From Acarospora socialis (lineage: Eukaryota; Ascomycota; Lecanoromycetes; Acarosporales; Acarosporaceae): a stretch of 64,000 nt of DNA. The stretch covers positions 1,550,001 through 1,614,000 of the forward strand of contig JAMYGW020000002.1 of NCBI GenBank assembly GCA_025617375.2, given 5' to 3'. Every line of letters starts with the position of its first letter. Position 1 is the stretch's first letter. The notes under the pieces are model-generated. The model saw nothing but the letters and a program-made list of their open reading frames with translations. It was not told the DNA's origin and made no database searches. Below are positions 1-64,000 of the stretch, piece by piece. The position numbers were made by a program, and so were the translations under genes.

Positions 1-353
1 GTCCGTAACATTGACGGCTTTCGGGCGAGTCTTTCCAACCTTGAGCTTTACTTTCTGGCGTAGCACCTGTCAGGTTTGTACCGCTCACGAGGTAATTATA
101 AATACGTACTTGAAAATCTTTCTTCTTCTCCCTCTTCCTTTTTACACTTGAGCCCATTCTGTCAAACTCTCACTGGCCGCCACCTCTTCCTTCGATGCTG
201 AGATCTATACTTTGTGTCTCTTGGCATGGAGAACTTGGTCAAACAACCGTTGTAAAATTTTCTCGTTATCATATATACGTAAAGGTAGGTTGACGTCTTT
301 GAACAGCTTGTTCATAAATCGGTTAGACTCAAAGTCGCACAGGTAAGGGTCTG
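1..353. other. No gene seen (left edge to foldback element)
   Basis: This stretch has no open frame of note and no recognisable RNA gene. It is moderately AT-rich with pyrimidine runs (CTTCTTCTCCCTCTTCC near 120-140). It could be the end or the promoter of a gene lying outside the window. Confidence 0.5.
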
Positions 354-821
354 TTCAGGAACGGCAAATTTCTAGAATTACCCCCGACTTGAGAATTTCT
401 TTCTCGATTTACCCCTAAATCAAGGACTTTTCGCAATTTTTCCCCCATCCGTCTCCCCGTACCTATGATTTAGGCCTTTACACCTAAACTCATGCCCAAA
501 CTCATGCCCAAACTCATGCCTAAAGTTGCACCTAGAGCCAAATCTAAAATCATGCCTAAAGTTGCACCTAAAGCCACACCTAAAGTCATGCCTAAAGTCA
601 TGCCCAAAGCCATGTCTAAAGTCGCATTAACTCAAGTCCAAAAAATGACTGTTGAGATGAGTTTAGATATGATTTTGGGCATGAGTTTAGATGTAAAGGC
701 CTAAATCATAGACAGGGGGAGACAGGTGGGGGAGAATTGCGAAAAGCTCTTGATTTAGGGGTAAATCGAGAAAGGAATCCTCAAGTCGGGGGGTGATTCT
801 AGAAATTTGCCGGTTCTTGAA
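354..821. mobile_element. Foldback/MITE-like element with long terminal inverted repeats
   Basis: The left end (about 354-505) and the reverse complement of the right end (about 670-821) match over roughly 150 bp at about 85-90 percent by eye. Shared landmarks are GGCAAATTTCTAGAAT, TCGATTTACCCCTAAATCAA, CTTTTCGCAATT and ATGATTTAGGCCTTTACA. The centre is made of short repeats that also fold back on themselves. No transposase is encoded, so it is a non-autonomous DNA element or foldback element. I could not see a clear target-site duplication next to the ends (CTG on the left, GCGAG on the right), so the exact boundaries are uncertain by a few bases. A 70-codon open frame inside (492-704) is only a by-product of the repeats. 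Confidence 0.8.
490..625 (+). repeat. Short tandem repeat (12-bp based) inside the foldback element
   Basis: Units such as ATGCCTAAAGTC, ATGCCCAAAGCC and ATGCCCAAACTC follow one another with few interruptions, giving a 12-base periodicity. Because 12 is a multiple of three, one frame stays open and reads Met-Pro-Lys repeats. The repeat lies in the loop and inner arms of the inverted repeat. Confidence 0.75.
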
Positions 822-1080
822 GCGAGCTTTGACCACCACGCGCTTGTTCTTTATCTTCAAGTGACCAGTAAAACACAGCACCATGAAGCAGCTGCTGCGG
901 TCGGGTACTACTAATTTCCAGGGCAACCCAAGCAGTACCGTAGTGATTCCCCATCAGTGCTTCTGGCGAGTACAAGCAGCTACCCCGATAAACGTGGACT
1001 GTGAGGACGCTGTCAGGGCTCAAAACATTACACCGCACATGTGGTTTCTCTGTTCGGGTTGGGGCTCAGATTGTTGAGCC

Positions 1081-1729
1081 ATGACTCAATTAACGGTATG
1101 CCTCAGCCAATCCGTTTATTCCGACCTTACACTAAGTGCACCTTCTGTCAACGCCTTCATATGTGGCCTCTTCACCCACTGATCCCCTACAGTCGCCTGT
1201 GGAGACCACCGCCCTGCTTACGCGCCTGGCTAGTAAACCTGGTGTTCAGAGTACCCTGATCTTGTCGAAAGTGGATGGTTCCATCATTCAGACGTCTGGC
1301 CTCATCTCTGAGCCTCCGAAGGTATCACCAGCAACGACGGCAAGGGCAGCTACGAATAGCGAAGCATCACTGGACAGCGCATCGTCGGTCGGGCTTAGCG
1401 ACACCGAGCTGGGAGTCGTTGATCGGAGTAATATTCATGAGGACGGAAGAGCAGGCGGAAGTACAGGTATAAAAAGTGCAGAGGAAATAGCACGGATGGT
1501 GTGGGCATTTGTGGAAGCAGCCGGAGGCTTAGTGGCTGGCTTGGACCATGAAGATGAGGTGAAGCTTCTTAGGTTGCGTACGAAAAAGCAGGAGTTTGTG
1601 ATCGTGCCAGGTGAGCGTCCTTGACTTCCCTGTGATCAAAACGGAGTTTTCGAGGCATCCACCAACCCGTTCATTGTTACAGATGCGAAGTTCCTATTAG
1701 TAGTCATCCACGAGACGCCACGAGCGTGA
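1081..1729 (+). CDS. Roadblock/LC7-type dynein light chain
   Basis: The predicted protein is 159 aa from three exons: 1081-1095, 1193-1610, 1683-1729. It belongs to the roadblock/LC7 family, dimeric light chains that bind the intermediate chains of cytoplasmic dynein. Residues 9-40 give the first half of the fold (ALLTRLASKPGVQSTLILSK, then DGSIIQTSGLI). Residues about 100-159 give the second half, with EFVIVPDAKFLLVVIHETP at the end. Exon 3 is supported because the joined reading frame restores this conserved C-terminus. Between the halves lies a Ser/Thr/Ala-rich insert of about 55 residues, so the protein is longer than the roughly 100 aa usual in animals. Exon 1 is only 15 nt and is the least certain part; its GTATGC donor and CCCTACAG acceptor are good. 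The foldback element ends 260 bp upstream. Confidence 0.85.
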
Positions 1730-2894
1730 CGTATCCGTTTACATGAACATACATCATGGGTTCTGGCTCCGTCGTCAATGTTGAAGATATCCCAGTTCCA
1801 TATCCATGGCATTCTCAGAGGATTCTGAGATGGTGTATGAGTGCTGCATGGCGCGTGTCCGCAGAGCCGTCCTTCCTGATGTTTCTCGAAGCTCCAGTCT
1901 TCCAGGCGGGCAGATATCGTAATGGAGTTACACATTTGGCTCGGGTTTCCATGTACGGTCGGCGATTGCTGTTACTGCTGGAGGCTGTCCCAGTCTCGCC
2001 ATGTCAGAGACAATTGTCCTAAATCTGCCAACAGAAGCCAAGGCTGCGGATCTTGGGAACAAAGCTGACATGGCTTGGGGTACAACAACCAGTCTTCCTT
2101 GAGAGCGAAGAAAGGATGACGAATCACCGGCAAGATCGGACGGTTTGGCTGAGCTATACATTAGACGTGAGGGGTGCGATCAAAGCTCCAAAGCGAGTAT
2201 GGTGAATACCACCCAACACCGAATTCGAGACATGAGCGTCAGCGAGCGCCAAGAGTATGCACAATACAATGGTAGTAGAGTACTCGGCTCCCATTGACTG
2301 TGGCGAGAAAAGCCAAAGTGGAAGTCTCAGCCTGATGGCCCACTCTACGAAGTGGAGGAGACGACGATGATTGAGCAATGCACAGATAGGGTAGCAATAA
2401 TGATTGGATGACGAGGTAGAGAAAGGTAAGCGTAGGTAGATTGCAATTGGGAGCTGAGAGCCTTGTGTAATGGCCCGACGGTGTATGTGGGGCCCCGCCC
2501 GCCCCACAGCTCGGGCATCCAAGGTACTCATACAGTAGAGTACTCTACCTAGTTGTAAGGTGAAGTAAGTCTCAACTACCTATCTTACCTACCTTACCTT
2601 ACCTTACCCCTGCGATATCAGGTATAAATTAGTCCCCTCCCGTCTACCTATATCGGGCTTTGGCTTATTAAGGACGCCACTACTTGAGACGGATCAAACC
2701 ACAGCGGAAAGTAGATTGTGTCGTAGAAAATTTGTTTTTGTTTTTTTATTGCCAACGTCTACCACGACCGCAGCTGCCACGCGCGAAGCTATCGCATCAT
2801 CACAGATCCAGGAGCGTTTGACGCCGCGATGAGCGCCCCTCCGTCCTCGTAGCATGGCTCGGACGCACATGTCAGCCATCCTCGACCGCCCTTC
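1730..2894. other. Intergenic; TACC-rich tract, no gene seen
   Basis: No convincing coding region lies between the dynein light chain and the CNL1-like gene. Open frames here (for example 1756-2022 and 2154-2531) have no recognisable protein features. A TACCTACC/TTACC repeat tract occupies about 2575-2612, and the downstream gene's promoter must lie at the right end. Confidence 0.5.
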
Positions 2895-3460
2895 ATGTCC
2901 TCCCCTCAATCCATCCCGGACACCCAGCTCGGCCTCTCCTCCGACGAAGTCCAGATCCTGCGTCAGCACCAGCAGATCGCCCTCTCTCAAGCCGCTGGCA
3001 GCTCCCGTGGACGTGGCGCCGGACGGGGGAGCAGCTCGTCCCGCGCGACCAGCGCGGCGTCCAGCCATGGCCGACTGCTGCTGGATCCGGGCAGCTTGCA
3101 GGCGCTCGGCTACCACTTCGACCGGCTGATGCAGGCGATCCAGGGCCGGGTGGAAGCGGTAGGTTTGGCGGGCGTGCTTGACCCCGAAAGGCGGAGCTTG
3201 AGCTGACGCCTCTCGTCGTGGCCAAGTTGACGCAACAAACTCAGATCTGCACGCAAGCCCAGTACGACCGCGCCGGCAACGCCATGGCCATCGCCGACGC
3301 CGAGATCGCGCGGTTTCGGTCTATATTGCAACAGATCGACGAACTCGAAGTCGAGTTCGACAAAGTCAGGCATATCCGAGATATCGTCAAGGGCTTCCGC
3401 GCAAGGGTGGAGGGCTTGGAAAGAAGAGTTGATCGAGGACCTTCGCGTAAGGCGAGGTAG
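2895..3460 (+). CDS. BLOC-1 subunit, CNL1-like
   Basis: This encodes 165 aa from exons 2895-3158 and 3227-3460. The layout resembles fungal CNL1 (BLOC1S4-like), a subunit of the BLOC-1 complex that acts in endosomal maturation. The N-terminus has an EVQILRQHQQIALSQ helix, then a Ser/Arg/Gly-rich linker, then LLLDPGSLQALGYHFDRLMQ. Exon 2 codes for one continuous predicted coiled coil (AEIARFRSILQQIDELEVEF and the helix after it). The intron joins in frame at RVEA|LTQQTQ, which keeps the heptad pattern. The family name comes from recall of fungal sequences, not a search; another small coiled-coil endosomal or kinetochore subunit is the main alternative. The gene converges with the WBP11-type gene 730 bp downstream. 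Confidence 0.65.
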
Positions 3461-4193
3461 CTAAGATTTTGCAGCCGCTCACGATCCTACGAGCCTGGAC
3501 AGCAGCATTCATCGATCATCGAACGTAAATCCTACGACGCACGACATAGCGTACATTAATCACTCCATTTTTTGGGGCACTGGAGTTCTGGGAGACGTGA
3601 ATGCCTCACGGCGAGTTGGTAAAATTCTTTTGAGTCCTTCTGAGTCCTGAGCGTGCAACAGCTTTGATTTCTCACCACTACCCGCTCGTTGTTGCGAGGT
3701 TAATAGTCCAGATACCCTACTGTTCACTCTTGTATTTCGTTCTCTTGGTTGTCCATGCGCTCTACTCTGAAACCTTCGATCAAATAGCGTCTTTCGGCTT
3801 TCACTTGTATATTTATTAGCTTTGAATGGATGGCGCGGTTTTGGCAAGCATGTTCTCCTAGTTGAGATTCAATAACGAGGCGTGGAAGTGTAACATCTTG
3901 CAAAAGGCGTTTGATTGTATGGTGCTAGCATACTTGGCATTCTTTAACAGGATCCGTTCGCTTCGCTATGGAGCGTAACACGATCGGTGTGATCCCGTTG
4001 AATGTTACAACCCCTCGATACGTCAGAACGTGTTGGTGGCGAGTAAAACTCATTAAAGATGAGGACGCGCAGTGTACCGCACCAGATGTCTGATTTGATA
4101 TCGTAGACCGAAGCTCAAAGAGCGGACAGATACATGCGGGTTTGAGGATTGCAAGCGATGCAATTCCGGCCTGGAGACACTGCAATCGTCCCG
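3461..4193. other. Convergent intergenic spacer, no gene seen
   Basis: This lies between the 3' ends of the CNL1-like (+) and WBP11-type (-) genes. A 95-codon minus-strand frame at 3560-3847 has no recognisable features. The spacer probably holds the two 3' UTRs. Confidence 0.5.
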
Positions 4194-5218
4194 TCAAAAG
4201 TCCTCATCCTGAACCTCCTCCATCTGCACACTCCTCAATTCTCTCTCGAACTTTTCTTCTTCCTCCTCCAGCCGGCCCCGGGCGTCGCGGCTATTGACCT
4301 CACCCTCCGCCTTCACTACCGGCGCGGCGTTGACAGCGATGCCTGGCCCTATGCTTGCCTCCGGGACCCCTTCACCGTCACCTTTCACGTAGCCCTCCTG
4401 CTCCAGCCGATCCATCTCTTCCGGCTCGAGCAACTTGCCCTGCCCCTTACGTGCGTCGATCTTCCTCTGTACCACCGTCGGCACGAACGCACTGACGGCC
4501 TCCTTCCTCAGGTCCCGCACGGCTGGCTTCGCTTCGTAGACTGTCGGCGCCTGCAGCAGGGGTTCCGGTTTCGGCGGCAGCGTGTGCCGCATCCGTTCCC
4601 CTCCACCTCTGCCTTCCCCAAGCGGCTGCATATTTGCGTTTCCGGGCTCCGCCCGGTGGAGATACCGTGCGGGGATCGGAGGAGGCGTGTCCCGCGGCAT
4701 CGAGATCCTCCGCACGCTCTCGTCCGTCTCACTCCCGTCACTTGGTTCACTGTCCCTGATACCCACCCTCCTCCTCTTTCCCAGCATCCCACCCCCACCT
4801 CTCTGCCCGTCCCACGCCGCTCTCCTGCCGCCGTCCGCACCGTAGCCTTTGCCGAACGTGGGCGCCTTGTCTCCCAGCGCATCCCGAGCTTTCCGGACAG
4901 CGTTGACGTCCCTCCGGAGTTCCTCGAGCGCCTTCTTGTCGCGCGGCTTGAGCGGCTGCCCGGACGCTTCGGCCGCCTCGAGGTCGTCGATCTGCCGCTG
5001 CAGTCGGTCGGGATTGCGTCGGGCGAGTTTCTCGGTGCGCCGGGCCGCCACCTCGGCCTTGCCTAGGCGCAAACGGGTGGCGTCAGCGATGTGAACGCAC
5101 CAGGCGCGCTGTTGAAATTTCCAGCGCGGATGGAGCTACCTTTTTTGAGCGCCTTCTGTTTCTCCAGCTTCCGTTGCGCTTGCGCCGGGTTCACCGAGCG
5201 TTCCTTGTCTTTTGCCAT
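4194..5218 (-). CDS. WBP11/Saf1-type splicing-associated protein
   Basis: This encodes 315 aa from exons 5218-5140 and 5062-4194. The N-terminus (AQAQRKLEKQKALKKGKAEV, then RRTEKLARRNPDRLQRQIDD) is the signature of the Wbp11 N-terminal domain found in nuclear pre-mRNA splicing proteins. The first intron (77 nt) falls inside this signature and the two exons join exactly at KKG|KAE, which supports the start at 5218. The middle is basic and Gly/Pro-rich with possible short proline ligand motifs (DTPPPIPARY, TLPPKPEP). The C-terminus is highly acidic and ends in EVQDEDF. It is probably a nuclear spliceosome-linked factor. The family is clear; the biochemical role is inferred from family members. 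Confidence 0.85.
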
Positions 5219-5821
5219 GTTTGAGGTGCCGCTGAGTTTGACGGTGAAGTTGATAGACTGATAACCACTGCCGGACAAGCAGGCTTCTGTTCCGTAGATT
5301 TCAAAGAAAAGCTTAACTGCAACGTGCGTCATTGATCCATGGGATCAAGTGGAGCAAGCACTAGCGAATCCAAGAGGAGTCTGTCTCTTACCCCGGAGGA
5401 GCCAATACGGCCTCATGATTAGGTTGCGAAGTGTCTAAAGGAATTCGTACGAGCCCGGGTTCAGGTGTGGATTTCTTACATAGACGAGATAATTCAACCG
5501 TGTGATCGCCAAGCCTGGATTCTTTGCATCGGTGAGTTGTCTTTACAGTACATTAAGCACATTGGGGTCAAAAATCAGGGGGTAAGTACTGTCATTCAGC
5601 TCTGCTACAACGTTACGAGTAGCGTAGTCACAAACGCTCAACCACTAAAGGTAGAAGGCGAAGAAGACCACAGCCCATTAACTCGTATCTCTGACGATTC
5701 TAACCATCCTGTTCCTGCCTGTCCACCTCCGAAACGCTCTATTGCAAGAGAATATTGTTGCGGCCAAACACTGATCCGATTCTCCATGAACGCGACGATT
5801 GGGTATCACGGTGCGGAACGT
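5219..5821. other. Intergenic, no gene supported
   Basis: This is the promoter side of the WBP11-type gene and the 3' side of the Hsp12-like gene. A plus-strand open frame (5465-5863) runs through it, but it overlaps the antisense of the Hsp12-like last exon and shows no protein features. Confidence 0.45.
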
Positions 5822-6704
5822 TTAAGATTTGTCGCCCGTCGAGGTGGAGAGCTTGTTGGCTAGGTCTGTTAATGGAGACAAATGTTAGCACAAGGGTCCA
5901 TAGTATCTAACGAAGACAGGGCCAGAGAGCTTACCCCCTAGAGCATTCGAGGCGGTACCAGCAACGTTGGCGAGTCCCTGCTGAGCGGATTGAAGGTAGC
6001 TCTGGCTCGTCTCGGAAGCATTGTCGGTGGCAGAGCGAGCTGTGTCGGAGACAGAGCCAGCCGTATCGGAGAGCCCTTTCTGAGCGGATTGAGCATAACT
6101 CTTGCTTGTATCCGCAGCGTTGTTGGTGCCAGAGCGGGTAGAATCGGACACAGAGCCAGCCGTATCGGAGAGCTCTTTCTGAGCGGATTGAGCATAGCTC
6201 TTGCTCGTATCGGCAGCGTTGTTGGTGCCAGAGCGGGTAGAATCGGACACAGAGCCAGCCGTATCGGAGACTTTATCCTGAGCGGACTGGAGGTAGCTCT
6301 TGGTTTTGTCCGACGCGTCGTTGGCGCCAGAGCGCGTGGAATCAGAGAGCTGTTGGCTCGTGGATTTGGAATCGTCTGGGTTCTCGAATCAGTATGCATA
6401 CAATAAGGTGATGCCAAGCTCGCTATAAGCCGACGTTATTGGTCAAGTGGGAATGAGCGAGAGCGAACATACTTGGCTGAACGGCACCTGCAACCTTATC
6501 ACCGGTAGAGGTTGCAGACTCAGACGCTCTATCGAGTGTAGATTTCTGAGAGTTTGGAGTGATGGTCTCTGAGACCTGATCACCAACGTTCTTACGTCTG
6601 CATCACGCAAGAGTCAGCTCAGGTTGAGAGTGAGCTAAAGGCGCGTTAGGGCAGGTGGAGCACAAGCCAAGGTTGATGTACTGTACATACCCAAGGTCAG
6701 ACAT
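5822..6704 (-). CDS. Hsp12/Hsp9-like stress protein with four 33-aa repeats
   Basis: The protein is 207 aa from four exons: 6704-6691, 6597-6473, 6375-5935, 5865-5822. The N-terminus (MSDLGRKNVGDQVSE, then ITPNSQKSTLDRASE and GDKVAGAVQP) matches the Hsp12/Hsp9 family, small hydrophilic proteins induced by heat, osmotic stress and starvation that associate with membranes. Family members are usually near 80-110 aa. Here the protein continues with four tandem 33-residue units (SDSTRSGTNNAADTSKSYAQ...LSDTAGSV), rich in Ala, Ser, Thr, Asp and Lys. The unit length is three times 11, which recalls LEA-type amphipathic helices. The last intron (GTAAGC, TGCTAAC, AACAG) is canonical, and splicing it gives the tail DLANKLSTSTGDKS. 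Exon 1 is 14 nt but carries the family's MSDxG start. Confidence 0.85.
5951..6346 (-). repeat. Four tandem 99-bp coding repeats
   Basis: The units are 6346-6248, 6247-6149, 6148-6050 and 6049-5951, each coding 33 residues. Units 2 and 3 differ by a single residue (KEL versus KGL) and are almost identical in DNA. Units 1 and 4 are more diverged. This points to recent duplication of the inner unit by unequal exchange or slippage. Confidence 0.9.
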
Positions 6705-8259
6705 ATTGACAGTTATGAGATGTAATACTGAGAAATTTATGGAGTTTTCACGACAATAGATAGGATCAAGTTTGCTAGGCAGTTCGGACGAGTGTGAGAA
6801 ATGCCCGGTGATGTGCGAGAGGGAGGTGTTAAGGAATGGTGGGGAGTTATGTTTTTATGTCGTGAAAGGTTGCCCCACTATTAGCGTGGTTGCCACGATA
6901 TTCACCTCAACAGGCAACAGGCAAAGCACCTTCACGTCACATCGCTCCTGCTCTATAATGTACCTACCTTGGTACTCTAGGTAGTTGAATGTGAAGTTGT
7001 GGATAAATGCTGTCAGAAGAGCTCTATATGCCAGCAATGGTCTGATGCTATATTGAACTGGCACGGCTCTTAACATTGCCCAGGCATGCATGAGCACTGG
7101 TGAACCTCTGGCTTGTTCACATGATTCTCACATGCTATCCTACCTACCTACGTAAGATACTAATGTTGGTTATCACATGCGTGAGAACGTTGAGGCACCC
7201 ACAGCTCATAACGTAACAAGCTCGATCAATACATGTACCTTATCTACTAAGACCAAAGTAAAAGCGGCAAAGTCACAAAATGACCACTTGTGCTACCTAC
7301 ATGTATGGACCTTACTTCCCAGCAACTTGTTATATAAGTGTGGTTTAGGCTCGTCCCCTGATTATCAACGGCAAGTTGGGACATTGATGAACTCGTATGT
7401 AATATAGGCGAAAGGGCAAAACAATCATGATTAAAACCAGCCACTTTGGTGTGACTTCTTTGGCTACATAAAGCCCTTGACGCTACACAAAGTCCGACAC
7501 TTGGTGGTCACTACAACTTTCATACCCCTCAATAGGCTTGTTGGTTGATCACGCAACCCTGTGCTAGGAGCAACAAGTACCGAGCTGATGCGCAGCTGTG
7601 TCCCTTAAGGCATCATGCTGTAGAGGAGGTGCTCTAGTATGGCCAACGGACAGATAACCACATCATATCCATGTTGGCAACCGGGCACTCACAAACAGCC
7701 TAGGCGAACGGATACCAGTTTCTGACAGGTGCAACGCACTTGTTCAAGCTGACTACTTCGCAAAGCATGTGATAGATCCCCCCACAGTTCTTCCCCTCTA
7801 CACCAATCTTTGCTGGGACAATGTTGCCCTCTCGACAGTTGTCTTGTATGCAAGCTTTATATACAGCTCCACGCGAAAAACTCACACAAGCCAATCCGCC
7901 CATGTCGAAAACATGTGTGAATCGACTGCCATTTCCTGTCATATCGGCTTGACAGCAGCCTGTTTGTTGGAATGGGTGGAGCCGCACCCCAGAGCAAGGC
8001 CCGGTGACAAGCTGAATATGTTGAACACCGCTTTGAAGTGTGCAGAACGCCTGGGGTTTGGGTATGGAGCCGTCAGATCTTGCGATGTTGTGATGTACTG
8101 AAGTGTTCCATGATAAATGGACCTGGGTCTGGGATTGCCCTGGATTGAGTAAGCACTAACTTATCCCTCTCTATTGTTCTACGTTCGAGCCTGGCCAAAT
8201 CTAGGTATTCAACAGCAGTCAGTTTCAGATGTAGTATGAATGACTTCAGTTTGGTCAAA
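6705..8259. other. Gene-poor intergenic DNA
   Basis: This holds the promoter of the Hsp12-like gene (upstream of 6704 on the minus strand) and then about 1.3 kb with only short open frames without features. TACC/GGTA words occur near 6960-6985 and 7140-7155. CpG content is ordinary, unlike the block that follows. Confidence 0.5.
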
Positions 8260-9580
8260 GGACTCAAGTCAACCCTGATTGTGCTGAGACTTCTTCCACG
8301 AAGCCGAAAATTTCCATAACTGAACTTGAAGCCTACTATGTTATGAGTACGAACTAATGAAGACTCAGTAACAACTGTTGAATGTGATCAGCATGAATGA
8401 GTAGTTAGATAAAGAAAACACGACAATGACAACATCGTCCCCTCAAGCAGGATTTGGGGATCTCAGAATTCCAAAGCCTGTTCTTCTTGTACTTGTGATG
8501 CCCTCAATCAATGAACCCCCAATTTCAGTGAACGCAGTATGTGCTCAGACCATAATATCTTGAACACTAATGATGCCCTACAAATTGCCAGGTTCCCAGG
8601 AGGTCGATACCTAACCATCTACTGATTGCAAGGTTAGGCCGTAGGTGCATACTCGCTGGAATAAAGTGGATGCTTTTGCCCAGATAGGACTTGAAATCAA
8701 GAGTGGATTTTGAGAGCTGTGCTGACGTTTCTGCCTCCATTAGTATATGGCCTCTCTATGTGATGCAGCGAGCAGCCAAGAAGCACTGTTTCAAAACACA
8801 AAGATTGTGGTTGCTCAGGACAAGAAAATCATGAAAAGTGTACATTGCAAAATCACCATTCCGCAAGAAGAGATGGAATCCTGAAGAGCTAGACAGCTCT
8901 CACAGCTCACTACTTGATTCACTGTGAGACTTTCTACCATTTTAGAAACACTGCATAATGTCACACAGCTAAGGACACAGGTTTCTAGACAAAGATAATG
9001 AGATGTTGGTATTGTTACAACAGTCAACAACATAGTCATCTGATGATATTTTTGCGGTGAAGCTCAACAATGGTCAAGCTAGTAGCAACATAAGCAAAGC
9101 AGTAGCATGATTACTTGACATTTCATAACATAACAGACACTGACTCTTTGTGTAAGACTTTGAAAGTCATTATGAATCACAAGCTCAGAACATAGATGGT
9201 TATGGGCAAGGCTTTTTCAATGGTGGGCACTTTCACAGTTGTAGGGAAAGCTAAGTAGTGGTAGTTTTCTACCACTTTGCATCTGAAAGATTGTGAAGAC
9301 GCCTTTCATGTTACAGAAGCAATAATGTCATAAGACACATACAACATCATGAGTGTGGACTGAACAATCACTATAAGTCGAAATAGCCATATACTTCAGT
9401 AGCTAAATCTCCTCCAGAAGCGAGCAATGATGATGCAATGGGCAATGGAAAAGTCTGATCCAATCAGAGATGACTGTATCAGAGAATCCCACTGGTATGC
9501 AAAGCCACTCAGACCATCTGAAATTTCCTAAATTGACATATGAAAAAGACATATGTCGTCAAATTGGGAACCTGAACGCA
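8260..9580. repeat. CpG-depleted, decayed block (probable transposon relic)
   Basis: CpG is nearly absent in the core: I count about 5 CpG in 8821-9540, where base composition predicts around 30. TpG and CpA are frequent while TpA is not raised. No long open frame survives. This pattern suggests an old repeat that lost CpG by cytosine deamination. A short plus-strand segment near 8755-8890 can be read as a Lys/Gln-rich peptide with one stop, but I could not place it in a family. The transposon origin is inference. Confidence 0.4.
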
Positions 9581-12500
9581 CAGCTTGTACGTAGTCTGGT
9601 GGATATCAGCCATTTCAGAATGCAACATCGTCCGATCTGCTCCTTCTGATCGGCAATTCTCCTATGACAGCAGGGTGTCAATGCAGTCGACATTGTGACG
9701 CATCGGATCTTTTCTTGCTGCAGTCCAGTTCAACATGGCTGAGCAGTTGACACGTTGTTCGTGGCGATGTTGTTGGCATGTGGAATCGCTCGTTTCATGG
9801 CGAGATCAATCTGCGCCGCAACGGGCAGCGATCGCCGATAGCTAAGGACTATGTGTGCGTTCGGATGGAACTTCGCAGTTCCATAGCGGTGCATGCGCAA
9901 CACTGAACAGCAAAGTTGTAAAGTACCTAGGTTACAGTAGAGTAAGTGTAGGACGCTAGATACCTCGGACGACAAGGAGCAAGGTAGGTATGAAGAAATT
10001 CCCTATGAGAAAATGTTCCTGCTGATCGAGCGAGAAACGGATAAAAAGCATTCCCTCTTGCTTAAGCGACAAGCCCTGGGTGAGGATTAAGCCGCTTCAA
10101 TGAGATTCGGGCTCATGAGTCGTGGCATATCTGTGGAAGGATGATCGAGATCATCGAGTAGTCCGATAAATGCGCCATCCGTTTCACAACCCACACAGCT
10201 CGACCATCCGAGGTTTGAACACCACAAATCTGGAACAGCGGAAACGTGGGGCAGAGTTGAAGGTACGATCCCATCGGTACCATATCATGAGAAGATTTGC
10301 GGCAAGTTTCGCGGCGAGGCCGGTTGTCACACACATAGAGTACGAGTAAGAGTAGAGAGAACCTGAGGTAGGTAGGGTAGGTAAGGCAAGGTAAACTAGG
10401 CATGCACTCTTCGTAGCACGGTATACGTACGGAGTACCAACCGAGAACCCTACAACAGACATTCAGTATTCAGCCTAGAAGCATGAGCAGAGTAGGGACC
10501 TGATATGTAAGCACATACTACCTACCCACCAGATACAACTAGGTACACACTTCCAGGTGAGACGGGTAAGGCAATTGGGGTAAGGCAACCTCGAGGCAAG
10601 ACAAGTCACGTTCAATGACGTTGCAGCTGCAGGTACCACCACATGGCTTGGGTCTTATGTTCCGACCATGGCCGGTGGTAGCGACATTTCCATACAAATA
10701 CACACCTCATGTATCTCGCCAACCGTTATCGATCGATCCGTAGGTAGTGACTGGGCGCCAGATCTACAAGTCGCCCCCGACCATATCTTCACACCGCCGT
10801 TCGAGGGTATAGCATGATGCTGATGTGCATGTGACGTGGGTGACTGTGCTGTGGCTGTACTCGTTTACAACCACCAACTAGATGACGGACCTTGCCGCTC
10901 TGCAAGATGATCAGCAAGCCCCCGTATCTGCACGCGTTACGGATCAACAGGAGATTCTTCTCGTGGCAGCCGGGATCATGGTGACAGGCAAGACCGCTGT
11001 TCGTCCATTAGCAATATAAGGTATTGTGTATGCACTGTAGGGCAAGTGAACTATTTGTAATGTATGGACTAAGGTAAGGCAAGCATGTCTGGTATGAGAG
11101 ACGGTGCTTCCTTAAGCAGTGTCACTTGAGTCATCATTCCATTTTCCATCACAGTTCGATTGGACACACTTTGCGCCGTTTCCGATGAAGAATGTCCCAA
11201 TTGATTGGGCTGATATCGGTGATGAAAGGTGAACAGGATGAGTTGCGGCTACAGAGAAATTGAGAACGAATCCTACAGACATACCTACCTACCTCGTATC
11301 TGCTACCTGAGCCTCTCACTCGACCATCGCTTACTTAGACTTGTTTCTCTCGGTTCTCAACAAGCGCTCCAATCGCATCGAGGTGGTGGGGGAGGCTCTT
11401 AAGATCCCCTCGTGTACCACACTCCCCTATGAACAGAACATTAATGGTACCGCAGCAAATATGAGCCATTGTCAAGATCTCGTATAGGCTAAGTATTGAT
11501 ATTACTCGTACCTAAGGTAGTCAGCGCAGGATGGAGACACCTATGTTGTACAACCTTACCCCCAATACTGGAAACGATTCGATAAGGGCTTTGCTTGGGG
11601 TTCACCGCCTGAGCTACCCCTCCATTTCGCACGCTGTTGCTTCTGCATGTATGTACATTTTCGGGCACGCAGCCGTAAGTATCTACCTAGAGATACTAGG
11701 AAGACGCACCTAAGCTATGTGTATATCCCTATCCCTTACACTGGCTCGCTTCCTGAGACTTTCTTGAGCAATTGTGCAGGTCAAGGCAGGCTCAGTGATA
11801 CGTCCTTCAATCCCGGTCCACGTGGCTGTGACGATCACCGGTCCTGGCACCCTGCCATCCGTACTGGTATGATTCGAGAGCTATGTTTGAACCCTGACCA
11901 TGACCATGACCTCGGGAGGCGTAGCATGACCCCCTGCTGGATCTGCTGCGGCGTGGTGCTCGGTGCGTTTACGACTGCAGCTAGTGCATGGTGTGTGATG
12001 AGACATATCCTGTCCCACTGCTTCCTCCTCCAATTCCAACGCTTTGCGAAGGTCTAGATGCCCATCTCGCCTCGTGGGAAGACGAACGGCGAGGAGGGCC
12101 AATTGGCGCACGCCCGAACCACGACCCCCAAAACCAGGCCACCTTCAAAGAACCACACCCGCTCGGTGGTTCGGAGTTACTTCTTGGGTACTCTCGGAGA
12201 CTTACTTTTGGGCCAATGCCATGGTAAGCAGGCTATGAACCGGAAGCGCAGGAAGTAAGTCATGAGGGCTATTGCAGAAACCTGCAATGCCGACACGCTG
12301 CATCCTTGACGGTGTGTTGGAGGAAGGGTTGCGTGTGGTGGTGACCAGAACCAAGCCCACAGCGGATTCGTGCGCCATCCTCTCATGGGGCCTAACAAAA
12401 ATAACAGGGAACGGTTGAGTACAGAGTCTGTTATTGAGGAGAGAAAAGGCTAGAAGCTTTTAGGCAAGCACAATTAGCAAGGAACGAACGGACCGTCAGC

Positions 12501-14188
12501 CTGCTTCTCGACCGAGATCATAGTGGCTTTCTCAACTCGCGCCAAAACAGATCCCCTTGGTAGGTCGATCTCTTACGTGCGCTATAGACTCGAAAAGAAT
12601 GTACAGTAAAGGTACTTGAGACTGTACATTAAAGAGAAGCTTTGAGGAAGAACAGCTTAACTAGCAATAATACCGTCGTTACGGTCGTTACCTTATGATG
12701 TCTGTTGTTGTTCTTATTCTTGTTCTTGTTGACGGTTCAGCTTCGACCAATATGTTCTTGTGGTTCGTCTTCAGAGTTACTTTGGACTCCTGCACATTAT
12801 ATACCCTCGTCCTTGTGCGATTTCAGTCCCGACTCCTCGCGTACCGAGTCTCTTTTGGCAGTGGTCGCACCCGTTGCCATTGGTCTGTTCCCTGCTGTTA
12901 CCAAAATAAAAACCATATTGTAAATTTGTAACATTTAGGACGGCGGAGTAAAATTCAGCCCCCAAAGGTCAGGATTCGTCAGGGTGCTCGAGACGAGCTA
13001 AGAGGGACAAATCAACTGCTTTAGGTATCTAAGCTTAGGCCCGCATGGTAAGTCTTGTACTTTGCATGTCCAATCCGAGTACCTTTACACATAGCTTCAG
13101 AATTGATCTCATCTCGTCTCGTCTCATCTCATCTTTCGGCCTTTCCTGCACACTGGACAGAAGGGTGAGGTCAAAGTAGGAGTACGCATACTGAGTTCTT
13201 TACGGCACCTGCCGTCCTCAATTCACCGTACTCGTACCTTTGATCGCACATTTTTGATACGATTTCAAAGTAAAACGACCCAGCAAGCTGATCTGAATCC
13301 CCTACCTTAGAGCTTGACATGCATCAGGGGTTCCGTGCACGAACCAATGCCCGTTCGAGAATGATGCGGTACCTTAGGAGAATACTCGAGTCTCGTCGTG
13401 TTGGTGCTCTTCCATGAGATCACCCCCCCCTTCCTCGCACACCCCCTTCGCGGAATCCTCATCGCTACCTTACAATACTCGAGGGACTGACTCTGAGTAC
13501 CTTTTATTGCCACCTCCAAGGGGAAAAACGTTACAGTTTCCTTGAAGATGTTCTGTTTCGAGCGCATACTTTTCCCGGTTTGGCTGAGACGCACTTGGTC
13601 TGTGCCCGCCGGGGCTGCCTCGTTGCTCTAAACCAACGCAGCCCTTTTAAGTTGGATGTTATCCTCCGTTTGGTCATTATTCCAAGAAAGCGTTGCAGTA
13701 TGTCAGACTGAGAGCGGCGCCGTTATTTATCATTTTTATTATTATCATCCTACGTCAGCCTTCAATTTCAGGGTGCGGTTGCGCCAATATAGAAACCCCC
13801 CAATTCGCCCGCGGTTGATTAGTACGCATCTAACGCCTGCTCAAACATCCTCGATTTAGTCGCCTGTACTTTCGCTTCTTCCTGATGCTGCACTTCCTGT
13901 CGACCACTGCCTTATCATCTTCCAGCCGATCTTCGATCTCAACCGCCAGCAGCATCCCTCGCCCCGGGCCCCAAAGCGTCAGTCACGGTTCGTATAACCT
14001 TTGATGCATGCAGGTGCCACGTGTGTCTTCTAGGTACCGCAGGTGACCGCAAGGCGCCAGTCGCAGGCCCGCGCGAGATATACATGGCTGCACGGACGAC
14101 GCTGAAACTGGGAATCAGACAAGGAAGGCGGCCGACTTTGGCTGGCGTATCCTCATTCTACCCGCACGTGTCCGGCGCCCCGTTGAGC
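9581..14188. other. Long intergenic region rich in TACC/GGTA words, no gene supported
   Basis: About 4.6 kb without a recognisable gene. Dispersed TACCTACC/GGTAGGTA words cluster near 9925-9960, 10365-10400, 10518-10555, 11280-11300 and 11505-11520, and one TACGGAGTAC word sits at 10428-10437. A TCTCA/TCTCG microsatellite lies at about 13105-13135. Short open frames (for example 11647-12057, 11881-12111, 12058-12258) show no protein features. The right end should contain the promoter of the Zn2Cys6 gene. Confidence 0.5.
13105..13135. repeat. TCTCA/TCTCG microsatellite
   Basis: A pentanucleotide run of about six units (ATCTCATCTCGTCTCGTCTC and onwards) in intergenic DNA. Confidence 0.7.
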
Positions 14189-15652
14189 ATGCCATTCGAC
14201 CAGAAGACACCGTCCTCTCCGGTCCAAACTACCGAGGCGCTGCCCTCACCTCTTGGAGAGGAGCTCGACCGCTCCCACGGTGCGCCCGAGAAATCACCGC
14301 CGCTTCCTGGGGACGCCCACCGAAGACGACGGTCCACCAAAGGTACGATGCCGGCGATTATCAAGCGCTCCGCATCGACACCCAACGTGCGGGGTCTGGC
14401 GTCGACAGATACGGCGGCCACGTCACTCGCAGACAAGAGGCGCAACAAATTGGGATACCACCGAACTTCGGTCGCGTGTGGTGAGTTGCTCGTGTCGTCG
14501 TCGTTTGCACGGATGGTTGTCATGTCAATTTGATGAGACCGTGATTGAGGCTGACCGTAGAGCGTGCAGGGCATTGCCGAAGACGCAAGATACGGTGTTT
14601 GCTCGCCCTGGATGACATACACGGAAGATGCTCCAATTGCATCCGTCTGAAAAAGGAGTGTAACTTCTTTCCCGTGGACCAGCAGCCGCCTTCGTTGGAT
14701 CGAAGGCCTCGATCCGGATCGAAAAATGACGGACTATCGAATGAAGCTTCGACGTCTTCATCCTCGTCACCTGCGTTGGCCGGAGGGCATATGATCGAGC
14801 AGGTCGAGAACTTCAACCATTTCCGACCCCTAGCTGTAACCTCCGGCCCTGATTTTCCCTCTTCGGCGGATCCACTGAGCGCAAGCATGATTTCACCAAT
14901 GAGCCAAGGTACGTCTTTGTTTCTAATCCTTCTAACTCTTGCTGACTCAAACGCGTATAGGCCCAGGCCATCACCGAGGCTTTGACTTCGTACATTCCCC
15001 CGGCAGAGCATCCCGTTGGGATCACCATTCACATCCAGACCACTCTCAGGCACCGACCGGCTTCGGGCATGCAACTTCTGAACACTCACCATCCGCCTAC
15101 TGGCGATACACGGAATCACCGATGACGCCAGCCTTTGCGCATTTCCCAGCTCACCCGAATTCGATTGCGCACTATCCTCGAGATCATAGCGGTTCATTCT
15201 CAGTGGCAGAATCTCGGGAAGAACTAGCATGGTCACTTCCGGCAAGATCGGTGTCATTCGGGCAAATGGAGGATCTGCCGGTAAACTATCATAACCAGTA
15301 CCATCAGCCCTCCCAGCAAGATTTCAGGCGCCGGATCTCCTCAGATCTATATGCGCCACCTTCACTGGACACCAGCAACAACTCGTCGAGCGCTTCCATA
15401 TCTGAGCCGCACTCTGCTCCTGTCTCCACGTCCAGCGGAGGTCAACCGAGACTTCACTTCGGTTTTCCTCCTGCCTGGAGTGCTTTCGCTGGGCATCACA
15501 CTGGCAGCATGATCAGTAAAGGCCCGGAAGGCATTGCTGGATGGTACTCAGAACCGTCCCCTCTCGCAAAAGTTCAGGAGGAGGACGTAGGGTCCACTCT
15601 CAGTGGCAATCCTGCAGTCTATTACCCTAGTGCTGGCCACCACCCTGGATGA
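14189..15652 (+). CDS. Zn(II)2Cys6 transcription factor
   Basis: The model gives 440 aa from exons 14189-14480, 14570-14908 and 14961-15652. The fungal binuclear zinc cluster lies at about residues 97-130: VACGHCRRRKIRC, then GRCSNCIRLKKEC, with spacing C-x2-C-x6-C-x10-C-x2-C-x6-C. The first intron splits the cluster just after the first cysteine, and splicing restores CGHC exactly. A basic stretch KRRNKLGYHRTS precedes it. The C-terminal two thirds are Ser/Pro/His-rich with no middle homology domain visible, so it looks like a short C6 regulator rather than the long metabolic type. In-frame ATGs also occur at 14021 and 14084; I chose 14189 because the reading upstream is less protein-like, but the start is uncertain. 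The target genes are unknown. Confidence 0.8.
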
Positions 15653-18600
15653 CGACTCATCCTTTGTGTTTTGTTGATATTCATCTCGTACTGATTCAGA
15701 CGATGACTCGTCCACCTTCTTCTGAACGAAATTCTCCGTTATTGGACTACCTTGTATCTTCTCAGATTAAATTGGGGCGTATGCTGCAGGCCGCCGTCCG
15801 GGTCTAGATACGGCATTCAGCTGGGAGTTTGGCGCACAATAAAGAAGCAAATTCCTCATTCAGTATCTCCTTTGGTCTGCACATGAGAACGGGGTCAGAG
15901 TCTTCAGGATGCCTTCAAGTTGACACTTGGCATGGGAAGGTTTGACGTGCACAGCAGAGCAATCTCATTGTGCCGCGATTTCAAGTATCAGTCTGCAGTT
16001 CCGTTTGAGTCAACGGCGAGCGCTATACGGCACAAAGCTTAAGGGGTTGATCTATGTACAGTAGATAATGAGCGACATCCATATATGGGCGTGTACATTT
16101 TCATGATTTGTTCTTGCCATTCAATGGACACGGCCTTAGCATCTCCTCTGATTACTCGCGTCTATGCGGCGAGACCAGGGCAGCTGAAGTGCGACTCAAT
16201 GCATCTACTGCCGCGATGCGGTTGGGTGATAAGCAAGGGAAACTTGACAGCCATACAATACTTCCCATTGCCTTGAAGAGAAGCCTCTGAGCGTTTAGCG
16301 GCATTGCCAGGGCTTATTTGGATGTCGGTGTGGTGTCGGACGAAGACTTCGGACGGTACAACGATCACGAAATGAGCAGTGATTGAAAAATTGTTCTACG
16401 TCTAGCAGCATCGTTGACACAAATCGTACCAGCATTCTCCAGCAAAGCGATCGAGGGCAGTTATTTCTACAGGACGAACAGCATGTTCTCCATCAAGCCG
16501 GCAACCTCGTCCGTACGTAGTAACTGAGATGCCTTTGCGTACACTGCAATACACTTTGACTGAGGGCCCAAGTACAGGTGATGTTCTACAGATTGAGTCC
16601 GGACCATGATACCACGCATGTAACTAGCAGCATTCAGCACAGATTTAGGTGACATTTTGAAATCACGAGAGGACCGTTACACTGCTGTCACTATTCCAAC
16701 CGAACGCAAAAGAACTTTCTACAGCGCTCGTTGTCATGCAGACTGCCATGCCAAATTTTGGATAGGTTTCTCTACAAACGGAAAGATGGATGTGTTCATA
16801 GGTTATCGACCAACTTGCTGTGATGTCTACCGGTCAGTGAGCCTCATAGGTTAGGGCCAGCTAGAAATTAGTGCAGTCGATCGCTCAACACCGTGGCGCA
16901 GATGCAGATATACTAGGGTTTACTCCTCACAATTAGTATCCCTTTCTATATCAGAGTTCTCACTCGCCTTGACGTGGCCAGTCTATCCCGAACTTTGTAC
17001 ATCTTCATTGGTTTCCTACGATACTCTTCAGGGCTTGAGCCCCTCTCACGTTCATTTCACAGCACAGCATAGCTTCGGTCATAGAAGACATCGCCTAGGG
17101 CTGACTATTGGCTTCCTACCACAACTACCCGACCACCTGTCCATGTTACAGTATGCTTCTGGACAACATGCCGTTCTTGAACCTGAATAAGATACACATG
17201 TCCGCTGCCACCAAGTCTCAACGGGCACACCTGCCTGAACACTTGGTCATGACAGCGCCGACCCATGGCTGCACCAAATCGTCTACTTCTCTGCACTCGA
17301 CTCCAGTCTGCTCGGGCAGTACAGGTCTCAGACTCATGTTCAAGGAGTCCTCCTCTCGAGTTTGGTCAGTCACCTCACTCGCGCTGCATGGAAACAGTGT
17401 TATGATTCAAGAGCTAGTCACACGCAGGCTCGAAGAATGACTGGACCGAAATCGACCTGACCCGAAGTAGCACTCAGCCTCAGACATCATAAGCTTGCCC
17501 TACCTTACCTCCCTATCAAACAAGTACTGTCATAACGGCATATGCTACGCCAAGGCCCGGCTTACAACCGAAGGCGACGAAGTGACGGGCCAACTGCTTT
17601 CCAACACAAGGTAGACGCAAAGAGTCGGACCAAAAGTTGCCTGGGCCGAAATAGTCAGCCTGCAGGAAAAGATGATCAGAAAGAGCGAGCTGCAGGGTCA
17701 GTAACCGGGTGGTTTCTAGCGTGGAACGTCGGTGCCTGCCGCGTGGGGGCACGGTCCCCTTGCCAAGGTCAACGATCTGTCGCTAATCGCGTCTCTGGTG
17801 TTGGTCGACTGAATGCCCGCACCTAAGGTATGTGTAGTTGCGCCTCTACCATCCCAAGCTCACTTCTTCATGTTAAGGTAAATCACCTCAGGCCACAGTT
17901 GGATGCTGAGTTCAACGCTCTTGCCGCTTTGGGAGCTCGGTTGGATCTGGCGGCAAATTCCGCCAAAAATCTGTGGGGCAAATCTGTGGGTTTCTCGTGC
18001 ACACCATCATCAAACGCCTCCAAACGCCGCCGCGCTGACCTTGATTGGCCGAGAAGTTCGGACATCAAAGGAGCCGCGGCGGACGCCCTAAAAGGATATG
18101 GTGGCTTTCAAAGGCATGTAGGCATGTGATATTTGAGATGCATATGCGGCCGGGACGACATTGAATTCTAGATCCAAGTCCTTTTCCAGACAGAGGAACG
18201 TCTCGAAGCTATAGCGAGCAGCTCTAGACGCGCGTTTGGGAATGCTTTCGAGGTGAATCTGGCGTCTTGGCTTTGGACGCAACGCGTATTGTTCACAACA
18301 TTGGTGCATGGCCACGCTGCTGTCGGTCAATGAGCGACTTCAACAAGTTCACCCTCGCTACTCCTGCTTCGAGAGACCAGTTCGGCTCAACTTCTGATTG
18401 TCTCCAGTTAAAAAAGGGGGTAGGTGGCTATAGATGGTAACGAAGAATGCAGAATGCTCCGAGTTGACACCGGGGATTCATGATACTGGGGGAAGTTGCA
18501 GCGCCTTTGAACAGCGTTTTGTGGTGGACTTACTAACTGTCAGTAACTCTTTTCTCTTTGAACATCGGCCCGGTCCAGTTATCGGACCGTAATATGACCA

Positions 18601-20520
18601 TATCAGTCCTCTTTCGGGGCACCCTACTCGGCAGATGACAAGGGCGTTGTAAGGCAAGCCAGTCAATCTGGATGCCACAGCTCACATGCGAACAGCCCAC
18701 AGTCTTCACAGTATCAAAGCCGAACAAGCCTCGCCAATTCTTTCTCCGAACATGAGGAGAAACGTGCAGACCGAGAGTTTCCGGAGCAGAAACTGTGCTT
18801 CAATGGCGAGCCCTCCTTTCATCCTGATGGTTTCACAGGATCGTAACGAGCACATGCAGCCGCCTCATCCGAAGTAATAGGGTTTCAGGTTGGTATGCAG
18901 GCGTACCGGGACCGACTTGCGCCTTTGATCCATCTCGCATGCTTAGAGGCCGAGGTTCAACCGCGAGCCAATGCACGAGGCGCTGAGGCTCCACTTGTCA
19001 AAAACTCCTTGCTCGTCTTTTCCTCTCCGACTTCCGCTTGTCTCTGAAGCCTTTTTCCTGTAACTTATGGTGGGATAATATCATTTCGTTACCACAATGG
19101 CATAGTGTTGAATCGATCTGCGGCTAGCACGCTTCGACTCCCTTGGAAAGTAGTTATAAGCCACAACACACCACACTGTTTATGCATCAATTGTACTTGA
19201 GATTGCATCGCATCAATAATGGCTAAAATTCTCCTAATCACCTTTTTCCCGTGCTTACAGTCAGCTACTCTATGCCCGAGTACGAGTATTTCGTTCCTTG
19301 AGGGCGGACGGTTGGTGTTTCGGTCGGACCGTTTTTCACCAGGTAAACGTGTGCAAGTTTGGGCCAGAGGTAAACCCGGCACAGCTTACGAAGCCTTTCA
19401 TATAGTAAGCTAACCTCCATCTGGTAAGGTACAGCTTCCCTGCATACCTTACCTTAGGTACAAAGTACCTTAGGTAGGTACCTAATCTGACCGTCGAATG
19501 ACCTTACCTTAATCAACATCAGCGTCATTACATGTTCACATTAATATCCACCACAGCCAGCCTGTCTACTCGACGGCATCTTCAACTCTATGGAGTACAC
19601 AGGACCATTCTAAACACTTTCACTTCCCAGCATGATTATTATTGCGACACACTGCAATGCAATGGATTCTGTAAAGGGCCTTTTGTGCATATCCTCACTC
19701 TTTCTTTTCTGTTGCCGATTCCCACTCTTTGTCTCCAGACGCGATTTCCCCTTCTGTTCCCCCCACCCCAAGCGACCGGATGAACCCCCCACATTATTTA
19801 TGGGCCCCATGCCGCCAATCGCATCGGCGATGTCAAGGAAGTAGTAGGTGAACCAGTCGTGGTAGGTAGTGTACCTACTCAAGTAATTCTGTGGGTATTC
19901 CAAGGTCCCCTGTCTGGAGGACTCTACTCGTACCCACGGCATGGTAAGGACTCAAATTGGTTCGGGAACTTCAGTAAGGACTACAAGTGGCTGTGCGAGT
20001 AAATGTCAATCAGTCCCTCCACTCAGTCACTGGAGGTCTGACAGAGAGAGCCGGGGAGACAGGTTCAAGCCGGCACCCGATCACAAGGATCCATCCCCAC
20101 AACACCGCATAGGTGCTCGACCAGGACCTTTCCATTCTAGCATTCACCTTCTCAACTATAATGCACTGATTTTCTGGCTCACTTGAGAATCGCCTTCTAC
20201 CACAGACTTCGCTATGTGCACGACTCCCACATATCTATATATCCTGTAGAATTACGGAGTACTGGTACTGGTAGGGTCCTGCCGAACTAACACCTTACCG
20301 TATCTATCTGCATTCTCGGTACTCGACCTGGTCCCTGTCGAGTCTCGACTGCCCTTCCTCCCCACTCCCCGAACCCCCAATTACATTCTACAACACCCCC
20401 ATCTCGTCAGCACATATCCTACCTCCCCACAGACTGGGGAAGGGCGATCGGAATACAGCAAGGAAACGCACTTTCCACTGTGCGAGTCGATCGGTCCGCC
20501 CAGGTCTTCTCCTCGTTTTC
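15653..20520. other. 4.9-kb spacer upstream of areA, no gene supported
   Basis: Open frames up to 110 codons (17108-17440, 17542-17826, 17830-18129) have no recognisable features and no good splice partners. TACCTTAGGTACC-like words cluster at 19425-19510, and TACGGAGTAC lies at 20253-20262. Part of the right end is likely the promoter and long 5' leader of areA. A non-coding RNA or a fast-evolving small gene cannot be excluded. Confidence 0.45.
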
Positions 20521-23516
20521 ATGCTTCCGACTGCTCCGTGGCGCGCGAGGCCCCAGCTTGCAGCGGCCTCGTCTGGGGCAGAGCGTGGGGTCCCTGCAGG
20601 CATGCGAACCTCCACCTCTTCCAGCGCCGGGTTCGACAAGGCCTCCGTGACGGACCCGACCGACCTTCGCAATGCCAATTATCTACCATCGTCCTCAGAA
20701 TCATCACGACTGGCAGCACGAGAAAAGGCTCTGGACCGGGCAGAAGACGGAGGCAGCGGCGTCGGCAGCACCAGCAGCACCATCACCGCCCAAAGTACGA
20801 CGGACGCCAAACTGGAGCTGTCACCGCAAGATAGTATCGCTCGAAGAGAGCTGCTTGGTAACGCCTTCTTTCCGGACTGGAAGGACGACACCACTTCGAG
20901 CGCCGGTCTCGACGATCCAGACGAGATGCAAAAGAAGGACCCTCTGGCAACGCAAATCTGGAAGCTCTACAGTAAGACCAAGACACAACTGCCGAATCAG
21001 GAGCGGATGGAGAACCTGACCTGGCGCATGATGGCAATGAGTTTGAAGCGGAAGAAGCTCGAACAATATCGGTGCGTTTCATGACTTCAGCAGCGTGGCG
21101 GCTTCCTCGAAGCGAAGCCGTCGACTGACAATGCCTTCGCCAGAGCGTCTCGGCAACATTCGAGTGCTCCGAGCGGCATTGCACAGCTTCGAAAATCCGT
21201 CGACCAGTCCGCCGCAGGCCTCGCCGATCCTATGAACCTGGACGACTATATCTTCCCATCGTCGGTAGGGTCACCGGCTGGCATACCGCCACCGTCACCG
21301 GAGGACAGCACATCGACGTCCGCGAATGTCGTCGCCACTGCCATACCGATCAAAACGAAGAAGGGTCCACATGTGCAGGAGGCCTCCATCCTCCCGCCGG
21401 CTTCAGCACCCATCCCACCCCAACATCGGCATCGGAATAATGAGTTTGACTACGTACAAAGACGCGTTCGTAAGACCAGTATCGATGAAAGTAGGGTGAG
21501 TGTCTGATTCATTTGGGATAATGGAACACCTTTCTCACCTTTGTGCAACACGTCAAATGCTCTCTTCTAACAATCTTCATGCATCAGCCTCGGAAACGAC
21601 CTGCGGAATTCTCGCCCCAGGTCCCGGCCATTGGCAGTATAACGATCCCTAACGATCCTGACGCTGATGCCGGACTCGCCGATTATACACTCGACCAGAC
21701 AGCACCGCACCCTTCGTTTGCGCCAATAATCACTCATCCCCAGATACCTCTGGCTCTCGATACGTTCGATATCAACGACGACCCTATCCTGTCCTCCGCA
21801 GGTCCTTTTCAACCGAACTTCACCTTCTCGCCTGCCGGTTCACCACTTGTTACGAATGGGCCCTTTTCGACGTACAACAATACTTCTATGGGCTCCTCTC
21901 TCAACTCTGCAGACTACTACTCCCCTCCCGGTTCTGCCTATCCCTCGACAGCATCTACCCCGCAGCCGGTGCATGAAAGCGATCATCATCTCTACTTCAA
22001 CCAAAATGTGATGGACTTAAGACACCATCGCCCTTTGCATGGCTATGGTGCCAATAGACACTCGAATCTCTCCGCCTCCATGCAACCGCAGTATATTTAC
22101 AACCCCAACAACGAGTCGATCTTCAGCGCCGTCAGCAGCACCGGCCCTCCTTCCACATTCAACGCCCCGGTATACACGGTTCATCAACATGTCAATCCTT
22201 CCCAAGTCCTTCAGCCGGAGTATTCGGCAGCAAGGTCTCCGGGAGGAATCGTGCCACGCCCGGATAACATCTTCTCTTTCGGTGCAGATTCAGATAACGA
22301 GGACGATGAGGGAATGACATTCGCAGACCGGACCCTGCCCATGCACACAGATTACTCGCCTATGGAAGACCCCTCACTGGATATGCATGCAGGCCTGGAG
22401 TGGGACGCAAACTTGACCGGCCAATTCAGCACAATGGCTGCTAGGTACCCGGGCGGACCACCCAGAAAACAGGTGACCATTGGCGGCACCGAGACGGTAT
22501 CGGTGTCGTCCCCACAAGACTGGGATCAAGGCGGCAGCTTAGGGCGGACTCACGGATCTACAACTTCCGTGAGCGATCTCCGCATCCGTGGCAATGAGTC
22601 CAAGAGGCAGAAGATCCCTCGCACGAGTTCGACGCCGAACGCCGTCCAGCTTGGACAGCAGAACGTGCAACAAAGACCACAATCGTCTCCCAATTCGCCT
22701 CCGCAATCGGGCTTCAGCAGCGTCGCCCCTTCACGCCCGGGAAGTCCGGGGGGCTCCAAGAACGGCGACAACGGCATCCCCACGACGTGCACCAACTGTT
22801 TCACACAGACGACGCCTCTGTGGCGACGCAACCCGGAAGGCCATCCGCTCTGTAACGCTTGCGGCCTCTTTCTGAAGCTTCATGGTGTCGTGCGTCCGCT
22901 GTCGCTCAAGACGGATATCATCAAGAAACGCAACCGCGGCAGCGGTAGCAGCATTCCAATCGGGACCACTTCCACCAGGTCTTCGAAAAAAGCATCACGC
23001 AAGAATTCCGTACAGCAAACTCCCGTCACGACACCGCCGTCGACGAAAGCACACAGCGGCAACGACTCCGAGTCACCTCAATCCGGCCAAGGTTCCGCGA
23101 ATGGTGGGTCGACGGCAGGCAGCACGCCCACCACTTACGGGTCTGCGAACGTAATCGTGAAGGGCGGCGTCGTCCCTATCGCGGCCGCACCTCCGAAGCA
23201 GCCCGTTCCGGTGGTGGTAGCGAGCGCGCCCATACGGCCCACGGTCAGCGTTGCGCCGAAGCGGCAGAGGCGACAGTCCAAGGCAGGCGTCGGCAGCGGT
23301 ACGAACCGCGAAACAGAAATGGGCGATGCAGATGACACGAGCGGCAAGGCGCCAACAACGAGGAGAAGGGACGGCGGTGCGACCCACACGGCGCTTGCAC
23401 CGACCCCCACCGCGTCGTATGGCACAGGCGTTACAACCGGAGCCTCTCAGCCGCCTGCTTTGGCCGGTGGAGCCAATGGACCACACGAGTGGGAGTGGTT
23501 GACGATGAGCTTGTAA
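20521..23516 (+). CDS. areA: AreA/NIT2-type GATA factor, global nitrogen regulator
   Basis: The protein is 943 aa from exons 20521-21071, 21144-21495 and 21588-23516. It is the activator of nitrogen catabolic genes under nitrogen limitation and binds GATA sites in the nucleus. Three family marks are present: the N-terminal block at residues about 140-177 ([20 protein letters not shown], then [17 protein letters not shown]); one GATA zinc finger with cysteines 702, 705, 723 and 726 (CTNC-x17-CNAC) followed by the basic tail; and the last residues EWEWLTMSL, the conserved tail through which NmrA-type repressors act. Acidic and Ser/Pro-rich regions lie between. Both introns keep frame. The length is in the range of the family (around 850-950 aa). 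The start at 20521 is the first ATG of the open frame; an upstream exon is possible. Confidence 0.95.
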
Positions 23517-24469
23517 GCGGACGGGACGAGACGGGACACGGAAGCTGTCTGTTCAAAGACAACACAACCGGCTTCCTTTGCATGATTATCACGATTTGCT
23601 CGACGATGCTGGACTTTGACGGTCATTCGTCAAGAGGGGATGCTCACACGTGGAACAGTATACCAAAATACACACCATTTGTGATTACACTTGGCCGAGG
23701 GCTCAATTCACCGAGGAAGGGACTCTGATGGCAGGATTTGGCTTTGCAAATATCGATTTGGCGTTTGGCGGCGGTTTCTTTCTGTTTTCGTTTGTGCGGC
23801 TCCCTGTCTTCCACAATGATATCATCGCGTCTGTCAACCAGGGCTTTCCCCAGTCCATGGTTGCAGAAGTGCGCAATGGGTTTTTGCTCTGTTTGGGTTC
23901 ATTGCTCGACAATCCCCGGCTGCATGACTGGTGCTTTTCACGGCGGATTATACAATATTATTCAACGTCGGAATGGGCGGCACGGATTGAAGGTAATGAG
24001 CTCGCTCTGGGCATGAATTTGAAGTGAGATACGGACGGACATATATATTAGAGACAGTTATTCTTGGCGAAAAGTGGTGCAATTCGATCATCGGCTCTCT
24101 GATTGTGGTGCAAAAAGGCCAGATCCGTACAGTATCTGATCGCATCTCTGCACTGAACGCCTGACGTGACGTACTCGGATCGACTATAAGGTATATTACT
24201 CGTATACCGATCGTGCAGCGGAGATGGTCGGCACCGAGAGAGCGTCCAGCCGTTCGAACGCCGCAACTGCGCCGTGTACGCATATGCTCCCCTCTCCTAA
24301 ACCCAAACCCTTCCCTCAGCGAGCCGCACAGCCAATCTGCACACGTACGTCAATCCTTGATCATCCCTCCCCGCCGAGACTTTCAGCCTCTGTCCCGCCT
24401 ACATCATCCCCATCTCTTCTCTTCTCCACTCTTCTCCTCTGTTCCATTCACCCTCGCCCCAAAAACATC
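23517..24469. other. Convergent spacer between areA and hsk3
   Basis: No gene is supported; it holds the 3' UTRs of both genes. Open frames at 23650-24027 and 23738-24016 have no recognisable features. Confidence 0.5.
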
Positions 24470-25007
24470 TCACACCTCCCTCTCCCTCTCCCTCTCCCTC
24501 TCCCTCTTTTCCTGCCCCTGCCCCTGTCCCTGTCCCTGCCCACCAACCGTCTCCTCCCCCAGCACCTTACTAGCAGCCATGAACCTGTCCACCCACACCA
24601 CATCCATCAGCCACCAATCGTCCCCTTTCCCCTACTCCCCTCTGACCCTTTCCACGCCTCCACTTTCCATTCCCTCTACCCCCCCTTCCCAAGAAACCAA
24701 CAACAACAAACCTCCCCCACCCCACAATAGAAAAGAGAAGAGAATAGGAGAGAAAAACGTACAGCCCTCCCGCATACCCCCCCAACCCCCTCACATACTC
24801 GGCCTGCACGGCCGTCATGCGCAACAGGTTCTCGAGATCGGCCAGGTGCGCTTGCAGTTGGGCGAGCTGGGCGTGCAGGTGGGACTGCTGGCGGGATTTG
24901 ACGGACGAGGGGACGGTCGAGAGGCGGGAGGTGGAAGTGCTGGGTTGGGATGGGTGGTGAGTGGAGGCGGAGGGGTTGCTTGCGTCTGGTGGTGGGCGCG
25001 GTGCCAT
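24470..25007 (-). CDS. hsk3: DASH complex subunit Hsk3
   Basis: The protein is 119 aa from exons 25007-24763 and 24584-24470. The core (SRQQSHLHAQLAQLQAHLAD, then LENLLRMTAVQAEYVRGLGG and YAGGLFMAASKVLGEE) is the Hsk3 signature. Hsk3 is a small coiled-coil subunit of the DASH ring that couples kinetochores to spindle microtubules. The 178-nt intron interrupts the core at GGL|FMAASKVL, and splicing restores it exactly, which is strong support. The N-terminal 35 residues are Pro/Ser/Thr-rich. After the core the protein carries an unusual tail of Gln-Gly repeats followed by Arg-Glu repeats, coded by short DNA repeats. The ATG at 25007 is the first in frame near the core. Confidence 0.88.
24475..24540 (+). 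repeat. Hexanucleotide repeats (CTCCCT)n and (CTGCCC/TGTCCC)n coding the Hsk3 tail
   Basis: On the plus strand about five CTCCCT units are followed by CTGCCC and TGTCCC units. Read on the minus strand they give (Arg-Glu)n and (Gln-Gly)n at the C-terminus of Hsk3. Length variation here would change the tail without shifting frame. Confidence 0.85.
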
Positions 25008-25971
25008 TATGGGCGTTGTGGTGCCGGGGTGGAGGTTGGGGTTAGGCAGGAATGTGGACGTGTTGGGGGAGGTGGGCGTGGTCGTGTTCGTGCACGGCGG
25101 TGCGGGGAGGAGGATGGGTTCGCGGTTGATAGTGATGGGAGACGTGACTGGGTCACGTGAGTTGCTTTATCCCGAGAGCTGTTGCTACGTTTACACACAC
25201 GGGTGATACGGAGTATCGGTCGTTGCGCGCCGTATAGGATCGTCGTGCCTTCCTTATTTCTGACCGGCATTTTGCTCTACGCCGCAGACATGGACTACGC
25301 GATTCAGGTTGTGGAGCTTCACGTCAATTGAGTGATCCATCAAACCACACGGCTCACTCGATCACAAATAACCTCTCTGATTTCTCTGCCACGGTAGCTA
25401 AATCACGGTGCCCAGCGGCACAACGCAGAAACGGTTTATTTTGTCGGTTTCGCGCCATGGAAATGCAGTCATTCGAACACACAATGATGTTTCGAAACGA
25501 GGAACGATATGAAAAGGCCCAAACAAAAACTCCCCGCCCGGCCACGCAGACCCCACGGACGGCGTAGTAACGTGTACGTATGTACTTTGGTAAAACGGGT
25601 GGAGGACGGACCACCAGATGTACGTTGGTTGAAGAAACCTCCACAGCCCCATCTATCCGTCATTACAAGGTGCCCGCTCACGAGCCCTCCTTTTTCTGTG
25701 TGTGTATTCGTTCAAGGTCCTCCAAAGGGTGCATTAGGAATAAAATATAAAGCTTGCGGTGAAGTGGCAGGTGATGCGTGTGCTGTGACGCCGCCAAAGA
25801 AAAGATGGTATTGTCCACACGTCGACGAGGCGCACTGCCGCGGTCGCGCGGGCACAGATTAGGCCGAAACCGGGATACATTGCGAGAGAAGCGCTGAACG
25901 AGAATGATGCACGTGATCCTTCCAAATGACCCCAAGTAAACCGGTCCCCATGCGAGAGTTCATCCTTCCAT
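25008..25971. other. Intergenic between hsk3 and the reductase-like gene
   Basis: Several overlapping short frames on both strands show no protein features. One TACGGAGTA word lies at 25207-25215. Both flanking genes are on the minus strand, so this contains the hsk3 promoter and the 3' UTR of the next gene. Confidence 0.45.
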
Positions 25972-28457
25972 TCACCTAACGCCGATCGCGGGTCGAGGGC
26001 CGAGGCTGCTTTGGCTGCTATGAGCCGAGTTTTCCGAATCTATGTGCGCGCTGGCGGCACTGTCACCACTCCCCGCGCTAGCGCTCGCACTTCCCGTCAG
26101 ACTGCGTACGTTTTTTGATGGAGGGCCTTTGGGCGGGTATAGGTTGCTCACCCCAGCATGCTGCTCGACCTGTTGTGGTGCCACCGCATTGCCTTGCCCG
26201 GGAGGATGTCTCGGAACCGGCTGGCGCATCATTCCCGGAGGAGACGGTCGACCGTTCGGCTGCATCCCGTTCGGGCCCATATACCCGTCATGTGGTGGGG
26301 AAGATCTCATGGGTCCCTTCCCGCCCGGGTTGAATGGGTTGCCTGGTGATTGACTCGTTCGCCGATTCATCGGGGGAGTCGGATAAGCACCGTTCATCCC
26401 GGGCATGGTCCCAGCACCGGCAAGCTCGTTTAGGCGGGCCGCTGTTAAAGAATTTGTTCTAGACTCATCACCCATTGCCTTCCTGTCCACGTTGCCATAC
26501 CGATTCGAGGAGTACGCCATCAACGGGTTATCCATTAATGATTCATGCAGACCGGGCACATCTTGCATCATCCGTGCACTGACTCGATTCCGATTGAGGC
26601 CGGGTCTTCCCCCTCCGAAGGATTGTCTTTCTCGCATTGGTCCACCCATCTCCGGATTCTTGCGAAGCTGACTCGCGCTTGGCGCTTTGCGCGTACGGCG
26701 AGAGGTGACACTCATCATGTCGAAATTGTCCGGGTCGATCTGGGGTAAAGGTGGACCACGGACTGCCATGGGATCGAAGTAGTCATCGTCGTCGTCGTCG
26801 TAATCGTCAAAGCCGCCACGATGCACCGGTGGCGGTCTTCGTCCACCTTGCCTCATACTGTATTCTTGTTCTCTCAGTTGCAGCTCCCGTTGCCGCAACA
26901 TTAGTTCCCGTTCCCGAAGCGCGAGATCGGACGAAGATGATCCAGTACCATTGGTCATGTCCGGGTAGCCACCACTCGGAGGAATACCACCTTCAGGGAT
27001 GTCGTCGTACAGTACGAGATGGCTGAACTCTTCAAGGTCATTTTGTTCGAACGACGGCTGTCTCGGCAATTGGTTCGATACGCTCCTGGGTGGAAAGCCA
27101 TTCGGTGGTAAAGGTCGCGGAGGATAACCGTTCATCGACGGCGGACCCCTTCGCATGGGTTGCGGCGGTCCCATTCCTGAAGGGACTCTGCCCCCACGGG
27201 TGCCGTTGCTGGGACCCTGTCCGTGCATTGGAGGACGAGGTGGGGGGCCTGACGACAACCGCGCAGGCGGTTGCGCGGCCACCGTCGGGGAGGAAGGCGA
27301 AGGCCGTCGTGTCTGGTTAACAATGTTGAGATGGTGGAGCAGGGCATATAGGGTCTCTATTCGGGGGACCCGGACGCTAACTCCCTGAGCCAGCTTGATG
27401 GGTGAGCCGAGGTACGTTTCTACCTCCATCGGTCGCTTGGCGGTGTAGTCTTGGTACATGATACTGTTGGTCTCAGACGGGCGGGCCATAGCCTCCATCG
27501 TCCTTTCCTTGAAACCTTCTGGAAAGTTGCACCCCTGAGCCATTGCGAGCTGTAGCAGTTCGTCGATGACATCGGAAACCATTGGGCGAACGCCCACTTT
27601 TTCAAGAAGCTGAGCATGCGATGGTGTCTCAAAGAGTACGCTAACCGGGTGGAACGCAATGGGCCTGGAAGAGGTTAGCGGCGTGCCTCTCCTGGAGGAT
27701 GTAGGAGATCTGCAAACCCAATCATCCTCTCGAACTGCTGCTGCCGGATATTGCCCGAAACTTTGCAGTCAACCTGCCCGGTGCTCAGGGTCATCGCCAA
27801 GGCTTCGGCCATATCATTCTGGATCGCTACCGGTATCGCTATGTTCTTGTTCGCAGGCCCAACCCAGACCTCTGTCGAACCTGTATGCTCAAACTCGCTG
27901 GCACCAAGTTGTGTGATCTCCGCTCCTGAAACCAACGACAGCACGACATTGGTTGGAAACCGTTGTTCCAGCTGTGATTCGACACCAAGAGTGTGGGTCG
28001 TGTTCACGAGGATGCAGGTATGTTGGGGCGTGACGACGGATTCGATAACAGCGGCGAGATCGTAAACGTCCGGAAGTGCTTTCACACATAACAAAACGTA
28101 GTCAAACGCCGCCTTCTGTCCCGAAGCATCTTCCGGTGTTCGGACGACTATGTATATGTGAGCAAGTTTCTGTCCCGCTCGGTGGAGAGTGGTAGATGGC
28201 CCTACCATGTCGAGGTTTGAATCTCTCGTTGCCGAACAGCTTCGAGCTGTAGATTATCAAATCAGTGGAGTCCGGTGAGTTTCCTTTTCCATTGATTGGG
28301 CCTACCGGAAGGAGATGCCATATTGTGCCACGGAGTCAAAACCAGATTTCCATACTAAAGTTACATCGCAAGCGTTTGTGGCCTGCAGTCTCCACGACAG
28401 GAAGGCCGACACGGCGTTGCCGCCAACTACACACGAGGTCATCAGCTTCGGTGGCAT
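25972..28457 (-). CDS. Ketopantoate-reductase-like (ApbA/PanE fold) protein with long Pro-rich tail
   Basis: The protein is 771 aa from exons 28457-28306, 28246-28206, 28147-27718 and 27664-25972. Residues 1 to about 320 follow the 2-dehydropantoate 2-reductase fold: a nucleotide-binding start (CVVGGNAVSAFLSWRLQ), the YVLLCVKA strand, CILVNTTHTLG, and a helical C-domain (RPMVSDVIDELLQLAMAQGC and NSIMYQDYTAKRPMEVETYL). The classic GxGxxG is GGNAVS here. Aligning its FHPVSVL with INPLTAI of E. coli PanE puts Arg205, Pro209 and His213 where catalytic Lys176, Asn180 and Asn184 should be, while a Ser (275) and Glu (288) near Ser244/Glu256 remain. A catalytically altered member is therefore likely. 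Residues 330-771 are rich in Pro, Gly, Met and Asn, with an Asp-rich run and a charged RERELMLRQRELQLREQEY helix. All three introns join in frame. Confidence 0.75.
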
Positions 28458-31400
28458 GATGGTTAAGTCAGAAAACTTGGCATGAATGATGGTGTGCGAT
28501 GCTGGAAGTGAAATGTTTGTGCCCAAAAGGGCAAGCGGAGTGTCTGTCCTGGATTCCGTGCGGGACGTACCTGAGAGTATGCGCAGCCTGGGAGGGGAAG
28601 GAGCCATGCTGATGAAGATGGCCGCAGAAGGATTGGTTGTTGTTGCCGCACTTTGACCGCTCAATACTGATTTTCAAACCAATTCCGTAGCCGGCGCCCG
28701 CCGCGTCTCCAGCTTCGTCACCGGTCAAATGGTAGGAGGTTGTCGCTCGGATGAGATTGCGCCCGGTATGATTCGTTCAGATGCGATTGAAGGTGATATT
28801 CGGGTAAATATAAAGAGAGCGTGGTGATGCGAAGATCTCGCTGTGAATGATCAGTGGAGATCAAGGAGCGATGCCAAAGATCCAACGCTGTTGCTGGGGG
28901 AAATTGTTTCGTCTGGCTGCTCTGCCCCCGAGATCTCAACGGTCGGGGCTGGCACCAGTCTCAATCCGGCAATCGCTAGCTAGCCAACCAGCCCGGCAGC
29001 GAGGGAAAAGGTCGTTCAGAGGAGAATAGAAAGCAAGTAAAGGGTGCAAGTCAAAGGTGATCGCGAAGATAGAAGTGAATGACTGCGATGTTCCCAAGAT
29101 GCTGTATTCGTCGTATATGGCCGTTGGTTGAGGAGTGTAAGTTGTTTGACTGGGGGCAAGAAACACACAGATACCTGAACGATACTAGTTGGTCGTACCG
29201 AAAGTCAGAAAAAAGATTAACTGGGGGGAGTTCTGAAGGGGGAGGGCCGTCATTACTAGCGCCTTTAAGAAGTGATGGCGAGGTAGGTACTCCACAGGAA
29301 GGAAAGCGCTGCACGACGATAGGTACTATACCAGGTAGTATACTCAGAGAGGAAGACCCCACGTGTTATCTTAGGTATTATTGATTCTTTTCTTTGCTGT
29401 GGTTCAGAAAAGGGTCCGAAGTTCGGCGTGCTTGTCTACTTGTACTTTGCTAGATATTCGATACTTATGTAAGCTATACCTACGGCTCTTGACTTTCTTT
29501 GCGCCTTACATACGACAACTCGACTGATCTTCGCCGCTTCGAATACTTCTGGACCTTAGTCGAAGATATTCATAGGTATGATCAATAGCTTAGCCCTGAC
29601 AGCGCAGAGGCGACAAGACAAGCATCAATGACAGTGAGAGAAATCTCCGTGAATGGCTCGCTACGGAGTACTCCGTAGGTAGTTGAGGTCCAGAATAATA
29701 CGGAGCTAATGTTGTGCACCAACACAAGGTAAAGTTACAAGATATCGGATGATGAAGTACCTAAGGTACAGATTACAACGGCATCTGCAGTCCCGGTGAA
29801 GGCAGCATACTTTACATTGAGGTAATCTTACCATTATCGCACGCAATTTCAAAGCCCTCAAGCATTAATCGGTTGGTCTTGAGCACAGAATCGGCTGTGT
29901 TACCGCCGGTGTGGACGTTTGTGAAGCCTAAAGTTCATCAAAATTTGGACGGTACCAAAGTCAAGTGCTTGAATGTCCGGTATCAGTGTTCGAGTTCCTG
30001 ACTTACGGCTACCATTCGAGGATAGCCCTTGATGAAAAGGTCTCTAAGCAGTATGGTGTCATGCTCGTCAGATTGCTGGCTCGGCTTTTCAAAAGTCTGT
30101 CTGCCACGATGGTTACATGAGAGAAGGTGACCAACTCGCACAGGCATTCAGTACTGATGAAGAGGAGATTACCCCTTTCCGAGTAGGACTCTCTTGCAAC
30201 TTGTCGGAAGCTTTTACGATACGTACTGTTCTTTTCGGTTTCTGCTTCTATTGGAATCTGCGTTCAAGTCCGACATCGTTGTCACGGACCTGAGCCATGT
30301 TATGGATCCTCTCCTGAGATCTTCATCCAGCTGTGGCGCAGGTAACAGACGACCATGTCGAGAGTCATAGGAGGATGGAAACGGATGTTCCCGGAAGGCT
30401 CCAACATGCGACGTATTGTAACGAAGTTCCTCTCCCATCACGTTTACACGGGGTCGGGAGATTAGGGCGTATTAGTCAGTCCCTTTCTCCCTGCTCGTTC
30501 TATTTTCAGAAGCAAAGATCGGTTCCTTGCAGATCAATCTATACCTACCTTGGGTAGGTTGGTTAACCTCCCTTGTCTGCTTTGAGAGGCCACGGCACGG
30601 CTATCACACTGCTTCAATAAGGACGAGTCCGTATAAGGCAGTCGTTCTCCGAAACTAACCAGGCCTTTGGACCTGTCAAGTCGACGGCCTTGGCCCACCG
30701 CTTGGAAATCAACAACAATGAAAGTAACTTTAAGATGCACAGACTCAACCTCCGATGAGTTGTGAAAGTGGATATTATTCTTGAGTCTTTTGCCACAGGC
30801 CCTGACGATCTTCTTCCGTGCCAGAAATAGAACTCAACTCTTCACCACCGCAGCACAGCGTATCATGATCATTATAACTCACTAACAAAGAAACTATAAA
30901 ACCGAGATGTTATTGCGCTCTGTTCATGAGTGTTTCAAGACCCAAAATTGGTACCTTTGCCACACTCACTACTGCGGCTCCGCTCCAGAGCAGCCCTATC
31001 ACCGTCGTGGAAAACGTGCCGCCTGGATGCTTAGCGGAGGCGTCACACAACGACGGATTTGATCCTACAAGACGGTCCTGCAATCACGGTAAAATCTGAA
31101 GCCTCCCTCTCTCTCTCGACAGGAACTCTTCCCCACCTGTCGTACCGCGTTCCCCGATGCCGCCAAGTGGGAAGAGGCGAGGGTAAATTACTCGACTAAA
31201 AGGTTTCCTTTGGCGCCGCTTATTCGTCTCTTTACCGAAATGAGATCGACCTCCTTTTACGAATCCTTCGAGGCTTCGACCAAGCCCGGGAGGTAAATGA
31301 TCGCTCGGATTCTACACCAATAATACTTGGGCCACTGCTATGGGAAGGCCACCCAAACATCCCTTTGAGCTCGGTCTCGGGTGGTTTCTACAGGTAGGTA

Positions 31401-31913
31401 AGCACGATTGCTGCTATGCGGCTGCTGCAACAGAACCTGGCAAAATCAGGAGAATGAGACGTTGCCTGTGGACGCCTAGCCAGTTAGATGGTTGTGTGAT
31501 GCATACTCTACCTTGTACACTGTAGATCATACAGGTATGGCAGAAATTGCGCTCGTGTGGCCTTCTCGGGCGTACGAAGGATACCTCTAATCACTTCATC
31601 CGCCCAGCAACGCATCGAAAATCCTTGGAGCCAAGCTACCCTCAATGAATACCTTCTAGATACATGTCTTGGTCCGCTGAACCTCTCTTCCAGCCTGACG
31701 GCACCAGAAAGACACGAAAAACCGTAAAGACGGAGGTGACTTTTCCCAAACATGAGAAAGTGTGAAAGGGAGCAAGGGCCGTGCCAGTAGAAATCAAAGC
31801 AAGTGCGGTGAAGGGTCTAGTTGGCCATGTAAGTACTCGAATCGACGCCTCCTTCGGGAAATTCCCTGCATCAGACGTTAGCATTGGGATGCTAGCGAAC
31901 ATTTCGGTCTTCC
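28458..31913. other. 3.5-kb intergenic region, no gene supported
   Basis: The left part is the promoter side of the reductase-like gene; the right end is the 3' side of sub2. Open frames (28718-28939, 29051-29362, 30214-30441, 31340-31525, 31642-31902) have no recognisable features. GGTA/TACC words occur near 29283, 29755 and 30541-30560, and an 18-bp perfect palindrome lies at 29661-29678. Confidence 0.45.
29661..29678. repeat. 18-bp perfect palindrome CTACGGAGTACTCCGTAG
   Basis: The sequence equals its own reverse complement over 18 bases and contains the word TACGGAGTA on both strands. The same 9-base word recurs at five other intergenic places in this window. Confidence 0.9.
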
Positions 31914-33776
31914 TTACGGCAGTGCCACCTCGAATCGTTTCTCGATGGACTTCAGCACCTCTTGATCCGCCTCACTGCTGACAAACGAGATACTCAACCC
32001 TTTCGTGCCGAAACGACCTGCGCGACCGACGCGGTGGAGGTACGAATCTGCGTCGGATGGGAGATCGTAGTTGATCGCGAGATTGATGCGCTCAATGTCA
32101 ATGCCACGACCGAAGACATCAGTGGCGACGCAAATCCGCTTGTTGAATTCTTTGAACTCCTTGTAGCGTTTGATACTGTATCAGGTTAGCTTAGTTCACC
32201 GCTCAAATCTGTTGATCTCAGTCTTACCGTTCCTCCTGACTCACGCCGGAGTGGACTGCTATGCTCGGAAAGTTGCATTCACGTAGCAGTTTGTCCAGTT
32301 CGGTAGCCCGCAGCGTACTCTTGACGAAAATAATGACCTGGTTGAATTCGAGTGTGTCAAGTAGATCGTTGAGCTTGCGGTTTTTCTCTCCTTCGCTCAA
32401 CTTGACGTAGTACTGCTGGAGCCCGTGCAGCGTGAGCTTAGTCTCATCGTCAACATAGATTTCGAGAGGGTTCTGCATAAACTTCTTGCAGATTGGTCTA
32501 ATCTCTTGAGAGAGCGTAGCGCTGAACATCATGACCTGTTTCTGTGTTGGAGTAGCGCGGAAAATCTCCTGGACGTCACGGCGCATATCTAGCGGAGATG
32601 AGTATGAGTGTAACCGCAATGCTTCGAGCATCACGAAAGCTTACCAATCTGATCCAACATTTTATCGCACTCATCGAGGACAAAGACCTTGATGTTCCCG
32701 AGTCGAAGCTTCTTGTCGCGGACAAGAGCATTGAGTCTGCCGGGTGTGGCAACGATGATATGTGGATGCGTGTCCTTGTTCGCTAAGACCTCGATGTCCT
32801 TCTGCATAGGGGTACCACCGTAGAATACTGCCGTCTTGACCTCTGGCATGTACTTGCTGAACCGTGCATACTCGTTCTTGATCTGATAGGCCAGCTCGCG
32901 CGTGTGACACATCACGAGGACTGAAGACTCGCCTGGAACCGGTTCGACTTGTTGTAGTGTGGTGAGGACAAAGACAGCCGTCTTCCCGAGACCGGATTTA
33001 GCTTGGCATAAGACGTCTGTGCCTAAGATCGCTTGAGGAATGCAGACTTGCTGGACTGTATAGATAAACGGAGGCGATGTTAGACTTTGTTCGTTCCACA
33101 AGATGCGATGTATCCACAGAACGTCCGTCCATCTCAAAAACACGAGGCCAAGCGTTCACGTCCCACTAACTTTAACCAACCGGTAAAGTCCAAGCAAGAA
33201 GATCGTACAGATGATGAAATCGACAACGGATATTGACAAATACTCAGAGCGAGTGGCGTGGCTGTAGGCGGTCCAGGAAGTCTCTTGCCATAATATTACA
33301 ATGCTCGTCCCTTATCTTCATACAAGACGATACCAAGTGATGCAAAGCCCCCTTCAAACAATGGCATTGCGGTGTTGCTACCTGCAGTCGAAATACAGAA
33401 AAGCTCATCCGAGAGACTTCCTTGTACCGCCCACAGACTCGATTGTAAAGCGAAGCGACGATGGACGGACGTTCTGGATATGGACACACTGGAGGAAGCT
33501 TGGGGAGAAAAGTTATGACTAACCCTCCGATGGATGCTCGAAACCGCAGTCGGTGATAGCCCGAAGTAGCTCTGGCTTCAGCAGGAAGTCGCGAAAGCCC
33601 GTGGAGTGGATGCCGACATAGCTGCCTTTCTTATCTGCGTTGCCTCCGGACACAGTCAAGTCGCCCTTCTTCGCCGCACTACCGTTGGTGGCTGCTCCGG
33701 CGGTACTAGTTGCCGCCGCATCCCCAGTTTGAAGTTCTTCGTCCGAGTAATCGATGAGGTCCTCCTCGTGAGACAT
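31914..33776 (-). CDS. sub2: Sub2/UAP56 DEAD-box RNA helicase
   Basis: The protein is 428 aa from exons 33776-33524, 33055-32645, 32588-32228 and 32175-31914. It is an ATP-dependent RNA helicase of spliceosome assembly and mRNA export through the TREX complex, acting in the nucleus. Motifs in order: Q-motif region GFEHPSEVQQ (about 79-88), Walker A AKSGLGKT (103-110), DECD at 212-215 (the Sub2/UAP56 form of DEAD), SAT 244-246, the C-domain with HSGVSQEER, and [10 protein letters not shown] near the end. The length fits the family (about 440). All exon joins restore conserved blocks. The first intron is 468 nt, while the other two are 56 and 52 nt. The gene is divergent from the rpr2-like gene 500 bp away. 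Confidence 0.95.
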
Positions 33777-34276
33777 GTTTGATAATTGAAGAGAGATCTC
33801 AACGTGAAAGAGATGGTTTGGTTTGAATAGCGGATTGTCGCAAGGAACAACGAAGACGTGATGTGGAAGTCTATGGGGATCTAGTTGGAAGTCGACCCAA
33901 AGCTGCAAATCTGGATATGTCGTCGTATTCCGTCCGGTCCTGATTTATGATCTGTTGATATGGTGTCGCTAAGATGTTTTCGTTTACTGAGTGAGTCTAC
34001 CTCAGCAAAGTAGTTGCATGAGAGAGAACCTAATGAAGAGAAGGAAGAAGAGGTGTGGTTGAACGGAAGCAAGGGAGCGATGCTTGCGGCTGACTCAAGG
34101 CAAGCTAAATCTGCCGATGCCGCTAGATCGAATTGTACTAGTGTCATCTACGATACCAGCCTGGGTCTGATACTACCTAGGTACTCTTTCTCTAGATTAC
34201 CTTGAGAAAAAGACGAGCGAATGATTTTATGACTCCTACAATTTGATCTTTTACACTGGAAAGCCATTTGATGATC
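33777..34276. promoter_or_regulatory. Shared divergent promoter of sub2 and the Rpr2-like gene
   Basis: These 500 bp separate the start codons of sub2 (-) and the RNase P subunit gene (+), so both promoters must lie here. A CTACCTAGGTA word is at about 34174-34184. No specific factor site is claimed. Confidence 0.5.
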
Positions 34277-34918
34277 ATGGCGAAGTCCAAATCTCAAAAG
34301 CCGCCTTGCGTCTCACAAAAGCACCTGCACTCTAGGATATCCTTCCTATACCAGGCAGCAACGTACCTAGCAAGCGCGCAATCAGCTGTGGTCACATCCA
34401 AACCAGGCAACAATGCGAGCCTGAAGCACGTCGGTGTGTCCAGCGGCCCTAATCTACGTTCAAATGAGGTAGATTCTTCTAGCTCGGAGCCAACAACTAC
34501 ATCAATGGCTTCTATCCCGGTTAGGGATTGCTGGGGTTCCCACTCCGATTTGCCAGTCAGCTCCATCCAAGAGTCTGCCCCATCACGCCAACTGCTTTCG
34601 CACCTTCATGCGGTCTCACGGAAGGCTCAGATCAGTCTCTCACCCAACATAAAAACCTCTGTTTGCAAGCGCTGCCATACACTCCTAATCACAGGCTCCA
34701 GTTGTCACGAAAGACTTGAAAATTTGAGTCGTGGAAGCAGGAAGCCATGGGCCGACGTGATGGTTCGGACGTGTCTGACTTGTGGGACCGAGAGACGAAC
34801 TCCTACCGGAATTATGAGGCAAGCCAAAAAAGCAGGGCGTTGCAACAAGCAGAAGTCATTACGCCGAAACAATCGTCATAGTAACATTGGTACTAGATCT
34901 AATAGGTTGAGGTTGTGA
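34277..34918 (+). CDS. Rpr2/Rpp21/Snm1-family RNase P or MRP subunit
   Basis: The protein is 213 aa in a single exon. It matches the Rpr2 family of protein subunits of RNase P (tRNA 5' processing) or RNase MRP. An N-terminal helix (HLHSRISFLYQAATYLA) is followed, after a Ser/Thr-rich linker, by SRQLLSHLHAVSRKAQISLS and the zinc ribbon: CKRCHTLLITGSS, then VMVRTCLTCGTERRTP, giving two CxxC pairs. The linker of about 70 residues between the helices is longer than usual. The C-terminal tail is very basic (Lys/Arg/Asn), as expected for RNA binding. ATGs at 34271 and 34277 are in frame; I chose the second. Whether it serves RNase P (Rpr2) or MRP (Snm1) cannot be decided here. Confidence 0.8.
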   Translation: MAKSKSQKPPCVSQKHLHSRISFLYQAATYLASAQSAVVTSKPGNNASLKHVGVSSGPNLRSNEVDSSSSEPTTTSMASIPVRDCWGSHSDLPVSSIQESAPSRQLLSHLHAVSRKAQISLSPNIKTSVCKRCHTLLITGSSCHERLENLSRGSRKPWADVMVRTCLTCGTERRTPTGIMRQAKKAGRCNKQKSLRRNNRHSNIGTRSNRLRL

Positions 34919-35664
34919 ACTCGCAGCGGTCATACCTGAGGATTTCACGCTCCTCGATACGGAGTAACAGTACGATTTGGGTGGGTTGGCAAGCCTCTCG
35001 AAGAGCATGCTCTGTCGAGGTGGAGGCTGAGAAGTAGACTCCACACCACCGAAGCAGAAACAGGGCTATCTGCAGTATTGATATTATGAAGGCCTGACCT
35101 AGGACACGGATCAAGGGTACGTCTGGGATTTTACTCGTCTAGCCATAGTCTCTCGATCTACTTAGGTCAGAGCTAGAGCATCATGCCAGCGGTCAGCAGG
35201 TAGCTTCTGGAAAACAGCTCAGCTACTCTCAAACGGATTTCTGCGCGCAGGAGGGTACTTTAGACAAGAACCACACGGGACGTGGTAACCTCTTAGCGAT
35301 CATGAAGGGAATGAGGAGTTCCTCGTGATTTGCCAGACTAGAAAATCACGTCATTGTACAACATGCTCTGTCTAATCTCTGTCTTCATGTACTAGTAACA
35401 CGATACACTTAATGAAGAACTCCATTAACGATTGAATCGACCAGGCCCGACGATAGTGAAAGTAATGCAGTTTGCCATGTACCTATAGTACGCCCCTCGA
35501 ATGGTCCTTTGGTTCCCCTCCTTGATCCGTTGTCGCCCCTACAGTATAGCCGGAGAAGCCAGTCGCCAGCCAGAAGCCGCCCAGAACAAAGACGATGCAC
35601 ATGTAGAACGAACTAGGGAAGACACGGTTTTACCGAAGTAAAGGAGGCCAGTAACCAGGCACTT
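34919..35664. other. Convergent intergenic spacer
   Basis: Lies between the 3' ends of the Rpr2-like gene (+) and the SidB-type kinase (-). One TACGGAGTA word occurs at 34958-34966. No gene seen. Confidence 0.5.
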
Positions 35665-37826
35665 TTAGAATATAGTACCAAACGATCCATCAGTCGGCAG
35701 AGTCTTACGAGGACTAGTCTTGTTGCCGTCGCTGTCGACGGCAGGTTTCCGATGTCTGCCCCTGCGTTAGCTGAAAAGGCTCTATAGCAACCGAGCAACA
35801 GCAGCGGACATACCTAAACGTGAATCCAACGAACAACCCCTTCCCCATCTGCTCATCCCTGTCCGCCATGTTTTCCAATGCCTGCTGCTTGTCGTGCACT
35901 TCTTTGTATTTGGCCATATCCGCCTCATTACTGAAATCGTCGAAGTATCCGGCATCAGTCTCACTGTCCAACTCGGGTACGAAGGGAGCCCTCTGCATCC
36001 TTAGCTGAGTCCAGTCCACTTCCGCGAAGTAGCGATGAGCATGGATCTCGCCGATGCCGTGGAAACGCTGAGCTTTGCCCGCGACAAGGCGACAGATAAG
36101 ATCCCAGGTACGTTGGCTGAGAAAGTAATTAGGGTCCTCGTACTCCGGCTTGCGGAGGACTTTCTTCCAGTTCTTCAGGTTTTGCCAGGTCTCGTCGACT
36201 GTGGCGCCGGCGAAGGGCGGATAACCGGCAAGGGCTTCGAACAGCATGCAGCCGAGCGACCAGTAGTCGACCGTGAAGTCATACTGTTCCCCTTTGAGGA
36301 CTTCGGGAGCCATGTAGTCGGGAGATCCGACGATAGACTTTGCGTAGTTGACTTCCCGGCCACGGAGCGAGCGGTAGCCTTCACGGCGTTCGGCAACTGT
36401 GCGTTGTTCCATTGGGCGACCGAAAGGAACGGCCATTCTTCCTACTTCTTCAAGCTTGACACGCATGGACTCAATCTTCATTGGACTTAGCATACCAGCC
36501 GCGAGGCCAAAGTCTGTGAGTTTGACATGGCCAGTGGAGTCGATAAGGAAATTTTCGGGCTTAAGATCACGGTGAATATAGCCTAATTGGTGGAGGGCAT
36601 CGACGCAGGAGAACATTTCGGCGATGTAGAATCGTGCATGGCGGTTGTGAAGAACCCCGGTATTGTTCAGCAGTGTGCGGAAATCTCCTCCGGGGACATA
36701 CTCCTAACCAGCAGTGAGTGGGACCTTCTTCGTATCGCGCTGAGCGAGATGAAAACTCACCATAGCAAGATATATGCTCTGATCATCTTGAAAAGCGTAC
36801 AGCAGCTTCACCAGCCACTCGCTCTTCGCCGCAGTCAAGATATCCCTCTCCGTCAAGATGTGCCTGATCTCGTCCAGTTTGAAAAGCAGCTTTTTGCTCA
36901 TCACTTTCAGCGCACACACTTCCTTCGTGTCCTTCTTTTGCGCCAAATACACCTGTCCGTAGCCACCTTGTCCGACCTGCGTCAGGATTTGGAAGTCGCC
37001 ATGGCGGAGTCTTGTGCGACGTTTGCGCAAATTCGCTCGTTCTCTGCCCAAGTACTTATGTAATGCAGCATCATATTCTTCCGCTGGAGTTGCAGGAGGC
37101 GCTGGGTTTTGCGCTTGGAACTGAGCTTGCCGGCTCTGGCGGTTATGAACGTAGCTGAGGAGGTCAAAATAATGATCAAGAAAGTCTGCAAAAAGAATTA
37201 GCTTGACATTTTCAGGTCAACAGATGTGTAGGGAGCATACAGAGCTGTGTTACATTTGCGAGCCGCTTGACCTTCGGCAGCTGTAGCTTCTCAAGCTCTT
37301 CCACAGTCAACCCCCGCTGAGGATTATAACCCCTGCGGTCCCCTTGCTCTAGGCGCTGATATGGCTCCTGCCGTGATACCGCCGCCTGATTCGGAGTGTA
37401 TGGCGGTCTTACCCCAGACGGGGTATTCTCTTTGTTCGATTGTCGCGTAGGACTTCCCAGGATTGACGTATGTTCCTTGAAAATCACACTCTCGTCGAAG
37501 TTGTTGGTGCTATCGTCGACGAATGGCAAGCTGTTCTTGTTCGGCGAGTTCGGTGTGAGCTGCTGACGTCCAGATTTTGTTGGGCTGGTTGGCATGAGCT
37601 TCATGGCATTGTCGAAGATGTTGGGAAGGTCGTTCGCTCCCGGGGGCATTCTGTTTTTGCTTGGACTTCCCTGCGGCGTCTGCGAGGGCGACGTGAAGCC
37701 GTGCTGCACTGGAGTGCGCGGACGATCATAAGGCTCGTTGCCGGAGCGTGTATGGAGTAATGGAGGAGGGACTGGGAGGGGGAAGTCAAGTTTCCCTCCC
37801 GGCGAGAGGGGCATACTGGTCGCCAT
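35665..37826 (-). CDS. sidB: SidB/Dbf2-type NDR kinase of the septation (SIN/MEN) pathway
   Basis: The model gives 663 aa from exons 37826-37241, 37185-36761, 36703-35814 and 35755-35665. It is an AGC-group NDR kinase; Dbf2/Sid2/SidB kinases with a Mob1 partner trigger cytokinesis and septation. The N-terminal 195 residues are Pro/Ser-rich. The Mob-binding helical region follows (YFLDHYFDLLSYVHNRQSRQ). The kinase domain has VGQGGYGQVY (266-275), Lys289, HRDLKPEN (Asp383), DFG (401-403) and the long NDR insert before NYAKSIVGSPDYMAPE, where Ser460 is the likely activation-loop site. The hydrophobic motif is FVGFTF. Exon 4 is short, but splicing gives FTFRHRKP, as in family members. The start could also be an in-frame ATG at 37871 (678 aa). 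The DFGLAAG and LSPMKIESM segments favour Dbf2/SidB over Cbk1/Cot1. Confidence 0.9.
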
Positions 37827-38833
37827 AATCGAAAGGTATGGTCGTGGTGATGCTACACTCAGGCCGACCAAGTTTCGAGGGAGACTAAGGAGCTCGAGAG
37901 AGCAAAAGCTCCTTGACGATTGTGATTAAGTCTGCTTGGGTATAGTGAACGAATAGTCGAGCTGGTGGAGGGGATTCTGCGAAGTAGTCCCGCGTCGGTT
38001 GCTACGGTGACATGCAGAACGCAGGCGCAGCCCTCTACGTAGCTTCTCATATACACATACATAAGCGGTTCTTGCTTCATACTTCAATACGACCTGGTTT
38101 TCGAAGAACCTCGCCTTCAATGAACTATACTCAGCCTCCTCGTGTTCAAATACAGTGCTGGCTCTACAATATCCATAACAAACTACGCATTCAAGTCTTT
38201 GGAGGATGGCAATGAGACGAAGCAAAATCTTGGAACAATCATCGTAGTATGCGGGCCTCAACCCACCTTACCACCTGTATGGGAACTCGACTTGCACATC
38301 ATATAAGCCATTGGAGGATGAGGTAGCGCCTTCAAGATGGGAACTTTGTGGGAAGCTCTGCTTCACTACTACATAGTCTTAGAGAGCTTGTCCTATGGTC
38401 ACTGCCTCAGTCCCACTGGAGTTGCGCTTAGGATGTACAATCCGCTTTCGTTCCAGCCATAAAACTTGCATAACTAAGTCGGATTATTGGTGGTCCATTG
38501 AGTATCGCGGATGGCAGAAGATACTGTGGAGAGACACTGACCTCCCAGGGTCATGGTTAGCCGCAGCCAAGTCTACGTACTAACTTGAATGCAGCTTCTC
38601 GAAGTAGGGCTGCACGTTTGGAGCCTGTCACATCGAGCAGTCCTAACGACACCTTTTGCATCCATTGATTCTGCCATTGCAGGTTGATTCTCAGCTTTTT
38701 GAGGGAATATGCCATGGTGCGGAAGACGAAACTTTGCTGGACGTGGACCTGCTCGCCGAAAATGGCGCGTGATATAGGTGTGCCCTCCGTATATAAACTT
38801 GAGGACTCTCCATTGTACAAGTCACCCACACTT
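37827..38833. other. Intergenic, no gene supported
   Basis: Promoter side of the SidB-type kinase and 3' side of the acetyltransferase, both on the minus strand. Short open frames on both strands (for example 37926-38261 and 38557-38859) have no recognisable features. Confidence 0.45.
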
Positions 38834-39539
38834 TCAACTCGTTTGGGCTTTGCTACCATGAGCTGGCCTTATCATACAGACAAAGCGATGGAGGCCAGGC
38901 CCTCCCCATTGGGTAAGATCTATATCCAGATTTTCCACGTCGTCGAAGCCAAACTTCCGGTACAGATGGTAGCCTGCGGGCGAGGCTTCGAGATAACAGG
39001 GCAGACCGTACTGGTCCGCCACGTCAGCGCCCCATTTAACCAACTGAGTGCCGGCACCTCGGCGTTGATGTGCGGGCAAGGTATCCAGAAGATTCAGCAC
39101 TATGGGACAACGTATCAGCGCAAGAGCCTCGATCCTCTCAACGTCACCGCCTACAGCAGTATGGCTTGCCCTCCATGAATTTTTTCCTCTTCTGATTGAT
39201 AGCACCGATGAAGGCATCAGCCACCTCCACATTCGTTCCCTCACCCCAATCCCTTTTCTCCTCCTTATTCCATTCCTCTTCCGGCCTTTCGTGTTTCCAA
39301 ATAAACCACTTGGCGAAGGAGACAATCTCTCCTGTTTCCGTGTCCGTGACCTTCACAAACGCGACGTCAGGGCTGCGAAAGTCCCGACGTGCACGATCGA
39401 GAGCTTTCTCGAACGTGGACGGCGGAGTGGGAACGGGGAACATCAGGCGATTTACGGCGTCCTGCGCGAAGGCAGCAAATTGGACTTCCAATATCTTGGG
39501 GAGGTCGGCCTCGCTGGCCGGTGCGAGTTGGAGAGGCAT
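38834..39539 (-). CDS. GNAT-family N-acetyltransferase
   Basis: The protein is 216 aa from exons 39539-39155 and 39099-38834. The start MPLQLAPASEADLPKILEVQ and FAAFAQDAVNRLMFP are typical of fungal GNAT proteins that acetylate small molecules or peptides with acetyl-CoA. The acetyl-CoA-binding motif A lies at LLDTLPAHQRRGAGTQLVKW (R/Q-x-x-G-x-G/A), followed by CYLEASPAGYHLYRKFGFDD, the usual motif B. The 55-nt intron joins at GKPYC|LLNLLDTLP in frame. The size is normal for the family. The substrate cannot be told from the sequence. It has no close neighbour that suggests a pathway. Confidence 0.82.
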
Positions 39540-40683
39540 TTTCGAGGTCGTTATGTAAGGCTAGGAGCACGTTGATTAGGCTCAGTAACAACCAACAGAC
39601 AATCGGTAATGGTATATTCTACAGGAGTAATTGTTCAGAGATATAATAATAACAGGCCTTATCTGTCAATTCATACATTCAGTAAACTTAATTCGATTTA
39701 TAACTATACCTGACTAAGGTTATCTGACCAAGGTAAGGTAAGTCTAAGGTTAAGGTACGAGTACGTTGAAGCATTGAAGTGCGGAAGTTTGCCGCATTTG
39801 GCCTCACCGCCCGGCTCGCAAGGTCTCGAGTTAGCGGGCGCTGGTAAGGTGTTCGGGCGTCTCATACCTTGTCCACATACTTCGTACATGTACCCTATGA
39901 ATGACTCGGAGAAAGAGGGTACGGTAATGCAGCAGACCTGAGTTGTCACAAGATGCAGCGAAAGGTCAGATATTTGGGAACAACTGAACCAAGGCTTGGT
40001 ACAACAACACGGCAGGCAGCCTGTGTCAGTTATCCTGACATGGAGAGCAGAAACCTAGATTATGATGGACCGCTTGATTGAGCCATTACCACATCACAGC
40101 AATTTACGGCTCCGTACCTACCTACTGACGTGCTGATGTACCCGCACAGACCAGTCTACTCATTAGGGCTTTCAGTCAACACATACAGCTGTACCCTGGC
40201 TTTGGTAGGCTTCCAAATGCAGAGGACAAATGGGCCATTCTCCACTTGGGATTCACCTATGGGCATGCTACCCTGGCCTAAGCTGCAACGCAACAAAGCA
40301 ACTTGTATTCTTTCCGAGGCTGTAGGAATGTGTTCACTACCTCTGACAGTGGGTATATGGAAAGATCTGGTCGAAAGTATGGAAGGAGATTTAAGAGGCG
40401 GGAAAGCTTCGCCGCCGGTTGCACCAGCCAAACTGACCAGGTGTAAGGTTTCGTTTCTAAAGCGAGAGTCTGGAATCACTTCGATGTTGTCTGATTAGCC
40501 CTACCGTGATTGGAGCTAAGAGCGGCACCACTTCGACGCGTCTTAATCTTTATTTCTTCACTTCTCTTCTCTTCACGTTACTGTTGGAGCCTGTCATCAC
40601 GAGTGTTCTGGACAACGCAAGTCTTCTCGATTCGATAAACTCGCGTCATTAAGTTCAGTTCAACCGTCTGCATCTCGATTACC
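39540..40683. other. Divergent intergenic region between the GNAT gene and rec8
   Basis: Holds the promoters of both genes. AGGTAAGG/TAAGGT words cluster at 39715-39760, and CCGTACCTACC is near 40114. A minus-strand frame of 107 codons (40156-40479) and an antisense plus-strand frame overlap here; see findings. Confidence 0.5.
40156..40479 (-). CDS. Possible small hypothetical protein (weak)
   Basis: An ATG-started open frame of 107 codons with mixed residue use and a clean stop. It is not recognised. It overlaps a 122-codon open frame on the other strand, so at most one of them is real and both may be chance. No splice partner or motif supports it. Confidence 0.15.
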   Translation of the reverse strand: MIPDSRFRNETLHLVSLAGATGGEAFPPLKSPSILSTRSFHIPTVRGSEHIPTASERIQVALLRCSLGQGSMPIGESQVENGPFVLCIWKPTKARVQLYVLTESPNE

Positions 40684-43220
40684 ATGTTCTACAGTCACGA
40701 AGGCAAGCGCACCTCTCGAGTCCTGAGAAGCCCTCAACGAGGGAGACTTCGGAAGCCTGTATTTTGCTGCTAACTCTTCTCAGTCCTGACATCGAGCAAA
40801 TATGGGGTGGCCACAGTCTGGTATGTGCTCACATCTCGTCCTCTCCATGTTTCGCATGTTGAAAGATATAGGCTGGTGGCTACTCAAGGAACCAAATCCA
40901 ACTCGAAAAAGATCAATCGGAAGGCCATCCTTGACGTTGACGTTCCTAAAGCCTGCCAGTACATCGTCACGCCAGAGGCTCCGATGGCTTTGCGGCTCCA
41001 AAGTAACCTCCTGTCAGTCCTGAGACCCACTTGCTCTGCAGATCGTTGAGCTGATCATAGTGTCACATAACACAGTTATGGTGTCTCACGTGTCTATTCT
41101 CAGCAATGCGGATATGTCCTCGCAGATGCCCAGACTGCTCAGAATAACATCAGAGCTCTCCTCAAGATTGTTCGCACCGCACAGCTAGACCCTGAAGCAG
41201 GTAAAACAAGGTGAGACGCCTGCCGCATGTGATCTGGCCATCCTCTTACTCGTAACTATAGAGCGGAACAGATTGTGTTGCAGGATGACCCAGCTTTCCT
41301 TCCTGAACTAGCTTTCCGGGCTCTTGACATCGACCTTTCAGCCTTAGACCTCTCGTCTGACGCGACCTCCCACCGTTCCAGTTTGATGTCTCAACGCTCC
41401 TTATCATCAAGCCAGTCAAGTCATCAAGAACCTGGAGGGCCCCATCTCGGTCTTGTCCTCCCACCTTCCGACACAGGGACTGCAGCTGACGTTGGCGGAT
41501 TTGTCATTCCGGGCGATAATGATGATTTAGCTCAGAGAGGCAGTAGACTTGGGGGTCTGATTCTCCAGGGCGAGGAAGAAGGATTTTTCCCCGATGTCGA
41601 TTTCGAATTTGATGCTGAAGGTAACGTCGTCGAACTCAGTGCTGACGACAGAGTTCAAAGACAGGGCATTATGGGCATGGGCGGAAGTAGACTCAGCAGA
41701 GACTCCGCCGCGAGTGGGCGGGTTAGACAAGAACATGAGGAAGGTTTGCAGGCTATGGCACAGCTCGGGGTTAGTCTGATTGTTTGAGATGAGTTTGAAA
41801 GAGATGCTAACCAAATCAGCTTCACCGTGCCATAGATTTTGACATGGAGATGCCGAATCTTGGCGATGATTATGACATGCCCTTACCAGAAGCTGAGCCT
41901 TTCCCGGATGTCGGACCTCCAGCTGCCGCAGATGCAGGTGCGGCCATCATGTTACCTCTTCAAGCCCCCGAAGCAGAAGGGCCCACGTCAGAGTCTGTAG
42001 GCGCTCCATTACAATCAAGAAGGAGAGCGCCAAAAGTCTTAGAGAGAGATGAGACGCAAGAGCTTCGGAACTCTGATCTTGCGCAATGGAACAACGATTA
42101 CTTGACGAACATGGCTAGTGTTGCGAGATCCAGACAACACTACAAAGCCAACGCTCAAGCCAAGAAGAACGCCGCATTCTGGGTGATGGGCGCAGGTATC
42201 GGTGGTGTTGGTTCTGGCTTGGGTGTCTCAAAACTAGACAATCCACTGAACATATTTTCTGGCGGTAGGTTGATCGAAGCACTCAGAGGTCTCGAGAGTG
42301 GACCGACGAGTCGGAAGCGAAGCCGAAGCGCTGGAGAAGAAGGTCAAAGCTCTGATAGCGAGGAGAGACGTGTCCGCGCTAGGGAATATGACAGCGAGCA
42401 GATCGGACGCGGGCAGGGATTAGCGCTCGACGACAGTGGAATTATGCCAGGTTTCGACGACGATGTGAGTGAACCCTCGTCCGTATCACAGCGATAAACT
42501 GACAGCGACCAGGGTATCGAGGTCGGTCGTGAGGCTCCGGCTGCACTGGAAGATATCTCATCTCAGATGCCCTGGAATATAACCGCCTCTGCGCAAGGGT
42601 CCCGGGTTGCGTCCTCGGTTGCACGAGGTCGCGGGTTTCCAACAAGTATGGGTGGATTTGCTACCAGCACCGGCGGTCCAAGCCCTGCACCTAGAGTCGA
42701 AGTTGGTCCAGCGGGTGCTTTTAGTAAGCCAGGCAGCCGCATGACAAGTGCCAGCCCTCTCTTGGGTCGTGGCCAGGAACGCTTGAGTAGTCTTGAGCTT
42801 CCAGGGCATGGCGACGAGACTGAATTGCTCGGTGTTCCTTTCGTTTCAGACGATCAAGGAGACTCTGACGGTTTCCAGCTTTATGGCCCCGCCGCAGATG
42901 CTGACATCCAGACTGCGGCATCATCTCAGTGGAGGAGAGCTGCCCTTGACCAAGAAAGCTCAAACTTCCTAGACTTCGTCAAGGCGCAGATCGGTGACGA
43001 ACCTCCTCCGGACGATGATGACGAGGAACGAGGTGAAAGCGGCATTCTAAGAAGAAAGACCATCCAGTTCGAAGAGCTCCTGCCGCCAGCGCAACATACT
43101 AAGATGGTTGCGGCCCAGGCCTTACATCACGTCCTGGTCCTGGCAACCAAGAACTTGCTCGACATCCAGCAGACTGAAGGGTACGGACCGATCGTATTGA
43201 GTCTTGTTGCAGGTGCCTGA
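40684..43220 (+). CDS. rec8: Rec8-type meiotic cohesin (kleisin)
   Basis: The protein is 730 aa from seven exons: 40684-40702, 40784-40820, 40872-41012, 41076-41210, 41262-41769, 41820-42464, 42513-43220. It is the alpha-kleisin that closes the cohesin ring in meiosis and is cut by separase. The spliced N-terminus (MFYSHEVLTSSKYGVATVWL, then VATQGTKSNSKKINRKAILD, ALRLQSNLLYGVSRVYSQQC and GYVLADAQTA) is the Rad21/Rec8 N-terminal domain; VATVWLVAT in place of the LAKVWLAAH of mitotic Rad21 points to Rec8. The C-terminal winged helix is TKMVAAQALHHVLVLATKNL. The middle is acidic and disordered. The first intron has a GC donor (AG|GCAAGC). The exon 6/7 junction uses the AG before GGTATCGAG, which keeps frame. 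Confidence 0.9.
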
Positions 43221-43986
43221 GAATGAGCACAAGTCTTCCAGGGGAATTGCTGCATGATTGTACGGGCACTGTCAGGAATGGTCGTGAGAGGAGATCTAAA
43301 TTATCTGAATATTACTTGCTTTGCTGTGTATATTTGCTTGCAGTATAGAGGAGTAAGAGGTTGCTTCCTTCTTTGCTCTTTGTCCTATTGCTTTTTCATG
43401 CTCGGTTCTGTCATGTCGACCATCTGAAGGTCTTCCATACTTAGCTTCGATGTCGCTATTAAGAGTGGATGGTCTCGTAGGAGTAGCTCATGTACCACTA
43501 CCTCACAATTCAATTAGCATCAGGCTCAAACTTCCTGTGGTAGTGTAGCTGGATTTTTCGAAGATGAAAGTGCCCACCGGATTCGAAACAGACGCAGTAT
43601 CCTTCAGTCGTGGCACGGTTTCTGCTCCACTGTTGTGAGTACTGTAGATAAGAATTATAGAGACCAATACTTCTCAGGTCTTAGTTCATGTTGTCCGCGC
43701 TGAGGACTTCAATATCATCCTAAGATCTAGCTTTCGCAGACTTTAGAGGAAAACGGGCGTCTTGTCAATTTACTAAAGCACGAATAAAGTACACTTGCGC
43801 CTTTGACAGTTGACCTCTAGAGGGTGTTTTGCCGAACCACCAAGCACAGAAAAGCAAGAGCCAGTCTCCATGCTCAATGTATCTTCTGGTAGAGGACTGG
43901 ATCACAAACTGGAGAAAGGCCACCCTTCCAAATATCCCTTCACGCATATTGAAACCGCCACTCGGCTCCATCATTCCCCGGAGTGT
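43221..43986. other. Convergent spacer between rec8 and the S30 gene
   Basis: No gene seen. A 69-codon minus-strand frame (43765-43974) is downstream of S30 and featureless. It holds both 3' UTRs. Confidence 0.5.
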
Positions 43987-44381
43987 TTATGAAGTCGGGT
44001 TCGGGTTCATCTGGTAAGAGTCCCCATCAGTACTTGAATCCATACATGGACAAAGAACGATCGGAGATTGCGAGGTTCTCATACCTTCCTCTTGCCTCCG
44101 GTCATGGTAACGTTGACGAATCGGCGGGTGTATGTTATTCTCTTCTTCGCCCGTCCCTTGGGGGTTTTCTTCTTCTCTTGTGGCTCAACCTGTATGCAAG
44201 TACCTTGTTAGCTCTGCGAATCCACCGACGCTCCGTCATACTGCCAACGAACAGGGTAACATAGCACCAAGCGGCGCTGCAGCCTCAAGGTCTAAGGTCT
44301 CTCCAGATCAAACAACCGTACCTTTGGTGTCTGCGACTTGACCTTTCCAGCACGAGCCAGGGACCCGTGCACTTTACCCAT
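43987..44381 (-). CDS. rps30: 40S ribosomal protein S30 (eS30)
   Basis: The protein is 62 aa from exons 44381-44322, 44189-44085 and 44010-43987. It is the small basic eS30 protein of the 40S subunit. The sequence [53 protein letters not shown] and MNPNPTS is conserved over the full length. As in other fungi there is no ubiquitin-like fusion. Each exon ends on a codon boundary, and the last exon has only eight codons including stop. The first intron is 132 nt. High expression is expected from its role; no promoter element is claimed. Confidence 0.95.
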
Positions 44382-45070
44382 GATTGCGAGTTGTTCTTAT
44401 GTGAGGATTTGATGAATTTGGGAGTTCGCTGGGTATGACTATTGTGGCGAGATTGACGTTAGCGGGCTGAGCAGAAGAGGTATAGTTCTATTAGCTCCTG
44501 AGAAGGCCCGAAGAAGCAAGTCAAAGAGACAAGTAGATGATATAAGTCCAAGCGACTTACAGAAGTTGATAGTGAGCTGCGTTTGATGGATCACCGAATG
44601 AGGTCGTGTTGCCGTTGTGGTTGATGTATGGATTTAGCCGATCGATGACTCAGCCGCTCGCACGGGTCAAAGCCCTGGTACCTCCGTAATCTAACTCGTC
44701 GCTGATGCTGTACGAGTAAACACCCCTCCCCTTACCGAGTACTGCCTCTGCAGAAGTCTTCCCTACACACATGAAAAGCATCATCTCATCATCAATAGAT
44801 GGCCAAACTTGTATCGCGTAAGTTTACCTTGGTCTCTGCCATTATCAAGTCCTAGAACGACTAGCGTACAGAAACGTGGGGGACATTGCTTAGTCATATT
44901 GGCGTTATCGATTGCGGGGACACATGCACGCATTATGAGCTGGATAAGGTACGGTATTGCAGATGACAGAGTGACTTTGGTCAAACAAAAACATCCACGT
45001 ACTTTGTTTGTATATACTTCATCAATCTAAAGGCTGTTGAGCCACAGTCTCACTATCAGTCTATTGGTTC
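44382..45070. promoter_or_regulatory. Divergent promoter region of rps30 and the CREG-like gene
   Basis: The start codons of rps30 (-) and the CREG-like gene (+) are 689 bp apart, facing away from each other. No other gene is seen and no specific factor site is claimed. Confidence 0.45.
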
Positions 45071-45850
45071 ATGATGCACGGGCTTAAGTCTCTTTCCCTC
45101 CTGCTGCTGCCCTTCGCCGTCTCAGGCTCACTGCGAGCTCCACAACATATATTTGCTAATCCTTCCGAATCCTTCAACATTGACTTCAGAATCCCTACGG
45201 TTCATGAGTCCGCCGTACAAGCACGTCGAATTCTAAGTCTTTCCTCTATCGCTACCCTTTCCACCGTCTTCCCCTCCCAACACCACAGCCTATCGAGCAA
45301 TGACTACTCCGCAATGGAGAATCGACCCTCTAGGGTTCACGATTCGCCTATTGGGCTCATGGACTATTACGCGGACTGTGAATTAAGCACAGGCAATCCA
45401 ACAATCCTAGCAATTGGGATTGCGACCAGTTTTAAGAACGCCGATGCCGGCAGCAACATCTCCCTTTCCCTGCGATGGCATCCACCACCCCACCATCGGC
45501 CTTCACGCGATCCTTACAAGTTCTCCCCTGCGAATTTACCACGCTTCTCTTTGCTGGGACACCTGGAGAAACTCCACCCCCGAACGGTGGAAGATGAGGC
45601 TATCGTGAAGTGTTTCACGAGACACCACCCAGACGCAAAGGCCTGGTTACCGGGGAACAGCATACATGAGAGCTACTGGGTGAGGCTAGTGGTGGAAGAA
45701 GTGTATTGGATTGGAGGGTTCGGCGACAGGGCTTACATAGGCTGGATACCTGTAGAGGAGTGGAGAAACGTGACATCGAAGGAGATTGACCACATGAGGC
45801 TACCGGGGGAGGAGAACACAAAGAAGGGGAGTCACTGGTGGTCAGGATAG
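45071..45850 (+). CDS. Secreted CREG-like FMN-split-barrel protein
   Basis: The protein is 259 aa in one exon. It begins with a signal peptide (LKSLSLLLLPFAVSGSLRAP), so it is probably secreted or vacuolar. The body resembles the CREG / pyridoxamine-phosphate-oxidase-like beta-barrel: IGLMDYYADCELSTGNPTIL, then NISLSLRWHPP, RFSLLGHLEKL, CFTRHHPDAKAWLPGN and WVRLVVEEVYWIGGFGDRAY, ending in a conserved WIPVEEWRNV. CREG proteins are glycoproteins that have the fold of FMN enzymes but usually do not act as oxidases. Two NxS/T sites (NISL, NVTS) could be glycosylated. The start has two consecutive ATGs. The function in fungi is not known to me. Confidence 0.78.
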   Translation: MMHGLKSLSLLLLPFAVSGSLRAPQHIFANPSESFNIDFRIPTVHESAVQARRILSLSSIATLSTVFPSQHHSLSSNDYSAMENRPSRVHDSPIGLMDYYADCELSTGNPTILAIGIATSFKNADAGSNISLSLRWHPPPHHRPSRDPYKFSPANLPRFSLLGHLEKLHPRTVEDEAIVKCFTRHHPDAKAWLPGNSIHESYWVRLVVEEVYWIGGFGDRAYIGWIPVEEWRNVTSKEIDHMRLPGEENTKKGSHWWSG

Positions 45851-46775
45851 CTTGGAGGAACGAGGCTCGAAGACATTGGCAACAGAGCCCAAGACGCACG
45901 ACTGAGCTCAGTCTCGACTCCGGAGTCTGGGCGCGCTGCACAATTGAACAGTCGTGTCTCTCAACATATTCAATCAGTTGAATAAAGATGTATATATTGG
46001 TCCATATTGATCAGCCTCTCCGCATGTACCAGGCTGGCAATGGCCATGGTGACCATAATAGAAGAGCACGTGACGTAAGGGCATTGTGCCAAAGGTTGCA
46101 TGTTACAAAAGACTACACTTTCAACTCTTCGTAGCCCTTCGACCATCGCTATCGCTTCTATCTAATGGAATGGATGATGGCGAAGTGCTTGGATGTCTGA
46201 ATCCCGCTTACAGTTTTGGCCTCAGCTTGAGTTCCAAGTTGAAACATTCTGCTACCCACACTCATAGAGGAGCTATCATGTCGTCTAACCTCATTATCTT
46301 TTCATCTATCCCGGATCCACCTACGATATATATTGGTCCATTTCGGTCAAACGCCGCCACCTATTTTATATGTCGGAAATTCAGTCTGGTGCGGTTGCCC
46401 GTTGCGAGACATCTTATTCTTCACAGCCCTGAGACCGTGCTCAAGGCCAAGCCAGCAATCCGGCCGTCTCTCTCTTACATCGCCGGCTGTGTATCTTGGC
46501 TTTGAGCGCGATTGATGGTAGTGAACATGGATGGTTCACAGTCACACCTCTGGATATACCTCGGTCGAATTAAGGTAGCTCCCATGACCTACCTCGGCCG
46601 GGAGCGACAGTACTGTACTCACCTTGAGGGTGATAACACTTAGACCAGATTATGATCACCTCACTAGAGCCTGAACAGACACAAAGTTCCGGGATCTCGT
46701 ACGAACTTGGACGTTCCCCTCACTGCAAGGAATTACCGTCGTTAACAGCACGCTAATAAACCCCAACTCGTCACC
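45851..46775. other. Intergenic, no gene supported
   Basis: Lies downstream of the CREG-like gene and contains the promoter of the hydroxyacid oxidase gene. A 139-codon frame at 46086-46505 has no protein features. The short string TATATATTGGTCCAT occurs twice (near 45991 and 46327), probably by chance. Confidence 0.45.
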
Positions 46776-48228
46776 ATGTCAAGGGTACAGCATCCACCAG
46801 ACGCTGAGGCTCCGCGCAAATATGGTGCTTATCAGATGGAAGTCTACACCAATGGCTTGCTCAAGAATATTCTTCCGACAGTGACCACCGATCCAAATAA
46901 GCTTGAGGAGCAAGCCAAGAAGGCTTTGGGAGCTAGGAGCTACAACTATGTCGCCGGAGGTGCAGGTGAGCGGGCGACGATGGACGCCAATCGGTTGGCA
47001 TTTAGACAATGGAAGGTAAAAGAGGAACATACCGCCATGTATCTTGTGTGCGCCTGGAACGCTAATTGTTGACGCTGGGGCGAGCCAGATGGTACCCCGA
47101 ATGTTGCGCCAGACTACCTACCGTGACCTCCAAGTGGAGCTGTTCGGAGAGCGTTATGAGAGCCCGGTCCTGGTAGCTCCCGTGGGTGTTCAAACAATCT
47201 TCCACCAGGACAAGGAACTTGGCGTTGCCGAGATAGCGGCTGAGATAGGAGTGCCATATATCCTGTCCACGGCGAGCAGCAGCAGCATCGAGGATGTTGC
47301 AAAGGCCAGTGGTGATGGACACAGGTGGTTTCAGCTTTACTGGCCGCAAGATGACGAGATAACCATCTCTGTTGGTCAACCAATCCCACATCAGAAACTC
47401 TCTGTGAATTTGGACTAATAGAAAGGCAGTTGTTGCATCGTGCCAAGAACAATGGCTTCAAAGTTCTGGTTGTAACCCTTGATACTTGGGCACTTTCCTG
47501 GCGCCCTTGGGATCTCGACAATGCCTATATTCCCTTTTCTTCTGGCATTGGCAACCAAACAGGTTTCAGCGACCCGGCCTTCCGCGCGAAATTCAAAGCG
47601 AGTACCGGCAAAGAAGTCGACGACGACGTCTTTGGCGCATCTCGCGCGTGGGCAGCGGACGTCTTTTCTGGAGCGGCGCACACGTGGGACCAACTCGAGT
47701 TATTGAAGAAGCACTGGGACGGTCCTATTGTGTTGAAGGGTATTCAGCACGTCGAAGATGCGAAGAAGGCTCTCGAAGTCGGCATGCAAGGGATTGTGGT
47801 TAGTAACCATGGAGGTCGTCAATTAGACGGGGCGATTGGAAGCTTGGAAGTGTTACCGGAGATCGTCGACGCTGTTGGTGACAAGATGACCGTTCTCTTC
47901 GATTCTGGTATCAGGACTGGTGTCGATGTCATCAAGGCCCTTTGCTTGGGCGCCAAGGCTGTGCTCGTTGGACGTCCATTTGTGTATGGCTTGGCGATTG
48001 GAGGCAAGAAGGGTGCCAAGCAAGCACTTCAGGGTATCCTTGCTGTGAGTTGTCCTGTCCCTCTTTAAATAACAGTATATCCTCGGTTGAGTAGACCTTG
48101 GTGACTAACCGGCGAATTAGGATCTTGACATGAGCATGGGTCTTGCTGGAATTCGAACGGTGCACGACTGCGACCGCAGTATGATCCGCAGAGTGCAATA
48201 TGGTGGGGATATGCACTCGAGTATGTAA
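46776..48228 (+). CDS. FMN-dependent 2-hydroxyacid oxidase / lactate 2-monooxygenase-like
   Basis: The protein is 414 aa from exons 46776-47015, 47089-47370, 47430-48044 and 48121-48228. It belongs to the FMN-dependent alpha-hydroxyacid dehydrogenase family, which oxidises L-2-hydroxyacids such as lactate. Expected active-site residues are present: Tyr164 (FQLYWPQ), Asp192 (VTLDTW), Arg199 (SWRPWDL), Lys277 (IVLKGIQ), His301 and Arg304 (SNHGGRQLDG), then the phosphate-binding DSGIRTGVDVIKAL and GRPFVYGLA. The DTWALSWRPWDLDNAYIPF segment with the following insert resembles lactate 2-monooxygenase rather than cytochrome b2; there is no heme domain. No peroxisomal SKL-type end is seen (it ends SSM). 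All introns join in frame. The substrate is not settled. Confidence 0.88.
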
Positions 48229-48564
48229 CTAACACTCATTACGGCAGACTTGGAGAGAGATTGGGGACATTCTTGGGTACTTAAACGGACCTGGTAGAAA
48301 ATTGAGCTACAGTCACACTATCGTTGCCTCCATTAACAGTGTAGTGTTCCTTTCCTTTGATAACGTCGGATTTCTCATGCTATCTTATACCGAATGCCCT
48401 GCCTCCATAGTCAACACTCAACGCCCGGCGAACAAATGTTCGTGGAGACAAACGCCCATAAAGTCTACCGTTACCGATACTACTATGCTGAAGGAAAGGC
48501 AAATTGGGAAGCGCAAAACCCTACCCAACGCCCTTGACACTTCAATCCTGCATTTCCTAACGCA
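48229..48564. other. Short convergent spacer
   Basis: 336 bp between the 3' ends of the oxidase gene (+) and nimA (-). A long plus-strand open frame that starts here and runs to 49957 is antisense to nimA and is not counted as a gene. Confidence 0.55.
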
Positions 48565-50904
48565 TCATCGACTGTTCTTCGTATCCGGCCGGATCCTCCG
48601 CAGAAATGGGCTCGGCAAGTCATCAGCATCTCTATCCCACTCAACCGGACTAGTATGTGCCAGCGCCGCGGCAAGCTTGATCTCACCACCCACAGCGGTC
48701 GGTCTTGTTGCTTTGTTGTCGACACCATCCCCTGGCTCTCTACTGTCTTCCGGAGGTCTTCCGCCTGCTCTTGCCTGTGCCAGTTCTACGAGCGTCCGGC
48801 CACCCATGGACAGGTTTTTCTGCATGACCGCCTTGAACATGTCCTCACCGCCCGCGAGTGGCTTAACTAACTTAGGTTTCGGCGGTGCCTTCCTAACAGG
48901 AGAACCAGTATCATTGATCAGTGCCGTTGAGGAAGGGATCTTGGAGAGACGTCGATTGGGTGAGGTGTGGCCTTTATCGTTGAGGGCGGTAGAGCGGACG
49001 TTCGGCTGCGAGGGGCTTTTGGGCATGGATGACTGTGACGGTGGCTTGGAGGATGCCTTCGCGAACAGATTCACCTGGCTATTCAACTTCTTCGGAGGGG
49101 CAGTCTTGGTTCGGAGCAATCCTGGACGAGGTTGGACCTTGAATGGATCGTTGGATACCTTAGCACGTGTGGGCGATGGCAGGTCTGGTACTTCATCCTC
49201 TTCATCGTCGGAGTACGCGAGTTGTGGCTCCCATTTCAACTTCTGCTCTGCTGCCGCAGCGAAGATGTTCTTCCCGTTTCCAGCCGTTGCGGGCACCGCG
49301 CGACGAGGGGAGAGTGACAGAGAGGCGATCGACATAGGCGACGGTTCGCCCATCTGTACGTCCATCGGGGAGTCGTACATTGTTCTGGATCGGCTGAAAG
49401 CGGAGCGGGTGCTCTTTTTCAGCGGGTTTGACTTGTTCGAGGTAGGCGACTCGATTGAAAGTTCGCTTAGGTCTGTCGTCGAAGGGAAGTCGGTGTCGCC
49501 ACTGGTGCTTAAAGATGATCCGACTATTTCGTCACGTTGTTCTGCTGCTGATTCTTTTGGGGCATTGATAGCTCGCAGTTGCCTTTGGACCTCTGCCTCG
49601 ACCTTCTCACGGACTTCGGCTTCAAATTTCTTGTGTAGTCGTTCCAATTCGACCTGCACCTGCCGATCAATCTCCAACCTTGCCTTGACTTCCCACTCCC
49701 GTCGCACGCTTGCATCCACTTCGTATCTCATCCTCTCCTTCTCTAAGTCCAAGCGTGTAACACGAACTTCTGCTTCCTCCAACTTCTGTGCTGCTAGATC
49801 CTCTCTTATCTTGAGCAATCTCCCAAGCTCTACAACTTCCCTCTCTTTTCTCATCAGCTTGACGACTGGTAGGTCGAGAAGTGCGGCTGTGTTAGGCCGA
49901 AGCAAAGGATTCGTTTTGAGACAGCTGAAGATAACTTTCTGCAACTCTGGGGAATAAATGCTTGGTAAAGGCGCAACCTTGCCGTCCTTGATCTTCTGGA
50001 CGAGGTGAAAGTGCGTTCTGGCATTGAAGGGTGGCTCCTTCGCGCAAAGCTCATACATAATACATCCCAAGGACCAAATGTCCGAGTGCAATGTGTATCG
50101 TTCGGCAGCACAGATCTCAGGAGACATGTAAAATGGCGTCCCAACGTACGTGGACGCAAAGTCATGAGACTGCATGAGCTTCGAGAGCCCGAAGTCGCCG
50201 AGCTTGACTGAATTGTCCGCTCCAAGAAAGACTTCATGGAAATCCTGTCAGTTCGTGGTGAGATAGTCAAGTTAGGCATTTACACTTACCATTTTCCGGC
50301 TTCAGGTCACGATGCAAAATCATCGGTTTAGCGTCTTTCCCCTTTAACGGATTTGGCGCCGCATTCTTTCCTGGGCCCATGACGTTGCTACCGACCTCTG
50401 GCGGATCCACTCCATAGTGACAACGATACAGGGCCGTTACCAACTGAGAGAAGATGCCCCACACAAACTCTTCGTCGGCGTACTCGCGCTTCTGCTGCAA
50501 CCTCTTGATCACCTGGCTTAGGTCCCCTCCACCACAGTATTCCATATAGAGGTGGAGGTCTTGGGAAGACTTGATGTGCTCGCGGTGATAATAGCCCACG
50601 ATGTTCGGGTGATGCAACGAGTTGAGGATAGAGAATTCGGCATGGAGCTGCTCCCTTTCTTTTTGTGACATGCGGATATAGTTGATCTCCTTTCGACATA
50701 GGATCTTCGCCATGTGTTAGTATCCAATGTCACTAAGGTGATGTGAACGGATGTTTACGTGGCCGTCCGATTTTCTCTTGACCTTCCGTATAATGCCGAA
50801 GGAGCCATGGCCTACATCAATATGTTAGCAACAGTTCCTATTGAAGATGCCGATGTGTGCTCACCAATCTTTTCTAAGACCTCGTATTTCTCAGATTCTG
50901 GCAT
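48565..50904 (-). CDS. nimA: NIMA-type mitotic serine/threonine kinase
   Basis: The protein is 724 aa from exons 50904-50865, 50811-50759, 50704-50290 and 50231-48565. It is the NIMA/Nek kinase that promotes mitotic entry. Kinase motifs: IGHGSFGIIRKV (13-24), Lys36 (LCRKEI), HRDLKPEN (Asp164), DFGLSKL (182-188) and VGTPFYMSPE with Thr201 as the activation-loop threonine. An insert of about 28 residues (Pro/Gly/Asn-rich) lies just before ILHRDLKPEN, as in other fungal NIMA proteins. A long charged coiled coil follows (about 320-430), then a Ser/Pro-rich basic tail that probably carries phosphorylation and turnover sites. The length is close to A. nidulans NIMA (about 700 aa). The two small 5' exons are supported because splicing restores RKSDGH|ILCRKEINYI. 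Confidence 0.92.
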
Positions 50905-51234
50905 GCTGTAGAGGTTCTTGTGGGAAATTTCTCTCAAGCGTCTTATGATTGGAGAGAAGAAGTTAGAAAGTTTAGACAAGTTCCATTAATGACGGTCGTG
51001 AGTGTTAGGACCTTCTGCTTTTGGTGGTGTGGTTCTCGGCGCATAGTTGAGGTACTCGGTGCGCAACCTATGTTGTGTTCGCACAGGTTACCGCAGCAAC
51101 CACAGTCAGGTGACCTTATCGATAAAGAATATATCGATTCCCGCCACTATGGCAGATGCTGTAACTAAGACGGAGTTCTTCATCCTGCCTTCCTGCCACC
51201 ATAGGAGGAATTGCACAGAAGCCTCCAAGTCAAA
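50905..51234. promoter_or_regulatory. Short divergent promoter of nimA and the ankyrin-BTB gene
   Basis: Only 330 bp separate the two start codons, so transcription in both directions starts within it. An ATG at 51149 begins another frame that does not join the ankyrin frame. No specific factor site is claimed. Confidence 0.5.
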
Positions 51235-53504
51235 ATGGTACTTCGAAAGGATCAACTGGAGGCTAGTCTCCACGAAGAGAAAAAGTTGATTAAGGATGGG
51301 AGACTGAAAGAAGATAATCCCCTCGACTTCAGCGAAAGTTTCGCCAAGCTGTGTGAAGCTTGCCGCAGAGGGGATTTGAAGGTGTGCCAAGAGATGATCA
51401 CCGATGGAGCGAACATCAACGCAAGAGATTCATTTGATTACACTCCGTTGATATTGGTGAGCAGACCCCCGCCTACATCGAAGTCCCCGCCGTTGAGAGG
51501 CCTCGATGCAAGCCTGGCAAGAAGTCCGAAGAGAGCTGCAGGGCCCGAGGTAGAGCAGGACTAATAGCACGCTTGACAAGGCTAGTCTTTGTGGGCATTA
51601 CGAGGTCGTGCAATTGCTCCTTGAATCTGGTGCGTTGTGCGAACGAGACACATTCCAGGGCGAAAGGTATACTAAGGCCGAGGTTTCGTGCTTCTCACGA
51701 GAAGTGGCTAAATATTGCGCATGCAGATGCCTATACAATGCACTCAACGACCGAATACGCAACCTGCTGCTACAGTACGATTACTCGAAATCGACCGACC
51801 CCCTACAGCCCTTGGCCTCACACATTACCTCTTTACTCACCCGTGATTACCCTCAAACTTCGGACATCACCGTCGTCACTACCGATCAATCCTTCCACCT
51901 TCACAAATTTGTCCTCTCGGCAAGATCACCCTACTTCAGGAAGAAACTAAGCACGGCCCCCGAAATCACTTCCTGGAAACTACCACTCACAATCCCGCCT
52001 CAGGCGTTTGAAATCTCAATACGTTACATATACTTCGGAGAAGTTCCCAATGACATTGGTGGGGGTCCAGGAACAGGTTACACGGAACTCGAGGTACTTG
52101 AAGGTATTGACAAGTTAAGCCGACAACTGGAAATTCGAGCTTTATGGGAGGGCATACTCGAAAGCGGCGATCGACGACTAGCCCGTCAGCGGAGAACGGA
52201 GGAGGTCGAAAGGGGACGAGACCAAATGGACGCATGGTATCGAGGTAATGTGCTACGGCATAAAATCGACGTGGACTCCAGCAAGGCCGACCAGGTCCGA
52301 TGGGACCGCGCCAATGGTATCTTTGCAGACGTACTGCTGCGGGCAGATCAAGGTGCGGAAGAATGCGATGATGTATTGAATGGCACCCAAACTCCACCCA
52401 TGCGCAACACCCTAGGCCCATTAAACGGGATACCCGTCGGTCCGACCTCACACAGTTCGCGCTCTCCTTCCCGAGCGCGCACAGTACGGAAATCCACTCT
52501 GTTCCCCGCTCACCGCGCAATGCTTATCCGATCCGAGTTCTTCCTCACCATGTTCTCTTCCTCTTTCCGTGAAGCCCAGACTACCGACCACCTACAGATC
52601 ATCCCCATTGACTGCTCGCCCGAAGTGCTCGAAGTAGTCCTGACATTCCTCTACACCGAGCGAGCGGACTTCCCTCTCGACACTGCCGTCGACGTTCTCT
52701 TCGCCGCGGATCTACTCCTAATCGAAAAGCTCAAGGTCAAAGCGGCCGTGGTAATCAGCACACTAGGTAACGGCACCATGCCGCCAACCTCCACCCAGCA
52801 AGGAGGAGACGACACCGAGACGGAAGAGCAAGGAGAGCCCGTCGACATCTACGACGTCATCCGCGCCGGCTGGCTCACACGCGTCCCGAGACTCGAAGAG
52901 TTCGGCGCGCGGTATTTCGCCTACCGGTTAGAAAACTACATCGACGAGGAGGAATTCGCCGAATTGATCAAGGAAAGTGCGGCGAGAATCAAAGGCAGGC
53001 AGGAAACGGATAGTATCGAGTTGTTGGATGAGTATGCCTTTCCTGTCCACCCGTCCTTGTGTGTTTCTTTTTAAAGCATTCACCGACATCGAACGAAGAT
53101 CGCAGACTGATAAAGAACACAGTATCCGCTACTACCTCTCCGAGCGCTTCCGCCTCCGCTTCGAAGACTCCGGCATCGACGACCTGATGGACGACAACCT
53201 CGACTCCTCCCTCCTTCCCACCAACGGTACCAGTTTCAACGCGACACCCGTCCCCGAAGACGAAGCGATCGACCTCACCGACAAAAGCCGAACGCCAACC
53301 TCAACCTCAATGTCAACCCTACCAGCAAGGACGAGTGGAGAACGAGAGGAAGAACCGTCACAGCCGGTCCCGGCAACCGACGCAGTCGTCCGGACGCTGG
53401 ATGGCGAGATCGCGGGCGACGAGTTCGCGGCTGATGCGATGAACTATCAGATTTTGCTGGGGAAGATCGAGGGCTTGTTGGAGAGGTTGCGGTTGGAGGC
53501 TTGA
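51235..53504 (+). CDS. Ankyrin-BTB/POZ protein (ABTB1/YIL001W-like)
   Basis: The protein is 664 aa from exons 51235-51456, 51581-51666, 51727-53031 and 53123-53504. The N-terminal ankyrin repeats are FAKLCEACRRGDLKVCQEMI, then GANINARDSFDYTPLILASL and CGHYEVVQLLLESGALCERD. Two BTB/POZ domains follow: the first at about SDITVVTTDQSFHLHKFVLS with SPYFRKKL, the second at FPAHRAMLIRSEFFLTMFSS, with VLEVVLTFLYTERADFPL after it. This order matches ABTB1-type proteins and yeast YIL001W. Such proteins are candidate adaptors for Cul3-type ubiquitin ligases. A Ser/Arg-rich linker separates the BTB domains, and the C-terminus ends in a short coiled coil (ILLGKIEGLLERLRLEA). Splicing of exons 1 to 3 restores an unbroken ankyrin pattern. 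The start at 51235 is the first ATG in frame. Confidence 0.85.
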
Positions 53505-54619
53505 GGGTCGTTTGGATTGGTTTGTTTGTTTGGACATTGGCAGGGAGAAAGAGAAGGAGGGAGGGAGAGGCCAGAGAGGGTGGGGTTTGGGGGATGTTCA
53601 GAGCACCGAGAAGGAAGGAGAGGGGGCAAGGGATGGGAGTGTGAATGGGGATGGGGTATGAAAGGTAGAAGGTGCGGTTGGTGTGGGTTTGGAAGGTAAG
53701 TAGGTGGTGTATATAGCGCTCAGTTATATTAGACAATAGAAATGACAAGATTTCGTGGCGTTTGTTCGTTGGGGTCGTAAGTCATGCGATAGAGTCATGT
53801 ATTCGTATGTCTCTGAATCTTCTGGCGGTAATTTGACACAGTCGAGGAAGGAGAGCCAGAAGAGCCAGAAGGACAGTTCTGAGGGAGTTTCTGCCGTAGG
53901 AGTTCATCGGACGCCATTGCGGGCAGAAGTTAGAGAAAGCGGTGACGAGTCCCCGAACGATGCTGGAGACCCCTCAACTATGCACTTACACTCCTTCCCA
54001 TATGTAAGATATATCCATTAAATCTGGCCTAGCCTAATCTGACTCAACTAGCGTAGCCTAATCTAGAATGACCGACAACCACACCAGACCACACATCAAC
54101 GTGTAGAGCTTGACCAAGGAAAAATACCGAAAGCTGAATGGCGATGAGATCGAAGCTACCCGCCATGGTACGTGTCGACGTACGAGATACCAGACGCCAG
54201 CGCCGCTAGGGGACGGAAATGCAGAGGAGTATGTCCATGAATGAGCTTAGGTGTGAGGTAGAAAATTGGGAGTAGAGAAGGGAACAAAAAGCGCCTAGGA
54301 TGCGTCTATGATGCATGAATTGAATCCGTCTTGAATGGCAGATGAGGCTGAACGGAAATGTAGAGATTGGTCGCGACAGGCGCCTTGTCGGACGAAGAGG
54401 AAATGCTTGAATGCTGATATGACGGGTTGATGTGGGAAGTGTATTCTAGCAACGACGGCCAGATAGAAACGCGGTCGTGCGGGCGATGCTAGAAAGGAAA
54501 AGAGGTCGCGGGGCTTTGTACAGGTTAGAAAATAAGGGATGCCGAGTTTTTGTCTCTCCTAGTCCAACCCCTGATACCGATAGCAGTCATGAATTCGTCA
54601 AAGAAAGACCTTCCTTCGT
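53505..54619. other. Convergent spacer, no gene supported
   Basis: Lies between the 3' ends of the ankyrin-BTB gene (+) and the FLC-like gene (-). A purine-rich stretch (GGGAGAAAGAGAAGGAGGG) at about 53540-53640 follows the stop codon. Frames at 53755-54021 and 54477-54896 are featureless or antisense to the FLC-like gene. Confidence 0.5.
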
Positions 54620-57445
54620 TCAGGATGCTGGCCCGATCCGTTGCTCTTCTTCAGTGATCTCCATCGCAGCTGACTCCCTTTCCTTCCCATTCCTCGTCCT
54701 CGGAACGTCCATCGGTCCTGCCCTGCTTGGAGCCCGAGACCTCTGTGGGGTTCCTCGCAGGCTAGTGTCACTTCGCATTGCTTGCATGTTTCGCATTGCC
54801 TCCGAGGCACGTCCATCGGACTCGTGCCAGCTGTTGAAATCCCTACTGCTCCAACTGGCTCGATGGACTCTCGCACCGAACGGTACATTGGAGTGACTCG
54901 TCTGCGACCTCAAACTATTGGCCCTGCTCGTCTTCCCTGCACCAGCCACCGAGACACGCGAACCGGTGGGGTCGTTGATGTCCCCAACAAAGTCTTCGTC
55001 TTCGATCTTAGGGCATCGGCGGACAGTGGACACTGCGAAGTAAGGTTCCTTTGGCTCTTCTGGTTTTGGTGGGGGCTGAGGTGGGAGGTCCCTTGCGGCT
55101 TGGTCGATATGGGCAAAGTATTTCTGCCTCGTGCCAGCCCAACTACGAGGTCTAAACTCCTCCCGATTACGGGTGACAGACATGTAACTGGTAACCGCAC
55201 CAACCACAATGGCGATGAGCAGAGCTATCACCAGGATGCCCTGAATGATAATAATGACGATCCCGATGACCGTGGTGGGTATGCGAGCTAAGTTGAAGCG
55301 AGCGTCGAAGGCAGCCGACAGAGCCAAGGTGGCAACTTTACTGAATCCAAGGAGGTAGACCATTAGAGCGTTTGACCGGGCGCCCTCAAACGGCTTCAGA
55401 GTTATGGTGGCTATCCAAGCAATGACTTCTACCACGAGCAGACCGAAGACTTGAGTCATTGGATGGCCGGCGGCACCTCCGTAGAAGCAGGCCCTGACAA
55501 ATTCATAACCGATCCAGACAGCGAAGAACCACCACTTCGTACGCCGGAAGCGAGCTGCAAGCCAACCGAATTTTTGCAAGTAATCTTCGTCTTCGTGAAC
55601 AGACAACCTTTGCGAATCATAGTCGACATAGTGGACTCTCCACCATGGTAGAGAGCTTTTAAGGACCTTGTGCGCATTCTTCTCCTCTTGCCTTTGACTT
55701 TCTCTGACGAACCCATACCACGGAATGACCTTCAAGACCTTCTTCTTTTCAATATTAAGCCTATCTGGTTCCGAAGCGTAGCGTCCGAAGCGAAGTCTGT
55801 AATAGCAAGCATACCCAGCCAATGTCAAGATCCCCGCAAGAAACACGATGAAGATGATTGCTGAGATTGCTGTGACGCCAGCAGAAAGCCTGTAAGTGAA
55901 CTGGAACAGCGCCAGGAAAATCATCATGAAGAACGATATCAGCATGATTCGAAGAACAGCAAGAGCCATGAAGCCTAGCCAGTGAGCCCTAAAGTATGTA
56001 AGCCGATCAGTCTTGACCAGCTTAGTCCGACTGAGGCCTTCCAGTAACCACTTGAACCCAGCTATGCAGCCAACAACAATGGCAACGACAATCAGAAGCC
56101 AAAGGAAAGCTGTCATGAACGCGTTGGAAGCCGGAATGTCTTCCTCGGCCAAAGTCCCAGCAAATCCAGAAAAGTTTCCTGGCAATGGCAAACCGGGTTT
56201 GACGGGCGATCCGTACCACGAATACCCGTCCGTCGAGTTGGCAAGACTCCTCTTTGCGATGGCGTGTGCTACACGAGCTGAATTGCGTGCATTATTGACA
56301 TGAGCTGGGATGTTCATGTCCCGGTGGAAAAGGCTGTAGGCTGATCGCTTGTAGATTTGCTGGATTGAGAACCCACCACCCAGGTCGTTCAGCGCTGAAC
56401 CCGAGCTTGCCGCTCCCACCATGCTGGTGTTGCCCTTGTTAGATCCGATCAACTGATTGATCGAGTTCTGCATGGACTCGCTGTAGATCATGCCACCTGC
56501 CCAAGCGAAGTTACTCCAAAACGCTGGTAATACACTTGGCCAGTTCATGGATAGCGCCCCTGTGAAGAAGACGTGTTGGAGGACGGAGAAGACAACCAAA
56601 ACCGAGAGTGAGTGTGCATAGTGCTTTCGAACAGTAGGAATATGGTTTCCATACACAGTCGTCATGAACGAAGCTATGAGCGCGACGACCGTGAAGATGC
56701 CAACGACAGACCCCACAGCAGCAGGATGGGAGAAAGTCGCTCCATTCGTAACCAAGGCAGAATAACAGCCTATTTCCGATTGAGTTGAATTGGCAAAGAT
56801 CCGGAGAATGGCTTGCCCCTCGAAATCCGGTATGCTGAGGGCAATTGAGGGAATGCCGGCGACATCCGACTGGGCGACGGGGATAACACCGTTGGCCTCG
56901 ATCGGAACGCTTGCGTTCATGGGGCATAAGCTAAGTCACTGTTAGGGACAGCTAAATATAGAAGAGGTCAAAGGGTGGCTCTTACCTAGCAATGTTTGCA
57001 TTGCATGGATTGAAGGCGAGTTCGAATCGACTCTCGCCGTATGCGAAGACGCCAATGTACACTGTTGGCCGTCAGCTCAAAGCCCCAATGGTTTTTGGGA
57101 GACTCCCGTACTCATCAAACTCTCGTTCCTGACCGCGGTATTACCCTGTAAATGGAAAAGGACCGTCATATTATCATTATAGTAAGCAGCATCGAAACGC
57201 GTGACGTTGATCAGAGAGCTTCCCAGGCAATCCCCAAAGTTCTTGGTGTACAGCGCCGGCTTTCTATTATCAGGGAGAGAGAGCGTTTGCCCGTCACTTG
57301 TCGTCACTTGAACGTATTTGGTGTCGCCTGATCTGTCATCGGCGGCGAGCGAGGGTTGACATAACGTGAGGAAGGCCACAACGAGAAGTAAGACGCCGGA
57401 CCAAGATGCAGTAGCCCCGAAGGGACAAAAGCGCGACCGTGCCAT
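54620..57445 (-). CDS. FLC/TRP-like polytopic membrane protein (flavin carrier family)
   Basis: The protein is 906 aa from exons 57445-57112, 57061-56986 and 56930-54620. The N-terminus has a signal peptide (WSGVLLLVVAFLTLCQPSLA). An ML-like lumenal domain follows (YTKNFGDCLGSSLINVTRFD, then VFAYGESRFELAFNPCNANI). Then comes a TRP-like region with about nine hydrophobic segments, for example SVVGIFTVVALIASFMTTVY, AFLWLLIVVAIVVGCIAGF and VIGIVIIIIQGILVIALLIA. The family includes yeast Flc1-3 (flavin import into the ER, cell-wall upkeep) and S. pombe Pkd2, a TRP-like calcium channel. The C-terminal 160 residues are cytosolic, Ser/Pro/Arg-rich, and likely phosphorylated. Exon joins restore MYIGVFAYG and ANIASLCPMN, which supports both small introns. 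Whether it carries flavin, calcium or both is not known. Confidence 0.88.
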
Positions 57446-59735
57446 TACAATTATGGTGTACTCAGAAGAAGCACAGCGGAGAGGGTGAGAGTGATATCAA
57501 AAGTCGGAAAGGGCGCTTGATGGTGGTGGTGAAGTGCCGGCGTTCGTGGTGGTGCGTCGTTCGCCCAGCCTCCGTGATACTCTTAGTGCTGATCCGGCAG
57601 CTGTTCCTCCTCTGTCTTTCTGGTGCTGGGTCTAGTCAACGCCTCAGGTAAGCTCGCCGTTTGAAGCTACCAGCTATCCCAACCGGCGTATTGATGAGAG
57701 TCTTTTTCCGAGGAACCGGCGACAGTATCCTGAACGCTCAAAGATGAGGTGCTAGGATGCCTTAACGAGTGACTTGCTCATCCTTTGGCAAGTGTGTTTC
57801 GCGACTTCTGTACAAGGTAGACGTAGATGAATCTGCTCGCGAATGGGGTTGAGACTTTAGGAAGTGATAATGAGCGACAGTAGTAGGAGAGCGTTGACGG
57901 GACAAAGAGTGAAAGATTAGTGCTTTGCTTAGTGGGTGAGCGGTTACGGTTCGGGTTAGAAGATGAGAAGCAAATCAAGAACTGCACAAACTCTCGCCAA
58001 GAAATCAATGTCGTACAGATTACGTTAGCATCGCATTCTTCAGAAGTTAGGTAGAACAACCAGCATGTTTCGAATTCAAAGATCCCATATTCAAGGCTCA
58101 GTTGAGAGATCTCTCTACTGATGAGACAGATAGTCACAAACCCTATCTTTTCTTTGCTTTGCTCTGCCAAGTGTGACATAACCCAAAAGCAATTGCGACC
58201 AACTGACACTAAGATATCATCGAGCACGGACGCGTTGATCTATAATCTCCAGCTATTCGGGACGCCACATGCTGATGTCAGCTTTGATCTTCGATGGTCA
58301 TTATACTCCCAACTGGACCTTGATAAGGATGTATACTAGGGCATGCCATACAGCCAATTTCTCGAAGCGTCTCGCGCAGCCCACTCCAAATCGCACGGTG
58401 ACAGGAAGAGCCAACCATAACACAACTCTAGGGCAATGCTTCGTGGTATGATAAATAGGGGGCTTCTTGCAATGATTACAGATCAAATGACATACCTATA
58501 CAGTAATCTTTACCTCAACCCGGGAACGTAGTTGCGTGTGTTATTCTTCAAGGATCGGTCTAAGCTACGCCCATGGTTCAAACCCATCCTTTGAATCCTT
58601 TGGCGATACTTAACTGGTGAAGTAGTCCTCTGTGCAGATTTCTCGATTTTCAAATCAGGAGAAAGGTCAGTTTACAAGGCGTTCACAAGTGTGGTAGGAC
58701 TTGCTCACTTAGCCCTATGCCCTTGCCCGGTCGAGTATCAAGGGATATCGAGTTTGACGACGGTACCTCAAGCCATGAAACGCATGTATGAGTTTTGGAT
58801 AGACCGGCAGGATCACTACAAAATATTAATACTAATAAATAGGTATATCAAATAAGTTGGAAACGGTAGGGAGTTGGGTTTAAAATAGCCGTGATACTCC
58901 AGGCCGGTGAGCGAGATTACCTGCCGTCAATGTCAGTCAACAACGTATCGGTCACACGCCAGATATGGACCTCTTCGACGTTTAAACAACAATGTTCGAG
59001 TGAGTATAGTGCACAGCTGGGTGGCAACTCGTTCAGATATCCGTTTGGAACCAACTGCTTCCACGGATGCATGCTGTGACAGCTTTCCTTTAGATGCCGA
59101 CAGCACCTGCAGCCCGTGACTGAGACTCAAATGCGTTTCGTTTGAGGTTATGAAGTCGGTGCCCATAGATGCAATGCGGTACTCGTACCAATGCACCATG
59201 TAAATGTTAAAATCAAGGCGCTCTGAAGCCAAGGGAACGGTCAGCGGATAACAGAATATCGTGGGACGCCTCGAGGCAGACAATGTAGGGTTAGCGCTCC
59301 GCTACCATAAGCGCTCCTCACAGAAGCGACGGCTCACGATAAGGACCTGAGGAACTATACTGTCGCAATTGATTGGAATTGGGCGATTCTCTGAACCTTT
59401 CTCACCCATCGACAGTTCTCTTCCCTATCTTATCTTCCCCGTGCTGAGGGTCTCTATGAACATATACAACAAGTGTCTGTAATCCTTGTCTTTTTCAGCA
59501 TAGACATGCTCACAAACGAAGAATCAGACCGCCAAACCCGAACCATCCATAATGCATTCGCCGCGCCAGGTACCCATCAAAGTAACAGTGGGGGTATCAA
59601 TTCGACTCGCCCGTCGTGCCCGTTGTTGACGTGATCAGATTTGCAACGAGAGGCAAATCATACAAGTTTCGAGAAAGCAAAAGGCAATCATCATCGGACC
59701 ATCTCTGTGTACGTATGGGCGAACAAAAACATTAC
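57446..59735. other. 2.3-kb intergenic region, no gene supported
   Basis: Left end is the promoter of the FLC-like gene; right end is the 3' side of the C2H2 gene. Short open frames on both strands (57778-58227, 58121-58339, 58933-59283, 59616-59960) show no protein features. Confidence 0.45.
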
Positions 59736-60871
59736 TCAAATCGAACCCAATATGCCACCACCATGACAACCCCGCTCATGCCGCTTCATGTTACTCCGGA
59801 CACTGAATGCTTTTCCACAACCAACGCGTGGACATTTGAATGGTTTCTCCCCCGTGTGCGAATGGCTGTGGATCCGAAGGCTGGATGGCCTCGAGAAGGC
59901 CTTGTTGCACGTCTGGCAAATATAGCGATCCTGGGACTGTGGGAAAGATGCCGAAGATGATGGCGAGATATAGTGATGATGTTGCCAAGGATTGGTCTGA
60001 TCGGTGGGACTATGGGTGATGGGGGTTCCGACCGCGGAAGAAGGAATGGAGCCGGAAGCCATTGGGGGAAAAGAAGAAGGCAAAGCCTGCTGGAAATAGA
60101 CAGTAGATGGAGCTGTTTGCTCGGTCGGAGAGATATACGAGCTGCCGGAAACCATCGCGGGTGGCGATGCGTATGGAGAATTCGGATACGCTGATCCGGC
60201 CGAAGCGTTTGACGGTAATGAATGACGTTTCTGAGGCGGCCGGGCGGATGGGAGAGGCTGTCGCTGTTGGTGAGGCTCCAGATTGTTGATCGTGCTACCA
60301 AAGTATTGGTTGGACGCGGAGGCGGTGGACTGTGACGAGCTCGCGGAAGGAGACTGGGCGCCGTCAAAAACGAAGTCCGGTCGCAGCGGAGGGCTTGGCG
60401 GCAGCAGAACTCGGGGGTTGCTCACGGAGGCTTGACTAAAAGGCAGCGTCCGGTACTCCACCGGAGAAGGCTGCTGCGTATGCACAGTCCGCCTTTTACG
60501 CGGCTCTTGTTCTGACGGTATGTCGGATGCTGGGCGGCTGTCAGCAGAGGCACTAGAGCGGGTTGCAGACCATGCTTACGGGAATCCTCATGGGCTGGTT
60601 GGCCGTTCGTCAGCCCTATCAGGCTCGAGATTGAAGGCAGTGTGCACCTGTTCATCTCCTCGACCGGAGGCGAAGGTGGCGCCTGAGGTGATCGCGTGTA
60701 TGTCGTGTTCACCGGCTGCTTGTTTGAATATGGATTGGCTGCCAATGCGGAAGCCATGGCCGTGTAGGGCTGATGCGCTCGAGTCCGATTGAGCGAGAGC
60801 CCGTGTTCAGGTTGCGATTGGTGGATCGCGGTGTTCTGTCCAGCGCCATGAACCAAGCTGGAGAGATTCAT
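59736..60871 (-). CDS. flbC: C2H2 zinc-finger factor, FlbC-like
   Basis: The protein is 361 aa from exons 60871-60580 and 60529-59736. Two C2H2 fingers sit at the very C-terminus: Cys302/Cys305/His318/His322 (YICQTCNKAFSRPSSLRIHS) and Cys330/Cys335/His348/His353 (CGKAFSVRSNMKRHERGC), joined by HTGEKPFKC. The rest is Ser/Pro/Gln/Asn-rich. Size, order and finger sequence resemble Aspergillus FlbC, a nuclear activator of conidiation that acts upstream of brlA; this is recall, not a search. The 50-nt intron uses GTAAGC and the acceptor GCCCAG; this is the only nearby acceptor that keeps frame, giving a basic stretch EPRKRRTVH. The start at 60871 gives MNLSSLVHG; an open frame extends further upstream (to 60964). 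Confidence 0.78.
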
Positions 60872-63800
60872 TTTTCCAGTTGAATTTGAATGGGTCACCG
60901 TGCGCCAAAGCAACTCGGTGTGGTTGAGGGGAACAGGTACGAGCAGCAGTACAATACGTAGCACTCGTGAATCAAGCTATGAAATCGAAACACGCTCAAC
61001 AGGAGGTATTCCCAATCGTACCGCGGGCTCGCACTTGAACTCGAACCTGTCGAGTCGAGAGCGCTTGGTGACGATATATGGGCACGATTAGCCTGGCAGA
61101 GGGATCCGCCAGGTAAGGTAACGAGTTACATATGTTTTAATATCTAACGTCGCACCCCTCCACTAGCTCGTCTGTCGTTCAGCAGGGTAGGCTGTCACAC
61201 AGAAATCTCCTTGAATGGCTGGAAACGGTTCGCCCCGGTCTTAGTAGGGCAGAAGCGAGCAAGACCAAGCAGCCAAATGTTGAGAGAGGCGTGGAGGTGA
61301 TGTGCCTATCGCACCTCATCCGTCAAGGCGTTCTTCCGCTTACGGGGATGAATAGATTGGTTGCTCATGGGGTGCTCGTCAAGAGATGCCGCTGTACCTA
61401 GTCTGATAATTCCGAGAGGAGGATCAGTTGAATCGATCCCTGCCTGTCATCCGTACGCTGCTTAGACGACACTGCGCGCCCATGCTCTAGCATTTAACCT
61501 ACATGTACGTGAAAAGGAACGAAACGAGATGTGCAGCGCCAAGCAGGTTGGATGGCTTTTTAGCAAAGGCACCGATGCCAATTAGCAGGCGTCTGGGGTT
61601 GACGCGCGTGGCCCCATCCACAAAGATCAAGCTCTCCGAGGGATCGATTCGAAGCTAGCCAAGGGGGGACGCGGCCAAGGATGGAAGGATGACTATTGAC
61701 TAAGGTGCTGAAGATCCTGACTCGAGAACTTTAGCACATAAAGTAACCCCGGACTCTGGAGGCAACAGCCGGCGGCCAAGTTGATGGGTCGAAAGACGAC
61801 TTTGCCGTGCTGATCGGAGGGTAGGTCAGTCCAAATAACGTCCATGAGCATCCAGCCATTGAAATTTGATGTTGGTAGTGTCAAACCTTGATTGGATGAA
61901 GTTCACGGATGTTCCCTTGGGATCGCCGACGCATCAAGACAAGACTGAGCCGAAAGATGTTTAAGTTAAGGTTTTTGGTAGCTGTGCTGTACTCATCGCG
62001 AATGAGGTACTCCGTATGAGTATGTATTTTACCTGAAGACTTGAGTCGTGAGTCTGGATACTCTATTGGTTTTTACTTAGAAGGACATCTTGAGTGACAT
62101 AGTTACTTAGGTAGGTAGTTATATGATCAAGAAAATCAAATCCTTGCTCGGCCAGGTTGCTTTCTTCAACCTTAAGGCCGTCTTCCCTGCTCTGATGGTT
62201 TACATGTATAAGATAAGCTGTTTACTGTACCTGCCCTGTAGTTACAGTCCATGCAGTGCAAGCAATGTCCGCCTCTCGTACGGTTAGAGCCTGTACGTCC
62301 TCCGTACTCTGTATTTGTACATGCAGCGAGAGGTAAGGTTGCAGCGAAACTTGTACTCGTACTAATGGGTCAGGCATGGTTGACAGCTCGCACTACCTTA
62401 CCTTACTTGAGCGAGACGTCCAGTGTGCAGCAACGGTGCTGAAAGGCTAAAGCAAAGCAGAAGACCTAAAGGAGAGAGGGGTGTGGGCCCTTCGGAGAGA
62501 AGATTGGGAAAATAGGAGACTGTCATGCTCATCCGGAGCCAATCAGACGTCCGAGCACAGATGCATTGGTCTGGCTGATCCGCAAAGGGTGGATCATCTT
62601 TGCAAGGCACGGCTCGAGAGAGCACTCTAATTGCCGAACCCTGTTCCTTGCGAGCTCATCCTTTAGGAAGGTGATTGGGACTGTGGATTTTCGGTTAGAT
62701 CTTGCATGTGCATGATGATCCCTTGCATGCATCACCTTAAAAATTTACATCTCATCCGTGCAAAAGATTTGAAGACCTGTAGCAGTACTTCCGGACCTTG
62801 AGGTAGTAAGGAGGAACTGTATGTAGGCGTGAGAATTCTTAAACCGATGAAATGTTTCTGCCATCTGAAGCAGCTTAGATGGCTAAACTAAAAATCATAA
62901 ATAAGCCTGGAGTCTACAACAGCATCCGCGGTGGATCTGAAAAGTATAACTGAGTAGTAACGTCAGTCAAAGGATGTATAAACATGCTCGGGTACATAGA
63001 CGTAGTAGTGTCGGAGTCGAGTACAAGTAGTGGACACCATCATGATTGCCTAGATATCAGTTTGATGTCATATCTGACTGGCAAATAGGCTTTTGCCTCC
63101 CGTCCTTGTCCCGTTGGGGTTGAAGCTCAGATGTAGAAGGTCAAGCCTGGTCGTGTAGGCGTAGTTGTAACTATGTCCCGGTGCTCATCAATGCCTGTTT
63201 CATGTAAATTCAGACGTCTGCGTAAACACCGGCAAGGAGACACTATGAGCGACTGTAGGGATAAACTGAGTTTGGTGATAATTTATCCGAATTGTAGGAC
63301 AACCCCACATAAAGCCCTTGCCGCGGCATTCGATCACGATTCCATCAACCCCCCCGTCTTCCTCGTTGCAGGATGGTCACTCGGGTACACCCTGCAGTCC
63401 AGCCTGTAGCTGGGCGTGCTCGTCCAGGCCAAGCTTGCCACCAACATCTGCATGAAAGAGTGGCATGAGGCACAGCTGTGGCCAAAGGGTAAATAAAATC
63501 ATGTGTTTCATCGTATTTTCCACACCACATCTTGATATTGGATCGGAAAGCCTCGGACCTCTTCAGCACGAATGCTCCCATAAGTCCCAAAGCTCCACGG
63601 GTTCGGAGTAAAGTTAATCTACGGCCCCTGATCCGACAATCTCAAGGCCGGAGATCCGCGTTCTGTCGCCTCCCATCTGCATGTGGCCATCCGAATCGGT
63701 ATGCTTTGCGATGGGAAACTGGGGTATTGGATCTCGAAATGAGCTGCGGCAGACGAAGCTACAGCTGATTCGCATTATCGTACAGCAGGTTGTAGATGGC

Positions 63801-64000
63801 GGGGTAGATTAATGAAAGGTCACTCTTGACTACCCCGAACCTCTTCTTCGCAGATGCTTCAGTGCACCTCTCGTAATGAGAAGGGGACCCCTGGAGTTGT
63901 CACAGTTGCTGTTGCTTTGATGAGTACGAGTAACTGTGCATCATGCCAGTGCAAACTTTCGAAGATCCATGTACTGTAAGTATTCGCCGGGGTTTTTGAC
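60872..64000. other. 3.1-kb region upstream of the FlbC-like gene to the window edge, no gene seen
   Basis: The left part must hold the promoter and leader of the C2H2 gene. Open frames of at most about 80 codons (62398-62625, 63173-63409, 63345-63590, 63532-63768) have no features. TACTCCGTA is at 62008-62016; TAGGTAGG and CTTACCTTACC words are at 62108-62118 and 62395-62407. Confidence 0.5.

Follow-up and report, generated by a model that had tools for sequence, protein, structure and literature searches.

The predicted product of a minus-strand gene (6704-5822) in the 64-kb stretch of DNA analysed here (the window) is a member of a known family, the Hsp12/Hsp9 proteins, and its tandemly repeated tail is, as judged from the sequence, a real and correctly placed feature. 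We propose, with a probability of roughly 60 %, that it represents an Hsp12 whose C-terminal helix has been amplified to four 33-residue units, giving a long, weak 3-11 helix (three turns per 11 residues) that binds lipid. If this mechanism is true, the protein represents a length variant of Hsp12 that arose in nature, and it offers a direct test of whether helix length alone sets lipid binding and protection against desiccation. That question has so far been addressed with perilipin 4 constructs made for the purpose. A second lineage would then also have arrived at units of 33 residues with 99-bp DNA repeats as their coding sequence.

Gene model and family membership

The four exons join in frame into 624 nt of coding sequence, giving a 207-aa product that begins MSDLGRKN (Table 1). 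Pfam analysis matched HSP9_HSP12 (PF04119) to residues 1-59 along profile positions 1-59 of 59 (E value 1.2e-24, 87 bits against a curated cut-off of 26.3), while phmmer against proteins of solved structure returned yeast Hsp12 (three entries, among them 2l9q; E value 1.5e-13) in an alignment that is gapless over residues 1-93. MAFFT inserts a 7-column gap within repeat unit 1, where the phmmer alignment to yeast Hsp12 has none; we regard the register of unit 1 against yeast Hsp12 as likely. The in-frame exon joins, the HSP9_HSP12 match and the alignment of the units agree with the first-pass annotation, which had described a spliced Hsp12/Hsp9 N-terminus followed by four 33-aa units and had proposed the search with PF04119. 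Its placement of the repeats at 5951-6346 is exact, by arithmetic from the exon coordinates, and its estimate that the protein has roughly doubled in size holds (207 aa vs 109 in yeast Hsp12, owing to the four 33-residue units). This length lies outside the ~80-110 aa given for Hsp12/Hsp9 proteins, which is a usual trait of the family and not its definition.

Table 1. Features of the Hsp12/Hsp9 locus. Exons and introns follow a sequence-only model in which introns were placed by eye from consensus sites.
Feature	Position in window	Strand	Description
Exon 1	6691..6704	-	14 nt; start codon begins at 6704
Intron 1	6690-6598	-	93 nt, GT..AG
Exon 2	6473..6597	-	125 nt; bulk of HSP9_HSP12 domain
Intron 2		-	97 nt, GT..AG
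Exon 3	5935..6375	-	441 nt; end of HSP9_HSP12 domain and complete repeat array; splice sites inferred
Intron 3		-	69 nt, GT..AG
Exon 4	5822..5865	-	44 nt; C-terminal end and stop codon, ending at 5822
Repeat unit 1	6248..6346	-	Residues 57-89; inside phmmer gapless stretch to yeast Hsp12
Repeat unit 2	6149..6247	-	Residues 90-122
Repeat unit 3	6050..6148	-	Residues 123-155
Repeat unit 4	5951..6049	-	Residues 156-188; most diverged unit
Antisense open frame	5942..6406	+	154 aa stop-to-stop, spans array; 98-degree moment 0.330

The genome searched comprises 31.1 Mb in 38 contigs. Gene content and ITS lead us to take it as fungal, and the ITS resembles that of filamentous ascomycetes, perhaps Dothideomycetes. 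Its two 5.8S loci (L007 and L008; G000 contigs C18 and C28) are non-identical in 5.8S/ITS, the second being shorter (matched stretch of 151 vs 154 bases). A nucleotide search of this genome with exon-3 DNA returned exon 3 itself as the sole match, and a single-exon search in which only the best candidates were scored returned at least one HSP9_HSP12 match. Upstream of the gene, two STRE motifs are present in 1000 bp against 1.4 expected (p 0.42), no excess over chance, and the upstream promoter region examined holds no match to a heat-shock element. Rfam returned no match within the 64-kb window. Elsewhere in the window, positions 357-817 hold a fold-back, MITE-like element with long inverted arms around a 12-bp tandem repeat (arm complementarity: 381-445/728-792, 91 %; 357-385/789-817, 90 %; 438-526/648-736, 83 %); a search of the genome with one arm gave 13 matches, several of which form inverted pairs.

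Among the titles and abstract openings listed in our literature searches, which mostly covered work outside subscription journals, none described an Hsp12 with tandem 33-residue repeats. Pattern searches gave 71 matches in a collection of prokaryotic genome contigs and four in a collection of viral contigs, with 0 relatives among either, and both collections are uninformative for other fungi.

Structure of the repeat array

The four 33-aa units occupy residues 57-188 (window 6346-5951, 99 bp each), and TRF independently detected an array at 5981-6343 with a period of 99, 3.7 copies and a score of 456. The inner two units are almost identical, as first described, with 32/33 aa and 94/99 nt shared between units 2 and 3. 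Unit 1 shares 24/33 aa with both unit 2 (77/99 nt) and unit 3 (76/99 nt) and 15/33 aa (63/99 nt) with unit 4, while unit 4 shares 18/33 aa (70/99 nt) with unit 2 and 19/33 aa (69/99 nt) with unit 3. Residue identity is 0.49 at a lag of 33 vs 0.18 at a lag of 11; the sequence repeat is therefore 33 residues long, and the 11-residue period is a physical one.

The near-identity of units 2 and 3 had been taken as a sign that the copy number is still changing. It is consistent with such change, but only weakly so: the five differences in 99 bases comprise four synonymous and one non-synonymous, corresponding to a dS of about 0.18, and the latest exchange between these units is thus not brand new. 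Values of dN/dS between units range from 0.08 to 0.38 over all six pairs, an estimate that inter-unit conversion complicates.

Amphipathic periodicity and origin of the repeats

The array has a hydrophobic moment of 0.303 at 98.18 degrees vs 0.146 at 100 degrees, with a mean hydrophobicity of about 0, and 2000 shuffles of the array gave a mean of 0.048 and a maximum of 0.156. As repeated sequence gives sharp peaks by itself, every unit was also tested singly against 5000 shuffles of its own residues, returning p values of 0, 0, 0 and 0.0004 for units 1-4. The phase is kept from residue 57 to the end of the protein (moment 0.309), residues 1-56 are without the 98-degree signal (p 0.48), and in units 1, 3 and 4 the acidic residues are found on the side of the helix away from the apolar face (p 0.0015, 0.018 and 0.012, respectively). 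Array and tail together probably form a weak, long 3-11 amphipathic helix of ~150 residues (57 to end). Conservation of this amphipathicity beyond random substitution is only suggestive, with p_mu <=0.05 in 1/7 comparisons (range 0.031-0.146). The array carries a net charge of -4 (units 1-4: -1, -1, 0 and -2), and its hydrophobic, aromatic and charged fractions are 0.265, 0.03 and 0.197, respectively; the whole protein is rich in Ser, Thr and Ala and has a net charge of -5.

A scan of the window for stop-to-stop frames with a lower length limit of 132 aa covered 74 frames, of which just two have a moment above 0.20: the repeat exon (0.316) and the antisense frame of that exon. The antisense frame is probably a hydropathy mirror of the sense repeats rather than a gene, and as its moment is higher than that of the sense frame, the moment statistic alone is no proof of coding.

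Residues 54-93 of yeast Hsp12 peak at 98.0 degrees with a moment of 0.334, a value reached in 0/1000 shuffles; helix IV of the yeast protein is reported to span residues 74-94 by NMR (PMC3407059). Given that unit 1 lies inside the gapless yeast alignment and that the C-terminal part of yeast Hsp12 has the same angle, the array looks like an amplified last helix of Hsp12, and in-frame amplification of that helix is the most economical reading of its origin, although not a proven one. Comparison of units 1-4 with yeast Hsp12 residues 46-93 returned p values of 0.006, 0.001, 0.001 and 0.014 against plain shuffles and of 0.30, 0.021, 0.066 and 0.063 against shuffles that keep residue class, only unit 2 falling below 0.05 in the latter. 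The repeats had initially been regarded as something added to Hsp12; they are better read as the C-terminal helix region of Hsp12 (unit 1) followed by extra copies (units 2-4).

Comparison with repeat-protein families

The first-pass annotation had also termed the repeats LEA-like and proposed a search with the LEA_4 model. The 11-residue periodicity stands, in the form of the 98-degree peak; membership of LEA_4 does not. LEA_4 (PF02987) was absent among the 13 Pfam families matched at E<=10 by the whole protein and among the eight matched at E<=1 by exon 3 alone, and membership was rejected on these grounds; within the genome, no LEA_4 match exceeded the cut-off, the best (E value 0.114) lying at another place. 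Perilipin (PF03036) was likewise missing from the whole-protein list of 13 families (E<=10), and no Perilipin match in the genome exceeded the cut-off (best E value 0.604). Homology to perilipins was rejected in the absence of a family match, and we do not claim shared ancestry with perilipin 4.

The best sub-threshold profiles for the repeats are YtxH and apolipoprotein families. The Apolipoprotein match (28.3 bits, E value 1.8e-6) falls short of the 90 bits set as its curated cut-off and, as YtxH scores about equally, reflects general amphipathic character; NCBIfam returned weak matches only, far under their cut-offs (GvpQ, 1.9e-4). Set against the hydrophilin criteria as given in PMC4190154, the glycine content is 7.2 % (>6 % for hydrophilins) and GRAVY is -0.905 (< -1 for hydrophilins). 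We replace the LEA label by a 3-11 amphipathic-helix reading, for which human perilipin 4 is the nearest analogue.

When the repeat was used as a query against the genome, it returned itself and one protein on contig C1 in two overlapping matches (E values 2.1e-5 and 0.0013), and the reverse search gave, at E<=0.01, no place besides these two; both sequences are composition-biased, and these E values are to be read with care. The contig C1 protein (L003:34-2001; G000 C1, about 223.3-225.3 kb) contains three Mito_carr stretches (E value 5.9e-44), its nearest solved structures being UCP2 and ADP/ATP carriers, and the same frame runs on through 278 further residues, a tail of Ser/Thr/Ala/Lys/Asp repeats 11/22 residues long. 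The helical moment of the tail is 0.247 at 98.18 degrees and peaks at 98.5 degrees. This tail has neither a DNA-level tandem repeat nor a LEA_4 match, and none of the entries listed in a literature search concerned such a carrier tail. It may be either a distant relative of the Hsp12 array or a product of convergence.

Proposed mechanism and alternative explanations

Hsp12 is reported to be disordered in solution and to form four helices on micelles or lipid (PMC3407059, PMC6164224), to remodel liposomes and, with trehalose, to protect yeast through drying (PMC6054528). On the lipid-helix reading that we favour, the protein would be disordered when free in the cell and, under heat, osmotic or drying stress, would fold where it meets phospholipid or neutral lipid, turning its Ala/Thr/Val/Leu/Tyr face to the surface. 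The extra units would enlarge the contact area, so that many weak contacts sum to firm but reversible binding, and the bound helix may then stabilise or remodel the membrane. Such length tuning of lipid binding is what the perilipin 4 work reports (PMC5889406): the 33-mer is described there as a weak determinant, and droplets are bound better as units are added, two being cytosolic and four partially targeted in HeLa cells, and four largely cytosolic in yeast. Reversal of the unit charge to -1 in the perilipin 4 4-mer is reported to abolish targeting and leave the protein cytosolic in HeLa cells (PMC5889406); because the units here stand at about -1, stress-induced, weak and reversible binding is favoured, and constitutive coating of droplets is not claimed. 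The net charge of the array, its low hydrophobic fraction and the largely cytosolic behaviour of the perilipin 4 four-mer in yeast all count against a lipid-binding helix, as do the p_mu values, the comparison with yeast Hsp12 under shuffles that keep residue class, the gap that MAFFT sets in unit 1 and the chance-level number of STRE motifs.

Several of these properties would also suit a soluble, LEA-style protectant, in which the repeats would contribute disordered, hydrophilic bulk and nothing more, acting during desiccation as a protein shield or space filler with no lipid binding. We consider this rather unlikely, despite the Ser/Thr/Ala-rich composition, the negative GRAVY and net charge of the protein, the report that Hsp12 itself prevents aggregation of dried enzyme (PMC6054528) and a negative net unit charge that argues against binding to negative membranes. 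An apolar face would be superfluous in a purely soluble filler, but at 98 degrees every unit outperforms the shuffles of its own residues, and LEA_4 is unmatched. It appears improbable that the array is a minisatellite that expanded neutrally, leaving function unchanged, within a disordered protein that tolerates it: unequal exchange readily lengthens tandem 99-bp arrays, units 2 and 3 hardly differ and the test for retained amphipathicity gave a weak result, but the low dN/dS in every unit pair (with the reservation about conversion), the presence of 4/4 units in frame and the retention of the 98-degree phase point the other way.

An artefact of the gene model or assembly would be very surprising. 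The introns were inferred by eye, but every junction keeps the frame and restores Hsp12 sequence, and the gapless phmmer alignment runs across exons 1-3. No two units show fewer than five base differences, and hence they do not represent a copied read, although further copies may have been collapsed.

Relationship to known systems

The protein shares its N-terminal domain with the Hsp12/Hsp9 proteins of yeasts and filamentous fungi, over 59/59 profile positions, and the 98-degree periodicity of its array with the C-terminal helix region of yeast Hsp12. With group 3 LEA proteins (LEA_4) it has 11-residue repeats and a disordered composition in common, and a role in drying may be suggested by analogy, but the LEA_4 model is unmatched here. 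The exchangeable apolipoproteins and alpha-synuclein are likewise reported to use 11-residue units that form 3-11 helices on lipid.

A broader and more tentative idea, to which we give limited credence, is convergence of a fungal Hsp12 with perilipin 4: a short peptide of membrane stress would have become a long, weak, length-tuned lipid coat through repeated in-frame duplication of a single 3 x 11 helix unit. Growth or grafting of weak 3-11 helices, as in the independent tail of the contig C1 carrier protein, is perhaps then a general fungal route to lipid coats that respond to stress. Both human perilipin 4 and the protein described here consist in part of tandem 33-residue (3 x 11) units from 99-bp repeats, with low hydrophobicity, few aromatic residues and 3-11 periodicity. 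Expansion of the human PLIN4 units (31 to 40) segregates with muscle disease (PMC7360652). The two differ in the number of units (4 here vs 29-31 in perilipin 4, given as 29 33-mers in PMC5889406) and, by the perilipin 4 values reported in the same paper (PMC5889406), in net charge per unit (about -1 vs +1) and in hydrophobic (26.5 % vs 35 %), aromatic (0.03 vs 0.002) and charged (0.197 vs 0.15) residues. The moment of 0.30 found here stands beside 0.257 for perilipin 4 and 0.30 for alpha-synuclein, a rough comparison, as the latter two are reported as means over consecutive helices (PMC5889406).
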